From Dehalococcoidia bacterium (GTDB lineage Bacteria > Chloroflexota > Dehalococcoidia > SpSt-223): a stretch of 64,000 bases of DNA. Position 1 is the first letter of the stretch; each line of letters starts with the position of its first letter. The stretch covers positions 1-64,000 of the forward strand of contig JANWZD010000009.1 in assembly GCA_025054935.1 (NCBI GenBank), read 5' to 3'. This document shows, in pieces, positions 1 to 64,000 of the stretch. A model generated the notes under the pieces. It was not told where the DNA came from and did no database searches. It saw only the letters and a list, made by a program, of their open reading frames with translations. The position numbers and the translations under genes are program-made.

Positions 1-259
1 CGTCGAGGGTGATGACGCCGCCGCCGTCGATGGTCGTCGGCAAGGTGATGACAAGCGTGCCGGTGATGGGGATCGTGGCCGTACCGCAGTTGAAGGTGAC
101 GGTCCCGCCGCCGGCAAGCGCATTTTGGAGCTGCGCTTGGTTGGTGCAGTTGGTGACGGTGCCGCCGGCCTCGAGGAGGCGGGGGAAGAGGGCGAGAGCG
201 GCGCAGAGAGCACCTGTGCCGACCGCCGCGAAAATCACCGACCACCACCCGCGCCTCAT
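1..259 (-). CDS. Secreted parallel beta-helix protein, N-terminal part (cut by window edge)
   Basis: This is the first 86 residues of a gene that continues past the left edge. ATG at 259 follows a good AAAGGAG ribosome site. The product opens with a basic start (MRRGWW), a hydrophobic signal segment and LFPRLLEAGGTVTNC, then a GGGTVTFNC and TIDGGGVITLD stretch that begins a right-handed beta-helix. Its DNA and protein nearly match the start of the complete gene just upstream (ends at 342), so the two are tandem paralogues. It is probably an exported surface or extracellular protein; the substrate is unknown. Partial only because of the window boundary. Confidence 0.75.
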   Translation of the reverse strand, partial: MRRGWWSVIFAAVGTGALCAALALFPRLLEAGGTVTNCTNQAQLQNALAGGGTVTFNCGTATIPITGTLVITLPTTIDGGGVITLD

Positions 260-341
260 CGTCCGCTCCTTTCCGTCGGTGACTGGGGCGAGTGTATCGG
301 AGCGTGCGGGCGAATTCAACGAGGGGGTGCGGCGCGGCGGA

Positions 342-2324
342 CTAGCCGGCGGGCTGGTTGATCGCAACGACGGGGACGAGTTGGCGCGTGCCCCCTCCGG
401 ACGGTGGTGTACCGCCTCCGGGCGGTGGAGGCGGTGTGCCACCCTCGGGCGGCGATGTGTCGCCCCCAGGGGGTGGGGCAATGCCGAATTCGTAGGCGCC
501 GACATCGCAGGCTGCGCCGACGGGCCGGGCGACGCCCCGCTGGTCGGTGGCTGGGCAGGCGCCGGTGGCGGCGTCGATGGCGGGGCTGCCGGGGAGGAGC
601 GCGCGCGTCAGCGTTGGCCCGCCGTTGTCGGCGAGCGGGCCGAGCAGCGGATTGCTCGTGTTGACCGACGCGCCGCAGGTGGTGTCGGAGACGAAGTTGA
701 CGCCCTCGTTGGTGCCGGCAGCGGCGCCGGTGCAGACGGGGGTCGTGCCGGAGACGATGCTGTTGGCGAGGACGCGGCTGCCGCCGCTGGTGGCGATCGT
801 GCCGTGGGTGGCGGGGTTGTCGGTGACGGTGCTGAAGGCAACGCGGGTGGGATCGGAGGGACTGTCGTTGAAGATGGCGCTGCCGGTGATGGCGCTGTTG
901 GCGTGGAGGGTGCTGTTGGTGAGGGTGACATCGCCGGTAGGTCCGCCAGTGCTGATAGCGCCGCCGCTGGTAGCGGAGTTGCCGGTGAAGGTAGTGGCAG
1001 TGATCTCCACCAATCCTGCGATGTATATCCCCCCACCGCTGCTGCCGGCGGTGTTGCTGGTGAAGGTGGTAGCAGTGATGAAGGCTTCGTAGCCCCACAA
1101 CCCGCCACCCTCGTCGCCAGCAGAGTTGTTAGTGAAAATGCTGCCGGTAATGAGGCCTTTGCCGTACCACGCGGACTGCAGCAGCCCGCCGCCATAGTAG
1201 CCGGCAGAGTTGCTGGTGAAGGTGCTGGCGGTGACGATGGCGGTGTCGGCAAGCAGCCCGCCGCCGCTAGTGATAGCGTGGTTGGCGGAGAAGGTGCTGG
1301 CGGTGACGACGGCCTTATCAGCATAGAGCCCGCCGCCCCAGCCGCCGGCATTGCTCATGAAGGTGCTGGCGGTGACCGTCGCCGCGGTGTTGGCGAAGAG
1401 CCCGCCGCCGTTCCAGCGGGCGGTGTTGCTGATGAAGGTGCTGGCGGTGATGACGGCCGTCTCGGCGTGCAGCCCGCCGCCGTTCCAGCGGGCGGTGTTG
1501 CTTTGGAAGGTGCTGGCGGCGATGGTCGCCGGACCGTCGGCAAGCAGCCCGCCGCCTCTGGTATGAGCGGTGTTGCTGAGGAAAGAGCTAGCGGTCACAG
1601 TTACGGCAGCAGAGGCCCACAGCCCACCGCCGCCTCCAAGCAACGCTATGTCGCCCTGGAAGCGGGAAGTATTGCTGGTGAAGGTGCTGCCGGTGATGGT
1701 CGCCGGACCTTCGGCATACAGCCCGCCGCCCCAATACTCGGAAGTTTTGCTGGTGAAGGTGCTGGCGGTGATGACAACCATGTCGTAGGCCAACAGCCCG
1801 CCGCCGCTGTAGGAGGCGGAGTTGCTCATGAAGGTACTAGCGGTGATGATCGCTGTGCCAGAGATAAACAGCCCGCCGCCGAAGCGGCCGGCGGTGTTGG
1901 AGATGACCTTCACCCGGTCGAGCGTGACGGCGCTGGTGGAGCGGACCGCCCCGCCGTCTTCGCCGGCTCCCACGCGCCCGCGCCAGAGCGTAATGTTGAC
2001 GAGCGTGAGCGGCGCGCTGGCGTCGATGATGCGGCGGGCGTTCTGGCCGTCGAGGGTGATGACGCCGCCCCCGTCGATGGTCGTCGGCAAGGTGATGACG
2101 AGCGTGCTGTCGATGGGGATCGTCGCCGGCTGATTCGTCCCATTGCAGTTGAAGGTGACGGTCCCGCCGCCGGCAAGCTGCGCCTCAAGGTCGGTTTGGT
2201 CGCCGCAGTTGGTGACGGTGCCGCCGGCCTCGAGGAGGCGGGGGAAGAGGGCAAGGCTAGCGCAGAGCGCGGCCGTGCCGACTGCTGCGATACCGACGGC
2301 CCACCACCTGCCGTTGCCTTGCAT
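342..2324 (-). CDS. Secreted right-handed beta-helix repeat protein with choice-of-anchor-Q-like end
   Basis: A 660-residue exported protein of unknown function. ATG at 2324 has an AGAGGAAAG ribosome site; longer in-frame starts lie in sequence without protein character. Residues 1-30 form a signal peptide. About 13 repeats of roughly 24 residues follow, with the pattern GGGL..(V/I)TASTF.SNTA, typical of pectate-lyase-like or polymorphic-membrane-protein beta-helices. Near the C-terminus, DNGGPTLTRALLPGSPAID and CDVGAYEF match the choice-of-anchor-Q family. The last 50 residues are Pro/Gly-rich and lack an LPXTG motif or membrane anchor. No lyase catalytic residues are evident, so adhesion or a structural surface role is as likely as enzymatic action. 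Confidence 0.8.
   Translation of the reverse strand: MQGNGRWWAVGIAAVGTAALCASLALFPRLLEAGGTVTNCGDQTDLEAQLAGGGTVTFNCNGTNQPATIPIDSTLVITLPTTIDGGGVITLDGQNARRIIDASAPLTLVNITLWRGRVGAGEDGGAVRSTSAVTLDRVKVISNTAGRFGGGLFISGTAIITASTFMSNSASYSGGGLLAYDMVVITASTFTSKTSEYWGGGLYAEGPATITGSTFTSNTSRFQGDIALLGGGGGLWASAAVTVTASSFLSNTAHTRGGGLLADGPATIAASTFQSNTARWNGGGLHAETAVITASTFISNTARWNGGGLFANTAATVTASTFMSNAGGWGGGLYADKAVVTASTFSANHAITSGGGLLADTAIVTASTFTSNSAGYYGGGLLQSAWYGKGLITGSIFTNNSAGDEGGGLWGYEAFITATTFTSNTAGSSGGGIYIAGLVEITATTFTGNSATSGGAISTGGPTGDVTLTNSTLHANSAITGSAIFNDSPSDPTRVAFSTVTDNPATHGTIATSGGSRVLANSIVSGTTPVCTGAAAGTNEGVNFVSDTTCGASVNTSNPLLGPLADNGGPTLTRALLPGSPAIDAATGACPATDQRGVARPVGAACDVGAYEFGIAPPPGGDTSPPEGGTPPPPPGGGTPPSGGGTRQLVPVVAINQPAG
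935..1885 (-). repeat. Internal tandem repeats encoding beta-helix coils
   Basis: About 13 degenerate units of roughly 72-75 bp lie inside the beta-helix gene. In the plus-strand reading each carries a CAGCCCGCCGCC-type block (encoding GGGL) and a GAAGGTGCTGGCGGTGA-type block (encoding TASTF). Adjacent units are often near identical, so the array is open to unequal recombination and length change. Confidence 0.75.
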
Positions 2325-2695
2325 CGCCGCTTTCCTCTCTTCGGTTTGGCACAGCTTGAACGAGGAGGCAGTCAAGCGCCGGGCGAGCGGGGAGGCTGGA
2401 GGAGCCGCCCGGCAGCGCATCCTCGCCCGCGGGCTGGTCGGTCGCGTCAAAGAGGAGAGCGCCGCGATCTCGTCAGGCGAGCGGCGGTCCGCCGAAGCGG
2501 GGAGCGCTGCGCGGCAGTGCCGCCCGCGCCGCCCAGCGCTCGTCGCTGCTCGGCTCCGGGAGAATCGGTGCGGCAGGGCGGCGCGATCCAGCGAAGAGGG
2601 CGCCGGCGCTCCTGCCGGCAGCCGGCCTTGCCATCGCGGTGGGGCGCCTCTGCTGCGCCGCGATGCTCCGCCGTCGGGGGGGCAGCGCTGCGGGC
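2325..2695. other. Intergenic stretch, no gene seen
   Basis: 371 bp between the beta-helix gene start and the metallo-hydrolase/rhodanese stop. Open frames here give Arg/Ala-rich low-complexity translations with no family resemblance. I see no convincing promoter or terminator hairpin. Confidence 0.5.
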
Positions 2696-4087
2696 TTAGC
2701 GAACGCCCGCCGGCGCGCCGCGGACAACCGGCAGCCCCGCAGCGCGCCAGCCGTCCATGCCGTCGCGGACGTTCAGCGCGTTCGTCCGACCGCGCGCCCG
2801 CAGGAGGCTGGCGGCGATGACGCTGCGCGTCCCCCCGGCGCAGACCACGGCCAGCGGACGGTCGGCGGGCAGCCGCGCAAGCTCGGCAGGGACCTGAGAG
2901 AGCGGGATCGACAGCGCTCCCTCGATATGCCCTTCTTCCCATTCGGCCGGCTCGCGGACGTCGACAATGACGAGGCTCGGCTCGCGGCGCCGCCGTTCCG
3001 CGAGCTCGCGCGCGCTCAGCTCCTCGAGCGGGGCGAGGTCGAAGCCGGCGGCGCGCCAGGCGGCCACGCCTCCCTCAAGATAGCCGCTCACTCGGTCGAA
3101 GCCGATGACCGCGAGCGCTTCGGCGGCGCGCCGCGCCTCGGCGTCATCGTTCGCGACGATCAGCAGTTCGGTCTCCGCGGAGACAATCAGCCCGACACGG
3201 TTCTGAAACTGCCCGCCGTGCAGATCGACCCCGATTGCGCCCGGGAGGTGCCCCGCGCTGAACGCGGCCGGAGGGCGCACATCCAGCACGACCGCGCCCG
3301 CAGCGGCACGCTCGGCGACCTCCGCCGGGCTCAGCGGAAGCGGCGACGGCCGCGCCGGCGGGCTGGCGGCCTTGTTCAGCGCGACGATGCGCAGCAGGTT
3401 CGGCGGCCGCTCCGGCAATCCCTCGGTCGTGAAGCGGACAAACGCTTCTTCGTCGAGCTGCAGACCGGGATTGAACCGACGCTCGTAGCCGATCGTCGAC
3501 CCCGTCATCCGGCTCGTCACGCGGCCGCAGAGGGAGCCTGCGACATGGGCAGGGTAGACGAGCGTTCCCTCAGGCAGCGTCAGCAGCCGCTCATGGAGCG
3601 AGCGATAGAGGGTCCGCGCTCCTTCAACGCCGGGAATGGCGAGGTCCGGCCGAGCGACATCGCCGACAAAGAGCGAATCGCCCGTCAGCACCAGCCACGG
3701 GTCGTCGCCGCGCGCGCCGTCGATCACGGCGATGGCAATATGCTCCGGCCGGTGGCCGGGCGTATGAATGACGCGCAGCCGCACTTCGTCAAGGACGATC
3801 TCGTCGCCGTGCTGCAGCGCCAGGTGCGGATAGGCGACGCCGGCGTCGGCGTGGATGGCAACCGTCGCGCCCGTCCGCCGCGCGATCTCGTGGTGGCCGG
3901 AGACGTGGTCAGCATGGGTATGCGTCTCGATCACGTAGCGGATGGTCAGCCCTTCGCGGGCAGCCTCAGCGAGGATCTCCTCCGCCATATCCAGCCGCGG
4001 GTCGACAACCGCAGCTGCGCCCCCCGCCGAGGCGACCAGATAGCCGGCGCAGCCGATATCGTTGCGGACGAACTGTTTGAAGTACAC
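2696..4087 (-). CDS. MBL-fold hydrolase fused to two rhodanese domains (persulfide dioxygenase-like)
   Basis: A 463-residue cytosolic protein. Residues 1-260 are a metallo-beta-lactamase fold with THTHADHVSGH at about 55-65 and later HTPGH and TGDSLFVGD metal-site segments, as in ETHE1-type persulfide dioxygenases that oxidise glutathione or other low-molecular persulfide to sulfite. Two rhodanese domains follow: the first (about 270-355) has no Cys in its active loop, the second (about 368-455) has CAGGTRS with the Cys near 416. GTG at 4087 is preferred, because AGGAGG lies 5 bases before it and homologues begin M-x-F-K-Q; GTG at 4093 would overlap the ribosome site. It is last in the ArsR/DUF302 operon, 9 bp after the DUF302 stop. 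Sulfur detoxification is inferred. Confidence 0.85.
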   Translation of the reverse strand: MYFKQFVRNDIGCAGYLVASAGGAAAVVDPRLDMAEEILAEAAREGLTIRYVIETHTHADHVSGHHEIARRTGATVAIHADAGVAYPHLALQHGDEIVLDEVRLRVIHTPGHRPEHIAIAVIDGARGDDPWLVLTGDSLFVGDVARPDLAIPGVEGARTLYRSLHERLLTLPEGTLVYPAHVAGSLCGRVTSRMTGSTIGYERRFNPGLQLDEEAFVRFTTEGLPERPPNLLRIVALNKAASPPARPSPLPLSPAEVAERAAAGAVVLDVRPPAAFSAGHLPGAIGVDLHGGQFQNRVGLIVSAETELLIVANDDAEARRAAEALAVIGFDRVSGYLEGGVAAWRAAGFDLAPLEELSARELAERRRREPSLVIVDVREPAEWEEGHIEGALSIPLSQVPAELARLPADRPLAVVCAGGTRSVIAASLLRARGRTNALNVRDGMDGWRAAGLPVVRGAPAGVR

Positions 4088-4096
4088 GGGCACCTC

Positions 4097-4498
4097 CTAG
4101 GACGCCTGAGGAGTGAGGGCGGCCAGCGCTCGGCGAAGACGCGCTTGCGCCTCCGTCGCGATGTCATTCAGCGCGGGGTTGCCGACAATGCCGAGCATGG
4201 CGTGCGGGTCGGCGATGTCGACGCGGCTGCCGTCGCCCTCAGCGCGGACGACGACGTTGCAGGGCAGCAGCAGCCCGATCTCAGGCTCAGTTGTAAGCGC
4301 GCGGTGGGCAAGGGGCGGATTGCAGGCGCCGAGAATGACGTACGGCGCTATCTCGACGCCAAGCTTCTCCTGAAGCGTCTTCCGGACGTCGATCTCAGTC
4401 AAGACGCCGAACCCTTCCGCCTTCAGCGCTTCCTTAACGCGGGCAACCGCAGTCTCATAGGGAAGATCGAGATGGGCGCCGAAGCCATACGAACTCAT
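4097..4498 (-). CDS. DUF302 family protein
   Basis: A 133-residue protein with the DUF302 pattern: an amphipathic LPYETAVARVKEALKAEGFG segment, TEIDVRKTLQEKLG, then YVILGACNPPLAHRAL and a PCNVVV strand. The biochemical role of DUF302 is not settled; family members often lie beside sulfur-oxidation or persulfide genes, and the two Cys (in GACNP and PCNVV) are conserved in many. ATG at 4498 overlaps the arsR stop (ATGA), so the two are translationally coupled, and its own stop lies within the ribosome site of the downstream hydrolase. The longer in-frame extension back to 4606 only covers arsR in another frame and was rejected. Confidence 0.82.
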   Translation of the reverse strand: MSSYGFGAHLDLPYETAVARVKEALKAEGFGVLTEIDVRKTLQEKLGVEIAPYVILGACNPPLAHRALTTEPEIGLLLPCNVVVRAEGDGSRVDIADPHAMLGIVGNPALNDIATEAQARLRRALAALTPQAS

Positions 4499-4857
4499 GA
4501 AACCCTCCGCAGTGGAACGTCGTTGTTGAGCGCGGCGGCGAAGCGGTCGGCCAGTTCGCCCTGCTGGCGGAGCCGGTCGAGCAGCAGCTCGCGGGTGATG
4601 TGGCATGCATCGAGAATGCGGCGGTCCGCGAGCGTATAGTGCATCTCGACACCGACCCGCTCCGCGCGGACGATGCCGTGCTGGCGCAGCACGGCAAGGT
4701 GCTGACTGATCTTGGTTTGCCGCTGGCCGGTCGCCTCGACAAGCGCCTTCACCGGCCGCGGCCCCTCGCTCAGCAGGTCGAGCAGTTCGAGGCGGGTCGG
4801 GTCGGCGAGCGTCTGGCAGAGGTCCGCTTGGAGACGGAACAACTCACGCCGATCCAT
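4495..4857 (-). CDS. ArsR/SmtB-family repressor
   Basis: A 120-residue winged-helix regulator: LADPTRLELLDLLSEGP (helices 2-3), TKISQHLAVLRQHGIVRAER (recognition helix and wing). Only two Cys are present, C14 in the first helix and C85 near the C-terminal helix, an arrangement that could form an intersubunit or intrasubunit sulfur bridge. The metal-site motif ELCVCDL of classical ArsR is absent. It is the first gene of a three-gene operon with DUF302 and the MBL-rhodanese enzyme. A perfect dyad overlapping the promoter lies 14 bp before the ATG, so autoregulation is very likely. The inducer is inferred to be a reactive sulfur species or thiol oxidant, by context only. Confidence 0.9.
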   Translation of the reverse strand: MDRRELFRLQADLCQTLADPTRLELLDLLSEGPRPVKALVEATGQRQTKISQHLAVLRQHGIVRAERVGVEMHYTLADRRILDACHITRELLLDRLRQQGELADRFAAALNNDVPLRRVS

Positions 4858-4870
4858 CAGGATACCTCTT

Positions 4871-4916
4871 TATTCGAAGATGCGAATAGAATACCAGCTT
4901 TCTCTCCTCAGTGCAA
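4871..4916 (-). promoter_or_regulatory. arsR-operon promoter with overlapping operator
   Basis: On the minus strand, -35 TTGCAC (4911-4916), a 17 bp spacer and -10 TATTCT (4888-4893). A perfect dyad TATTCG-N6-CGAATA (4871-4888) begins at the last base of the -10 box and covers the expected transcription start. This is the usual layout for an ArsR repressor that blocks its own promoter. Confidence 0.75.
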
Positions 4917-4927
4917 GAGCTCTCCCC

Positions 4928-4967
4928 GTCATTGCGCGCCGGGCGCCGCCCGGCGCGGCACTCCCGA
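4928..4967 (+). repeat. REP-like element, copy 1
   Basis: Begins GTCATTGCGCGCCGGGCG and ends GGCACTCCCGA. It is nearly identical to 5544-5583 (one difference in the core) and is partly matched, inverted, by 5019-5058. The internal GCCGGGCG / CGCCCGGC palindrome would fold into a stable hairpin. Confidence 0.65.
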
Positions 4968-5018
4968 TCTAGCTGGGGCCGTTCCTCGCCGGCGCGATGA
5001 GGCGGAGGTCCTCATCGT

Positions 5019-5058
5019 TCGGGAGTGCCGCAGCCCGCGCTGCGGGCCTCGCTATGAC
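5019..5058 (-). repeat. REP-like element, inverted copy
   Basis: The reverse complement begins GTCATAGCGAGGCCCGC and ends GGCACTCCCGA, sharing both ends with copy 1 but with a diverged centre. Facing copy 1 across about 50 bp, it makes a large potential stem-loop, as in bacterial REP doublets. Confidence 0.6.
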
Positions 5059-5543
5059 GGTGAGAGCGCGCAGCGCCCGGCTGCTGCCGAGGCCCACGGA
5101 GCAGGAGGCGAACGGGGCCCAGCGCTGAAGGGGGGCGAGACGAAGCGGCTGCTAGGGCGCGATGAGCAGGCAGAGCCTTGCTATGACGGGAGCGGGGCGT
5201 GAGGGCCCTGCCGAGGCATGACGGCATGGGGGAGGGCGTCGGCGTGCTGCCTCATCTAGGGAGGCAGACGATCGGATCGACCTGTGCCGGGCGATCTCGT
5301 GCCCGTCCTGCGCAGCACGCGGAGTACGCGGCAGCACCCCGCCGCGTTGCCGTTGCGCTCAATCCCCGGCATGCTGGTGTTCGTCCCGCATTCGGACAGC
5401 GTCGCCGTGGCGGCGTGGCTAGAGGCCGCATTGTCCCATGCGATAGGTGCTCTGCTGCGGCGATGGCGGGAGGCGCGCCGTCCTGGGGTGAAGCGAGGCG
5501 GCAGCTGAAGGAGGGTGAATTGCCGTCGCGGCGAAACGCTGCC

Positions 5544-5583
5544 GTCATTGCGCGCCGGGCGCCGCCTGGCGCGGCACTCCCGA
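5544..5583 (+). repeat. REP-like element, copy 2
   Basis: Same sequence as the copy at 4928, with one visible change in the palindromic centre (CCTGGC for CCCGGC). It lies in non-coding DNA 135 bp from the ftsH stop. Confidence 0.65.
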
Positions 5584-5718
5584 GCGTCAGCGGGAACGGG
5601 CGGCCGTCAGCGGCAGGTATAGTCGGGGAGAATAGGCGTATTGCATGCTCCCCGCGGCTGCTCCGCCCAATGACGCGGGGGCTCATGCTCGCAGCGCAGG
5701 AGGAGCGCGGGAAGCGCG

Positions 5719-7581
<1,863 letters not shown>

Positions 7582-7649
7582 CAACGTCCTTCCGTGGGGC
7601 GGGGCGCCTCACCGCAGAGACGCACAGGCGGCGTCTGCTGTCGGTTAAC

Positions 7650-7678
7650 TCTACACGCATATCCGCCGCCTTTTCCAA
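7650..7678 (-). promoter_or_regulatory. Possible ftsH promoter
   Basis: TTGGAA (7673-7678), 17 bp spacer, TGTAGA (7650-7655) on the minus strand, about 70 bp before the ftsH start. The -10 match is poor, so this is tentative. Confidence 0.3.
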
Positions 7679-7762
7679 TATGTCCACTCGCCCGGGCGGA
7701 ACGGGCGCCCGACGGCCGCACCGCCGGCGCCCCTCCTGCTCCTCCCCCATGCCGGGCCACGC

Positions 7763-9190
7763 TCATGACTGCGCCTTAGGAACGGCGCGCAAACCGAAAC
7801 GAAGCCAGCTGATGCCGCCTTGGCGGTCGCGCAGGAAGTCGGCGCGCAGGCCGGCGAGCGGGCCGTCGACCGCGATCACGGTGTCGCGTCCGGTAAACCG
7901 CAGCCGCGCCGGTGTTCCCGCACCGTCGCGCAGGGTGAGGACGCCGTCCTCGAGCGCTACCTCATAGCGAAGCGGGAGCAGCGCGCGGCTGGTCGTGTTC
8001 TCGAAGACATAGCGGCCGAGATACGGCTCGAGGAGGTCTGGCGCGAGGTCAAAAAACGCCGGCGGATTTTCGGGAATATTCAGCACGCGGCTCATCATCC
8101 AAGTAGTCAGTTCCTGGATCAAGGCGTGGGCACTGCTGCTGTTGCCGAAGATTGCGAGCGCGAAATCGCGTTCGGGGTGGAGGAGCACAAACAGCTGCTG
8201 GCCGTCGGGCGTGCTCCCGACGGCTCCCGCGAAGCGCTGCCGCTGGGCGCTCCAGAGCAGCCAGCCGATGCCGATGCCGTCGAGCGCCAGCCACGCTGCG
8301 GACCCTGCCTCAGTGCGCGGCGCGCGCATGTAGGCGAGCAGCGGCAAGAGCATCGACGGGGCGCCGTCGCCGAGGTGAAAGCGGAGAAAGCGCAGAATAT
8401 CGCGGAGCGAAAGAAGCGCGCCGAGCGCCGGGTTGAGCCCGCGCGGCGCCCCAAAGGGCCGGATGACGCGCGGCGCGCTCTCGCCATGGCCAATGCTGAT
8501 GGGCTGGCTCATCACCTCGACAACATTGAAAAAGGATCGGTCCATCCGGAGCGGCGCGAAGACGAGCGCGCGGATCGCCTCCTCGAAGGGGCGGCCTGTG
8601 ACAACCTCGATCACGCGCCCGGCGACGCAGTAGGCCGCAACGTTGTAGGACCAAAATAGGCCGTAGGGAGCCGTTTGGGGGAGCTCGCCCATGCCGGCGA
8701 CATAGCGCGCGAGGGCATCGTCGCTGCTTCCGGTGTCGGTGTAGTCGTCGCCCCACCAGCCAGTCCGATGGATGAGGCAGTCGAGCAGCGTCACCTGCCG
8801 GGCGGTGCTCTCTGTGCCGGCGCGAAAATCGGGGATCCAGGCGCGGATCGGCGTCTCCAGTTGGAGACGCCCCTGCTCGACGAGACGAATGATCGCCGTG
8901 GCAGTGAGGGCGGGCGTGAGCGGCCCTGCCGGCAGCAGCGTGTCCTCGCTCAGCGGGTAGGGCGCCTCGACATTCGTCACCCCGAGCCCGGCTGTCCATT
9001 CGCGGCCGCCAGCGGCAACGCCGATCGCTGCGCCGGGGACGTTGTAGCGCTGCATGCCTTCCCCGACCCGATTGAGCAGCTCGGCAAAGTCGATGTCGAG
9101 CGGGGCGCTGCCGGTTCGCTGAACCGACGCTAATGCCGCGCTGGCGGCGAGCCCGCCGACGAAAGCGCGGCGCGAGAGACGATGGGACAC
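7763..9190 (-). CDS. Exported beta-lactamase-fold (class C/PBP4-like) protein with altered active site
   Basis: A 475-residue homologue of the serine beta-lactamase / penicillin-binding-protein family. An SRRAF twin-arginine-type signal at 6-10 and a hydrophobic stretch to about 25 suggest export. The family frame is clear (VPGAAIGVAAGG, LTATAIIRLVEQGRL, LIHRTGWWGDDY, GRPFEEAIRALVFAPLRM, HPERDFALAIFGN). The SxxK motif, however, reads GPLTP: the nucleophile Ser is Pro90 and the general-base Lys is Pro93. The YxN motif reads YNV (182-184). Classical hydrolase activity is therefore unlikely; a binding or structural role is inferred. GTG at 9190 is preceded by AGTAGG. It lies 52 bp after the coiled-coil gene. 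Confidence 0.85.
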   Translation of the reverse strand: MSHRLSRRAFVGGLAASAALASVQRTGSAPLDIDFAELLNRVGEGMQRYNVPGAAIGVAAGGREWTAGLGVTNVEAPYPLSEDTLLPAGPLTPALTATAIIRLVEQGRLQLETPIRAWIPDFRAGTESTARQVTLLDCLIHRTGWWGDDYTDTGSSDDALARYVAGMGELPQTAPYGLFWSYNVAAYCVAGRVIEVVTGRPFEEAIRALVFAPLRMDRSFFNVVEVMSQPISIGHGESAPRVIRPFGAPRGLNPALGALLSLRDILRFLRFHLGDGAPSMLLPLLAYMRAPRTEAGSAAWLALDGIGIGWLLWSAQRQRFAGAVGSTPDGQQLFVLLHPERDFALAIFGNSSSAHALIQELTTWMMSRVLNIPENPPAFFDLAPDLLEPYLGRYVFENTTSRALLPLRYEVALEDGVLTLRDGAGTPARLRFTGRDTVIAVDGPLAGLRADFLRDRQGGISWLRFGLRAVPKAQS

Positions 9191-9242
9191 TGGCGCGACC
9201 TACTTTCCCCCAATTCTAGGGGGCGAGCAGGGCGTGCGGCTG

Positions 9243-10124
9243 CTACCGCTGAGCGCTGTCCGGCGCGACAACAAACTCGATGCGATTGCCAACCGCGCTC
9301 AGCCGCTCGGCACGGAAGCCCGGCAGACGGGCGAGACTGGCCGTCAACGGGTCGGCTCCGCTATAGCGGAGCGAGAGCACGAGCGCTCCATTCAGGAATG
9401 ACTTCGTTCGGACATCTTCGACGCCCGGCAGCCCCGCGACTGCCTTTTGGAAGGCGATCAGGGTGCTGAAGCTGGAGAACGGCGAGGCTGTCAGTTCATA
9501 CGTCTCGGCGGCCGGCGGAGGGGCAGGCACTGTCGCTGCCGGCTCCTCCGCCGCTGCGGCCTCCTTCTCAGCGACTGCCGCGTCAACCGGCGAGGGCTCG
9601 ACGGCTGAACTGGCGGCCTCGGCAGCGGCGTCAACGGGAGGAGCGGGAGCCTCGGCGGGTGCTGCCGCTTCCCCGACAGAAACTGCTTGGGCGGTCTCAC
9701 CAGCCGTCGCTTGCGCTGCGGGCTCAAGGCGCTCAGCAGCCGCGGCCGGGGCAGGAGCGAGGGGCGGCTCGGTGGTGCTGACCAACTGGTCGGCCAACTC
9801 GCGGAGCGCCGCCACTTCCCGCTCAGCGAGCTCGCGAAGAGCGTGCGCGATCCGCCCTGCCTCGCTCTGCCACGCTGTTTCACGCTCTCGGAGCGACTGC
9901 ATATCTTGGCGCGCGGTTTCAAGCTCGCGCGCGAGCCGATCGCGCTCGTCGCGCAGCTGCCCAATGCGCAGTTCTGCCTCGGCCAGCGCTCCGCGCAGCC
10001 GTTCTCGCTCTTCAATCAGGCTGCGGTTTTCCACCTCGAGGCGGTCAACCTGTTCGGCGATGGTAGCGAGCATTCGAAGCTGATCGCTGACACGAAAGTG
10101 GGGAAGAGCGCTGGTTTCGTTCAT
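9243..10124 (-). CDS. Coiled-coil protein with acidic linker and small C-terminal alpha/beta domain
   Basis: A 293-residue protein of unknown function. Residues about 10-125 are a long Leu/Glu/Arg heptad coiled coil (RLEVENRSLIEERERLRG and following). Residues about 130-205 are an Ala/Pro/Glu-rich flexible linker. The last 80 residues form a compact domain (FSTLIAFQKAVAGLPGVEDV, GALVLSLRYSG, IEFVV) that looks like a ferredoxin-like beta-alpha-beta fold. There is no signal or membrane segment. ATG at 10124 has an AGGGAAC ribosome site, and a sigma-70-type promoter lies about 120 bp upstream. The layout resembles cytoplasmic scaffold or division-associated proteins, but no family is recognised. 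Confidence 0.7.
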   Translation of the reverse strand: MNETSALPHFRVSDQLRMLATIAEQVDRLEVENRSLIEERERLRGALAEAELRIGQLRDERDRLARELETARQDMQSLRERETAWQSEAGRIAHALRELAEREVAALRELADQLVSTTEPPLAPAPAAAAERLEPAAQATAGETAQAVSVGEAAAPAEAPAPPVDAAAEAASSAVEPSPVDAAVAEKEAAAAEEPAATVPAPPPAAETYELTASPFSSFSTLIAFQKAVAGLPGVEDVRTKSFLNGALVLSLRYSGADPLTASLARLPGFRAERLSAVGNRIEFVVAPDSAQR

Positions 10125-10246
10125 GCGTGTTCCCTCTCTCGAGTTGTCACTAAGCAGCGCAGCGTGCTGCGGCGATCTGCCGCCACGCGGCCTTTCCGTT
10201 TCGGCGCTCTCCCGGCTTCACGGTAAAGCGCTTGCACTCTTTCGCG

Positions 10247-10275
10247 AGTGTATGAAGTCGGCTGGTCAGGCGCAA
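10247..10275 (-). promoter_or_regulatory. Promoter for the coiled-coil gene
   Basis: TTGCGC (10270-10275), 17 bp spacer, TACACT (10247-10252) on the minus strand. It implies a 5' leader of about 115 nt. The rest of the gap 10125-10416 holds no convincing gene. Confidence 0.45.
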
Positions 10276-10323
10276 GGAAAAACCGCCGCACCGCAAAAGC
10301 TGCTTGCTTGCTCTTTCGGCAGA

Positions 10324-10344
10324 CCCATCCGCTTTCTTGATGGG
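10324..10344 (-). terminator. Hairpin after M24 gene
   Basis: CCCATC / GATGGG six-base stem with a nine-base loop, about 73 bp after the M24 stop. It has no clear T-run, so it is only a possible terminator. Confidence 0.3.
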
Positions 10345-10416
10345 CTCGCGAGGCGCCAACCGCGGAGAAGAAAGGGCGCACCGGGGCGAGCGCGAGAGAG
10401 GAGGAGAAAGCGCTGG

Positions 10417-11976
10417 CTACGGCAGCACGATCAGGTCGGTCTTGCCCGAAGTCAGCAGTTCTGGTCCGCTGGCGCGGACGACGAAGGTGTCCTCGAGGTG
10501 GAGCTGGCCGAACCCGGCTTCGAGATAGGCAATATCGATATTCATCGTCATGTTCAGTTCGACCGTCAGCCCCGGCCGGCGCGGGGAGTCGGTGTGCTCC
10601 AGTCCGACCGAGTGGGGGACACACACCGAATACTCCGTGAAGCCCTCGCGATGCACGGTCTCACGCACTCGGGCGGCAATCTCCTCGAAGCGGACCCCCG
10701 GCTTCACCATCGCCAGCCCCGCCTCGAACCCTTTGCGCAGCGCGTTGAAGCGGCGGACGACCGTTGGGCTCGGCTCGCCCCAAGAGACGGTGCGCCCGAA
10801 GTCGCCGAGATAGTGCGCTTTTGCGCCGAGCGCATCGATCATGAACCACTCGCCGCGCTGGGGGCGGTAGTCACGGAACATGTGCTGATGAGTGCCCGTG
10901 TGATGAGGGGAGCCGCCGAGGAGGTAGCGGCCGTCTCCGCCGCGCAGGGCCAGTGCCGCCTTATAGCGCCGAACGACCTCTTCCCACGTCGCCGCGTTCG
11001 GGATGAAGCGGATCGCTTCCAGCGCTGCCTCTTCATTGGCTATAGCCGCCTCGCGCATCGCGGCGATCTCCGGCTCCGTCTTGATCATGCGCACCTCGCG
11101 CATCAGCTCGATGGCGTCGAAGGCGGTGAAGTTGCTCTCCGGGAGCCGAGGAACGATCCGCGAGTCGTCGAAGCCGATCTTCTTGCCGAGCAGAGCGCGG
11201 TCTTTGAACACTTTGACGAGCGCCTCGAAGTTGGTCTCGCTGCGGCGCGGGGCGAGGCGGTCGCTGAGAGCTTTCAGCCGCTGCTCTGACTCGAGGAGGG
11301 CGACCGCATCGTAGTTGATCAGTTCTCCTCGGAAGACGGGGTAGTAGTCGTGAATCCAGAGGGCAGCTTCCGTGGGCGCCGAAAGCGCGAGGTTGGAGAG
11401 CACGAGCGCAGGGTCGCCGACACGCGGAACGACGGCGAAGGCGTACCACGGGAATTCCCAGAGGGGCGGCGTGTCGAGGCCGGAGAGATAGTACACGTTG
11501 TGCGGCAGGGCACAGACTACCGCATCCAGCCCGTAGCGGCGGAGCATCTCGCGGACGCGGTCGAAGTTTGCAAGCTGCGGGATTGTGCGTGGACCGGCTG
11601 CAGAGGCGGTCGAGCCGTCCCCTCCCGGGGTGGTCACGCTCGGCGCTGCAGTGCTGGGCGGAAAGGGCGGAGGAGCAGCAGGAGGCGCGCCAGTCGCAGC
11701 GAGAGCGGCGCGCCGAGCCGAGAGCGCGTCGGTGACGGGTACTGCTTGGTCAGCAGTGACGGGCGGTCCCCATTCTCCGCCGCCGCGGCGCGGCGTGGAC
11801 GGCGGTGCTGAGGGCGAAGAGGGCGCAGCGGGTGACGGCGCGGCTGCAGCTTGGGCGGCGAGGGCGGCACGGCGAGCGGCGATGAGGTCGACCGCAGGCG
11901 GCGCCTCCTCCTCTGCAGTCAAGGGCGGTCCCCATTCTCCGCCGCCGCGGCGGCGCGGAGTTTCCGACATGGCCAT
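10417..11976 (-). CDS. M24 (Xaa-Pro peptidase-like) metallopeptidase-fold protein with duplicated N-terminal tail
   Basis: A 519-residue protein. The first 130 residues are Pro/Ala-rich and contain two copies of a unit: RRGGGEWGPP(L/V)TA followed about 20 residues later by ARRAALAA. The rest has a creatinase-like N-domain (VVCALPHNVYYLSGLDTPP) and a pita-bread C-domain. Likely metal ligands are the Asp residues of MIDALG and LGDFGRT, the His of PHSVGLEH and the Glu of LEDT; the expected Glu of the TIEPG motif is Asp in MNIDIAY. Peptidase function is thus probable but not certain; M24-fold proteins also include non-peptidases. ATG at 11976 has GGAGG five bases before. No signal peptide is seen. 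Confidence 0.8.
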   Translation of the reverse strand: MAMSETPRRRGGGEWGPPLTAEEEAPPAVDLIAARRAALAAQAAAAPSPAAPSSPSAPPSTPRRGGGEWGPPVTADQAVPVTDALSARRAALAATGAPPAAPPPFPPSTAAPSVTTPGGDGSTASAAGPRTIPQLANFDRVREMLRRYGLDAVVCALPHNVYYLSGLDTPPLWEFPWYAFAVVPRVGDPALVLSNLALSAPTEAALWIHDYYPVFRGELINYDAVALLESEQRLKALSDRLAPRRSETNFEALVKVFKDRALLGKKIGFDDSRIVPRLPESNFTAFDAIELMREVRMIKTEPEIAAMREAAIANEEAALEAIRFIPNAATWEEVVRRYKAALALRGGDGRYLLGGSPHHTGTHQHMFRDYRPQRGEWFMIDALGAKAHYLGDFGRTVSWGEPSPTVVRRFNALRKGFEAGLAMVKPGVRFEEIAARVRETVHREGFTEYSVCVPHSVGLEHTDSPRRPGLTVELNMTMNIDIAYLEAGFGQLHLEDTFVVRASGPELLTSGKTDLIVLP

Positions 11977-12307
11977 CACAGCCTCCACGTTTCCGGCGAC
12001 CTCACCGGCGCATTGCGCTGATTCTCGCACTCCTTGAAGGCGGCTGGCAAATGCTCGCGGGTGCGGGCAGCCCTTTGCCGTGCCGCGGCGGCGGTCGGCA
12101 GTTCAGGCACACCAGCTAGGCGCCGAGCAGCAGCGCGTGCGCCCGGGAGCAGAGCAACGCGAGCGCGGCGATCGGCGGCGGGGCGTTTCTCCTGCGAGCG
12201 CCCCTTCGGCGGCAAAGGGTGGTCCTTCCCCCGCTCGCTTCCGCGCCGAGAAAGGACAGTCGGCCGCGGCCAAGCGAGGCGTGCCCCTCGCTGGCGCGAT
12301 GGCGCGC
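11977..12307. other. Intergenic stretch, no gene seen
   Basis: 331 bp of GC-rich DNA between the M24 gene start and the SRPBCC stop. Its open frames are Arg/Ala-rich and lack family resemblance; no terminator with a T-run is visible. Confidence 0.5.
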
Positions 12308-12748
12308 TCACGGCTCTTGCAAGGCTGTTCGCCGGCGAAGAGAGGACGCGAGGCAGGCGAAGTACTGGTCGAGCAACCGGTTCGCGAGCGAGCGGATAAG
12401 CGGCTCGCCGAAGCGGAGCAGGACCCCTTCGAGATGCCCGTCACAGTGGTAGACGAGCGTGGTGGCGGTGTCGCCGCTCAGGCGAATGACTGCGCTGAGC
12501 ACGCCAAGCGCGGTTTCCGCGTCGAGCTGGAACGAGTGGGGAGGCACCGGATTGACGAGCCGAATGCGCCCCTGATACGAGCCGCGCAGGAAAAGCATGC
12601 GGATTGTCGCGCGGACGTGATAGTCCGCTCCGTCGCGGCGGACCTCGCGGCAGCCCGGAATGCAGTCGCGGAGCACGAGCGGGTCAAGCAGGGTCTCCCA
12701 AACGACGAGCGGCGGAGCAGGCAGCGTGCGGCGGCCTTCGAAGCGCAT
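12308..12748 (-). CDS. SRPBCC / CoxG-like polyketide-cyclase-fold protein
   Basis: A 146-residue protein with the pattern of the carbon-monoxide-dehydrogenase subunit G (CoxG) family: FEGRRTLPAPPLVVWETLLDP, then VLRDCIPGCREVRR, a central Y(H)VRATI.ML...YQGRIRLV strand pair and a long C-terminal helix. Such helix-grip proteins bind hydrophobic ligands or assist cofactor or membrane attachment. No cox genes are nearby, so the name indicates fold only. ATG at 12748; the gene is divergent from mscS across only 44 bp, so the two share a promoter region. Confidence 0.75.
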   Translation of the reverse strand: MRFEGRRTLPAPPLVVWETLLDPLVLRDCIPGCREVRRDGADYHVRATIRMLFLRGSYQGRIRLVNPVPPHSFQLDAETALGVLSAVIRLSGDTATTLVYHCDGHLEGVLLRFGEPLIRSLANRLLDQYFACLASSLRRRTALQEP

Positions 12749-12779
12749 AGGTCATCCACAAGTGTAGGAGAGCGGTCGA

Positions 12780-12785
12780 TATAAT
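12780..12785 (+). promoter_or_regulatory. -10 box of mscS-like gene (possible leaderless start)
   Basis: A perfect TATAAT ends 7 bp before the ATG at 12793. No Shine-Dalgarno sequence fits between them, so transcription may begin at or next to the start codon (leaderless mRNA). The -35 region is not recognisable. Confidence 0.45.
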
Positions 12786-12792
12786 CCGGCCG

Positions 12793-13392
12793 ATGCCGTT
12801 CTGGTTTGAACCCGTCGTCACCGGCTTCCAGCTGTGGTGGGAAGCCACGCTTCAAGGGGTGACCCCCTTCGTCGTTCGGGTCGTCCAGATCCTTATCGTC
12901 GCTCTCATCCTCTGGATCATCGCTGCCCGGCTTCGACGCGCGCTCAGTCAGGCCCTCGCCGGGCGGTTGGAAGATCACACCGCGTTCCTGCTCGATCGGG
13001 CAGTCGTGCTGCTGGTCTGGACGACAATCGGCGCAGTCGCGCTCGCGATTTTCGGGGTCGACCTGACTGCTCTCGCCGCCGGGGTCGGCATCGCGACGCT
13101 CGCCTTCACGGTGGCAATGCAGGATGTTCTGCGCAACTTCATTGCCGGGGTCTACCTGCTGATCGAACAGCCGTTCCGCATCGGGCAGCGAATCAAGGTG
13201 AAGGAGTTTGAAGGCGCGGTTCAGTCGGTCAGCGTGCGGGTCACGATTTTGCGATGCGATGACGGCGCGCAGGTCGTGGTGCCCAATGCGGTCCTGTTCA
13301 GCGAAGCTATTGTTAATCGGGACGCCTGCGCGCCTTCGAAGAGGGAGAACAGGACGGCTTCATCAGAAGAAGCGGACGGTACCCCCTCATGA
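12793..13392 (+). CDS. Short MscS-family mechanosensitive channel
   Basis: A 199-residue inner-membrane channel-like protein. Three hydrophobic segments (about 25-45, 70-92, 95-125) end in the pore-lining helix (AAGVGIATLAFTVAMQDVLRNFIAG), followed by the beta domain (PFRIGQRIKVKEFEGAVQSV, QVVVPNAVLFSEAIVN). The large C-terminal alpha/beta vestibule of canonical MscS (about 280 residues) is missing; a short charged tail follows instead. It may still form a pressure-gated pore. Its stop overlaps the next start (ATGA at 13389), coupling it to yjbQ. No ribosome site precedes the ATG. Confidence 0.85.
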   Translation: MPFWFEPVVTGFQLWWEATLQGVTPFVVRVVQILIVALILWIIAARLRRALSQALAGRLEDHTAFLLDRAVVLLVWTTIGAVALAIFGVDLTALAAGVGIATLAFTVAMQDVLRNFIAGVYLLIEQPFRIGQRIKVKEFEGAVQSVSVRVTILRCDDGAQVVVPNAVLFSEAIVNRDACAPSKRENRTASSEEADGTPS

Positions 13393-13805
13393 TCGTCAGC
13401 CGCACGTTTGAGGTGTTCACGAAGGGCAACGACGACGTCATCGATCTGACGCCCGCACTCCGGAATGCCATCCGCGAAAGCGAGCTAACGCGGGGAACGG
13501 CGACACTGTTTGTCACTGGCTCCACCGCCGGCCTGACCACGATCGAATTCGAGCCCGGTTTGGTCGCTGACCTCGCCGCCGCCTTTGAAGCGATTGCGCC
13601 GCGCAGCCGGGTCTATGCCCACAATGAGCGCTGGCACGACGATAACGGCCATGCGCATATCCGCGCCGCGCTGCTTGGCCCGTCGCTGGTCATCCCCTTC
13701 GCTGACCGAGTTCCTCTGCTCGGCACGTGGCAGCAGGTCGTCCTCGTCGATTTCGACACTCGCCCGCGCCGCCGCGAGATTGTCTGCCAGCTCATGGGTG
13801 AGTGA
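13389..13805 (+). CDS. yjbQ: YjbQ / UPF0047 family protein (secondary thiamine-phosphate synthase-like)
   Basis: A 138-residue single-domain protein with all family marks: IDLTPALRNAIRES, GTATLFVTGSTAGLTTIEFEPGL near the middle, HDDNGHAHIRAALLGPS and GTWQQVVLVDFDTRPR. In E. coli this family has weak thiamine-phosphate synthase activity; the physiological role is not settled. It overlaps the mscS-like stop by four bases, so it is probably translated by coupling. Length is normal. Confidence 0.9.
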   Translation: MIVSRTFEVFTKGNDDVIDLTPALRNAIRESELTRGTATLFVTGSTAGLTTIEFEPGLVADLAAAFEAIAPRSRVYAHNERWHDDNGHAHIRAALLGPSLVIPFADRVPLLGTWQQVVLVDFDTRPRRREIVCQLMGE

Positions 13806-13970
13806 CGGCGTTTCGCGGTCGTCGGGCGGCGGCCGCGCCGACGGAAGTCGGAGCACGTGTCCTCCAGCGGGACGCCACGGCTGGGGCAGCAGGCGTTCTG
13901 CGTCGCGGATGCGGTACGCTCTCTCTGACGACCTGCCCGTGGCGTCGGCGCAACTCGCGCAAGGAGGGGT

Positions 13971-14399
13971 GTGGACGAGAAAGAACTGCAACGCCGGGCT
14001 CAGCTTGCCGAAGAGATGCTTCTCACCGACGAGCGGCTTCGCGGCGGGCTCACGGACGACCAATTCGAAGAGATTTTGCGCTGGGCGCTTCCGCTCGCCC
14101 ACGAGGCTGCTGCGGCGACGGCCTCGATCGAGGAGCGCGCCGCCGCGGACGCCGCTCTCGAAGAACGGATGCAGCAGCTGCGGCAGCTGGTTCGCCAAGC
14201 CGTTCGCTTGGCTGAAGAGCAGGCGGAGGCGTCGGCGGCGCCGGCCGCCTGGACAGCGGACGGCGGCGATGCGCTCCCGAGTAGCGGCGGCGAGATGTCG
14301 GCGCTTCTGACGGCTCCGTTTCCTCCGGCGGCAGGAAGCGAGCAGCCCCAGGCGCCGACGCGCTCCGAGGATGAGCGCGTCGGAGAGGATGACCAGTAA
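13971..14399 (+). CDS. Hypothetical acidic helical protein
   Basis: A 142-residue protein not recognised. GTG at 13971 follows a strong AAGGAGGGGT. Residues 1-85 are predicted mostly helical and charged (LAEEMLLTDERLRGGLTDDQ, then an Ala/Glu/Arg helix resembling a coiled coil). Residues 86-142 are Ala/Pro/Ser-rich and probably disordered. Its stop shares a base with the next ATG (TAATG), so it is co-translated with the phospholipase-D-like gene and may serve it. The DDERLRGGLTDDQFEEILRW-like start resembles calcium-free helical regulatory domains only loosely. Confidence 0.65.
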   Translation: MDEKELQRRAQLAEEMLLTDERLRGGLTDDQFEEILRWALPLAHEAAAATASIEERAAADAALEERMQQLRQLVRQAVRLAEEQAEASAAPAAWTADGGDALPSSGGEMSALLTAPFPPAAGSEQPQAPTRSEDERVGEDDQ

Positions 14400-15511
14400 T
14401 GGGACGCCGGCTTGTCGCTTTCTCGGTCGCGCTCGCTCTCCTCGCGCTCTGCTTCTGCGTCGTCGTCGCGGTGGCGCTGCCGCGGCTGCTCGAACAGGCC
14501 GGCGCGCTCGGCGCCGCCCCGGTGCGCAGCGGCAGCTGGTACGAGGTCTGGTTTACGGTTCCGGGCTCGCCTGACCGGCCGGCTGAGCGGCGCAACAGCA
14601 TTGATGAACGGCTCGTCGCCTTCATCGACGGCGCGCAGCGGCGTCTTGATGTCGCTGTCTACGACTTCGATCTCGCGAATGTGGCAGAGGCGCTCGTGCG
14701 AGCGAAACAGCGCGGCGTCGAGGTCCGCTTCGTAACAGACGCTGACACGGTGGGAAGCGACAATCGCGCCATCCAGACGGCGATCGCCCGGGTGCGGCAG
14801 GGCGGCATCCCCATCGTCACGGACAACCGCGGGGCGATCATGCATCACAAATTCGTCGTTCGCGACAGCGACGCCGTCTGGACCGGCTCGTATAACTTCA
14901 CCGCTAACGACACATTTCGTCACAACAACAATGTGCTTGTGATCTTCTCGCCTAAGGTTGCCGAAAACTACGAAGCAGAGTTCGAGAAGATGTTTGCTCG
15001 CCGCCAGTTTGGGCCGAGTAAGCCAGCTGGCGTTCCGAACCCGCGTGTCGTGATCGATGGGTCCGCAATCGAGACGCTGTTTGCTCCACAAGACAAAGTC
15101 GCGGAGCGCGTTGTCGCCCGCGTGCGTGAGGCGAGAACAAGGATCGTCTTTCTGGCGTTTCAGTTCACCAGTGATTCGATCGGCGACGCAATGATCGCGC
15201 GAGCGAGAAACGGCGTGAAGGTCGCCGGTGTTGTTGAGCGCACGGGCTCAGAAACTCAGTTCGCCGAGTTTCGAAAGCTGCAGGCTGCCGGCATCGAGGT
15301 GTATCAGGATGGCAATCCGTACATCATGCACCATAAGGTGATCGTGATCGACGATCGCATCGTCATGCTTGGCTCCTATAACTTCTCGGAGAACGCCGAT
15401 CGAAATAATGACGAGAACCTCCTGATCATCGAGGACCGCGGGCTTGCGCAGCGCTATCTCGAGGAGTTTGACCGCGTGCGCGAGGCGGCGCGCCGCGCAG
15501 AGCAGCGCTAA
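14399..15511 (+). CDS. Membrane-anchored phospholipase D-like protein
   Basis: A 370-residue PLD-superfamily protein. An N-terminal hydrophobic segment (about 7-30) acts as signal or anchor, placing the enzyme outside the membrane. Two HKD motifs are intact: HHKFVVRD and HHKVIVID, each followed by GSYNF and an N/E-rich turn, so both halves of the active site are present. PLD-like enzymes of this size include nucleases (Nuc type) and phosphodiesterases; the substrate cannot be told. It is coupled by a one-base overlap to the upstream small protein. Confidence 0.88.
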   Translation: MGRRLVAFSVALALLALCFCVVVAVALPRLLEQAGALGAAPVRSGSWYEVWFTVPGSPDRPAERRNSIDERLVAFIDGAQRRLDVAVYDFDLANVAEALVRAKQRGVEVRFVTDADTVGSDNRAIQTAIARVRQGGIPIVTDNRGAIMHHKFVVRDSDAVWTGSYNFTANDTFRHNNNVLVIFSPKVAENYEAEFEKMFARRQFGPSKPAGVPNPRVVIDGSAIETLFAPQDKVAERVVARVREARTRIVFLAFQFTSDSIGDAMIARARNGVKVAGVVERTGSETQFAEFRKLQAAGIEVYQDGNPYIMHHKVIVIDDRIVMLGSYNFSENADRNNDENLLIIEDRGLAQRYLEEFDRVREAARRAEQR

Positions 15512-15693
15512 GGCGGCGCAGCCGGCTGGACCCCGGGGACCTTCGCTGGAAAGGTCTCCAGACGAGCTCCCAAGGCGCTCGGGAACGGCAGGTGAGCAGT
15601 CTCTTCGCGGGAGAACGTCTGGGCCGGCTCCTCGCTGCTGGACGCCGCCCCTTCCGAGCAGGAGGAGGCTGCTTGCCTTCTTGCGCAGGCGGA

Positions 15694-15723
15694 TTGACGG
15701 GGAAAGAGGATAGCGCGTATAAG
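15694..15723 (+). promoter_or_regulatory. Promoter of SWIM zinc-finger gene
   Basis: TTGACG (15694-15699), 18 bp spacer, TATAAG (15718-15723). It lies 178 bp before the start codon, so the transcript has a leader of about 170 nt. Confidence 0.55.
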
Positions 15724-15729
15724 ATACTG

Positions 15730-15900
15730 CACTCGGGAAGCGGCGCTGCCGCTGAGCGGCAGCGGACGGCGAGGAAGCCGAATGCAGCGTTTGCTGGCAA
15801 CCGACTGGTCTCTAGGCGACACCGCAACAGGTTCCGTTGCGGTGTCGCGCGTTTTCGGGGGGCGCCGTTTCCTGAAGCAGTCTCGGTGTCGGGAGGTTCC
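15730..15900 (+). ncRNA. Structured 5' leader, possible regulatory RNA
   Basis: The leader begins near 15730. It contains a GCTGCCGCTGAGCGGCAGC hairpin, then GGAAGCC ... GGCAACC segments that loosely recall the S-box (SAM-I) core, and a 13 bp perfect hairpin followed by TTTT. No match to a full riboswitch consensus could be made, and the downstream gene has no methionine link. Confidence 0.3.
15816..15848 (+). terminator. Strong leader hairpin (attenuator-like)
   Basis: GCGACACCGCAAC / GTTGCGGTGTCGC: a perfect 13 bp stem with loop AGGTTCC, followed by GCGTTTT. It sits 52 bp before the SWIM start codon, so it may attenuate transcription of that gene. Confidence 0.55.
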
Positions 15901-16182
15901 ATGAACTCGAGCGTCATCGGCAAGATCGAGAAGGCCCGCCGCTACGCGCAGGAGCGCAACCGCATTCATTTCACCTCGCTTTCGGCGACCTTCCATGGCG
16001 AGAACGCCGATCACACGGTGACGCTGGAGAACGGCCGCTGGCACTGCAGCTGTCACTTCTTCAAAGGCTGGAACTTCTGCAGCCATACGATGGCGTTCGA
16101 GCGTGTGCTCGAAGGAATGCTTCCGGCCACTGCCCGCGCCCAAGGCTTGGACTTCGGAGAGCCGCCAGCCGCCTCACTCTAA
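15901..16182 (+). CDS. Small SWIM zinc-finger protein
   Basis: A 93-residue protein containing one SWIM zinc finger: CSCHFFKGWNFCSH (CxC-x8-CxH), preceded by an H-TVTLENGRWHCSC strand. SWIM fingers bind DNA or proteins and occur in SWI2/SNF2 proteins, MuDR transposases and stand-alone bacterial proteins. ATG at 15901 has GGGAGGTTCC before it; the longer upstream frame runs through the structured leader and was rejected. Its 3' end overlaps that of the convergent membrane gene by 9 bp. The specific function is unknown. Confidence 0.82.
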   Translation: MNSSVIGKIEKARRYAQERNRIHFTSLSATFHGENADHTVTLENGRWHCSCHFFKGWNFCSHTMAFERVLEGMLPATARAQGLDFGEPPAASL

Positions 16183-17655
16183 GCTGAGCGTTCCCCCTCC
16201 AAAAGTGAGCACTTGGCCCGGGCGGACAGGCACCCGGGTCATTCCCGCTTCGGCTGGCTCCGCATCGGGCAGAACGCCCTGCTGGCTCCGCAGCCGATCA
16301 TCAACCAGCAGCAGCCACCGCGTTTCGGGGGCGAGCGCAGTGCGCTGCGGCGCGGCGGCAAAGGGGTCGACCCAGAGGCTAGAGCGCCACTCCGGCAGGT
16401 AATACTGCAGGTGGCGGTAGCTGTCGTACGAGAGCAGGAGGATTGTTCCGTCGTTCGGCAGCGCCCGGATCGCGGCGATCTTCGCGGCGAGGAGGCGATC
16501 GCTTTCGCGGACCCCCTGCGCAGTGAGCAGCCGCGGATAAAAGAGAAAGATACCGGCGTTGAGGAGGGCGATGGCGGCGATCATCACGCCCGCAATGTCG
16601 CCGGCCCGCTGCCCGGCGATGCGGCACGCCAGCACGACAATCGCGTGGCTTGCGAGAAGCGCCAGCGCTGGCAGGAAGCTGAAAACGTAGCCCGGGTCAC
16701 CGATGTGGATGAAGACATAGAACAGAAAAAGAGGGGCGAGCCAGATCAGGAAGAACAGCCAGCGGCGGTCGGGCCGCGGTCGCCAGCGGAAGAGCGCGAG
16801 CGCTCCTGCGCCAAGCGGAATAACCATGGCATAGAGGGCATACCAGGTGTAGCTGACGAGGTCACGAAGGGTGGAAAGCAGCGCTGGAACGCCGCCGCGC
16901 GTCGAGGAATAGCGGTCGAGCACATCCCGGTCGGTATAAGCGTGAAGCACCGCGAGGTAGCTGCCAAGCCCGCCAGAAAGCGCAATCGTCGGAAGAAGCC
17001 ACCCGCCGACGAACACGCCTGTGAGCGCGACGGCGGCGAGGCCGCGCCGCCATCCCGCTCCCACAAGCCCTGTCAGCCAGAGCGGACCGAGAAGCAGGAG
17101 CAGGTCGGGGCGGAAGCCGGCTCCAACGCCGTAGGCGACTGCAAGGGGCAGCCACGCGCTGCGCTCTCCCTGCCAGGTCGTCCGATAGGCGCTCCACGCG
17201 ACCCACGCCGAGAAAACCGCGAGCGCAGGATAGGCGAGGGCAAGCCCGCCGTAGCTCCAGAACGTCACGCTTGTCAGCACGAATATCCCCCCGCCAAGAC
17301 CGGTCAACCGGTTGAAGACGGCTGCGCCGAGAAGGTAGGTAAGCGGCGGGGCGGCGGTGCTCAGCAGCAGGGTGACAGTGACCAGGGCAGCGTTCGCGTC
17401 GCCATTGAAGAGCGGCACCAGCAGGTGCCCGACCGCAACGTAGAGGAAATAGCCCGGCGGATGCGGATGGTGCTGCGTCACATCGTAGGCGCGAGTGGCG
17501 AGCGCGAAATTCGCCGAGTCCCAGTTGAAGAGCATCGTCGTCCGGAAGGGGAGCCGGCTCAGGAAGGTGGCGAGCGCTAGTGCTCCTGCAACGAGAGCAT
17601 CCCGGCGTTCAGGGCGGGACGGTGAGGACAAAAGCAGCCAAGAGGTCGGTTTCAT
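16174..17655 (-). CDS. GT39/ArnT-like multi-pass membrane glycosyltransferase
   Basis: A 493-residue protein with about ten to eleven hydrophobic segments. After the first segment, LPFRTTMLFNWDSANFALATRAYDV carries the acidic residue expected in the first external loop of dolichyl- or polyprenyl-phosphate-mannose-type glycosyltransferases, and QHHPHPPGYFLY resembles the GT39 PP-G motif. It probably transfers a sugar from a lipid carrier outside the membrane. ATG at 17655 lacks a strong ribosome site. It is divergent from the HNH gene, with a 48 bp shared region. Confidence 0.72.
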   Translation of the reverse strand: MKPTSWLLLSSPSRPERRDALVAGALALATFLSRLPFRTTMLFNWDSANFALATRAYDVTQHHPHPPGYFLYVAVGHLLVPLFNGDANAALVTVTLLLSTAAPPLTYLLGAAVFNRLTGLGGGIFVLTSVTFWSYGGLALAYPALAVFSAWVAWSAYRTTWQGERSAWLPLAVAYGVGAGFRPDLLLLLGPLWLTGLVGAGWRRGLAAVALTGVFVGGWLLPTIALSGGLGSYLAVLHAYTDRDVLDRYSSTRGGVPALLSTLRDLVSYTWYALYAMVIPLGAGALALFRWRPRPDRRWLFFLIWLAPLFLFYVFIHIGDPGYVFSFLPALALLASHAIVVLACRIAGQRAGDIAGVMIAAIALLNAGIFLFYPRLLTAQGVRESDRLLAAKIAAIRALPNDGTILLLSYDSYRHLQYYLPEWRSSLWVDPFAAAPQRTALAPETRWLLLVDDRLRSQQGVLPDAEPAEAGMTRVPVRPGQVLTFGGGTLSLE

Positions 17656-17673
17656 GACCCGAGACCCATCCCG

Positions 17674-17679
17674 TACAAT
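17674..17679 (+). promoter_or_regulatory. -10 box of HNH gene
   Basis: TACAAT, 24 bp before the start, with GGAGGGAGG between. A weak TTCATG lies 17 bp upstream as a possible -35. Confidence 0.35.
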
Positions 17680-17703
17680 CGTAGCGGAGGGAGGCTCCCG
17701 GCG

Positions 17704-18243
17704 ATGAAGGGCCGCGTTAACTCACCCGTTCTCGTGCTCAACCAGAACTACGAGCCGTTGAACGTGACGAGCGCTCGGCGCGCGATCGTGCTTCTGGACC
17801 GGGGCAAAGCCGAGGTGCTTGAGCACGGCGGGGGAGTGGTGCGATCGGCGCGCCACGTCCACCCGCTGCCATCCGTCATCCGTCTGATCTATCTCATTCG
17901 CCGCCCGCGCCCGCAAGTTCGGCTCTCGCGGCGAGAAGTGTTTCTGCGCGACAACTACACCTGTCAATACTGCGGGGTAAAGTCGCGCGACCTGACGCTC
18001 GACCATGTTCTGCCCCGTCAGCGCGGCGGCAAACATGTGTGGGAGAACTTGGTCAGCGCGTGTAAGGCCTGCAACCACCGGAAAGGCAACCGGACCCCCG
18101 AAGAAGCGCGGATGCAGCTGCGGCGCGAGCCGCGTCGGCCGAGCGCCAGCGCGTTCTACATCTTCGCAGCCTATCTGCACCAGCAGAATGGCTGGCACAA
18201 GTTTCTGCCGGTCGACGACTACCCGAACGAAGCGGCGTCCTGA
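17704..18243 (+). CDS. HNH endonuclease family protein
   Basis: A 179-residue protein. Residues 1-70 (VLVLNQNYEPLNVTSARRAI, LLDRGKAEVLE) are the N-terminal part common to stand-alone bacterial HNH proteins. The HNH domain (about 80-140) has CQYCG, LDHVLPRQRGG, ENLVSACKACNHRKGN: a four-Cys zinc site with the HNH catalytic residues intact. These widespread proteins are not usually linked to a restriction system and their target is unknown. ATG at 17704 follows GGAGGGAGG. No methylase or mobile-element genes are nearby. Confidence 0.88.
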   Translation: MKGRVNSPVLVLNQNYEPLNVTSARRAIVLLDRGKAEVLEHGGGVVRSARHVHPLPSVIRLIYLIRRPRPQVRLSRREVFLRDNYTCQYCGVKSRDLTLDHVLPRQRGGKHVWENLVSACKACNHRKGNRTPEEARMQLRREPRRPSASAFYIFAAYLHQQNGWHKFLPVDDYPNEAAS

Positions 18244-18671
18244 GCGGGCAGACCGAGCTGCGGCGCCGGCAGAGAGAGTGCGCTAAGCTGGTCGGGAGAA
18301 GCCGCTTCAATCGCGCGAAGCCACGCCGCAGTCTCGGCGCGGAGCTTTTCGAGGTCGATCTCGTGGCAGCGGGCGGGAAAGGGCGCGAGGTAGTCGAGGC
18401 CAGAGCGCAGTTTTGTCAGCGCGCCGTGGCGGTTGCCGCGGCGCAGGTGATAGAACCCGACGGCGATGTGGAGAAGCCCCTGGTAGACGCGGCGGACCGC
18501 TCCCCTCTCCTCGCGCCACAGCTCCTCTAAGGTCTCGTGGCAGGCGAAATAGTCACCAGAGTTGAACTGGCGAATGGCGCGTGCCAGCGCCGGCGGACCG
18601 GGCTGAGCGCAGGCCCTCCTCGCCGTGGCGAGCTCTGGCGCGCTGAGGGAGCGGAAGCGTTCCAATGACAC
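18219..18671 (-). CDS. DUF309 domain protein
   Basis: A 150-residue protein with the DUF309 signature: FNSGDYFACHETLEELWREE, then YQGLLHIAVGFYHLRRGN and GALTKLRSGLDYLAPFP. The paired His/Glu residues suggest a helical bundle; the function is unknown. GTG at 18671 (or TTG at 18665) is chosen because the family begins close to FRSLSAPEL; no ribosome site is seen, and a TACTAT box lies six bases before the GTG, so a leaderless start is possible. The 3' end overlaps the HNH gene by 25 bp. It is divergent from yqeY. Confidence 0.78.
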   Translation of the reverse strand: MSLERFRSLSAPELATARRACAQPGPPALARAIRQFNSGDYFACHETLEELWREERGAVRRVYQGLLHIAVGFYHLRRGNRHGALTKLRSGLDYLAPFPARCHEIDLEKLRAETAAWLRAIEAASPDQLSALSLPAPQLGLPAQDAASFG

Positions 18672-18676
18672 GTCAT
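18665..18676. promoter_or_regulatory. Dyad at divergent DUF309/yqeY start
   Basis: ATGAC-AC-GTCAT inverted repeat covering the DUF309 start codon and lying 32 bp before the yqeY start; a possible operator shared by both genes. Confidence 0.35.
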
Positions 18677-18707
18677 GATAGTACGAAGTCTCGGCAGGAG
18701 GAGGGAG

Positions 18708-19250
18708 ATGGCGCTCCGCGAGCGGCTGATGAATGACCTGAAAGAGGCGATGCGCAGCGGCGACCCGGTCCGGCGCGAAACCCTTCGCTTGTTGCTCGCC
18801 GCGATCCGAAAGGCGGAGCAAGCAGAGAAGGCGGCAGCCTACGAGCGACTTGCGGCGGGAAAGTCGCCGGAAGAAGTTGAGGCGGCCGACATCCGCATTG
18901 CTCCTATCGAGTTCGACGACGACGCGCTGATTGCCGTCATTCGTCGCGAGGTGAAGCAGCGGCAGGAGAGCATCGCTGCCTACCAGAAAGCAGGCCGGAG
19001 CGAGCTGGCGGCGCGTGAGGAGGCGGAACTGCGGATCTTGAGCGACTATCTTCCTCCCCAACTCGATCGCGCGGCGATCGCGACGGTCGTGCAGCGCATT
19101 ATCGATGAGGTCGGCGCTTCCGGGCCGGCGGATATGAAGCGGGTGATGCCGCGAGCGATGCAGGAGCTGCGCGGCAAAGCGGACGGGCGCGAGGTCAACG
19201 CTGTTGTCACGGAGCTGCTCGCTCAGCGCCGGCAGGAGCAGGCAAAGTAA
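18708..19250 (+). CDS. yqeY: GatB/YqeY domain protein
   Basis: A 180-residue protein: LRERLMNDLKEAMRSGDPVR, RRETLRLLLAAIRKAE, then REVKQRQESIAAYQKAGRSELAAREEAE and ILSDYLPPQL, the usual YqeY frame, with a C-terminal DMKRVMPRAMQELRGKADGREVN domain like the tail of GatB. The family is related to the tRNA-binding tail of the Glu-tRNA(Gln) amidotransferase B subunit, but its own role is not established. ATG at 18708 with AGGAGG six bases before is favoured over the earlier in-frame ATG at 18675, which lacks a ribosome site. Confidence 0.92.
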   Translation: MALRERLMNDLKEAMRSGDPVRRETLRLLLAAIRKAEQAEKAAAYERLAAGKSPEEVEAADIRIAPIEFDDDALIAVIRREVKQRQESIAAYQKAGRSELAAREEAELRILSDYLPPQLDRAAIATVVQRIIDEVGASGPADMKRVMPRAMQELRGKADGREVNAVVTELLAQRRQEQAK

Positions 19251-19277
19251 AACGCCCGGCTGCGCCGACCGGGCGTT
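19251..19277. terminator. Hairpin between convergent yqeY and ABC permease genes
   Basis: AACGCCCGG / CCGGGCGTT nine-base perfect stem with a nine-base loop, directly after the yqeY stop and 23 bp from the stop of the facing permease gene. There is no T-run; probably a bidirectional terminator. Confidence 0.5.
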
Positions 19278-19300
19278 GCGGAAGGAGAGGAAGACGGCGG

Positions 19301-20221
19301 TTAGAGCGTCGTTCGGGCGTCGAAGATGTCGCGCAGGCGGTCGCCGAGGACGTTGACGGCGAGCACGATGATGCCGATGGTGACGCCCGGGAAGATCGCG
19401 AGCCACCATGCGGTCTCCATGTACTCGCGGCCGTCAGACAGCATATTGCCCCACGACGGCGTCGGCAGCGGGACGCCAAGGCCGAGGAAGGAGAGCGAGC
19501 TTTCGGCGATGATGAGCGCGGCGACCGAGAAGCTCGAGAGAACGAGCAGCGTCGAGGCGACGTTGGGAAGCATGTGGCGGAACATGATGCGCATGTTCGA
19601 CGCGCCGATCGTCCGCGCTGCCTCGACGAATTCCTTCTCGCGCAAGCTGAGCACTTCGCCCCGCACGAAGCGGCCGTAGTTCGCCCAGCCGAAGACGCCG
19701 AGGACGATGATCAGCTTGTCGAGCCCTTGGCCGACCGCGGCGATGATCGCAATCGCGAGGACCAAGAACGGGAAGGCGCGCTGGGCGTCATTAATCCGCA
19801 TGATGATGTCATCGAGGCGGCCGCCGTAGTAGCCGGAGATGATGCCCAGCGTTGCCCCGAGGATGACCGAGATGATCGTCGCGAAGAACCCCACTTGGAG
19901 CGAGACCCGCGTACCGTAAATCAGGCGGGAGAGAATGTCGCGTCCCATCTGGTCGGTCCCGAGAATATAGCCGGGGATGCCTCCTTGCCAGACCGGCGGC
20001 TGGAGTCGTTTGATGATGTCGACCTTGATTGGGTCGTGCGGCGCGATCAACGGGGCGAAAATCGCGACCAGCGTGAAGAAGACGATAATAAACAGACTGA
20101 TCGTCGCCGGCGCGTGGGTGAAGATCCCGCGGCGCAAGCGATCCCAGAAGGTACGGACGCGCACGCGCTTGAATGCCGGCTGATCAATCGCCTGAGCCTG
20201 CGCTATCGTGTTAGTCGCCAT
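19301..20221 (-). CDS. Peptide/nickel-type ABC transporter permease (DppC/OppC-like)
   Basis: A 306-residue inner-membrane permease. After a first membrane segment (about 38-58), the typical FAPLIAPHDPIKVD, GTDQMGRDILSRLIYGTRVSL and the EAA loop (EFVEAARTIGASNMRIMFRHMLPN) are present, with five further membrane segments. ATG at 20221 has AAGGAGAGG before it. It is the second gene of a pair with the DppB-like gene (98 bp apart). The substrate-binding protein and ATPases that complete the importer are not in the window. Confidence 0.92.
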   Translation of the reverse strand: MATNTIAQAQAIDQPAFKRVRVRTFWDRLRRGIFTHAPATISLFIIVFFTLVAIFAPLIAPHDPIKVDIIKRLQPPVWQGGIPGYILGTDQMGRDILSRLIYGTRVSLQVGFFATIISVILGATLGIISGYYGGRLDDIIMRINDAQRAFPFLVLAIAIIAAVGQGLDKLIIVLGVFGWANYGRFVRGEVLSLREKEFVEAARTIGASNMRIMFRHMLPNVASTLLVLSSFSVAALIIAESSLSFLGLGVPLPTPSWGNMLSDGREYMETAWWLAIFPGVTIGIIVLAVNVLGDRLRDIFDARTTL

Positions 20222-20319
20222 CGGCCTCTCCTTCTTTCGAACTCGATCGCTCCCCTCGCCAGAGGAGAGCGGAGCGCAACTGCGGTTCGGCTAGAGAGAC
20301 ACTCTCCAGCCGAGAAGAG

Positions 20320-21264
20320 CTAGTCGTATTTGATGCGCGGGTCGATCCACTTGTACGCGATATCGACCAAGAGGAAGGCGAGAACGATCCAGATCGCGAC
20401 GATAAACACTATCGCCTGGACCACGTTGTAGTCGCGCGTGAACGTTGAGGTGACAAGCTGGCGACCGATCCCCGGCCACGCGAACAGGTTCTCGATGATA
20501 ACGGAGCCGCTGAGCAGAAACGCGATGTCAAGGCCGATCGCAGTCACGATCGGGATCATCGCATTCCGCAGCGCGTGGCGGATGACAACCATGCTGTTCG
20601 ACAGTCCCTTGGCGCGCGCGGTGCGGATATAGTCCATGCTCATCACGTCAAGCAGCGCTGAGCGCATCAGCCGCGCCAAGCGCGCCATCGGGAAGCCGGC
20701 AAGGCAGATGGCGGGCAGGATAAAGTGGGCCGGCGTTCCGTAGCCGAAGGGAGGTAAGATGCGTAACTGCACCGCGAAGATCAGCACGAGAATGATGCCG
20801 AGGAAGAAGGACGGCGTCGACTGTAAGATCAACGCCATCAGCATGAAGAAGACCGACGGCAGGCCGCGCGTCAGCGCCGAGAAGATGCCGAGCGGGATGC
20901 CGACCACCACTGCCAAAGCGAGGGAGACAACGGCGAGCTGAACAGTGTTCCCGAGATTGTCGAGGACAACTTGCATCGCCGGCCGGCGCGCGCGCAGCGA
21001 ATCCCCAAAGTCGAACCAGCGCCAGTTTCCGCGAGCATCAACCTTCGGGATCAGCAAATCGCGCCAGAACCGCGCATACTGAACGATGAGCGGGTCGTCG
21101 AAGCCAAGCTCGCGGCGCAGTTTCAGGCGGGTCTCGTTATCGATGTCCCCGTAGAGCACCGACACCGGGTCGCCCGAGGCGCGCATCAGGACGAAGAGGA
21201 GCGTCGACACCACAATAATGACGAAGACCAACTGGATCAGGCGGTTAACGATCAGCTTCGCCAT
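20320..21264 (-). CDS. Peptide/nickel-type ABC transporter permease (DppB/OppB-like)
   Basis: A 314-residue permease with the OppB frame: MAKLIVNRLIQLVFVIIVVS first membrane segment, DPVSVLYGDID, GDSLRARRPAMQVVLDNLGN, a YIRTARAKGLSNSMVVIRHAL EAA loop and the C-terminal NLFAWPGIGRQLV motif. It would pair with the downstream DppC-like protein to form the membrane pore of an importer for peptides, nickel or oligosaccharides; specificity cannot be judged. A promoter with an internal dyad lies about 70 bp upstream. Confidence 0.92.
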   Translation of the reverse strand: MAKLIVNRLIQLVFVIIVVSTLLFVLMRASGDPVSVLYGDIDNETRLKLRRELGFDDPLIVQYARFWRDLLIPKVDARGNWRWFDFGDSLRARRPAMQVVLDNLGNTVQLAVVSLALAVVVGIPLGIFSALTRGLPSVFFMLMALILQSTPSFFLGIILVLIFAVQLRILPPFGYGTPAHFILPAICLAGFPMARLARLMRSALLDVMSMDYIRTARAKGLSNSMVVIRHALRNAMIPIVTAIGLDIAFLLSGSVIIENLFAWPGIGRQLVTSTFTRDYNVVQAIVFIVAIWIVLAFLLVDIAYKWIDPRIKYD

Positions 21265-21331
21265 GAGCCTCTACCCCTATTCCGGCACGCGCGGCAACTC
21301 GCGACGGCCACCGGCGCGGAATGACTGGGAG

Positions 21332-21361
21332 ACTTTAGCATCAGGTAAACCTGCCGGTCAA
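21332..21361 (-). promoter_or_regulatory. Promoter and operator-like dyad for ABC permease pair
   Basis: TTGACC (21356-21361), 18 bp spacer, TAAAGT (21332-21337) on the minus strand. Inside the spacer is CAGGT-AA-ACCTG (21342-21353), a dyad well placed for a repressor. Confidence 0.5.
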
Positions 21362-21422
21362 CATTTCGGATACCGTACTGTTTCGTCCCGCTGCCCCGGG
21401 CCGGTTCCGCTCCGCCGCCGCC

Positions 21423-21758
21423 TTACCAGGGCACCGTCTCGTCGAGGCGGAGGAAGGACGGCTCCTGCCCAACCAGCCGCTGGACTGGCCGGCCGGCGCC
21501 AACGTGCTCATCGATGATGGCAGGAATGTCGTCCGCGGTCACGCCGCAGTACCACGTCTCGCCCGGAGAGACGAACACATTCGGGCCGAGGCGGCATTTC
21601 CCATGGCAGACCCCTGCAAGGCGAGAGACAGTTGCCTTCTCGCTGAGACCGCGCGCGGCAAGCGCTTGATAGAGAGCAACGCGCAGGCGTTCGCTCCCGC
21701 GCTCAGCGCAGCGCGGGCCGCCGCACACCCGAATGTGATAGCGAGTAGAACCGCTCAT
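21423..21758 (-). CDS. Thioredoxin-like [2Fe-2S] ferredoxin
   Basis: A 111-residue protein of the thioredoxin-like (2Fe-2S) ferredoxin family: HIRVCGGPRCAERGSERL near the start, VSRLAGVCHGKCRLGPNVFV in the middle, then TWYCGVTADDIPAIIDEHVGAGRPVQRLV. Cluster ligands are probably the Cys in VCGGPRC and CHGKC. It likely carries electrons for an unknown partner; no hydrogenase or nuo genes are adjacent. ATG at 21758 is chosen because the domain begins directly after it; the longer frame to 21947 adds sequence without family likeness and overlaps the divergent gene. Confidence 0.82.
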   Translation of the reverse strand: MSGSTRYHIRVCGGPRCAERGSERLRVALYQALAARGLSEKATVSRLAGVCHGKCRLGPNVFVSPGETWYCGVTADDIPAIIDEHVGAGRPVQRLVGQEPSFLRLDETVPW

Positions 21759-21867
21759 CCGCTCGCCGCATTCCGGAGCGTGACCCTGAAGAGGGCAGAG
21801 GCCACGCGAAACCGCTGTCCCGCGACCTTTTGAAAGAAGGGCGGGCAACCCGCTACGATCATAAAAG

Positions 21868-22872
21868 ATGAAGTCCCCTTCGCTCGTCGGCGACCTCCGG
21901 AGCGGGCTCATGGCGCTGACGCTGACGCTCTCTCCGGGCTGTGGCATCTCCCCCTCTGTTGGATTGGCCGGCGGATTGACCGGCGACGTTGTCTACATTA
22001 AGAACGATCAGCTGTACCTCTTTTCTCTCGACAGCCGCGAAGAGCGGCGGCTGGTCGAACTGCCGGCGGGAGCGATGGCGAAAGACCCGGTCTGGTCTCC
22101 GGATGGTCAGCGGGTCGTCTTCTCAATGTACCCGCCGCCGCAGCGCGGCGTTCCTCCCGGCACGGACCTCTATTCTGTGCGGCGGGACGGCAGCGATCTC
22201 CGCCTGCTGCGTCAGCACACGCTCGCGGGCGAGATGCTCGAGGCGCCGTTCTTTGCCCCGGATGGCAAGAGCTTGGTCTACAGCCGGGTCGCGCCAATCG
22301 TCATCAACGGCCAGTACCGCGGCGATATCATCGAACTGATCCGCCTCGACCTTGAGACGGGCAATGTCATCTCGCTGGTGCGAGACGCGGTCCAGCCTGC
22401 GCTCTCGCCGGATGGCACCTCCTTGGCGTATATCCGGCTGAACCCGCAGACGACCGGCCAAAGCCTGTGGGTGGCACGGGCAGACGGTTCATCGCCGAGG
22501 CAACTTGTGGCTGAAGATCAGTTCGTCGCGATGCACTCGCCGCGCATCTCGCCGGATGGCCGGGAGATCACGTTCGCTGGGGCTCCAATCCGGGCCATCC
22601 GCAGCGGGGGGTGGGGTGTCCCGCTCAGACCTGCTCGTCCCGCATTCCACGGCCCTCCGATGGATGTGTATAAAGTCCGCACCGATGGGGCAGCGCAGCA
22701 TCAGCTTGTCGTGAAGCTGCAGGAAGACGATCCGATCGCGTTGTGGTCAGCCGATGGTCAGCGGTTGCTTGTCATCGCCGGAAGGGCGCTCTATGCGGTG
22801 ACGCCCGATGGCCGCGACCTTACCCGGCTGCGCGAGCCCGGCGGCAGCGGAGGCGATTGGAGAGGCAGATGA
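21868..22872 (+). CDS. TolB-like beta-propeller (PD40) protein
   Basis: A 334-residue probable exported protein. It has four to five PD40 / TolB-type blades, each with the S-PDG core: PVWSPDGQRVVFS, PFFAPDGKSLVYSR, PALSPDGTSLAYIRL, PRISPDGREITFAG, ALWSADGQRLLVI. A short hydrophobic N-terminal stretch with LTLSPGC resembles a lipobox weakly. ATG at 21868 has no ribosome site but TACGAT stands eight bases before it; ATG at 21910 with GGAG upstream is the alternative. It starts a five-gene plus-strand run with a two-component system, so a sensory or envelope-monitoring role is possible. Confidence 0.78.
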   Translation: MKSPSLVGDLRSGLMALTLTLSPGCGISPSVGLAGGLTGDVVYIKNDQLYLFSLDSREERRLVELPAGAMAKDPVWSPDGQRVVFSMYPPPQRGVPPGTDLYSVRRDGSDLRLLRQHTLAGEMLEAPFFAPDGKSLVYSRVAPIVINGQYRGDIIELIRLDLETGNVISLVRDAVQPALSPDGTSLAYIRLNPQTTGQSLWVARADGSSPRQLVAEDQFVAMHSPRISPDGREITFAGAPIRAIRSGGWGVPLRPARPAFHGPPMDVYKVRTDGAAQHQLVVKLQEDDPIALWSADGQRLLVIAGRALYAVTPDGRDLTRLREPGGSGGDWRGR

Positions 22873-23171
22873 CGACCCAGCCGCCGACCAGAGCGAGCGA
22901 GCGCATTGCTCGCCGGAGAGAGCTGCGGCAAGCGCGGCTCCTCGAAGTCCAGCGACGGCGCGCCCAGCGCGCGCGCCTGCGCGTGGCCCTCGCGGTTGTT
23001 GTTCTCCTCCTGCTCGGGCTACTCGCCTGGTTTGGCATCGCCATGTTTGTGACGCCCGCAGCCGCGTTTGCGGGAGGGATGCCTTCTGAAGCAAGCGCGG
23101 TTGTCGCGCTCCTGAGCCGCGTCGAACTGGCAGTCGAAATAGGGAAGGAAACGTGGCGCGTATTCTCGTAG
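22869..23171 (+). CDS. Small single-pass membrane protein
   Basis: A 100-residue unrecognised protein. Residues 1-40 are very Arg-rich ([20 protein letters not shown]), followed by one strong membrane helix (about 43-65) and a short outer tail, so the basic end should be cytoplasmic. Its ATG overlaps the stop of the PD40 gene (ATGA), and its own end overlaps the response-regulator start by 19 bp. This tight nesting suggests it works with the two-component system, perhaps as an accessory to the kinase. Confidence 0.65.
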
Positions 23172-23851
23172 TCGATGACGAACCCTCGTTGGTCGACACT
23201 ATTCGGTACAACTTGAAACGGGAAGGGCATGAAGTGAGCGTCGCCTACGACGGCGTCGAAGCGTTGGAGGTCGCGCGTCGCTGGCGGCCCGACCTGATCG
23301 TCCTTGATGTCATGCTGCCCAAGCTGGATGGCTTCGAAGTTTGTCGGACCCTGCGGAGTGAAACCACATCCCCCATCCTAATGCTCACGGCCAAGGCGAG
23401 CGAAATCGACAAGGTGGTTGGGCTGGAGATCGGCGCCGACGACTATCTCGCCAAGCCGTTCAGTTTTCGCGAACTGATCGCGCGGGTCCGCGCGTCGCTG
23501 CGGCGAGTGCAGATGCTGCGCGCGGAGCCGCGTCCTCCAGAGCCGGTTGAGGAGCAGCTGACTGCAGGCGACCTCGTCGTCGATCTCGCTCGTCACGAAG
23601 TGACCCGCGCCGGGCGGCCGATAGCCCTCAAGCCGAAAGAGTTCGACTTGCTCGCGTACTTGATGCGCAATCGCGGCCGCGTTCTCACGCGCGACATTCT
23701 GCTTCAGAACCTCTGGGGCTACGAGTATGACGGCGGCACTCGGACCGTCGATGTCCACATCCGCGGGCTGCGCGAGAAGATCGAGAACGACCCGAGCCAT
23801 CCCGACCTGATCCAAACCGTGCGCGGCGTGGGGTACCGCTTCAAAGACTGA
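23153..23851 (+). CDS. OmpR/PhoB-family response regulator
   Basis: A 232-residue two-domain regulator. The receiver domain (1-120) has the acidic pair VVDDE, phospho-acceptor Asp in LIVLDVMLP (about 52), the Thr in LTAKAS and the Lys in AKPF. The C-terminal winged helix (about 135-232) has [20 protein letters not shown] and [24 protein letters not shown] at 23153 with AGGGAAGGAAAC before it matches the family start [10 protein letters not shown]. It forms a pair with the kinase that starts two bases after its stop. Confidence 0.95.
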
Positions 23852-23852
23852 G

Positions 23853-25217
23853 ATGGGGCTGCGAGCGCGGATCGTCCTCGCGACCAGTGTCATCGCTGGT
23901 CTCGTCGGGCTGTCGCTCACGGTCGCCGGGGTCGAAGGGAGCGCTGCCGCGCTTGCGGGAGGAGCGCTGGCGGCGCTGCTTGCGCTCTTCCCGCTGCGGT
24001 GGGTGCTTGCCCCCCTCGACCGCGTGCGGGCAGAGCTGGCCCAATTAACCGGCGAACCGGTAGCGGCGGGCGACCGCGGCTTGGCAGGGCTGCGCCGGGC
24101 GATCCGTGCGCTCGCCGAGTCGCGGCATGCGCTTCTGGATGAAGCGGCCGCGCGCCAGCGACGGTGGGAGGCCGTCGTCGAATGCTTGCCGGTCGGGGTC
24201 GTCATTATCGATCGGCAGGGTGTGGTCGAACTGGTCAATCGTGCCGCCAGCGAGATCCTCGGCACGCTCGGCCGCGGGGAGAGTCTTGTTCAGACGGTCC
24301 GTCAGCACGAACTGGTCGCGCTGGTGCGCGCGGCGCTGCGCGGCGAGCAGCCAGAGCCGCGAGTGGTGGAGCTGACGGCGCCCAAGCGCTTCATCCACGC
24401 AATCGCGCAGCCTGCTCAGCAGGACCATGCACCCGTTGTCCTGCTGCTCCAAGATGTCACGGCGCTGCGGCGGGCAGAGACGGTGCGGCGGGACTTTATC
24501 GCCAATGTCTCCCACGAACTGCGGACACCGGTAGCCTCCCTGATGGCGCTGACCGAGACCCTCCTGAACGGCGCGCTCGAGGACCCGTCTGTCGCGCGCT
24601 CCTTCCTCAAGCGCATCGAGGTCGAAGTCGACCGGCTGAACCAGATGGTGGAAGAGCTGTTCGAACTGACACGGCTCGAGTCCGGCGAATTGGAGATGCG
24701 GCTGGAGCCCGTTCCGCCGGAGTCGCTCTGCCGCGCGGTCGCAGACCGGCTGGCAGGACAAGCGGAGCGCGCCGGCTTGACCCTCCAGGTCGAGGTGCCG
24801 GCGGGGGTGCCCGCCGTCGCGGCCGACCCGGCGCGGGTGGAGCAGGTGCTCGTCAATCTGGTGCACAACGCCATCAAGTTCACGCCGCCCGGCGGCACTG
24901 TGACGATCGGTGTCGACCCGACCGTCATTGAGTCGACCCCCACCACGCCGCCGTTCGTCCGCTTTTGGGTTCGGGACACCGGTATCGGCATTCCGCCCGA
25001 GGAGCTTGGCCGCATTTTCGAGCGGTTTTACAAGGTGAACCGCTCCCGCTCGAACAGCGGGGCAGGATTGGGGCTGGCGATCGCTAAGCACACCGTCCAA
25101 GCGCACGGCGGACGGATTTGGGCGACGAGCGAAGTGAACGCCGGCTCGGAGTTCTCGTTTACTTTGCCGGTTGCTGCGGGCGCGGTCGGTGCTTCCGCGG
25201 AGAGCCGTGCTGGCTGA
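23853..25217 (+). CDS. PAS-containing sensor histidine kinase (PhoR/WalK-like)
   Basis: A 454-residue membrane kinase. Two closely spaced hydrophobic segments (about 5-25 and 32-48) have almost no external loop, so the signal is probably sensed in the membrane or cytoplasm. A PAS-like domain follows (LPVGVVIIDRQGVVELVNRA, about 110-205), then HisKA with phospho-acceptor His in FIANVSHELRTPVASL (about 222) and HATPase with N-box VHNAIKFTPPGG, G1 VRDTGIGIP and G2 GAGLGLAIAKH. It phosphorylates the upstream regulator. The C-terminal end overlaps the GH5 gene by 11 bp. Confidence 0.95.
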   Translation: MGLRARIVLATSVIAGLVGLSLTVAGVEGSAAALAGGALAALLALFPLRWVLAPLDRVRAELAQLTGEPVAAGDRGLAGLRRAIRALAESRHALLDEAAARQRRWEAVVECLPVGVVIIDRQGVVELVNRAASEILGTLGRGESLVQTVRQHELVALVRAALRGEQPEPRVVELTAPKRFIHAIAQPAQQDHAPVVLLLQDVTALRRAETVRRDFIANVSHELRTPVASLMALTETLLNGALEDPSVARSFLKRIEVEVDRLNQMVEELFELTRLESGELEMRLEPVPPESLCRAVADRLAGQAERAGLTLQVEVPAGVPAVAADPARVEQVLVNLVHNAIKFTPPGGTVTIGVDPTVIESTPTTPPFVRFWVRDTGIGIPPEELGRIFERFYKVNRSRSNSGAGLGLAIAKHTVQAHGGRIWATSEVNAGSEFSFTLPVAAGAVGASAESRAG

Positions 25218-26292
25218 GCCGGTTCACCCGCCGCTCCGGGCGGTGGGCGCAGCGCTGCTTGACGGCACAGGACAGCCTCTTCGCTTGCGGGGGGTGAACT
25301 GGTACGGCGCGGAAAGCCCGGATTTCGTCGTCGGCGGGCTTCATTGTCAGCCACTCGCGCGCATCGTTCAGCGCATTGTCGAACTAGGAGCGAACTGCGT
25401 GCGGCTTCCCTTCTCCATCCAGCTGGTGCTGGATAATCCGCCAGTTTGCGGGGCGGTCGTCGCCGCCAATCCGGAGTTCGCGGGGCAGCCCGCGCTTGCT
25501 GTGTTCGACGGCACCATCGCCGCGCTGACCGCAGCCGGGCTCGCCGTCATTCTCGATAACCACACCAGCGCTGCCGACTGGTGCTGCGCTGAGGGCGACA
25601 CGAACGCGGTCTGGCACACGCTGCGCTATCCAGAGCCGGTCTGGATCGAGTGTTGGCGCCGGCTTGCGCGCCGCTACCGCGACAATCCGCGTGTCATTGC
25701 TGTCGATTTGCGGAACGAACCGCGTTCTCCGGCGCGGTGGGTCAGCCGCGACCCGAGGCGAAGTTGGCGCGATGCCGCCGAGCGCGCTGGCGCAGCAGTG
25801 CTTGCGGAAAATCCGCGCGTGCTCGTCGTGGTCGAGGGGAGTGACTTTGCCAGCGACCTGCGGGGCGCGCGCTCGACGCCGGTCCGTCTTCCTTGGGGAG
25901 AGCGTCTCGTCTACTCCGTGCATGACTATCCGTGGTTTCACGGGCGGTCACCGTCTGCGCGGGCAATGCGCGAGCGGTGGGATCGTCGCTGGGGCGCTCT
26001 TGCCGACACGCCGGTCATTGTCGGTGAGTTCGGGATTGACACGGCCGCGTGGAATGGGAAAGGCGCCGGTCTCGCCGAACGCTGGCTGCGCACGTTTATC
26101 GAGTATCTCGACGAGCGCGGCATCAGCTGGATCTACTGGCCGCTGAACGGCACGATGTCCAGCGCCGCGCCGCATCATGGCCGGCAGTTCGGAGCGCGAG
26201 AGCCATTCGGGCTGCTGGATGCCCGCTGGGAGGCCCCTGCCAACGAAGCTCTTGTCGAGTGGCTTTTTGGCAGAACGCCCTCGCGCTGCTGA
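25207..26292 (+). CDS. Glycoside hydrolase family 5 (cellulase-type) protein
   Basis: A 361-residue (alpha/beta)8 glycosidase: RLRGVNWYGAE at the start, ILDNHTSAADWC, the acid/base Glu in VIAVDLRNEPR, HDYPWF and the nucleophile Glu in VIVGEFG, then WIYWPLNG. Catalytic residues of the endoglucanase-type GH5 are intact. GTG at 25207 with GGAG before it is chosen; the longer TTG start at 25171 would lie inside the kinase gene. No clear signal peptide is visible, which is odd for a cellulase and suggests an intracellular or non-classically exported role. It is the last gene of the run. Confidence 0.88.
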   Translation: MLAEPVHPPLRAVGAALLDGTGQPLRLRGVNWYGAESPDFVVGGLHCQPLARIVQRIVELGANCVRLPFSIQLVLDNPPVCGAVVAANPEFAGQPALAVFDGTIAALTAAGLAVILDNHTSAADWCCAEGDTNAVWHTLRYPEPVWIECWRRLARRYRDNPRVIAVDLRNEPRSPARWVSRDPRRSWRDAAERAGAAVLAENPRVLVVVEGSDFASDLRGARSTPVRLPWGERLVYSVHDYPWFHGRSPSARAMRERWDRRWGALADTPVIVGEFGIDTAAWNGKGAGLAERWLRTFIEYLDERGISWIYWPLNGTMSSAAPHHGRQFGAREPFGLLDARWEAPANEALVEWLFGRTPSRC

Positions 26293-26410
26293 GGGCAGCG
26301 CGGCATGAGAAGCAGTGGGAGCAGGAGCGCGCTTTGCGCCCTGAGCGTCCGCGTCGCGCGCCGAGAGGGCTGGCTCCTTGCCCCGCCTTGTGCCTGGCGC
26401 GCTGCGGCGA

Positions 26411-26809
26411 TCAGCGCTTGGTGTACTGCGGCGCCTTACGGGCCCGCTTCAGCCCATACTTCTTCCGCTCCTTGATGCGCGCGTCGCGGGTGAGCAGTCC
26501 ATTGCGACGCATAACGCCGCGGAACTCTTCGTTGTACTCGACGAGGGCGCGCGCGATGGCATGGCGGATAGCGCCGGCCTGGCCGGAGGTGCCGCCGCCC
26601 CGCACTTTCACCATCGCGCTCAGGGTAGTGACCCCGGCGACGCGGAAGGGGGTGAGGACCGTAACTTGGTCGGTGAGGCGGGGAAAGTACTCCTCGAGCT
26701 GATGGCCGTTGACAATCACCTGCCCATTGCCGGGAAAAAGGCGGACTTGGGCGACCGCCGTCTTCCGCTTGCCAACGCCGCCGGCAACGCTGGTTCGTGG
26801 GGTAGTCAT
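26411..26809 (-). CDS. rpsI: Ribosomal protein S9
   Basis: A 132-residue 30S protein with the family start GVGKRKTAVAQVRLFPGNG and the universal C-terminal tail KKYGLKRARKAPQYTKR that reaches the P-site tRNA. It is the last gene of the long ribosomal cluster, three bases after rplM. The start ATG at 26809 leaves a short 10-residue lead. No T-rich terminator is obvious in the 118 bp before the convergent GH5 gene. Confidence 0.97.
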   Translation of the reverse strand: MTTPRTSVAGGVGKRKTAVAQVRLFPGNGQVIVNGHQLEEYFPRLTDQVTVLTPFRVAGVTTLSAMVKVRGGGTSGQAGAIRHAIARALVEYNEEFRGVMRRNGLLTRDARIKERKKYGLKRARKAPQYTKR

Positions 26810-26812
26810 GCG

Positions 26813-27292
26813 TTAGGCCTCCTTCACCGGGGGTGCCGCGGTCGCCTGCTGCTCTCGCTGCTTCTTCAGGCCGGCGAGATGCCGTTCGTGCGGATGCGTC
26901 GGCCCGGCATACACCCGCAGTTTCTTGAACTGCGCGCGGCCCAGCTTCGTCTTGGGCAGCATGCCCCGGACGGCATGCTCAATGATCCGGGTCGGATGAG
27001 TTTCCAGCATCCGCTGCATCGGCACTGCCTTCAAGCCTCCGGGATATTGGGAGTGGCGATAGTAGATCTTCTCGGTCAGGCGGTTGCCCGTCACCCGGAA
27101 CTTCTCGGCGTTGATGACGATGACATAATCGCCAGTATCGAGGTGCGGCGTATAAATCGGCTTGTGCTTACCCCGCAACAGCGTCGCGATCTGGGTGGCG
27201 AGGCGACCGAGGGTCTGCCCGGTAGCGTCGATCACGTGCCAGTCGCGCTGAATATCGCGCGGGGTTGCGCTGAAGGTGCGAAAACCCGCCAT
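26813..27292 (-). CDS. rplM: Ribosomal protein L13
   Basis: A 159-residue 50S protein, an early assembly component: [60 protein letters not shown] 15-residue Ala/Pro/Lys tail extends beyond the usual end. The start ATG at 27292 lies two bases after the truA stop; AAGGAG for it is inside truA, so it is coupled to the upstream gene. Confidence 0.97.
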
Positions 27293-27294
27293 CG

Positions 27295-28080
27295 TTACTC
27301 CTTCTCCTCCATTGCGGGAGGATCGTCCGGATAGCGTACCCGGACGAGAAACAGTCCCCGTCCTGGCGCTGCCGGCCCGGCGAAGCGGCGGTCACGGCTG
27401 GCGAGGATCCGCGCGATCGCGTTTTCCCCGAGCCGGCCGCGGCCGATCCAGACCAGCGTGCCGACGATATTGCGGACCATGTGCGGGAGATACGCATCCG
27501 CTTCGATCTCCACGATCACGCGGTCCTCCATGCGCCGCACGGCGACCCGTGCGACGCGCCGCACAGTTGAGCCGACTGCTACGCCGCTCCGATGCGCGAA
27601 GGCAGCGAAGTCATGCTCGCCGACGAGCGCCTGCGCGGCGCGGTCCATCGCGGCAACATCCAGCGGCGCTCGAACGTGCCAACTGTAGCGCCGCAGGAAG
27701 GGGGTCGGCCAGGGCCGATGTTCAATTTGGTAGCGGTAGACCCGGCTGAGCGCCCGTCGCCGCGGGTCATATCCCGGCTCAACCGCTTTCGCCTCCCACG
27801 CCACGATGGAGGGGGGCAGATGCGCGTTCAGCCCTGCCAGCACCGAGCGTTCGTCGAGCGCGCGCCGGGTCTCGAAGGCGATCACCTGCCCCTCGGCGTG
27901 CACTCCAGCATCGGTCCGTCCGGCGTAGCGGATCGTGATCCGCTCGCCAGTGAAGCGCCAGAGCGCGGTCTCGATTGCCTCCTGTACGCTCGGCTGGGAG
28001 GGCTGGCGCTGGAAGCCGGCAAAATCGCTCCCGTCGTAGGCGAGACGCAGCCGGAACGCGCGGAGCGCTTCGCTGTTCAG
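27295..28080 (-). CDS. truA: tRNA pseudouridine(38-40) synthase TruA, non-canonical start
   Basis: A 261-residue pseudouridine synthase that modifies the anticodon arm of t[21 protein letters not shown] (about 9-26), the catalytic Asp in [13 protein letters not shown] (residue about 57) and FLVRVRY at the end are all present, so the N-terminus must start before residue 9. In this frame no ATG, GTG or TTG occurs before residue 60. The first codon after the rplQ TAG is CTG, directly adjacent and in the same frame as rplQ; GAGGTG lies nine bases before it. CTG initiation is the simplest reading; TAG readthrough giving an L17-TruA fusion or a sequencing error are alternatives. Confidence 0.85.
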
Positions 28081-28434
28081 CTAGCGGAGCACCTCGATCC
28101 GCGCTAGGGGCGCCCCATCGCCTTTGCGGATCCCGAGCTTCGTGATCCGGACATACCCTCCTTGGCGGTCGGCAAAGCGCGGTGCGATCTCGTCGAACAC
28201 CTTCCGCACGACAAGCGGGTCATAGAGCACGCGCGCCGCTTTGCGACGAGCGTAGACCGTGCCTTCCTTCCCGTAGCTAATGATTTTCTCGACCATCGGG
28301 CGAATCTCTTTTGCTTTCGCCTCAGTGGTCGTAATGGCTTCATAGCGCAGGACATCGGTCACGAGGTTCCGAAACATCGCCTTGCGATGACCGGTGTCCC
28401 GGCTGAATTGGCGGCCTCGCACGGCATGTCTCAT
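28081..28434 (-). CDS. rplQ: Ribosomal protein L17
   Basis: A 117-residue 50S protein near the exit tunnel: MRHAVRGRQFSRDTGHRKAM, LVTDVLRYEAITTTEAKAKE, IRPMVEKIISYGKEG, ending RIEVLR. Length is normal. Its ATG overlaps the rpoA stop (ATGA). Its TAG is followed with no gap by the CTG that appears to start truA in the same frame. Confidence 0.97.
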   Translation of the reverse strand: MRHAVRGRQFSRDTGHRKAMFRNLVTDVLRYEAITTTEAKAKEIRPMVEKIISYGKEGTVYARRKAARVLYDPLVVRKVFDEIAPRFADRQGGYVRITKLGIRKGDGAPLARIEVLR

Positions 28435-29534
28435 AGCGCACCCTCTTCTTTCGGAATGGGGTTCCCCTTTTCATCGAGGATGAGCGTTCCGTCCGCCTCG
28501 CGCAGATACTCGATTTCCTCTTCTTCTTCTTCGTCAGCGCTTGCGCTCTCTGCTGCCTTGGCGGTGCTCGCCGACCCAAGCGGGATGAAGCCACGCTGCG
28601 CCAACTTCTGGCGCAGTTCGTCGAGCGACTTGCGCCCGAAATTGCGGACTGCCATCAGGTCGTCGTCGCTCATCTCGACGACTTGGCCGATTTTCGTGAT
28701 CTGCGCCCGCTTGAGGGCGTTGTAGGTCCGGACGGAGAGGTCCAGCTCGTCGATGGGGGTGTCATAGAGCTGGGGCGGCAGCACGTTGGCGCCCGACCGC
28801 GCGCGCTCGATCTGGCGGGGGATCGGCTTCTTCAAGTCGGTGAAAAGCCGGAAGTGATCGATCAAGATCGCCGCAGCGCGGCTGATGGCGTCAAGCGGCT
28901 GGATAGTGCCATCCGTCCACAGTTCGAGCACGAGGCGGTCGTAGTTGGTCACGCCAATCCGCATCGGCTCAACGGCGAAGTTCACCTTGCGGATCGGGGT
29001 GAAGATGGCGTCAACGGGGATGACGCCGATGGGACCGCTCTCGCGCGAGGTTGCCGGCACGTAGCCCTTCCCATGCTCGACCTGAAACTCGATCGACAGC
29101 CGGCCTTCGGGGGAGTCGATCGTGGCGAGGTAGAGGTCGGGGTTGACGATCTCAAAATCCCCTTGCACTTCGATATCGGCCGCGGTGACCACGCCGGGGC
29201 CTTGGCGGTCGAGAATAAGGCGGCCGGGCCGGTCGGAATAGGCGCGCAGCCGGATCTTCTTGATGTTGAGCAGGAGCCCGACCGTATCTTCCCGCACGTG
29301 CGGGATCGGCTGGAACTCGTGCTGCACTTGGTCGATTTTGACGCGGGTTACTGCGGCGCCGGGCAGCGCGCTGAGGAGAACGCGACGCAGAGCGTTGCCG
29401 AGCGTGATTCCGAAGCCAGACTCGAGCGGCTCGACGAGAAAGCGCCCGTAGGTCGAAAAGACGTCGAGCGGTTCGATCTTTGGCGCCGGTGGCTCCGGCG
29501 CCGTCTCAGCAGCGCCACGAAGACGATCGATCAT
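28431..29534 (-). CDS. rpoA: RNA polymerase alpha subunit
   Basis: A 367-residue subunit. The assembly domain (about 20-240) has GFGITLGNALRRVLLSALPG and the C-terminal domain (about 265-330) has the helix-hairpin-helix LDLSVRTYNALKRAQITKIG and FGRKSLDELRQKL. After this comes an unusual acidic tail of about 45 residues with a run of Glu and LREADGTLILDEKG; typical alpha ends near 310-330. ATG at 29534 is used; GTG at 29537 is next to it. It is coupled to rplQ by a four-base overlap and follows rpsD by 44 bp. Confidence 0.96.
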   Translation of the reverse strand: MIDRLRGAAETAPEPPAPKIEPLDVFSTYGRFLVEPLESGFGITLGNALRRVLLSALPGAAVTRVKIDQVQHEFQPIPHVREDTVGLLLNIKKIRLRAYSDRPGRLILDRQGPGVVTAADIEVQGDFEIVNPDLYLATIDSPEGRLSIEFQVEHGKGYVPATSRESGPIGVIPVDAIFTPIRKVNFAVEPMRIGVTNYDRLVLELWTDGTIQPLDAISRAAAILIDHFRLFTDLKKPIPRQIERARSGANVLPPQLYDTPIDELDLSVRTYNALKRAQITKIGQVVEMSDDDLMAVRNFGRKSLDELRQKLAQRGFIPLGSASTAKAAESASADEEEEEEIEYLREADGTLILDEKGNPIPKEEGAL

Positions 29535-29578
29535 CACAGTGGTCTACCCATTCCGTCGCCTGAAAGCGACCTCAGTCA

Positions 29579-30208
29579 CTAACGCGAGTAGTATTCGACG
29601 ACGGCTTGCTCATTGAGATTGCGCGGCATCTCGTCGCGCGAGGGTTTGCTGAGGACGCGGCCGGTTAGGGTGGACGCGTCGAACGAGAGCCACGACGGGA
29701 TCTGCTTTTCGGGCAGCTTTTCGGCTTGGAGTTTGAAATACTCTTTCTCGCGGCTCTTCGGCCGGACCGCGACCACCATTCCTGGCTTGAGCACCATCGA
29801 AGGAATGTCGGTCTTCCGGCCGTTGACTTCGATATGGCCGTGGTTGACCAACTGGCGCGCCTGCCGCCGGGAGTCGGCCAGCCCCAGCCGATAGACGACG
29901 TTGTCAAGGCGCAGCTCGAGCTGCTCGAGCAGGACGAGACCGGTCATGCCGGGGCGTCGTTCTGCTTCGGCGAAGTAGCGCCGAAACTGCCGTTCCAGCA
30001 CGCCGTAGGTCTGGCGGACTTTCTGCTTCTCGCGCAGCTGGACGCCGCGCTCCGACAGCTTCCGCCGCCGGCCCGCTGCGGTCTGGCCCGGCGGGTAGTT
30101 GCGGCGCTCGATCGCGCATTTCGGGGTGTAACAGCGCTCCCCTTTGAGAAACAGCTTCTCCCCAGCGCGCCGGCACAGCCGGCAGACTGGACCATGATAC
30201 CGAGCCAA
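29579..30208 (-). CDS. rpsD: Ribosomal protein S4 (zinc-binding type)
   Basis: A 209-residue primary 16S rRNA binder. The N-terminal [18 protein letters not shown] and the next CAIERR segment give the four-Cys zinc site of the ancestral form. The S4 domain is [20 protein letters not shown]. It starts with TTG at 30208, preceded by AAGGAGAGAAGG; no nearer ATG or GTG gives the conserved MARYHGP start. S4 in many bacteria represses this cluster by binding the alpha-operon leader; no such leader could be shown here. Confidence 0.96.
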
Positions 30209-30244
30209 CCTTCTCTCTCCTTGCTTGCCGTCTTGCGCGGACGT

Positions 30245-30643
30245 CTAGACGCGGCGCCGCTTTGGCGGACGGCAACCGTTGTGCGGGATCGGAGTAACGT
30301 CAGTAATGCTGGTCACGAGGATGCCGCTCGCCTGCAGTGCGCGAATGGCTGCCTCGCGCCCGCTGCCCGGCCCACGGACAAAGACGTCGACTTGGCGGAC
30401 GCCATGCTCCATCGCTTTGCGGGCCGCGTTTTCGGCCGCGACCTGCGCCGCGAAGGGGGTGCTCTTGCGTGAGCCCTTGAAGTTGGACGACCCTGCGCTC
30501 GCCCACGTGAGCGTGTTGCCGTTCGGGTCGGTGATCGTCACGATCGTGTTGTTGAAAGAAGAGTGGATATAGGCGCGCCCTCGCGGAACCGACTTGCGTT
30601 CGCGCCGTCGGCCTCGCTGTGCGCGCCGCCGCGGATCTGCCAT
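30245..30643 (-). CDS. rpsK: Ribosomal protein S11
   Basis: A 132-residue platform protein of the 30S subunit: [59 protein letters not shown], ending [13 protein letters not shown] 15-residue Arg-rich lead precedes the conserved part. ATG at 30643 has GGAGAGAAGG directly before it. It lies between rpsM and rpsD as in most bacteria. Confidence 0.97.
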
Positions 30644-30664
30644 CCTTCTCTCCAGGCTCCCGGC

Positions 30665-31048
30665 TTACTTCTTCGCCGTCGACCGCCGCTTGCCGGCGAC
30701 CGTCTTGCGCGCTCCTCGCTTCGTGCGGGCGTTGGTCCGCGTGCGCTGTCCGCGCACCGGGAGGCCCTTGCGGTGGCGCAAGCCGCGGTAACAGCCAATG
30801 TCAATCAGCCGCTTGATGTTCATTTGGACCTCGCGGCGGAGGTCGCCCTCCACCACGTAGGTCTTTTCAATCAGCTCGCGCAGCCGGGTGACTTCGTCTT
30901 CCGTAAGGTCGCGCACGCGCGTGGCCGGATTGACATTCGCCTGCTCACATGCCTTGCGGGCCAAGGTTGGCCCAATTCCGTAAATAGAACGGAGCGAGAT
31001 ATCGACGCGCTTATCTCGCGGAATGTCGACACCGGCAATTCGGGCCAT
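30665..31048 (-). CDS. rpsM: Ribosomal protein S13
   Basis: A 127-residue 30S head protein that contacts the P-site tRNA and L5: [32 protein letters not shown], then [20 protein letters not shown] and a Lys/Arg-rich tail. Length and motifs are normal. It starts six bases after the rpmJ stop. Confidence 0.97.
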
Positions 31049-31054
31049 TCCGGT

Positions 31055-31168
31055 CTACCCCTGCTTCTGCTTATGCTTTGGATTGACGCAAACCACCAGC
31101 ACATGACCGTGCCGGCGAATAATTTTGCATTTCTCGCAACGTGCCTTGACTGAGGCTCGCACTTTCAT
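31055..31168 (-). CDS. rpmJ: Ribosomal protein L36
   Basis: A 37-residue zinc-binding 50S protein: [20 protein letters not shown], then [11 protein letters not shown], giving the C-x2-C-x12-C-x4-H zinc ribbon. It is the zinc-containing form. It lies between map and rpsM, where infA would normally come first; infA is not present. ATG at 31168. Confidence 0.95.
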
Positions 31169-31280
31169 CGTCAGTTCCCATGGGCCCCGAGCCATTGCTC
31201 CGCACGGCGGGAAGCGCGCTTCGCGTCACGCTCGGGTCAAATTGCTGCCAGGCGAAACTGCTGTTGGGACGAACTTGCAA

Positions 31281-31310
31281 AGTATAGGCGCTTCTCCGCC
31301 ATCCTGCCAG
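31281..31310 (-). promoter_or_regulatory. Internal promoter before rpmJ
   Basis: CTGGCA (31305-31310), 18 bp spacer, TATACT (31281-31286) on the minus strand, in the 150 bp gap where infA would usually be. It may give the alpha-operon part separate transcription. Confidence 0.45.
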
Positions 31311-31318
31311 TTCGCCCT

Positions 31319-32092
31319 CTAGGGGTGCGTCAGCACCTCCGGGTCGCCGGCGGTGATCGCGACGGTATGCTCAAAGTGCGCCGAGAGCGAGCCGTCTGCT
31401 GTGTAGACCGTCCAGCGGTCGCCCGGGCGTTGCGTTGTCTCGCCGCTGCCGGCGTTCACCATCGGTTCGATCGCGAGCACCAGCCCCGGTCGGAGCACGG
31501 TCATGACCGGATGCTGCGGGTCCACATAGTTCGGCACCTGAGGCGGTTCGTGAAACTCGCGGCCGATGCCGTGGCCGACATACCGCCGCACAATCCCGTA
31601 GTTGCCGTGGCGCACGATATAGGACTCGATCGCCGCCGAGATATCGCGCACGCGCCGGCCGGCGCAGCAGGCATGGATGCCGGCCCAGAGCGCCCCCTCC
31701 GTCACCTCGATCAACTGCCGCGCCGCCGGCGAGATGGCGCCGACGCCAACCGTCAGCGCAGTGTCAGCGTGGTAGCCTTCGACCGACACCCCAAGATCGA
31801 TCTTTACGAGGTCGCCGGAGCGGATGGTGCGGTTCTTGCTAGGCACGCCATGCACGATCTCATCATTTAGGGAACTGCAAATCGATGCCGGAAAGCCGTA
31901 CAGCCCTTTGAAGGAGGGGATGCCGCCGCGAGCGCGGATCGCTGCTTCGGCGACGCGGTCGAGATCCGCGGTAGTGACACCAGGCTCGGCGGCGCGGGCG
32001 GTCTCACGCAGCGCCAGCGCCGCGATCCGGCCGGCCTCGCGCATCAGCGCAATCTCCCGCGGTGACTTCAGCACAATCCGGCGCGACGTCAT
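31319..32092 (-). CDS. map: Methionine aminopeptidase, type I
   Basis: A 257-residue enzyme that removes N-terminal Met from new proteins. The five metal ligands are in place: DLGVSVEGYHADTALTVG (two Asp), VGHGIGREFHEPP (His), LVLAIEPM (Glu) and HFEHTVAIT (Glu). The FPASICSSLNDEIVHGVPS segment is typical. ATG at 32092 overlaps the adk stop (ATGA). It works on the same nascent chains as the peptide deformylase encoded at the right of the window. Confidence 0.96.
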   Translation of the reverse strand: MTSRRIVLKSPREIALMREAGRIAALALRETARAAEPGVTTADLDRVAEAAIRARGGIPSFKGLYGFPASICSSLNDEIVHGVPSKNRTIRSGDLVKIDLGVSVEGYHADTALTVGVGAISPAARQLIEVTEGALWAGIHACCAGRRVRDISAAIESYIVRHGNYGIVRRYVGHGIGREFHEPPQVPNYVDPQHPVMTVLRPGLVLAIEPMVNAGSGETTQRPGDRWTVYTADGSLSAHFEHTVAITAGDPEVLTHP

Positions 32093-32748
32093 CGCGCAGC
32101 CGCTCCGACCGCGGCAGCGAGCAGCTGACGGCGGATCGTCGCGATATCGCCGCGCCCGTCGACCTCAATCAGCTTGCCCTGGCGGCGGTAGTAGTCGAGG
32201 AGCGGCACTGTCTGCTCGCGATAGACGGCAAGGCGGGTCTTGACCACCTCGGGCCGGTCGTCGTCGCGCTGGTAGAGCGGGCCACCGTCGCGGTCGCAGA
32301 CGCCCTCCTCGTGCGGCGGATTGCTGGTCAGGTTGTAGGACGCTCCGCAGCTGCGGCAGAGCCATCGCTCGCTCAAGCGCCGGATCAGCTCGTCGTCAGG
32401 AACAGCGAGCAGGATCGCCCGGTCGACCTGCCAGCCGCGTTCGGCGAGCCCGCGGTCGAGCGCTTCTGCTTGGGGCAGCGTGCGCGGAAACCCATCGAAC
32501 ACCGCGCCATTCGCGGCATCGGGATGGCTGAGGCGGTCGAACACCATTGCCACGGTCACCTCATCCGGCACGTAGAGCCCGCGCTCCATGTAGCTCTTGG
32601 CGAGCTGGCCGAGGTCGGTGCCGTTCCGAAGATGGTCGCGGAATAACTCTCCCGTCGAGAGATGAATGACGCCGAGCGCCTCCGCCAGGGCGCCGGCTTG
32701 GGTGCCTTTTCCAGACCCTGGCGGACCAAGGAGGATGACGTTCGGCAT
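32089..32748 (-). CDS. adk: Adenylate kinase
   Basis: A 219-residue enzyme that converts ATP and AMP to two ADP. P-loop GPPGSGKGTQ at 8-17, STGELFRDHL, FDGFPRTLPQAEAL, and a zinc-type LID with LCRSCGASYN and GVCDRDGGPLYQRDDD (three Cys and one Asp). ATG at 32748 follows the secY TAA with no gap. The secY-adk-map order is common. Confidence 0.97.
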   Translation of the reverse strand: MPNVILLGPPGSGKGTQAGALAEALGVIHLSTGELFRDHLRNGTDLGQLAKSYMERGLYVPDEVTVAMVFDRLSHPDAANGAVFDGFPRTLPQAEALDRGLAERGWQVDRAILLAVPDDELIRRLSERWLCRSCGASYNLTSNPPHEEGVCDRDGGPLYQRDDDRPEVVKTRLAVYREQTVPLLDYYRRQGKLIEVDGRGDIATIRRQLLAAAVGAAAR

Positions 32749-34056
32749 TTACTTGATGAACCCCTCATAGTGGCGCATCAGCAGCTGCGCTTCGAGCTGT
32801 TTCATGGTGTCGAGCACAACGCCGACCATGATGAGCAGGCCCGTCGATGACAGCTGGATCGCCTGGATGTTGGTCACGAGCTGGGCGAAGTACGGCAGGA
32901 TGGCGATCACGCCCAAGAAGAGCGCACCCGCCCACGTAATGCGCGTCAGCACTTTGACTAGATACTCGTCGGTGGGCTTCCCCGGACGAATGCCGGGAAT
33001 GAAGCCGCCAAACTTCTGCAGGTTCTCCGCCAGCCGCTGCTGCTGAAAGATGACCATCGTGTAGAAGAAGGTGAACCCGACGGTCATGATGAAGAAGAAC
33101 GCCCAGTAGAGGGGGCTGGTCGCGTCGAACAGACGCTGCATCCAAGTCGCCGCTTGAGCAATCCACGGCGTGGTGGAGAATTGGAACCAGCTGGCGATCG
33201 TGCCCGGCAGGATCATGATCGACATCGCAAAGATGATCGGGATCATGCCGGCCGAATTGACCTTCAGGGGGATATGCGTGCTTTGGCCGCCATACAGCCG
33301 CGACCCGCGCATGCGCTTGGCGTAGTGAACCGGCACGCGCCGCTGCGCCTCCGTGAAGACGACAATCCCCGCGACCGTCAGCACGCCGAGGAGAACAAAC
33401 ACTGCCAGCCCGAAGATCTGGTCTGCGGCAAAGAACGACTGCCCAATGATCGCTGGGATGTTTGCGACAATGCCGCCGAAGATGATGATCGAGACGCCGT
33501 TGCCGATCCCATGCTGGGTGATCAGTTCGCCGAGCCAGACGAGGAACACCGTTCCTGCCGTGAGGCTGAGCAACATCGCGACTGTCGGGATCAAGTCGTC
33601 GCCCGTAAATCCAAGACGGGGGATGACCGGGTTCGGCTGGTTGCGCAGCAGCACCAACTGGCCATAGCCCTGCAGGAGCGCAAGCGGAATAGTCAGATAG
33701 TGGGTCAGTTGGGCGATCTTCTGGCGCCCGGCTTCGCCTTCTTTCGAGAGCGCTTCGAGCCGCGGAATGATCGGCACCAGCAGTTGCATCACGATCGAGG
33801 CGGTGATGTAGGGATAGACCCCCATCGCCGCAACGCTGAAGTTGCGCAGCGCCCCGCCAGAGAACAGGTCGAGCATCCCCAGCAAGGCGGCATTCGGCCC
33901 GGTGGTGAACAGTTGATCAAGCGCTTCCGCGTTCAGCCCCGGCACCGGCACATGCGCGACGAACCGGAAGACCACCAGCATGGCAAAGGTGAAGAGAATT
34001 TTGCGGCGCAGGTCTGGGAGCTTGAACGCATCAATGACGGCCCGTAGTTGCTCCAC
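32749..34056 (-). CDS. secY: Protein translocase subunit SecY
   Basis: A 435-residue inner-membrane channel with ten membrane segments. Marks include VFRFVAHVPVPGLN near the start, a plug-region DLFSGGALRNFSVAAMGVYPYI, AQRRVPVHYAKRM before the cytosolic loop and FGGFIPGIRPGKPTDEYL. It forms the main export channel with SecE and SecG, which are not in the window. It lies between rplO and adk, as usual in the spc part of the cluster; its ATG is 60 bp after the rplO stop. Confidence 0.97.
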   Translation of the reverse strand: MEQLRAVIDAFKLPDLRRKILFTFAMLVVFRFVAHVPVPGLNAEALDQLFTTGPNAALLGMLDLFSGGALRNFSVAAMGVYPYITASIVMQLLVPIIPRLEALSKEGEAGRQKIAQLTHYLTIPLALLQGYGQLVLLRNQPNPVIPRLGFTGDDLIPTVAMLLSLTAGTVFLVWLGELITQHGIGNGVSIIIFGGIVANIPAIIGQSFFAADQIFGLAVFVLLGVLTVAGIVVFTEAQRRVPVHYAKRMRGSRLYGGQSTHIPLKVNSAGMIPIIFAMSIMILPGTIASWFQFSTTPWIAQAATWMQRLFDATSPLYWAFFFIMTVGFTFFYTMVIFQQQRLAENLQKFGGFIPGIRPGKPTDEYLVKVLTRITWAGALFLGVIAILPYFAQLVTNIQAIQLSSTGLLIMVGVVLDTMKQLEAQLLMRHYEGFIK

Positions 34057-34116
34057 TCCCCCTCCTTGGCGCGGAATACGGAAAGTGTAGACGAGGGTGG
34101 CGGCGCGCGCCGCCCG

Positions 34117-34632
34117 CTACGCAGACGCCGTCTTCTTCTTCGGCGATTTCGGCCGTGGAGCGGGGCCGCGCGACCGGCTGTGTCGCGGCGCTTCGTACGG
34201 CAGCTCCTCGACAGTCCCGCCGCACGCCTCGATCTTCGCCTTGGCAGAGGCGGAGAATTTGTGCGCGCGCACTGTCAGTTTTACCTGCAGGTCGCCGTCG
34301 CCGAGGATTTTGACTGGCTTATTCTCCTTCAAAAGACCGAGATCCCGCAGCACCTCAGGCGAGATCTCCGTGCCCTCCGGCAGCTCGGAGAACTCCTCGA
34401 CGTTGAAGATGGCGTATTCGGTGCGCCACTTGTTGGTGAAGCCTCGTTTCTCGGGCAGGCGCTTGATAAGCGGCAGCTGGCCGCCTTCGAAGCGCGGATG
34501 CGGGCCGCCTCCGCTGCGCGCCTTTTGTCCTTTGATCCCTCTGCCCGAATAGGTGCCGTGTCCGGAAGCATTTCCGCGGCCGACGCGCTTCCGCGCTTTG
34601 CGCGGCGGGGCAACCAATTCATCCATTCTCAT
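34117..34632 (-). CDS. rplO: Ribosomal protein L15
   Basis: A 171-residue 50S protein: KRVGRGNASGHGTYSGRGIK, RFEGGQLPLIKRLPEKRGF, and VKILGDGDLQVKLTVRAHKFS. It has an extra Lys/Arg/Pro-rich tail of about 25 residues. ATG at 34632 overlaps the rpmD stop (ATGA); longer starts read through rpmD in another frame and were rejected. Confidence 0.95.
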   Translation of the reverse strand: MRMDELVAPPRKARKRVGRGNASGHGTYSGRGIKGQKARSGGGPHPRFEGGQLPLIKRLPEKRGFTNKWRTEYAIFNVEEFSELPEGTEISPEVLRDLGLLKENKPVKILGDGDLQVKLTVRAHKFSASAKAKIEACGGTVEELPYEAPRHSRSRGPAPRPKSPKKKTASA

Positions 34633-34814
34633 GGGACCACCTTTTCGACCGTGACGAGATGGCGCACTTTGGCGATCAGGCCACGGATAGACGGAGTGTC
34701 CTCGTGCTCGACGGTCTGGTGCAGCCGCCGCAGCCCGAGGCTCCGGATCGTGTCGCGTTGGCGCTGGCTGTAGCCGATCGTGCTTTTTGTCCACGTGATG
34801 CGCAGCTTACTCAT
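34629..34814 (-). CDS. rpmD: Ribosomal protein L30
   Basis: A 61-residue 50S protein: [59 protein letters not shown] at 34814 lies inside the 3' end of rpsE (eight-base overlap) and the stop overlaps rplO, so the three are coupled. Length is normal for the bacterial short form. Confidence 0.95.
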
Positions 34815-35337
34815 GGTGGCCCTCCGGCTGAGGGGCGGCGACAGCGGCACGGCCGTTGCGGCGCGGCCGCCGCTCGCGCTCAACGGCGGGGTCCTTGAGT
34901 GAGGCCAATGCCTTGATCGTGGCGCGCACGACATTGACTGGGTTGTTGGAGCCAAGCGACTTGGTCAGAATGTCGCGGATGCCCGCCGCCTCGACCACCG
35001 CTCGGACTCCCCCGCCGGCGATGACGCCGGTGCCGGGGCGGGCGGGCTTCAGCAGCACCTTCGCGGCGCCAAATTCCGCTTGGATCTGGTGGGGGATGGT
35101 GTGCTCGACGAGGGGCACGCGGATCAGGTTTTTCTTCGCATCCTCAGCCCCTTTGCGGATCGCGTCGGGCACTTCGTTCGCCTTGCCGAGCCCCGCACCC
35201 ACATGGCCGCGTCCATCGCCGACAACAACGACCGCGCTGAAGCTGAAGCGGCGTCCTCCCTTGACGACCTTTGCCACTCGGTTGACCGAGACGACGCGCT
35301 CCTTCTCGAGCGCAAGAGTTCGTGGATCGATGCGCAT
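34807..35337 (-). CDS. rpsE: Ribosomal protein S5
   Basis: A 176-residue 30S protein that helps decoding accuracy: [73 protein letters not shown] short Arg/Pro/Ala tail ends the protein. It overlaps rpmD by eight bases. Confidence 0.97.
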
Positions 35338-35348
35338 ACTCTCTGCCT

Positions 35349-35717
35349 CTAGAAGATCAGCCCGGCTTCGCGGGCTGCTTCGGCCAAGGCCTTCACCCGG
35401 CCATGATAGATGTAGCCGCCGCGGTCGAAGACGACCTTCTCGATCCCGGCGCGCTTCGCCCGCTCGGCGATCAGCCGCCCGACGACGCGCGCTTCTTCTG
35501 TCTTGGTCTTCCCTTCGAGCTGGGGACGCGCCTCGGGGTCGAGGGTCGAAGCGGCGACGAGAGTGCGGTGTTTTGTGTCGTCGATGATCTGGGCGTAGAT
35601 GTGCGCAAGGCTGCGGTAGACTGCAAGCCGCGGCCGCGTCGGCTGCCCGAACACTTTCTTCCGGACCCGAAGATGGCGCCGCCGCCGCGCGATTCGAGGA
35701 TCTTCACGCTTGAACAT
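35349..35717 (-). CDS. rplR: Ribosomal protein L18
   Basis: A 122-residue 5S rRNA-binding protein: [64 protein letters not shown]. Normal length and order, three bases after the rplF stop. Confidence 0.97.
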
Positions 35718-35720
35718 CGC

Positions 35721-36275
35721 TTACTTCTTCTTTCCGCCGGCCTTGCCCGCTTTGCCGGCCTTCCGCCGGATCACCTCGCCTTGGTAGCGGATGCCTTTCC
35801 CTTTATACGGCTCGGGCGGGCGCACGGCGCGGATATTTGCGGCAACTTGGCCGACTAACTCCTTGTCGATTCCTTGGACGGCGAAGCGGGTTGGGCTCTC
35901 GACCAGAAAGGTAATCCCCTGCGGGGGGTCGATCTCGACCGGATGCGAGTAGCCAACCTGCAGAACGAGCCGTTGCCCTTGCAGTTGGGCGCGATAGCCG
36001 ACACCGCTCATTTCCAGATACTTCGTGAAGCCGGTCGTCACGCCGGTCACCATATTGGCAATCAGGGTGCGCGTGAGGCCGTGCTGAGCGCGGTGCTCCT
36101 TTTCATCGTCCGGCCGGCTGACGGTGAGGACGCCGTTCTCCAGCCGGACCTGGAGGTCGGGATTCACCCGGCGCTCGAGCTGCCCTTTCGGGCCCTTCAC
36201 GCGCACAAACCCCGGCTGGATGTCGACCGTCACCCCCGGCGGCACCGGGATAGGCTGCCGACCAATGCGTGACAT
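35721..36275 (-). CDS. rplF: Ribosomal protein L6
   Basis: A 184-residue 50S protein near the factor-binding site: [50 protein letters not shown], and the C-terminal [17 protein letters not shown] with a Lys/Gly tail. Normal in length. Confidence 0.97.
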
Positions 36276-36285
36276 CGGTTCCTCC

Positions 36286-36684
36286 TTACCAGACGTAGCA
36301 GAGGACTTCGCCGCCGACGCGCTGACGCCACGCCTGCTGGCCCGTCATCACGCCGAGAGGGGTAGACATCACAGCGATGCCCAGCCCACCATACACCCGC
36401 GGGATTTCGCCGCGCTGGACATAGACTCGCAGGCCGGGTTTGGAAACCCGCTGCAGTCCTGTCAGCACGGGCTGTTTCTTGCCGGTATAGCGCAATGTGA
36501 TCTTTAGCGTCTGCTTCGCGCCGTCGCGCAGCACTTCGTAGTCTTTGATAAACCCTTCTTCCAATAAGATCTTGGCGATCGCCACCTTGATCTTAGATGC
36601 GGGCATCACGACGAAATCGTGCTTGGCTTGAACGGCGTTGCGAAGCCGCGTCAGCATGTCCGCAATCGGATCGGTCATGGTCAT
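36286..36684 (-). CDS. rpsH: Ribosomal protein S8
   Basis: A 132-residue 16S rRNA-binding protein: [39 protein letters not shown], and [21 protein letters not shown]8 is the classical feedback regulator of the spc genes. ATG at 36684 has AAGGAGG six bases before; the longer frame to 36813 lies over rpsN and was rejected. Confidence 0.97.
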
Positions 36685-36695
36685 CGCCTGCCTCC

Positions 36696-36881
36696 TTACC
36701 AGCTCGACTTCGTCACGCCGGGGATCTCCCCCCGGAGGGCGAGCGTGCGGAAGCAAATCCGGCACAGCCCAAATTTCCGGATGAACGCCCGCGGTCGGCC
36801 GCAGCGAAAACACCGGTTCCGATGCCGGACCTTATACTTCGGGGTCTTTCGAGACTTCGCAATCTTGCTTACTTTCGCCAA
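36696..36881 (-). CDS. rpsN: Ribosomal protein S14 type Z
   Basis: A 61-residue zinc-containing S14: [20 protein letters not shown] with a further ICFRTL, giving C-x2-C...C-x2-C, then [11 protein letters not shown]. This short zinc form is common in Gram-positive bacteria, Chloroflexota and Thermus. It follows rplE by 56 bp. Confidence 0.97.
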
Positions 36882-36937
36882 CGCCCCCTCCTTGTGGTCG
36901 GCGGCCTGCGGGCAGCTCGCTTTCTAGCGCCCGCTCC

Positions 36938-37483
36938 TTAGTTTCTCGCAAAGGGCATGCCGAGCAACTGCAGCAGCCGTTTCGACTCTTGATCCGTTCG
37001 CGCTGTCGTGACGATCGACACTTGCAAGCCCCGGATTTTGTCGATCTTGTCGTAGTCGATCTCAGGAAAGATCAACTGTTCTTTCAAACCGAGCGAATAG
37101 TTGCCACGGCCGTCGAACGACTTGTCGGACACCCCGCGGAAGTCGCGCACGCGCGGCAAGGCAACGTTGATCAGCTTGTCTAGGAAGTACCACATCCGAT
37201 CGCCCCGCAGGGTGACCATGCAGCCGATCGGCATCCCTTGCCGCAGCTTGAAGGCAGCGATCGATTTGCGGGCACGGCGAATCAGCGGCTGCTGCCCTGC
37301 GATCGTTGCCAGATCGCGGACCGCCGATTCCATCGCGCGCGGATTTTGCACCGCCTCGCCCATGCCAATGTTGAGAACGACCTTGTGAACGCGAGGGATC
37401 TCCATGATGTTCGTATATCCGAACTCTTTCTGGAGTGCAGGCGCGACCTCGCGCTCATAGAGCTCACGCAATCGGGGAGCCAT
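36938..37483 (-). CDS. rplE: Ribosomal protein L5
   Basis: A 181-residue 5S rRNA-binding protein of the central protuberance: [76 protein letters not shown] at 37483 shares a base with the rplX stop (TAATG). Confidence 0.97.
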
Positions 37484-37797
37484 TAGTTGAACACCCCCTG
37501 ACACTTCTTGCACTGTCGGCTCTTCCGGCCTTGATCGTCGATGAAATAGCCGACTCGCGTTGGACGGCCGCAGTTTGGGCAGATCACCAGCACATTCGAG
37601 ATGTGCAGCGGCGCTTCTTTATCGATGATCCCGCCGCGACGCGCTTGTCCCCGCGGCTTCGTGTGACGCTTGACCAAGTTCAGCCCTTCGACAATGATCC
37701 GCTGCTCTTTCGGGATCACGCGGCTGACCTTGCCTTGCTTGCCTTTCTCGCGACCAGTGGTGATGAGAACTGTATCTCCCGACTTGACTTTTGCCAT
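37483..37797 (-). CDS. rplX: Ribosomal protein L24
   Basis: A 104-residue assembly-initiating protein: [20 protein letters not shown], then [10 protein letters not shown] and a C-terminal [13 protein letters not shown]...CKKCQG, a four-Cys zinc ribbon seen in some bacterial L24. ATG at 37797 overlaps the rplN stop; the adjacent GTG at 37800 is less likely. Confidence 0.96.
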
Positions 37798-38165
37798 CAC
37801 AGCACCTCTGGAGCGAGCGAGGCAATCTTCATAAACTGCTTCTCGCGCAGTTCACGCGCTACGGGGCCGAAGATGCGCGTGCCTCGAGGGTTCTGCTTGT
37901 CCGACAGAATAACGGCGGCGTTATCATCGAACTTGATGTATGAACCATCCGGGCGACGATATTCTTTCGCTGTTCGCACGATCACCGCGCGAACGATATC
38001 GCCTTTCTTGACAGCGCCGCCGGGCTGAGCCTCTTTGACGGAGGCGACGATGATATCGCCAACCCGCCCGACCTTGCGCCGTCCTGCGCCAATGATTCGG
38101 ATGCATAGCAGCTCTTTGGCGCCGGTGTTGTCTGCAACCCGGAGCCGGCTTTCTTGCTGGATCAT
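37797..38165 (-). CDS. rplN: Ribosomal protein L14
   Basis: A 122-residue subunit-interface protein: [69 protein letters not shown]. Exactly the standard length. It begins next to the rpsQ stop. Confidence 0.97.
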
Positions 38166-38462
38166 CTACGCGTCCTCACTCGCATCGACGTCCTGAGGCT
38201 TCACCTCGGGGACATCTCCTCTCTTCACGATCTGAATGACGCGCCAGCGCTTCTCTTTTGAAAGCGGCCGACTCTCAACCATCTTCACGACATCGCCAAG
38301 GCGACATTCATTCTTCTCGTCGTGCGCCTTGTACTTCTTCGTTCGGCGAATTGTCCGTCGATAGAGCGGATGACGCTTCAGGCGCTCGACGGCGACGACG
38401 ACGGTCTTGTCCATCTTGTCGCTCACGACGGTGCCGATCAGCGTGCGCCGATCCTTAAACAT
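38166..38462 (-). CDS. rpsQ: Ribosomal protein S17
   Basis: A 98-residue 16S rRNA-binding protein: [39 protein letters not shown], and [14 protein letters not shown] at 38462 has GAGG six bases before it; GTG at 38468 is an alternative. It overlaps rpmC by eight bases and carries a short acidic tail. Confidence 0.95.
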
Positions 38463-38697
38463 GGTCACCCTCAGCTTGAAGCGCCCGCGCCAGTTCGCGC
38501 TCGCGCATGATGGTCTTCAGGCGGGCAATCGACCGGCGCACGTTCTGCAGTGCGCGGTCGTTGTCCAGCTGGCGCGTGGCATGGCGCATCCGCAGGTTGA
38601 ACAGTTCGCGATACAGTTCGTTCAGCTGGCGCCGCAGCTCCGCGTCGGTGGCGTTTCGAAACGCACGGCACTGCTCGCGCCGTTCACGCAGTTTCAT
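38455..38697 (-). CDS. rpmC: Ribosomal protein L29
   Basis: An 80-residue helical 50S protein at the exit tunnel: [46 protein letters not shown] little longer than usual (65-70) at both ends. ATG at 38697 overlaps the rplP stop (ATGA). Confidence 0.93.
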
Positions 38698-39209
38698 TCG
38701 TCGCTCCCTCCTCCGCTCGGCGGTGCGTGGGGCACTGCCGGCGCAGCGGCGTCGTCGCTGCTCGCCGTCTCCTCGGCGCTGCGCTCACCGGCCGCTTTCA
38801 CCTGCTGCCGAACCACGAATTTGGTCTCGACAGGGAGTTTGTGTCCGGCCCGGCGCAGCGCCTCTTTGGCCACCTCTTCGCGAACGCCGTCGACTTCGAA
38901 CAGGATGTGCCCCGGCTTGACGACGGCGACCCAATGGTCTGGCGCGCCTTTGCCCGAGCCCATTCGCGTCTCGGCGGGCTTCGCGGTGACAGGCTTGTGC
39001 GGGAAAATGCGGATCCACACCTTGCCGCCGCGCTTGATGTAGTTCGTGATGGTGCGGCGCGCCGCCTCGATCTGCCGGCTGTCGACCCACGCTGCACTGA
39101 GCGCTTGGATTCCATACTGCCCATAGGCGAGCTGGTTTCCGCTCTGGGCGACGCCCTTGAGCCGGCCGCGGGACTGTCTGCGGTACTTGACCCGCTTTGG
39201 CATCAACAT
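38694..39209 (-). CDS. rplP: Ribosomal protein L16 with C-terminal extension
   Basis: A 171-residue 50S protein that binds near the A site: [80 protein letters not shown]. Typical L16 ends near 140; here about 30 more residues of Ala/Ser/Glu/Pro follow and are probably disordered. Two bases separate it from rpsC. Confidence 0.96.
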
Positions 39210-39211
39210 CG

Positions 39212-40153
39212 CTACTTCTCCGTCTTCTCAGCGCGGTCCTCTGGCGGGGCGGGCGGCGCAAGGTCGCCGCTTGCTGCTGCCATCCGCGCTTGCGCTTCGG
39301 CGAGCGCGCGCTCCCGCTCGGCGAGCAGCCGCTCGCGCTCGGCCAGCTGACGCTCCCGTTCTGCGATCGGGTCGAGCGCCGCGACAGACGGTGGCGCGGT
39401 GTCGCCTTCAGAGTTCGGCGCTGCCGGCTCGATGGCGGGCTCGAGCGCCGGCTCTTCCTCCTCGCGCACCATCCGGCGCTCGCTCGCCGCAGCCGCTCGG
39501 CGCTCCGCTTCCGCTCGCTGCTGGCGCGGGCCGATCACGTCGCCGCGGTAGATCCACACCTTGACACCAATGACGCCGAAAGTCGTGTGCGCTTCGGCGA
39601 CAGCAAAATCGATATCCGCGCGGATCGTCTGGAGCGGCACCTGACCGGCATGCTCCCGCTCGCGCCGCGACATCTCGGCCCCGCCAAGGCGCCCGGAGAC
39701 AATGATGCGGATGCCCTGCGCTCCGCGCTGCATCGAGCGCGCCACAGCCTGCTTGATCGCGCGCTTATAGGAGACGCGGCGTTCGATCTGGTCGGCAATA
39801 GAGCGGGCGACCAAGTACGCGTCCAGCTCTGGCTGGCGGACCTCGGCGATATTGACCCGCACTCGCTTGCCCGTCAGCTTCTCGAGGTGGTCGCGCAGCT
39901 CATCGACCTTCTGCCCAGAGCGCCCGATCACGATCCCCGGCTTCGCCGTATGGATTGTCACGCCGACTTGGTTGGCTTGGCGATCGATCTCGACGCGCGG
40001 GATGCCCGCATCCGGGAAGCGGGAGAGGATCAGTTCGCGGATCCGAAGGTCCTCATGCAGCAGTTCGGTGTATTGGCGGTCGGCATACCACTTCGATTGC
40101 CAAGTTTTGTTCACCCCGAGCCGGAAGCCGATCGGGTGCACTTTGTGGCCCAT
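39212..40153 (-). CDS. rpsC: Ribosomal protein S3 with long C-terminal coiled-coil extension
   Basis: A 313-residue 30S protein at the mRNA entry. The normal part (1-215) has [14 protein letters not shown], the KH motif [16 protein letters not shown], and [20 protein letters not shown]. About 95 further residues follow: a charged, Ala/Glu/Pro linker and a heptad-like run of [20 protein letters not shown]. Its start follows the rplV TAA directly. The tail would project at the solvent side of the 30S head. Confidence 0.96.
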
Positions 40154-40498
40154 TTACGATCCCCTTTGCTCGTCAACGACAATGGTGATATGGCTCGACC
40201 GCTTCAGAATCGGGCTGACCCGGCCGCGGGAACGAGCCCGGTAGCGCTTCATCGTCGGGCCTTCATCCACAAACGCCCGAACGATGACCAGCTCGTCAGG
40301 GTCCATCAAGTTGTTCGCCTCGGCATTGGCAGCAGCCGATTTGACCACCTTGTAGACATCCTTCGCATGCGGCGACGGCAGATAGCGCAGGATCGCCATC
40401 GCCTCGTTGACGCGCCGGCCCCGGATCAAGTCGACGATCCGCCGCACTTTTCGCGGCGAGACGCGCACCCGTTTGGCAACTGCCCGCACTTCCGGCAT
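40154..40498 (-). CDS. rplV: Ribosomal protein L22
   Basis: A 114-residue exit-tunnel protein: RVSPRKVRRIVDLIRGRRVN, AAANAEANNLMDPDELVIVR, and FVDEGPTMKRYRARSRGRVS followed by HITIVV. ATG at 40498 has AGGAGG before it; the longer frame over rpsS was rejected. The tunnel loop region is normal. Confidence 0.97.
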   Translation of the reverse strand: MPEVRAVAKRVRVSPRKVRRIVDLIRGRRVNEAMAILRYLPSPHAKDVYKVVKSAAANAEANNLMDPDELVIVRAFVDEGPTMKRYRARSRGRVSPILKRSSHITIVVDEQRGS

Positions 40499-40506
40499 CT
40501 CGCCTC

Positions 40507-40797
40507 CTACTTCCGGCGAACTTGGCTCGACCGCTCCGACTTGCTGACGTGCCCGCGGAATTTCCGCGTTTCCGCGAATTCGCCCAACCGGTGGCCGACC
40601 ATGTTCTCGGTGATGTAGATCGGAATGTGGGCGCGGCCGTTGTGGACGCCGATGGTATGGCCGATCATCTGCGGCACAATCGTCGACGCCCGCGACCACG
40701 TCTTGATCAGGGTCCGCTGCCCTGAGCGATTAGCTTTTTCGATCTTGGCAAGGAGCTTCGCATCAACGAATGGCCCCTTCTTCGTCGATCGTGACAT
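40507..40797 (-). CDS. rpsS: Ribosomal protein S19
   Basis: A 96-residue 30S head protein: [71 protein letters not shown]. Standard length and position between rplB and rplV. Confidence 0.97.
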
Positions 40798-40812
40798 TCG
40801 ACGTCTCCTTTG

Positions 40813-41640
40813 CTACTTCCGACGCCGGACGATGTACTTGCTCGACGGCTTCTTTCGCGAACGGGTCTTATAGCCGAGAGCCGGCTTGCCCCACGGAGTT
40901 TTCGGTCCGGGCAGCCCAATCGGCGCTTTGCCCTCGCCGCCGCCGTGCGGATGGTCGCGCGGGTTCATCACCGACCCGCGCACGGTCGGGCGCCGGCCGA
41001 GGTGACGGCTCCGTCCCGCCTTGCCCAGTTTGATATTTTCATGCTCAACGTTGCCCACCTGCCCGACGGTCGCGAGGCACTCCGCGCGCACGCGCCGCAG
41101 TTCGCCCGAGGGCAGGCGCAACAGCACGTAGTCGCCCTCTTTGGCCATCACCTGCGCGGCCGCGCCGGCCGCCCGGACCATTTGCGCCCCGCGCCCGGCG
41201 ATCAGCTCGACGTTGTGAACCAGCGTGCCGGTCGGAATGTTCGCGAGCGGCAGCGCGTTGCCCGGCCGGATTTCCGCATCCGGCCCGCTGCGGAGCACGT
41301 CGCCCACTTTCACATTGAGCGGCGCGATGATGTACCGCTTCTCGCCATCTTCGTATTCCAGAAGGGCAATGCGCGCCGAGCGGTTCGGGTCGTACTCGAT
41401 CGCCACCACCGTCGCGTTCATGCCGAACTTATTCCGCTTCCAGTCGATGATCCGGTAGCGCCGCTTGTGCCCGCCTCCGCGGTGGCGCGTGGTGATCCGG
41501 CCGCTGTTGTTGCGCCCTGCCTTTTTCTTGAGCGGCGCAAGCAGCGACTTCTCTGGCTTCTTCTTTGTAATCTCTTCAAAGGTATACCCGGAGGCGTTGC
41601 GGCGGCCGGGCGAGGTCGGGCGGTAGATCCGGATCGGCAT
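40813..41640 (-). CDS. rplB: Ribosomal protein L2
   Basis: A 275-residue protein essential for subunit joining and peptidyl transfer: [80 protein letters not shown] with the conserved His. Length is normal. Confidence 0.98.
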
Positions 41641-41644
41641 GACA

Positions 41645-41932
41645 CTACACTCCTTCGAACACGTCGATCTTTTGGCCCGGCTTCACCCGGACGATCGCTT
41701 TCTTCCACGGCGAGGTCATTCCCCGGCTCCGGCGCACTCGCCGCTCCTTCCCTGGCACTGTCATCGTGTGAACGTCGACCACGTCGACGTTGAACGCGGT
41801 CTCGATCGCCTGCTTGATCTGGTTCTTGTTCGCCCAGGGAGCAACCTCGAAGACATACCGGTCCTGCGCCGCGAGGATCGTGCTTTTCTCGGTCACGATC
41901 GGCCGGCGGATCACCTCGAGGATCTCGTTCAT
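41645..41932 (-). CDS. rplW: Ribosomal protein L23
   Basis: A 95-residue tunnel-exit protein, docking site for trigger factor and [66 protein letters not shown] at 41932 overlaps the rplD stop. Confidence 0.96.
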
Positions 41933-42597
41933 GCGACTGCCTCCTCCTTCGGCTCGTCGGCCGCCGCTCGCTCAGGGGGCTTGAGCCGCGCCTCGACCTG
42001 GCGCACTGCCTCCACCGTCATCACGAGATACCGATGCTTCAGGACATCGCCGATGTTCAGGACACTGGCGTAAGTGATATCGACGCCGGGGATGTTGCGG
42101 GCGCTGCGAATGACGAGCGGGTCGAGCGCGCCGGTGACCAGCACGGCCGTGCGGTCGATGCCGAGACGGTGAAGCGCCTCAACCATCAGCCGGGTTTTCG
42201 GCTCGGGAAGCGTCAGGCTGTCGACAACGAGCAGTTCGTTATCGGCGAGCTTCCCCGAGAGGGCGGAGCGGAGCGCAGCGCGGCGCATCTTCAGCGGCAT
42301 TCGCTGGCTGAAGTCGCGGGGGTGCGGGCCAAAAACGACGCCGCCCTTGCGATAGTGGGGCGCGCGAATACTCCCTTGGCGGGCCCGTCCGGTGCCCTTT
42401 TGGCGATACGGCTTCGCGCCGCCGCCGACAACTTCGCCCCGGGTCTTGGTGTCGCGAGTGCCTTGGCGCTGATTGGCTTCGTAGCGCACGGCTGCCTGAT
42501 AGATCAGCGGCGGGTTGACGGGCACGCCGAAGACCGAGTCAAGGACGTCAATCGTCCCGACAACGTCCCCCGCAAGGTTGCGAACCGAGACTTCCAT
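41929..42597 (-). CDS. rplD: Ribosomal protein L4
   Basis: A 222-residue protein lining the exit tunnel: [60 protein letters not shown], and [21 protein letters not shown]4 controls the S10 operon in some bacteria; no such leader was identified here. The C-terminal 20 residues are acidic. Confidence 0.97.
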
Positions 42598-42609
42598 GAT
42601 CGTCCTCGC

Positions 42610-43254
42610 CTACTTCTTCGCCCCGCTTTTGACGGCGCGACGGATAATCAGCAGCCCGTTGTTCGGACCGGGCACGGAGCCTTTCACCAGCAGCAGGTTG
42701 CGGTTCGGGTCGGCCTCGATCACCTCAAGGTTCTGCACGGTCACACGCTGGTGTCCCATGTGGCCGGCCATCCGCATCCCGCGCAGCACCCGCCCGGGGG
42801 TCGTGCCGGATCCGATCGAGCCGGGCGCGCGGTGGCGGTCGGATTGCCCGTGAGTCTTTGGTCCGCCGCCAAAACCGTGGCGCTTCACCACGCCAGCAAA
42901 CCCCTTGCCCTTTGAGATGCCGACGACATCGACATGGTCGCCCGCTTGGAAAATGCTGACGTCGATCGTCGCGCCGAGAGCGATCGTCGGGTCGGCGGGC
43001 AGGCGGAACTCGCGCAGATAGCGCACGGACGCCACGCCCGACTTCCGCAGATGCCCGCGCATCGGGCGATTGACCTTCTTCTTTGTTCCAAAGCCAACTT
43101 GGACCGCCGAATATCCATCTTTCTCGACGGTTTTCAGTTGGGTCACGGTGCACGGTCCCGCTTCGATCGCGGTTACGGGCACGACCCGTCCGTCAGGACG
43201 GAACACTTGGCTCATCCCGAGCTTGCGGCCCAGAATGCCGTCCACTTCAGCCAT
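42610..43254 (-). CDS. rplC: Ribosomal protein L3
   Basis: A 214-residue early-assembly 50S protein: [60 protein letters not shown], and [18 protein letters not shown]. Normal length; the Gln-containing methylation region is conserved. Confidence 0.97.
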
Positions 43255-43300
43255 GCTTTCTCCTCCGGGCGGTCCCCCGCAGGGGACACCGGCGCATCGT

Positions 43301-43609
43301 TTACAGCTTGATTTCGATATCCACGCCCGCGGGCAGGTTCAGCCGCATCAGCTGATCGACGGTCCGGCTTGTCGGCTCGAGGATGTCGATCAGCCGCTTG
43401 TGGGTGCGGATTTCAAACTGCTCGCGCGAGTCCTTATCGATATGGGGCGAGCGGATGACCGTCCATTTTTGGATGCGCGTCGGCAGCGGCACCGGCCCTG
43501 CAACTTGCGCGCCGGTCCGCTCGGCGGCCTCCACGATCTGCTCCGCCGACTGGTCCAGAATCCGATGGTCGAACGCTTTCAAGCGGATGCGAATTTTCTG
43601 TCGTGCCAT
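43301..43609 (-). CDS. rpsJ: Ribosomal protein S10
   Basis: A 102-residue 30S protein, also NusE in transcription antitermination: [40 protein letters not shown], and [16 protein letters not shown]. It begins the S10 set, only 42 bp after fusA; tuf, usually between them, is absent. Confidence 0.97.
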
Positions 43610-43651
43610 TTTGTCCCCTCCGGGACGGGCCGAGGTGGCCTCGTCACAACG

Positions 43652-45727
43652 CTACGCGCGCGCTTTCGCCAAGATCTCCTCCCCGACCGACTTCGGCACC
43701 TCGGCGTAGTGGTCGAACTCCATCGAATAGGTCGCCCGGCCTTGCGTCAGCGAGCGGATGTCGGTCGCATAGCCGAACATCGTCGCGAGCGGGACGAGCG
43801 CCCGGATCGTCGTTCCGTTGCCGCGCGGCTCCATCCCTTGGATATGGCCGCGTCGCCGGTTCAGGTCGCCAATGACATCGCCGGTGAACTCGTCCGGTGT
43901 CGTCACTTCCACTTTGAAGATCGGCTCAAGCAGCACCGGCTTCGCCTTGCGGACCGCCTCCTTCACTGCCATCGAGCCGGCGATCTCGAAGGAGAGGGCG
44001 TCGGAGTCGACCTCGTGATAGGAGCCGTCATAGAGCGTGACCTTGATGTCGATCACGGGGTAGCCGGCGATAACGCCGGTTTCGAGCGCCTTGCGGACAC
44101 CCTCTTGGACGGCGCCGATGTATTCGCGCGGGATCACGCCGCCCACGATCGCGTCGACAAACTCAAACCCTTTGCCCGGCTCCGTGGGCTCGACTTTGAG
44201 CACGCAATGGCCGAATTTGCCGCGACCGCCCGTCTGCCGCACGAAGCGTCCTTCCGCATGGGCGGGCTGGGTGATCTTTTCGCGATACGCCACTTGCGGC
44301 CGTCCGACATTGGCCTCGACCTTGTATTCCCGCACCATGCGGTCGAGCAGGACTTCCAGATGGAGCTCGCCCATCCCGGAGATAATGGTCTGGCCTGTTT
44401 CCGGGTCGACGCGCACCCGGAAGGTCGGGTCTTCTTCGGCGAGCCGAGCAAGAGCGTTGCTCAGCTTATCTTGGTCGGCGCGGGTCTTCGGCTCAACGGC
44501 AACATCGATCACTGGCTCGGGGAAGCGGATCGCCTCGAGCAGGATCGGATGCTCGCTATCGCAGAGGGTGTCGCCGGTAAAGGTGTTCTTCAGGCCAACC
44601 GTGGCGCAGATATCTCCGGCCCAGATCTCCGGGATCTCTTCACGGCTGTTGGCATGCATCTGGAGCAGCCGCCCGATACGCTCGCGCTGGCCCTTGGTCG
44701 AGTTCAGGACCTGCGACCCGGCGCTGAGATGACCGGAGTAGACGCGGAAATAGGCGAGCCGGCCGACGTAGGGGTCGGTGACGATCTTGAAACACAGCGC
44801 GCTGAACGGCTCGTCGTCGCTCGGCCGACGCTCGATCGTCTCGCCAGTGACCGGATGGACCCCCACGAACGGCGGTTTGTCGACCGGCGAGGGAAGATAG
44901 GCGACGACCGCGTCCAGCATCGGCTGGACCCCTTTGTTGCGCAGCGCCGCGCCGCACAGCACCGGCACCACTTTCGAGGCGAGGGTCGCGCGGCGGAGGG
45001 CAGCTTTCAGCTCGTCGACCGAGATCGGCTCCCCCTCAAGGTAGCGCAGGGTCAGTTCGTCATCGGTTTCCGCGATCGCTTCGATCATCGCCTCGCGGCG
45101 GGCCGCCGCTTCCGCAGCCAGTTCCGGGGGGATCTCCGTCGAGGCGAGTTGGGTGCCGAGGTCGTCGGTGTAGATGATCGCCTTGTTCTCGAGGAGGTCG
45201 ACGACCCCCTTGAAGCTCGCCTCGACGCCGATCGGGATCTGAATCGGCACCGGCTTGGCGCCGAGCCGCTCGGCAATCATCTCGACCGTGCGCCAGAAGT
45301 CCGCGCCGATGCGGTCCATCTTGTTGACGAAGCAGATGCGCGGCACGCGGTATTTGTCGGCTTGCCGCCAGACGGTTTCCGACTGCGGCTCGACCCCGGC
45401 GACAGCATCAAAAACGACGACGCCGCCGTCCAGCACCCGCAGGCTCCGCTCGACCTCCGCCGTGAAGTCGACGTGGCCGGGGGTGTCGATGATGTTAATC
45501 CGGTGCCCTTTCCACTCGGCGGTCGTCGCGGCGGCGGTGATGGTAATTCCTCGCTCGCGCTCTTGGATCATCCAGTCCATGACGGCCGTGCCTTCGTGGA
45601 CCTCGCCCAGCTTGTAGGTCTTCCCGGTATAAAACAGGATGCGCTCGGTTGTTGTGGTCTTCCCGGCGTCAATATGCGCGATGATGCCGATGTTTCTGAT
45701 CTTTTCCAACGCAACAGGGCGTGGCAT
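43652..45727 (-). CDS. fusA: Elongation factor G
   Basis: A 691-residue GTPase that drives ribosomal translocation. G1 [16 protein letters not shown], the switch region [13 protein letters not shown]3 DTPGHVDF and G4 NKMDR in domain I; domain [16 protein letters not shown]; domain [24 protein letters not shown]-terminal [20 protein letters not shown]. Length is standard. The gap to rpsG (153 bp) holds nothing recognisable. Confidence 0.98.
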
Positions 45728-45880
45728 AGCTGTTCCCCAACGGGCACGACAGTCAGTCGTACGCTCAGCCTGCTGGCAAGCGACACCCCGCCAGCAGCTT
45801 TGGGCGCCCGTTTCGCGCCCAACCGATTCGCTCGTCGTCCTTCTTAGTGCGCCGGCGCCCCGGCGGCTATCGCGGGAGGG

Positions 45881-46351
45881 CTACCATCGGTAGTGCGAGA
45901 AGGCGCGGTTCGCCTCGGCCATCCGATGCGTGTCCTCGCGCTTTTTGATCGTCGCTCCTTGCCCTTGCGCTGCGTCCAGCAGTTCCGCAGCGAGCTTCTC
46001 GGCAAACGATTTGCCGCTGCGCGCTCGCGCCGAGGTGATCAGCCACCGCATTGCGAGCGAGGTGCGGCGTTCCCCTTTGATCTCAACCGGCACCTGATAG
46101 GTGGCGCCGCCGACACGGCGGGGCTTCACCTCAAGAACCGGGGTCGCGTTGCGGATCGCTTGTTCGAAGACGTCCAGCGCCGGCCGGCGCGCTTGCCGTT
46201 CGATGAGATCGAAGGCACCATAGACGCACCGCTCCGCAACGCTTTTTTTGCCGTCGCGCATCACCTTGTTGATGAAGCGCTGAACCAGCCGGCTCCCATA
46301 CTTCGGGTCCGGAGGCGGGATCCGCTTTTCAACCTGACCGCGCCGTGGCAT
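45881..46351 (-). CDS. rpsG: Ribosomal protein S7
   Basis: A 156-residue 16S rRNA-binding head protein: [60 protein letters not shown], and [12 protein letters not shown]. Normal length; nine bases after rpsL. Confidence 0.97.
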
Positions 46352-46360
46352 CCCGCCTCC

Positions 46361-46801
46361 CTACTTCTTCGCCTGCTTCCGACGCTTGACGCCGTACTTG
46401 CTCCGCCCTTGGTTGCGCGGCGACTTCGTATTCTCGACGCCGCGGCAATCGAGGGCGCCGCGGATGATGTGGTAGCGCACCCCGGGGAGGTCCTTCACGC
46501 GGCCGCCGCGAATGAGCACGACCGAGTGCTCCTGCAGGTTGTGCCCCTCTCCCGGAATGTACGCCGTCACTTCCATCTGGTTGGTCAGCCGAACGCGCGC
46601 AATCTTGCGCAGCGCAGAGTTCGGCTTCTTCGGCGTCATCGTCTTGACCGCGATGCAGACGCCTCGCTTTTGCGGCGACCCTTTCTCGCGTCGCACCATA
46701 CGCTTGGTGAGCGCGTTGTACGAGAAGCGCAGCGCCGGCGCCTTGGTCTTCTTCACCGGCGGCTTGCGCCCCTTCCGGACCAACTGACTGATTGTCGGCA
46801 A
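46361..46801 (-). CDS. rpsL: Ribosomal protein S12
   Basis: A 146-residue decoding-centre protein: [40 protein letters not shown] (the Lys linked to streptomycin resistance in other species lies here), [19 protein letters not shown] and [20 protein letters not shown]. It starts with TTG at 46801, the only way to begin at the conserved PTISQL; GAGGAGAGAG lies before it. First gene of the str set after rpoC. Confidence 0.96.
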
Positions 46802-46980
46802 TCGCTCTCTCCTCGTTGCTCGATGGCAGCATCGCCTCGCGTCGCCGAACACCGCGGTGGAGCGAGGCCAGCAGCCGGTTCCAAGGCAAACAAAATGGCC
46901 GCGACGCCTTTTCATGAACCTGGGAGTGCGCCGGGGGTGGCACAGCACTCCCTGTTATCACGAGACTGGCATCACAGCCG

Positions 46981-46997
46981 GCATTGCACAGCAATGC
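46981..46997. promoter_or_regulatory. Perfect palindrome upstream of rpsL
   Basis: GCATTGC-ACA-GCAATGC, 180 bp before the rpsL start. It could be an operator, a small RNA hairpin or a terminator stem; no T-run follows. Confidence 0.4.
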
Positions 46998-47057
46998 CTC
47001 CCGCGAACAGCGGGGCGATACTGAAGAGTAGCTGCTCAGCGGCAGAATGTCAAATGA

Positions 47058-47092
47058 CCCGCCGCTCAGGAAGGACCGGGGCGAGCGGCGGG
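47058..47092 (-). terminator. Hairpin after rpoC
   Basis: CCCGCCGCTC / GAGCGGCGGG ten-base perfect stem with a 15-base loop, 8 bp after the rpoC stop, followed by TCATTTG in the transcript. It may end or attenuate rpoBC transcription before the ribosomal genes. Confidence 0.5.
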
Positions 47093-47099
47093 GGCGCGC

Positions 47100-51446
<4,347 letters not shown>

Positions 51447-51448
51447 CG

Positions 51449-55165
<3,717 letters not shown>

Positions 55166-55438
55166 GCTTGAACACTCCCGACCTTCGCTGAACGGTGCGA
55201 GCTCCGCTCGCCGGCGGAGCGGTGACGAAAGAAGGGCGACAAGCCAGGCGAAAGGGCCGCGGCGCTCTTCCGCGGTCTGCAGAGGGGAGAAGCTCGCCCG
55301 AACGTAATCGCCGGCTCGATCGCGTCGTCTCTCCGAGGCTAGAGACAGTGTGGAGAGGCAAGTGCCCCAGAACGAAGCGCCCCGCGGAAATCGGCCTCCG
55401 TCCGTGAGACGCCCCGCTGCCAAGGCGCGACCGCCCGC
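55166..55438. other. rpoB upstream region
   Basis: About 270 bp before rpoB, GC-rich and with no gene that I can support. It must contain the rpoBC promoter and leader, but no box pair stands out clearly. Confidence 0.45.
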
Positions 55439-55467
55439 TTGCGGGCATCCGGTCGCTCCGATATAAT
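55439..55467 (+). promoter_or_regulatory. Promoter of tRNA-Gly transcript
   Basis: TTGCGG (55439-55444), 17 bp spacer, perfect TATAAT (55462-55467). Transcription should begin near 55474, about 140 nt before the tRNA. Confidence 0.6.
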
Positions 55468-55571
55468 GAGCGCGGGTCGAGTCAGGATCGGCTCCAAGGC
55501 TTCGGGGAATGAATCGCCAACGAGGGGAACTTCCAAACTCCGGAGTGCTTGCCTAACCAACGCGCAATTGT

Positions 55572-55607
55572 AGGAGGACGCGGCCGTCCTTGTCAAGGCG
55601 GCCTCCT
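55572..55607 (+). other. Hairpin directly before the tRNA
   Basis: AGGAGG / CCTCCT outer stem and GCCG-T-CCTT / AAGG-CGGC inner stem (one bulged T), ending eight bases before the tRNA 5' end. It may guide RNase P processing or be part of a separate leader RNA. Confidence 0.4.
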
Positions 55608-55614
55608 CGCGAAT

Positions 55615-55687
55615 GCGGGTGTAACTCAGCTGGCAGAGTGCTTGCTTCCCAAGCAAGATGTCGTGGGTTCGAATCCCATCACCCGCT
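55615..55687 (+). tRNA. tRNA-Gly (anticodon CCC)
   Basis: A 73-nt tRNA. Acceptor GCGGGTG / CACCCGC with discriminator T, D arm ACTC...GAGT, anticodon stem CTTGC / GCAAG with loop TTCCCAA giving anticodon CCC, variable ATGTC, T arm GTGGG-TTCGAAT-CCCAT. It reads GGG glycine codons. The 3' CCA is not encoded. It is the only tRNA in the window, divergent from rpoB. Confidence 0.93.
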
Positions 55688-55691
55688 CCCC

Positions 55692-55716
55692 CCGCCCGGT
55701 CGCTCTGGCCGGGCGG
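55692..55716 (+). terminator. Terminator of tRNA-Gly
   Basis: CCGCCCGG / CCGGGCGG eight-base stem with a nine-base loop, five bases after the tRNA, followed by CTCCGTTTCG. Confidence 0.6.
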
Positions 55717-55740
55717 CTCCGTTTCGTGATCCCCTTGGTT

Positions 55741-55763
55741 CGTCGCCCGCACAGCGGGCGACG
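55741..55763. terminator. Second hairpin, possible bidirectional terminator
   Basis: CGTCGCCCGC-ACA-GCGGGCGACG: a perfect ten-base stem with a three-base loop between the tRNA and the convergent yfhO-like gene, 85 bp after that gene's stop. Confidence 0.5.
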
Positions 55764-55847
55764 CCCTGCCAGCGCGCAGACACAAGCGCGTGAGAGCTGC
55801 TGACATGGCTCCAGATGGTCCGGCACTGCCCGGGGCGGCTTCGCGCT

Positions 55848-58139
55848 TCACTCCTTGCCCTGCGCGCGTTCCCCGGTCGACGTGAGCGGCTGGCGGCGCA
55901 AGCGTCCGATGGCGAGCGCGCCGAGCGTGCCAAGCGCAAGCACAACCGTCGCGCCGCTGATCGCGAGGCCGACTTTCACGGTCAACGGGTCGAACACCAG
56001 CTCGAGGGAGTGCGTTCCGGCGGGGAGCGCCACGCCGCGCAGCGTATGGTGGGCGCGCAGGATCTCGACCGGTTGGCCGTTCACGGTTGCCCGCCAGCCG
56101 GGGTAGTACACCTCTGACAAGATGAGCACGCCCGGCTCGCTCAGCGTTGTCTCGACATGCAGCCGATCGGGGGCAAGGTCGCGCACTGTCGCCGGAGAGC
56201 GCGCCTTGCGTCCGCTCGGCGCAATCGCCGGCGGCCGGTCCAGCACCGCGGTCGTGCCCGGGTCGAACTGGGGTGAAAGCACAGTGCGCAGCGCGCGCGC
56301 GTCGTCGGGGATCACCATCGCGTCGTGCACCACATAGGCGCGCGGCAGCGGGTCAGGCAGGACATAGAGGTTCACCTCGCGGTCGCCGGTCCGCTCAACG
56401 CTCACCTTCTCGCCGTTGGGGAACCCGCCTTGCCAAGTGACGAAGTGCTTGACGTTCAGCAATTGCCAGACGCGCTCGCGCGGCTCGGCGTTCAGCAGTT
56501 GACGGTAGCGCTCGACAACGAGGGGGCTAGCGCCGTTGATATCGCGGATCCGGAAGACATCTCCATAGTTGAGGGGATACTGCCAATCGTTGTGCGTTCG
56601 CCCGTTGGCGTCGTTGCGCTGAAGATAGCGCTGAATCTCAGTCGGCCGGTAGTACTCATCGGGCTGCGTCTTCGCAAAGTTGGTGTTGAAGCTGACGCTG
56701 ATCAAATCGAAGGCGACGATCGCGAGGGAGAGCGCGATGAATACGCCCGCCGGCAGCCCGCGCACGCGAAAGAGAAGGAGCAGGCCGACGAGCAGAGTGA
56801 CTACGACGGTGAAGGCGGCAGCGTTCTGCGTTTTGATCGCGTCGTCAGCGTTCTGGCCGGCGACGTAGAGGAGGAGAAAGAGCGCAATCGCCGCAAGAAC
56901 TGCGCGAAGCCACAGTGCGCCCAGCCGGGCAACCTGCGCGCGGTCGGCGGTGAACAGCGTCCGTGCCCCCATCGCGCCGAGCACCGCCATCGCCACGGCG
57001 AAAAGGACAATGCCCCGCTCCTGGTGGCGGAACATCCCTGCGCCGGGGACAGCGTTGTACAGCACGCTGTGGATGATGGTATTGCCGCCGAAGGAGATGA
57101 GCAGGCCGACGGCGGCCAGCCCGACCCAAAACCACAGCTCGCGCGCGCGCGTCCAGACCACTGCCCCGATGGCAAGCGCGAGCGGCAGAATGCCGACGTA
57201 CATCGGGGAGTAGTAGCTGACCGCGCCGGGCAGGATCAGCTGGATAATGTCGCGGAGAGGGAAGGCCCACGCCGACATCTCAAACGGCATGCGCGCCCGC
57301 GAGGAGATCCCCATGAACTCGACCGTCGGCACCAACTGCGCTGCCGCTGTTCCAAGACCGACGGCCACCAGCAGCGCGCCCAGCCCGAGACGAGGCACGG
57401 CGGCGCGCCAAGCAGACAGCCCGGTTTCAGCGAAGACCCGAAAGGTGAAATAGGCGATCGCAGCGTAGAGGGTGTAGAGGCTCGCCTGCGGATGGCCGCC
57501 GAGGAGCGCGACCCCGAGCGTCAGCCCGCCGAGCAGGGTGAAGGAAAGGGCGCGCCGGAGGGAAAACGGGCCGCGGGTAGCGAGCGCGATCCAGAGCAGG
57601 AGGAGCGGCAGCCAGGTGTGGACTTCCAGCACCGAGAGCTGCTGGCTCGGATAGCCAGAGAGGTAGCCGCCGAAACCATAGACCATTCCGCCGAGGAGGC
57701 CGGCAGGCCGGCTGCCGGTGAGGCGGCTCGCCAGTAAATACATCCACAGCCCGGCGAGGAAGATGTGGAAGACAGCCTCATACTCCAGCGCTTGGAGGGG
57801 GTAGCCCCGGGGGCCGGCGAGCAGCGTCGTCGGCCAGTGGAGCGGGTAGAACACGGCCGATTGGATGTCGGCGAGAAACGGGTGGCCGGCGTAGACATAC
57901 GGGTTCCACGTCGGGAGCCGGCCGGCGAGAAGCTCTTGGGTCCGGAAGAAGGCGAAGGAGTAGAACTGCTCGACGAAATCGCCTTTGGGGAAAGCGCCGC
58001 GGTTGAGCGGGTCCGGCGTCACGATCCGCCAATAGAAAAGGAGCGTTAGGAGAAAAAGGAGCGCCGCCGACCCGAGATCTGCGAGGACGGGGAGAGGGGA
58101 GCGGCGCGCTCGCGGCAGCGCGCTTGCGGTCGTCGTCAC
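55848..58139 (-). CDS. YfhO-family multi-pass membrane protein
   Basis: A 763-residue inner-membrane protein with about twelve to thirteen hydrophobic segments. Typical YfhO features are GDFVEQFYSFAFFRTQELLA, WNPYVYAGHPFLADIQSAVF and GYPSQQLSVLEVHTWLPLLL, and a large external domain near the C-terminus (SEVYYPGWRATVNG) before the last membrane helix. YfhO proteins are linked to sugar transfer onto envelope polymers such as teichoic or lipoteichoic acids in other bacteria; here the target is unknown. It starts with GTG at 58139, four bases after the secD stop. Confidence 0.83.
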   Translation of the reverse strand: MTTTASALPRARRSPLPVLADLGSAALLFLLTLLFYWRIVTPDPLNRGAFPKGDFVEQFYSFAFFRTQELLAGRLPTWNPYVYAGHPFLADIQSAVFYPLHWPTTLLAGPRGYPLQALEYEAVFHIFLAGLWMYLLASRLTGSRPAGLLGGMVYGFGGYLSGYPSQQLSVLEVHTWLPLLLLWIALATRGPFSLRRALSFTLLGGLTLGVALLGGHPQASLYTLYAAIAYFTFRVFAETGLSAWRAAVPRLGLGALLVAVGLGTAAAQLVPTVEFMGISSRARMPFEMSAWAFPLRDIIQLILPGAVSYYSPMYVGILPLALAIGAVVWTRARELWFWVGLAAVGLLISFGGNTIIHSVLYNAVPGAGMFRHQERGIVLFAVAMAVLGAMGARTLFTADRAQVARLGALWLRAVLAAIALFLLLYVAGQNADDAIKTQNAAAFTVVVTLLVGLLLLFRVRGLPAGVFIALSLAIVAFDLISVSFNTNFAKTQPDEYYRPTEIQRYLQRNDANGRTHNDWQYPLNYGDVFRIRDINGASPLVVERYRQLLNAEPRERVWQLLNVKHFVTWQGGFPNGEKVSVERTGDREVNLYVLPDPLPRAYVVHDAMVIPDDARALRTVLSPQFDPGTTAVLDRPPAIAPSGRKARSPATVRDLAPDRLHVETTLSEPGVLILSEVYYPGWRATVNGQPVEILRAHHTLRGVALPAGTHSLELVFDPLTVKVGLAISGATVVLALGTLGALAIGRLRRQPLTSTGERAQGKE

Positions 58140-58142
58140 GCC

Positions 58143-59558
58143 CTAGCGAGTAGCGGGGCGCGCCCCTGTCGGCAGGTCGACGCTCGGTCGCCCCGGCGGC
58201 GCCTCGTCCATGCCGAACAGCCACCGCGCCCGCGGACCAAGCGGGCCGTTGAACCAGAGCGCTTGCACCGCCTGCAGGAATGTCCGCGACACCGTGATCG
58301 CCGAGAACATCGAAATGATCACGCCGATGAACAGGGTCAGGGCGAAGCCGGTGACAAGACTGGCTCCGAAATTCGAGCCGAACCAGTAGAGAATGACGCA
58401 CGTGATCATGGTCGAGATATTGCTGTCTCGGATCGACAGCCAGGCGCGGCTGAACCCGGCATCGATCGCGCCGGCAAGCGTTCTCCCAATCCGGAGCTCT
58501 TCCCGCATACGCTCGAAGATCAGGATATTCGCGTCGACGGCCATCCCGACCGAGAGGATAAAGCCGGCGATCCCGGCGAGGGTGAGGGTCACCGGAATAA
58601 GCCGAAAGACGGCCAAGGTCAAGATGGCATAGATCGCGAGCGCCAGCACGGCGATCGCGCCCGGCAGTCGGTAGTAGACGAGCATGAAGGCCGCGACGGC
58701 AAGGATGCCGATCTGGCCGGCGACGATGCTTTTCTGGATCGAATCGGCGCCGAGGGTCGCGTCGACATCCTGCTGGAGGATGACCGAGACCGGCACCGGC
58801 AGCGCCCCGGCGTTCAGCTGGATCGCGAGCGTCCGGGCGGAGTCCATGGTGAAGTTGCCCCGGATGAAGCCGCGGCCGCCGAGGATCGGCTCGTCGACTT
58901 GGGGAGCGGTCAGCAGCTCATTGTCGAGGTAGATCGCGATCTGGCCGCGGATGGGGGCGAGGCGGGTTGTGGCTTCCCCGAAAATCTCAGCGCCGCGGTC
59001 GTTGAACTCGAAGTGGACAACCGGCTGGTTCAGCGTCGGCTCAAGCGCTGCGTAGGCCCGCCGAAGGTCGGCCCCCGTCAGGCCGAGCTCCTTATCTTGG
59101 GGCAGCCCGTCCGGCCCGATCGTCCGTTCTTTAAAGTTCAGCTGCGCTGTCTGGCCGATCAGCCGCTTCGCCTCTTCGACGTCGCGCACGCCCGCCAGCT
59201 GCACCGCAACGCGGTCCTCGCCCTGCTGCATGATCACCGGCTCTGCGACGCCGTAGGCGTTGACCCGCCGCTCGATGTTCCGCACGAGCGAGGTCATCGC
59301 TTCCTGCCGCTGATCGGCAGGCACCTTGGACAGGTCGGCTTGGAGGACGATATTCGTGCCGCCCTGCAGGTCGAGCCCGAGTCGCTGGCCGACCCGCTCG
59401 AAGGTGGTGTTGCCGATCTGAATGCGCACCCCCTTGCTCTCCGGCCAAGGAATAAACCCGGGCAGGTAGTTCGACGGCTTCTGCGGCCAGATGAACCAGA
59501 GCGAAACGCCAGTCAGCAGCACAATGAAGACTAGAAGCGGCCAATTTACTCGTCGCAC
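58143..59558 (-). CDS. secD: Protein translocase subunit SecD
   Basis: A 471-residue export motor subunit: first membrane helix (about 7-24), the periplasmic P1 domain with RLGLDLQGGTNIVLQAD and RRVNAYGVAEPVI, then the conserved GGRGFIRGNFTMDSARTLAI, and five membrane helices with ILSVGMAVDANILIFERMRE. It uses the proton gradient to pull proteins through SecYEG, normally with SecF. secF is not next to it; yfhO follows instead. Start GTG at 59558 without a strong ribosome site. Confidence 0.95.
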   Translation of the reverse strand: MRRVNWPLLVFIVLLTGVSLWFIWPQKPSNYLPGFIPWPESKGVRIQIGNTTFERVGQRLGLDLQGGTNIVLQADLSKVPADQRQEAMTSLVRNIERRVNAYGVAEPVIMQQGEDRVAVQLAGVRDVEEAKRLIGQTAQLNFKERTIGPDGLPQDKELGLTGADLRRAYAALEPTLNQPVVHFEFNDRGAEIFGEATTRLAPIRGQIAIYLDNELLTAPQVDEPILGGRGFIRGNFTMDSARTLAIQLNAGALPVPVSVILQQDVDATLGADSIQKSIVAGQIGILAVAAFMLVYYRLPGAIAVLALAIYAILTLAVFRLIPVTLTLAGIAGFILSVGMAVDANILIFERMREELRIGRTLAGAIDAGFSRAWLSIRDSNISTMITCVILYWFGSNFGASLVTGFALTLFIGVIISMFSAITVSRTFLQAVQALWFNGPLGPRARWLFGMDEAPPGRPSVDLPTGARPATR

Positions 59559-59662
59559 AGCGTCAACCCGTTTCCGTCTATTCCGGTTCCATCTGTTGTG
59601 TGCGCGTCCGGCGGGCCTTCGGGGATGACGGTGCCCGCTTCAGCGCATCGACGCCCATCGTT

Positions 59663-60193
59663 CTAGACGACCGGCGTAGCTTCCGGCTCCTCCGCCTCCT
59701 CTGGCGCGTCGTCGCGCAGCGGCACCTTGTGCAGCGTGTCGGTGCTGACGAGTCGGCCGGGGTCGGTGAAGAGGATCCCATTCAAGTGGTCGACTTCATG
59801 CTCCACCGCTTGGGCAAGCAGGTCTGTCGCGCTCATCTTGTACTCTCGGCCGTGCCGGTCGCGGGCGCGAAAGACGATGCTCTCCGATCGCACTACGTCG
59901 CCAAACCAGCCGGGGAGGCTGAGACAGCCCTCGGTGACGATCCGCTTGCCACGCCGCTTCACGATCTCGGGGTTGATCAGCACATAGGGCTCGCGGCCAT
60001 CGCGCAGCTCGATGACCGTCAGCCGGATCGGCACGCCGACTTGCGGCGCTGCGAGGCCGACGCCCCGATTGACGCGCATCGTTTCGATCATGTCGTCGAT
60101 CAGCCGCTGGATCGGCTCGTCAATCACCGTGATCTTTTTGCAGACCTGCCGGAGAATCGGGTCCCCGAACCGGCGAATCTCAAGGACAGCCAT
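59663..60193 (-). CDS. def: Peptide deformylase
   Basis: A 176-residue metalloenzyme that removes the formyl group from new proteins. The three motifs are intact: GVGLAAPQVG, EGCLSLPG (Cys ligand) and the QAVEHEVDHLNG (two His ligands, Glu catalytic). A Pro/Glu/Ala-rich C-terminal tail of about 20 residues is unusual. ATG at 60193. The gap to secD (104 bp) shows no gene. Confidence 0.97.
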   Translation of the reverse strand: MAVLEIRRFGDPILRQVCKKITVIDEPIQRLIDDMIETMRVNRGVGLAAPQVGVPIRLTVIELRDGREPYVLINPEIVKRRGKRIVTEGCLSLPGWFGDVVRSESIVFRARDRHGREYKMSATDLLAQAVEHEVDHLNGILFTDPGRLVSTDTLHKVPLRDDAPEEAEEPEATPVV

Positions 60194-60330
60194 GGTGCGG
60201 CTCCGAGGGCGCGGATCGTCTCGCTCGCTCAGAAGTATAGGAGAGCCTTGCGTGTTCCATCATCCATTCCGCGCGCCTGCTACGATAAGGCAGAAGCGTC
60301 TGACCAGCCGTCGGACGCTCACGGAGGAGG

Positions 60331-61344
60331 ATGTTCCCCCGCTTCCCTTCGCGCCTCGGCCTGATGCTGAGCGGCCGCCAGCCGATCGACGAACTGATTG
60401 CGTCGGCGCGCGCCGCTGAAGCGGCAGGCTTCCACAGCGTGTGGTCCGGCGACGGCGGCGGCGACGTCTTCTCCCTGCTGACCGCCTACGCCCTCGCCAC
60501 TCAGCGCATTCGTCTTGGCGCAGGCGTTGCCGTCTGGCATCGCCCTCCGATCGTCGCGGCGCAAGCTGCTGGTCAGCTCAGCCGCATTTCCGGCGGTCGC
60601 TTCATTCTCGGCCTCGGCGCCGGCCCGCGCGACTGGAACGAAGACTGGTGGGGCATCTCCTTCGACCGGCCGATCACTCGGATGAAGGAGTATGTCGAGA
60701 TCGTCCGGGGCGCGCTCTCGCTTCAGCACGGCGTCCTGAACTATGCGGGGAAGGTCTTTCAGGTCCGCAACTACCGCCGTCGCGTCGCCGCCCCGGTCGT
60801 CCCGCCGATCTATCTTGGCACGGTCGGGCCGCAGATGAACCGCCTCGCGGGCCAAGTGGCCGACGGCGTTCTTTTCGACGTCTGCCTGCCGCCCAGCTAC
60901 CTGACCGCGGTCGCCATTCCCGCAGTCGATGCTGGGCTCGCTCGGGCAGGGAGGACGCGGGAGCAGGTCTGCCTCGCGGCGATGGTGCCGGCAGCGGTCA
61001 GCGCCGACCGGCGCGCGGCGCGGCGCTTCGTCAAGCGCGCGATCGCCGGGCATCTCGAAAACGACTACTTCTACCCGGTCTGGCGAGCCGCCGGGTTCGA
61101 GGCGGAGGCGCTCGCCGCTCGCGAGAAGCTGCGCGCGCGCGACATCGAGGGCGCGCTCGACGCGATTAGCGACGACTTCGCGGCGACGGTCGGGATCTGC
61201 GGCACGCCCGACGAAGCGCGCCAGCAGGCCGCGCGCTGGCTCGCCCTGCTCGATATCGTCGTCCTGCTCGCTCCTCCCTTCGGCGCAGCCGACGACGAGG
61301 TCGCCGGCAACCGACGGGCGCTCATCGACACCTTCGGCGCCTAG
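60331..61344 (+). CDS. LLM-class (probably F420-dependent) oxidoreductase, copy A
   Basis: A 337-residue TIM-barrel flavin/F420 enzyme: HSVWSGDGGGDVFSLLTAYA, RIRLGAGVAVWHRPPIVAAQ, GRFILGLGAGPRDWNEDWWG, LGTVGPQMNRLAGQVADGVL. The family uses F420 or FMN to oxidise or reduce small substrates; the cofactor choice here is by resemblance only. ATG at 60331 directly follows GGAGGAGG. It is close in sequence to the next gene, indicating duplication. Confidence 0.88.
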   Translation: MFPRFPSRLGLMLSGRQPIDELIASARAAEAAGFHSVWSGDGGGDVFSLLTAYALATQRIRLGAGVAVWHRPPIVAAQAAGQLSRISGGRFILGLGAGPRDWNEDWWGISFDRPITRMKEYVEIVRGALSLQHGVLNYAGKVFQVRNYRRRVAAPVVPPIYLGTVGPQMNRLAGQVADGVLFDVCLPPSYLTAVAIPAVDAGLARAGRTREQVCLAAMVPAAVSADRRAARRFVKRAIAGHLENDYFYPVWRAAGFEAEALAAREKLRARDIEGALDAISDDFAATVGICGTPDEARQQAARWLALLDIVVLLAPPFGAADDEVAGNRRALIDTFGA

Positions 61345-61353
61345 GAGGCCAAG

Positions 61354-62346
61354 ATGCTGCATTCCCGCGTCGGGCTGATGATGGCGGGGCGCCCCCTCCG
61401 CGACCTCGTCGAGACGGCGCGGCGCGCTGACCGCGCCGGGCTGCACAGTCTCTGGTGCGGCGACGGCGGCGATGCGTTCAGCCCGCTCACCGCCTATGCG
61501 CTCGCGACGACCAAGATCCGCCTCGGCACTGCGGTCGCGGTGTGGCACCGCCCGCCAGTGATCACTGCTAACGCCGCGCTCCAGCTGGCCGCAGTGTGTG
61601 ACGGCCGCTTCACCCTTGGCTTGGGGGCAGGCCCAAAGCAGTGGAATGAAGACTGGTGGGGCATCCCCTTCGACCGCCCGGTCGGCCGGATGCGCGAATA
61701 TATCGCCGTGATCCGGGGGGTCTTTGAGTCGGGACCTGAGCGGCCGTTCACCTTCGAGGGGCAGCATTTCCGGGTGCGCCGCTATCACCGGAGCAGCCGC
61801 CATCCTGCCCCGCCGATCGTCCTCGGCACGGTCGGCCTCCAGATGAACCGCCTCGCCGGCGAGGTTGCCGATGGCGTGATCTTCGATGTCCTGCTCTCGC
61901 AGCGCTACCTGCGCGACTGCGCTCTCCCGGCAGTGATGGAAGGCGCGCGACGCGCCGGGCGCGAACGGTCGGCCCTCAGCCTCGGCGCGATGGTCTGCTG
62001 CGTTGCCGACCCCGACGAGCGGACGGCGCTCCAGGGGGTCAAGTGGGGCTTGCTCGGCCACCTTGTCGCCGAGTACTTCTACCCGGTCTGGCGCGACGAC
62101 GGCTTCGAGGCGGAGACGCGCCGCGCGCAGGCGCGGCTGCGTGCCGGCGACCCCGCCGGGGCAGTGGCCGAGCTGTCTGACGAGTTTGCCCGCACCGTCG
62201 CCATTGTCGGCCGGCCAGACGACTGCCGCCGTCAGCTTGCTGCCTGGCTCGAGCTCGTCGATTTCGTTGCGCTCTGGGCCCCTCACCGCCCAGAAGCGCC
62301 TCACGCCGCTACCCTCGATTTCCTGATCGATCTCGTCGCAGCCTGA
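61354..62346 (+). CDS. LLM-class (probably F420-dependent) oxidoreductase, copy B
   Basis: A 330-residue paralogue of the preceding gene with the same frame: HSLWCGDGGDAFSPLTAYAL, RLGTAVAVWHRPPVITANAA, GRFTLGLGAGPKQWNEDWWG, LGTVGLQMNRLAGEVADGVI. It starts nine bases after copy A with AGGAGG before its ATG, so both are in one operon. Differences concentrate after the shared NEDWWG and toward the C-terminus, suggesting different substrates. Confidence 0.88.
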   Translation: MLHSRVGLMMAGRPLRDLVETARRADRAGLHSLWCGDGGDAFSPLTAYALATTKIRLGTAVAVWHRPPVITANAALQLAAVCDGRFTLGLGAGPKQWNEDWWGIPFDRPVGRMREYIAVIRGVFESGPERPFTFEGQHFRVRRYHRSSRHPAPPIVLGTVGLQMNRLAGEVADGVIFDVLLSQRYLRDCALPAVMEGARRAGRERSALSLGAMVCCVADPDERTALQGVKWGLLGHLVAEYFYPVWRDDGFEAETRRAQARLRAGDPAGAVAELSDEFARTVAIVGRPDDCRRQLAAWLELVDFVALWAPHRPEAPHAATLDFLIDLVAA

Positions 62347-62352
62347 CCGGCG

Positions 62353-63165
62353 TCACGCAGGCAGCGGGCCCAGACCCTCGGTCGCAGCGACGAAGGCGGT
62401 CACATGGTCCGGATTGCCGGCGAGGATCGAACGCGAGCGGAGCGTGAGCGGCGCGCCGCCCTGCTCGCGCACCACGCCGCCGGCCTCTTCGATCAGCAGC
62501 CAGGCCGCCGCGAAATCCCACGGCGCGAGAAAATGATGAAAGTAGAGGTCGAACCGACCAGCCGCTGTATAGGCGAGGCCGAGCGCCGCCGACCCGAGGC
62601 AGCGGAACAGTTGGACCTGGCCCCAAAGATGCTGCTCGATCGCGATCGCGCGGCGCGCCCGCTCGTCGTGATAGCCGAGGTCATACCCGATCACGGCGTC
62701 GCGGAAGCTGCGTCCGCTCGCGCTGCGGATCGGCTGTCCGTTCAGCGTGGCGCCGCGGCCGGCGGCGGCAGCGAACACCTCCTCATGGCACGGGTCGTAG
62801 ACCACCCCCACCAACGGCCGGCCGTCAAGCACGAGCGCTACCGAGACGCTGAAGAGCGGGATTCCCAAGGCATAGTTGAAGGTGCCGTCGAGGGGGTCGA
62901 TCACCCAGCGCAGCCGCCCGGAGCTGCCGAAGGCACCGGCTTCCTCGGAGAGCACGTCATGATCCGGGAATGCTGCCCGGAGCCGATCGAGGATTGCTGC
63001 TTCGGCGGCGAGGTCAGCGTCCGTGGTGACGTTTGCGCGGCCGTGCTGGTGCACCGCGACGGCGCGCGGGCGCCGCTCGAGGATGACGCGGCCCGCTGCC
63101 CGCGCCGCTCCCACCGCCACCTCCAGGGCGTCTTCCCCGGTTCGGCCGATCGGCAGCGCGGTCAC
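62353..63165 (-). CDS. Inositol monophosphatase-like phosphatase
   Basis: A 270-residue Mg2+-dependent sugar phosphatase. Metal ligands are in VLSEEAGAFG, WVIDPLDGTFNYALG and APWDFAAAWLLIEEAGG, all intact. Substrates in the family include inositol phosphate, histidinol phosphate, NADP and fructose bisphosphate; none is indicated. GTG at 63165 overlaps the stop of the upstream MBL gene (GTGA), so the two are coupled. Its 3' end lies six bases from the convergent LLM gene. Confidence 0.9.
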   Translation of the reverse strand: MTALPIGRTGEDALEVAVGAARAAGRVILERRPRAVAVHQHGRANVTTDADLAAEAAILDRLRAAFPDHDVLSEEAGAFGSSGRLRWVIDPLDGTFNYALGIPLFSVSVALVLDGRPLVGVVYDPCHEEVFAAAAGRGATLNGQPIRSASGRSFRDAVIGYDLGYHDERARRAIAIEQHLWGQVQLFRCLGSAALGLAYTAAGRFDLYFHHFLAPWDFAAAWLLIEEAGGVVREQGGAPLTLRSRSILAGNPDHVTAFVAATEGLGPLPA

Positions 63166-63929
63166 ACGACGTACCGCTGGCCGTCTTCGGGCGCCTCGAT
63201 CGTTGCGCCAAGCTCGGCAGCGAGCGCGGCCAGTTCCCGCACAATCTCGTCGTCGTAATCGGCGTTCCGGTGGATGGCGACCACGCGCGGAAGCGTGCCG
63301 TGGATGGCGCGGAACGCTTCGAGCTCCGCGCCGAGCCGACGCGGGGTCAGATGCTTCGCGTTCACGGCAGCGGCATCGAGGCGGTTCGGGAAGGTCACCT
63401 CGACGAGCAGCAGGTCCGGCCGGACCCGCTCCCACAAGCCGGGGACGCTCCCGTGAGTATCGCTCGTGTAGAAGAGCGAACGGCCGTCGCGTTCGATCAG
63501 CACGCCGACCGTCGGCGCCGAGTGATTTGCCGGGGCTGGCGTCAGGCGATACCCCGCGACCTCGACCGGCTGGTAGGGCGCAAGCTCCCAAAAGCGGACG
63601 GCGGGCGCCTCGCTGCTGGGAAGCTCATCCAGCTGCGGCCAGATCACGCCGTTGAAGAATGCCGAGCGCAGCACGGCGCGCACCTCAGGCAGGCAATAGA
63701 CCGGCAGCGGAGGGTATCCCCAGCGGCTGAACGCGACGGAGGGAAAATCGCGGATATGGTCGTAGTGGTAGTGCGTCAGCACAACCGCCTCAAGGGCGCG
63801 CTGCTGCTCGCGGCTCAGCGCCGCCGCGAGACAGCCTGCATCGATCGCGACCCGACCATCGACAAGAAAGGTGGTCGCGCGCCGACCGGCGCTCTCGGTT
63901 TGATAGGCGCCGACAATCTGTACGTCCAC
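63162..63929 (-). CDS. MBL-fold phosphodiesterase/RNase Z-like hydrolase
   Basis: A 255-residue metallo-beta-lactamase-fold protein: TTFLVDGRVAIDAGCLAAAL, HYHYDHIRDFPSVAFSRWGY (two-metal site), APANHSAPTVGVLIER and FYTSDTHGSVPGLWERVRPD, then LLVEVTFPNR and HLTPRRLGAELE. This pattern is like the class II cyclic-nucleotide phosphodiesterase or RNase Z branch. GTG at 63929 follows GGAGG. It is coupled to the inositol-monophosphatase-like gene. Confidence 0.85.
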   Translation of the reverse strand: MDVQIVGAYQTESAGRRATTFLVDGRVAIDAGCLAAALSREQQRALEAVVLTHYHYDHIRDFPSVAFSRWGYPPLPVYCLPEVRAVLRSAFFNGVIWPQLDELPSSEAPAVRFWELAPYQPVEVAGYRLTPAPANHSAPTVGVLIERDGRSLFYTSDTHGSVPGLWERVRPDLLLVEVTFPNRLDAAAVNAKHLTPRRLGAELEAFRAIHGTLPRVVAIHRNADYDDEIVRELAALAAELGATIEAPEDGQRYVV

Positions 63930-63941
63930 CCAACCCTCCGC

Positions 63942-63956
63942 GGGACAGGGTGTCCC
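63942..63956. promoter_or_regulatory. Dyad upstream of MBL-fold gene
   Basis: GGGACA-GGG-TGTCCC, a perfect six-base inverted repeat 13 bp before the GTG start; possible operator or short hairpin covering the ribosome site. The last 44 bp of the window hold nothing else seen. Confidence 0.4.
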
Positions 63957-64000
63957 CTGAGATGGAGACGGCGGCCAAAGTCTACCAGATGGCCGGGTGC

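Follow-up and report, generated by a model that had tools for sequence, protein, structure and literature searches.

A candidate ribosome-controlled transcription attenuator ahead of a small SWIM zinc-finger gene in Chloroflexota

We propose that the leader of a small SWIM zinc-finger gene from a Dehalococcoidia bacterium is probably a ribosome-controlled transcription attenuator, in which the ribosome itself would block the terminator. The leader, about 120 nt in length, lies 5' of the SWIM gene between a sigma-70-like promoter and an intrinsic-terminator-like hairpin. It was found within a 64,000-nt stretch of contig JANWZD010000009.1, here called the window. The features of the locus, including a candidate upstream open reading frame (uORF), are listed below.

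15694 to 15723, + strand: sigma-70-type promoter TTGACG-N18-TATAAG, read from the sequence, with identical boxes in the related loci L004 and L005
15744 to 15764, + strand: 5' leader hairpin CGCTGCCGC/GCGGCAGCG, a predicted fold without covariation support
15771 to 15775, + strand: Shine-Dalgarno-like GAGGA within the loop of a hairpin (CGGC/GCCG, predicted), with 6 nt between it and the uORF ATG
15782 to 15904, + strand: candidate uORF of 40 codons, its ATG 34 nt before the terminator stem and its frame passing through the terminator
15816 to 15855, + strand: hairpin resembling an intrinsic terminator (13 bp, loop of 7 nt), with TTTT, called from sequence, fold, genus alignment and a phylum-wide counterpart
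15901 to 16182, + strand: gene for the 93-residue SWIM zinc-finger protein, called from sequence, orthologues and zinc ligands

A sequence-only reading of this DNA had named a strong promoter and a perfect 13-bp hairpin followed by TTTT, and both calls hold. The boxes TTGACG (15694–15699) and TATAAG (15718–15723), with an 18-nt spacer, are sigma-70-like. The hairpin arms GCGACACCGCAAC (15816–15828) and GTTGCGGTGTCGC (15836–15848) enclose the loop AGGTTCC and form 13 of 13 pairs, and TTTT follows at 15852–15855 after a 3-nt gap. Promoter, hairpin and T-run are common to all three genus members examined (the window, L004 and L005), and across these three sequences the terminator stem is the best-kept part of the leader. 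The terminator tail is modest and the -10 box is not ideal by consensus. A simple consensus scan of the window picked up neither the SWIM promoter nor the SWIM terminator, the former because TATAAG breaks the scan's last-base rule and the latter because the T-run begins 3 nt past the stem. The automatic terminator scan likewise reported hairpins for the window other than 15816–15848; since its tail rule missed the window terminator, this was placed by hand in the uORF tests and in the survey of 193 leaders described below. A degenerate pattern run over 393 genomes of the class gave 98 matches, seemingly mostly coding, and was informative only in showing the element in a third member of the genus, G001, whose locus by position is L005. 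Locus L003 (genome G017, E 9e-4) resembled coding sequence by eye and was dropped as a relative.

The leader had also been described as GC-rich and structured. We found that positions 15731–15858 fold at -67.1 kcal/mol versus -54.0 (sd 3.6) for shuffled sequences, a z of -3.64, and that none of 200 shuffles folds as low. The stems upstream of the terminator are without covariation support; the consensus fold of the three genus sequences carries an unfavourable covariation term of +1.56, which leaves these stems weakly supported. Conservation in relatives, which the sequence-only reading had proposed as a check, is thus seen for the promoter and the terminator and not for the other stems. A segment read earlier as GGAAGCC includes GAGGA, followed by the ATG at 15782, and is kept in all three genus members. 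Since the other stems lack covariation support, this conserved block makes better sense as a start codon with its ribosome-binding site than as the core of a riboswitch. The GAGGA(A/U) loop might also allow a CsrA-like reading.

The GGCAACC resemblance alone would speak for an S-box or another known riboswitch, and it had been called weak and perhaps due to chance. Rfam, suggested at the outset as a check, was run, and no family matches the leader: no Rfam 15 family reached its gathering score there, a search of 321 bases around the leader at E up to 10 gave nothing relevant and nothing of a riboswitch kind, and the loci of 20 relatives gave only a tRNA. The resemblance is due to chance, and we give a known riboswitch next to no weight. 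The sole gathering-score Rfam match in the whole window is a tRNA gene (RF00005) at 55615–55687.

The SWIM gene is isolated: the PLD-type gene ahead of it stops at 15511, and the next long frame runs in the opposite orientation. The pattern CxC...CxH is that of SWIM zinc ligands, and the ligands C49, C51, C60 and H62 are invariant in 18 orthologues; beside them an N-terminal IGKIEKA...YA stretch is strongly kept. A Pfam search of the window protein had a single hit, the SWIM zinc finger PF04434, at 14.3 bits and E 0.029, short of the gathering score of 19.6. The predicted fold has a mean pLDDT of 82.9. Foldseek gave no match to it at E ≤ 0.001, a PDB sequence search gave a single match at E 0.75, and structure comparison gave only weak matches, among them a stretch of ZSWIM8, chain 9rwz_N (Z 2.5, rmsd 2.5, 48 aligned, 25% identity). 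An orthologue was present in 157 of 201 sampled Chloroflexota genomes, nearly always as a single copy. The genes that recur next to it vary by lineage and give no functional hint. No role for the small SWIM protein was found in the open-licence papers searched, and the accessible part of PMC4833913 does not mention SWIM. The leader offers a regulatory handle on this small protein, which is widespread in Chloroflexota.

We then asked how often a terminator precedes SWIM across the phylum. A first set comprised 147 upstream regions (29 orthologue loci, 100 fetched stretches, 17 further loci and the window), and a second set added 54 from families f13 and f104. These 201 regions contained 194 unique ones, 193 of which were long enough; L083, which lies at a contig end, was excluded from all counts, and L006–L020, which carry no family label, from the family counts. 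A terminator-like hairpin was present in the last 200 nt before SWIM in 88 of 146 regions, versus 29 on the reverse strand and 24–38 in five rounds of shuffling. A slightly wider tail rule detected an intrinsic terminator in 131 of 193 unique leaders, 12–115 nt upstream of the SWIM start, and 41 of the 53 families sampled have a terminator ahead of SWIM. This supports the original description of the leader as attenuator-like. The scan, which overlooks some terminators that by eye seem genuine (those of L058, L178 and L217 among them), detected none in the remaining 62 of 193 leaders. Some relatives carry a plain promoter 35 nt before SWIM (L008, L014). The leaders without a detected terminator and the plain promoters of some lineages together indicate that the switch is not universal. 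One call, L007, was a false positive with its promoter downstream of the hairpin. The leader of L145 has, by eye, a tRNA-like stretch just before its terminator. L006, from a relative of Leptolinea, has the element as well; partly on this ground, family f104 may be Anaerolineaceae-like and f13 Dehalococcoides-like.

The sequence GCAC falls within the first 14 nt of the terminator 5' arm in 71 of 131 SWIM leaders versus 55 of 1,124 other terminators, in counts that carry no kinship correction. Termination alone does not seem to explain why the letters of the stem are kept. The GCAC enrichment is not called for by a pure ribosome model, and a stem-binding protein is possible. A protein or ligand might bind the leader or its hairpin, for example SWIM itself on the stem as a feedback loop, with the uORF secondary; the recurrence of GCAC, and the stem being the most conserved part of the leader within the genus, would fit such binding. 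Related leaders may inflate the uncorrected GCAC counts, the stem letters differ among lineages, and the upstream part has no conserved fold, all of which speak against it, and we regard binding of this kind as the controlling event as quite unlikely.

The sequence-only reading had missed the upstream reading frame, and the ribosome is a likelier controller of this leader than a ligand-binding RNA fold. The block RAGGA-6 nt-ATGC is kept in the window, L004 and L005. At the same ATG position L004 has a uORF of 42 codons whose frame also runs through the terminator, and L005 has one of 10 codons with its stop at the stem. The TGA of the window uORF overlaps the SWIM ATG (ATGA), which resembles leader-peptide reinitiation as treated in the accessible part of PMC4833913; the likeness is limited to the window, as neither L004 nor L005 has the overlap. 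The window uORF is therefore a candidate that its Shine-Dalgarno sequence, its position and the genus-wide ATG support, and its stop does not.

Reading the leaders by eye, we repeatedly saw a short ORF ending where the stem begins. An ATG uORF led by a Shine-Dalgarno sequence and ending at the stem was found in 27 of 78 leaders (shuffles: mean 1.8, maximum 6), and a similar test gave 26 of 78 for SWIM versus 2 of 329 for other terminators of the same loci. When GTG starts were included, 90 of 131 leaders had an ORF ending between -9 and +25 of the stem start, mostly of 10–12 codons, with TGA (51), TAA (22) or TAG (17) as the stop. Classed by ATG or GTG ORF, the 131 leaders comprise 76 with a stop no more than 9 nt from the start of the stem, 16 with the stop inside the hairpin, 32 with an ORF that runs through, and 7 others; the window falls in the run-through class.

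The reading frame of these ORFs was compared with the two other frames. Among 96 leaders with an ATG 28–45 nt ahead of the stem, the first stop fell no more than 9 nt from the stem in 62, 9 and 14 for frames 0, +1 and +2, whereas among 1,095 other terminators, 272 of them with such an ATG, the values were 23, 28 and 24. When each of the 22 genera of family f104 was represented by a single leader, the values were 16.1, 1.7 and 2.1, and taking one leader per family with the strict ±9 window gave 6.1, 3.1 and 3.0 of 22. The strict stop-at-stem rule thus appears to rest mainly on f104, f13, f110 and f133. A Shine-Dalgarno-led ATG 27–45 nt before the stem occurred in a mean of 14.1 of 41 families, and with f104, f13 and f110 removed in a mean of 12.1 of 38, versus 4.5% of background terminators (binomial p 6e-8). 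To judge from these counts, the position of the start, rather than that of the stop, is the feature that does hold across families. Starts of the form ATGCG occur in nine families. The pattern ATGCGA-N15-40-GCACGCG matched in at least 58 of 61 f104 genomes, with many matches apparently coding and its uniqueness to SWIM unproven.

Of the 90 leaders, 71 have a TTGA[CA]-type promoter ahead of the uORF (shuffled mean 2.7), and 1 has a promoter-like site with its -10 box past the terminator. These two counts together indicate that SWIM is reached through the terminator. With the promoter lying in between in those 71 leaders, the hairpin being the terminator of an upstream gene was ruled out for most leaders. 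In 12 of the 71 leaders with a promoter call, the uORF ATG comes 4–11 nt after the -10 box (for example L201, L219, L168, L160, L164, L215 and L216, mostly from f104); this spacing suggests that some uORFs may be leaderless.

Beyond promoter, start and stem, the leaders share little between lineages by eye. From the 4th codon on, the synonymous share of changes in the uORF was 0.25 versus 0.23 expected, which is neutral, whereas the SWIM codons of the same 53 pairs, which are not independent, gave 0.72 versus 0.21; the uORF peptides differ among relatives. Neutral codons would also fit a uORF that is not translated, a concern that the frame test answers. They would equally suit an independent small RNA or small-peptide gene, with SWIM reached by a fixed share of read-through and no regulation, and in the window promoter and terminator do form a compact unit, about 125 nt long, with that look. 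An RNA with a function of its own should be more alike between lineages than these leaders are, it has no Rfam match, and it would leave unexplained both the terminator that 41 of 53 families have immediately ahead of SWIM and a stop-to-stem geometry far from background. We consider it unlikely.

Classical attenuators require a competing hairpin, and arrest or amino-acid peptides require kept residues. A search for an antiterminator found that the 5' arm pairs with upstream sequence no better than with shuffled sequence (mean z +0.42, n = 131); 1.5% of the 131 leaders had a z below -1.65, and the window had -0.60. The missing antiterminator signal and the neutral peptide codons leave the ribosome as a moving block. 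An attenuator of the trp or arrest-peptide type, in which stalling of the ribosome at particular codons releases an antiterminator, would share with these leaders the uORF and the terminator; besides the lack of an antiterminator signal and of kept peptide residues, the stop lies at the stem, not more than 20 nt away as in the accessible part of PMC4824070, and we hold this type to be very unlikely.

Published measurements are consistent with direct blocking. In the accessible part of PMC4824070, Li and co-workers report that the translating ribosome represses almost completely a terminator lying a few bases past a stop codon, that termination recovers by about 30 bp, that uncoupled translation abolishes the repression, and that in amino-acid attenuators the leader ORF and the terminator are more than 20 bp apart. 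According to the accessible part of PMC10314930, a terminator is obstructed by a ribosome held where the tiny ORF msrDL ends. The ribosome covers up to 12 nt past the stop, according to that of PMC4833913, and this is about the length of the 5' arm in SWIM leaders.

Under the preferred reading, polymerase would start at the promoter and meet the intrinsic terminator before SWIM, while a ribosome would initiate some 34 nt before the stem, at the ATG of the uORF. If the ribosome stood at the end of the uORF (in the window, if it were moving into the stem) while polymerase made the 3' arm, it would cover the 5' arm, the hairpin could not form, and SWIM would be transcribed. If no ribosome had started, or if it lagged, the terminator would form and SWIM would be off. 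The peptide would not be the signal; start, length and stop alone would be kept. The leaders appear to have the arrangement that such a switch implies, namely promoter, short ORF, intrinsic terminator and gene with no second promoter, and the uORF appears either to end within reach of a ribosome at the stem or to enter the stem. Promoter, terminator and uORF start can be read in the sequence, as can a stop at the stem in several families. We infer that transcription stops at the terminator, that ribosomes translate the uORF and that the ribosome turns SWIM on. Against direct blocking, the window and L004 lack a stop at the stem and their frames run on; by analogy, the run-through uORF of the window would work likewise, in the manner of pyrBI.

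In pyrBI of E. coli the leader frame extends across the terminator, whose hairpin cannot form when a ribosome follows polymerase closely. In whiB7-type attenuation a gene for a small Cys-rich protein stands behind a uORF and a terminator. The SWIM leader shares this last layout; whiB7 belongs to Actinobacteria, and we claim no homology. The window and L004 share the run-through geometry of pyrBI, which is also discussed in the accessible part of PMC4824070. Unlike pyrBI, with its long leader ORF and its pauses, most SWIM uORFs have 10–12 codons and end at the stem, and the T-rich pause motif TTNTTT is only weakly enriched (15 of 90 versus a shuffled mean of 8.6 and maximum of 14), with no pause site demonstrated. 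The msrDL-msrD leader, as described in the accessible part of PMC10314930, is similar in that a ribosome at the end of a tiny uORF blocks a Rho-independent terminator; unlike msrDL, a drug-sensing arrest peptide, the SWIM uORF does not keep its peptide letters. The element is absent from Rfam and was not met in the open-licence papers searched, and its kind, the ribosome-controlled attenuators, is already known.

More tentatively, the leader may sense the coupling of transcription and translation throughout the phylum, possibly as an ancestral device, in which the uORF would be a pure ribosome track with an irrelevant peptide and would set the level of SWIM. If so, the switch would read how closely the first ribosome trails polymerase, or the speed of release at the stop, and a conserved zinc-finger protein would answer to the state of coupling. 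Already as an attenuator, the leader would show in nature, and independently of the peptide, how a ribosome near a stop codon silences the terminator just past it, an effect measured in constructs and pyrBI in the accessible part of PMC4824070. The leader makes transcription-translation coupling directly testable in Chloroflexota.

A different leader precedes SWIM in the lineage of L012, L013, L015, L016 and L017. It is GC-rich, apparently conserved, about 110 nt long and without a T-run, and perhaps it acts on translation.
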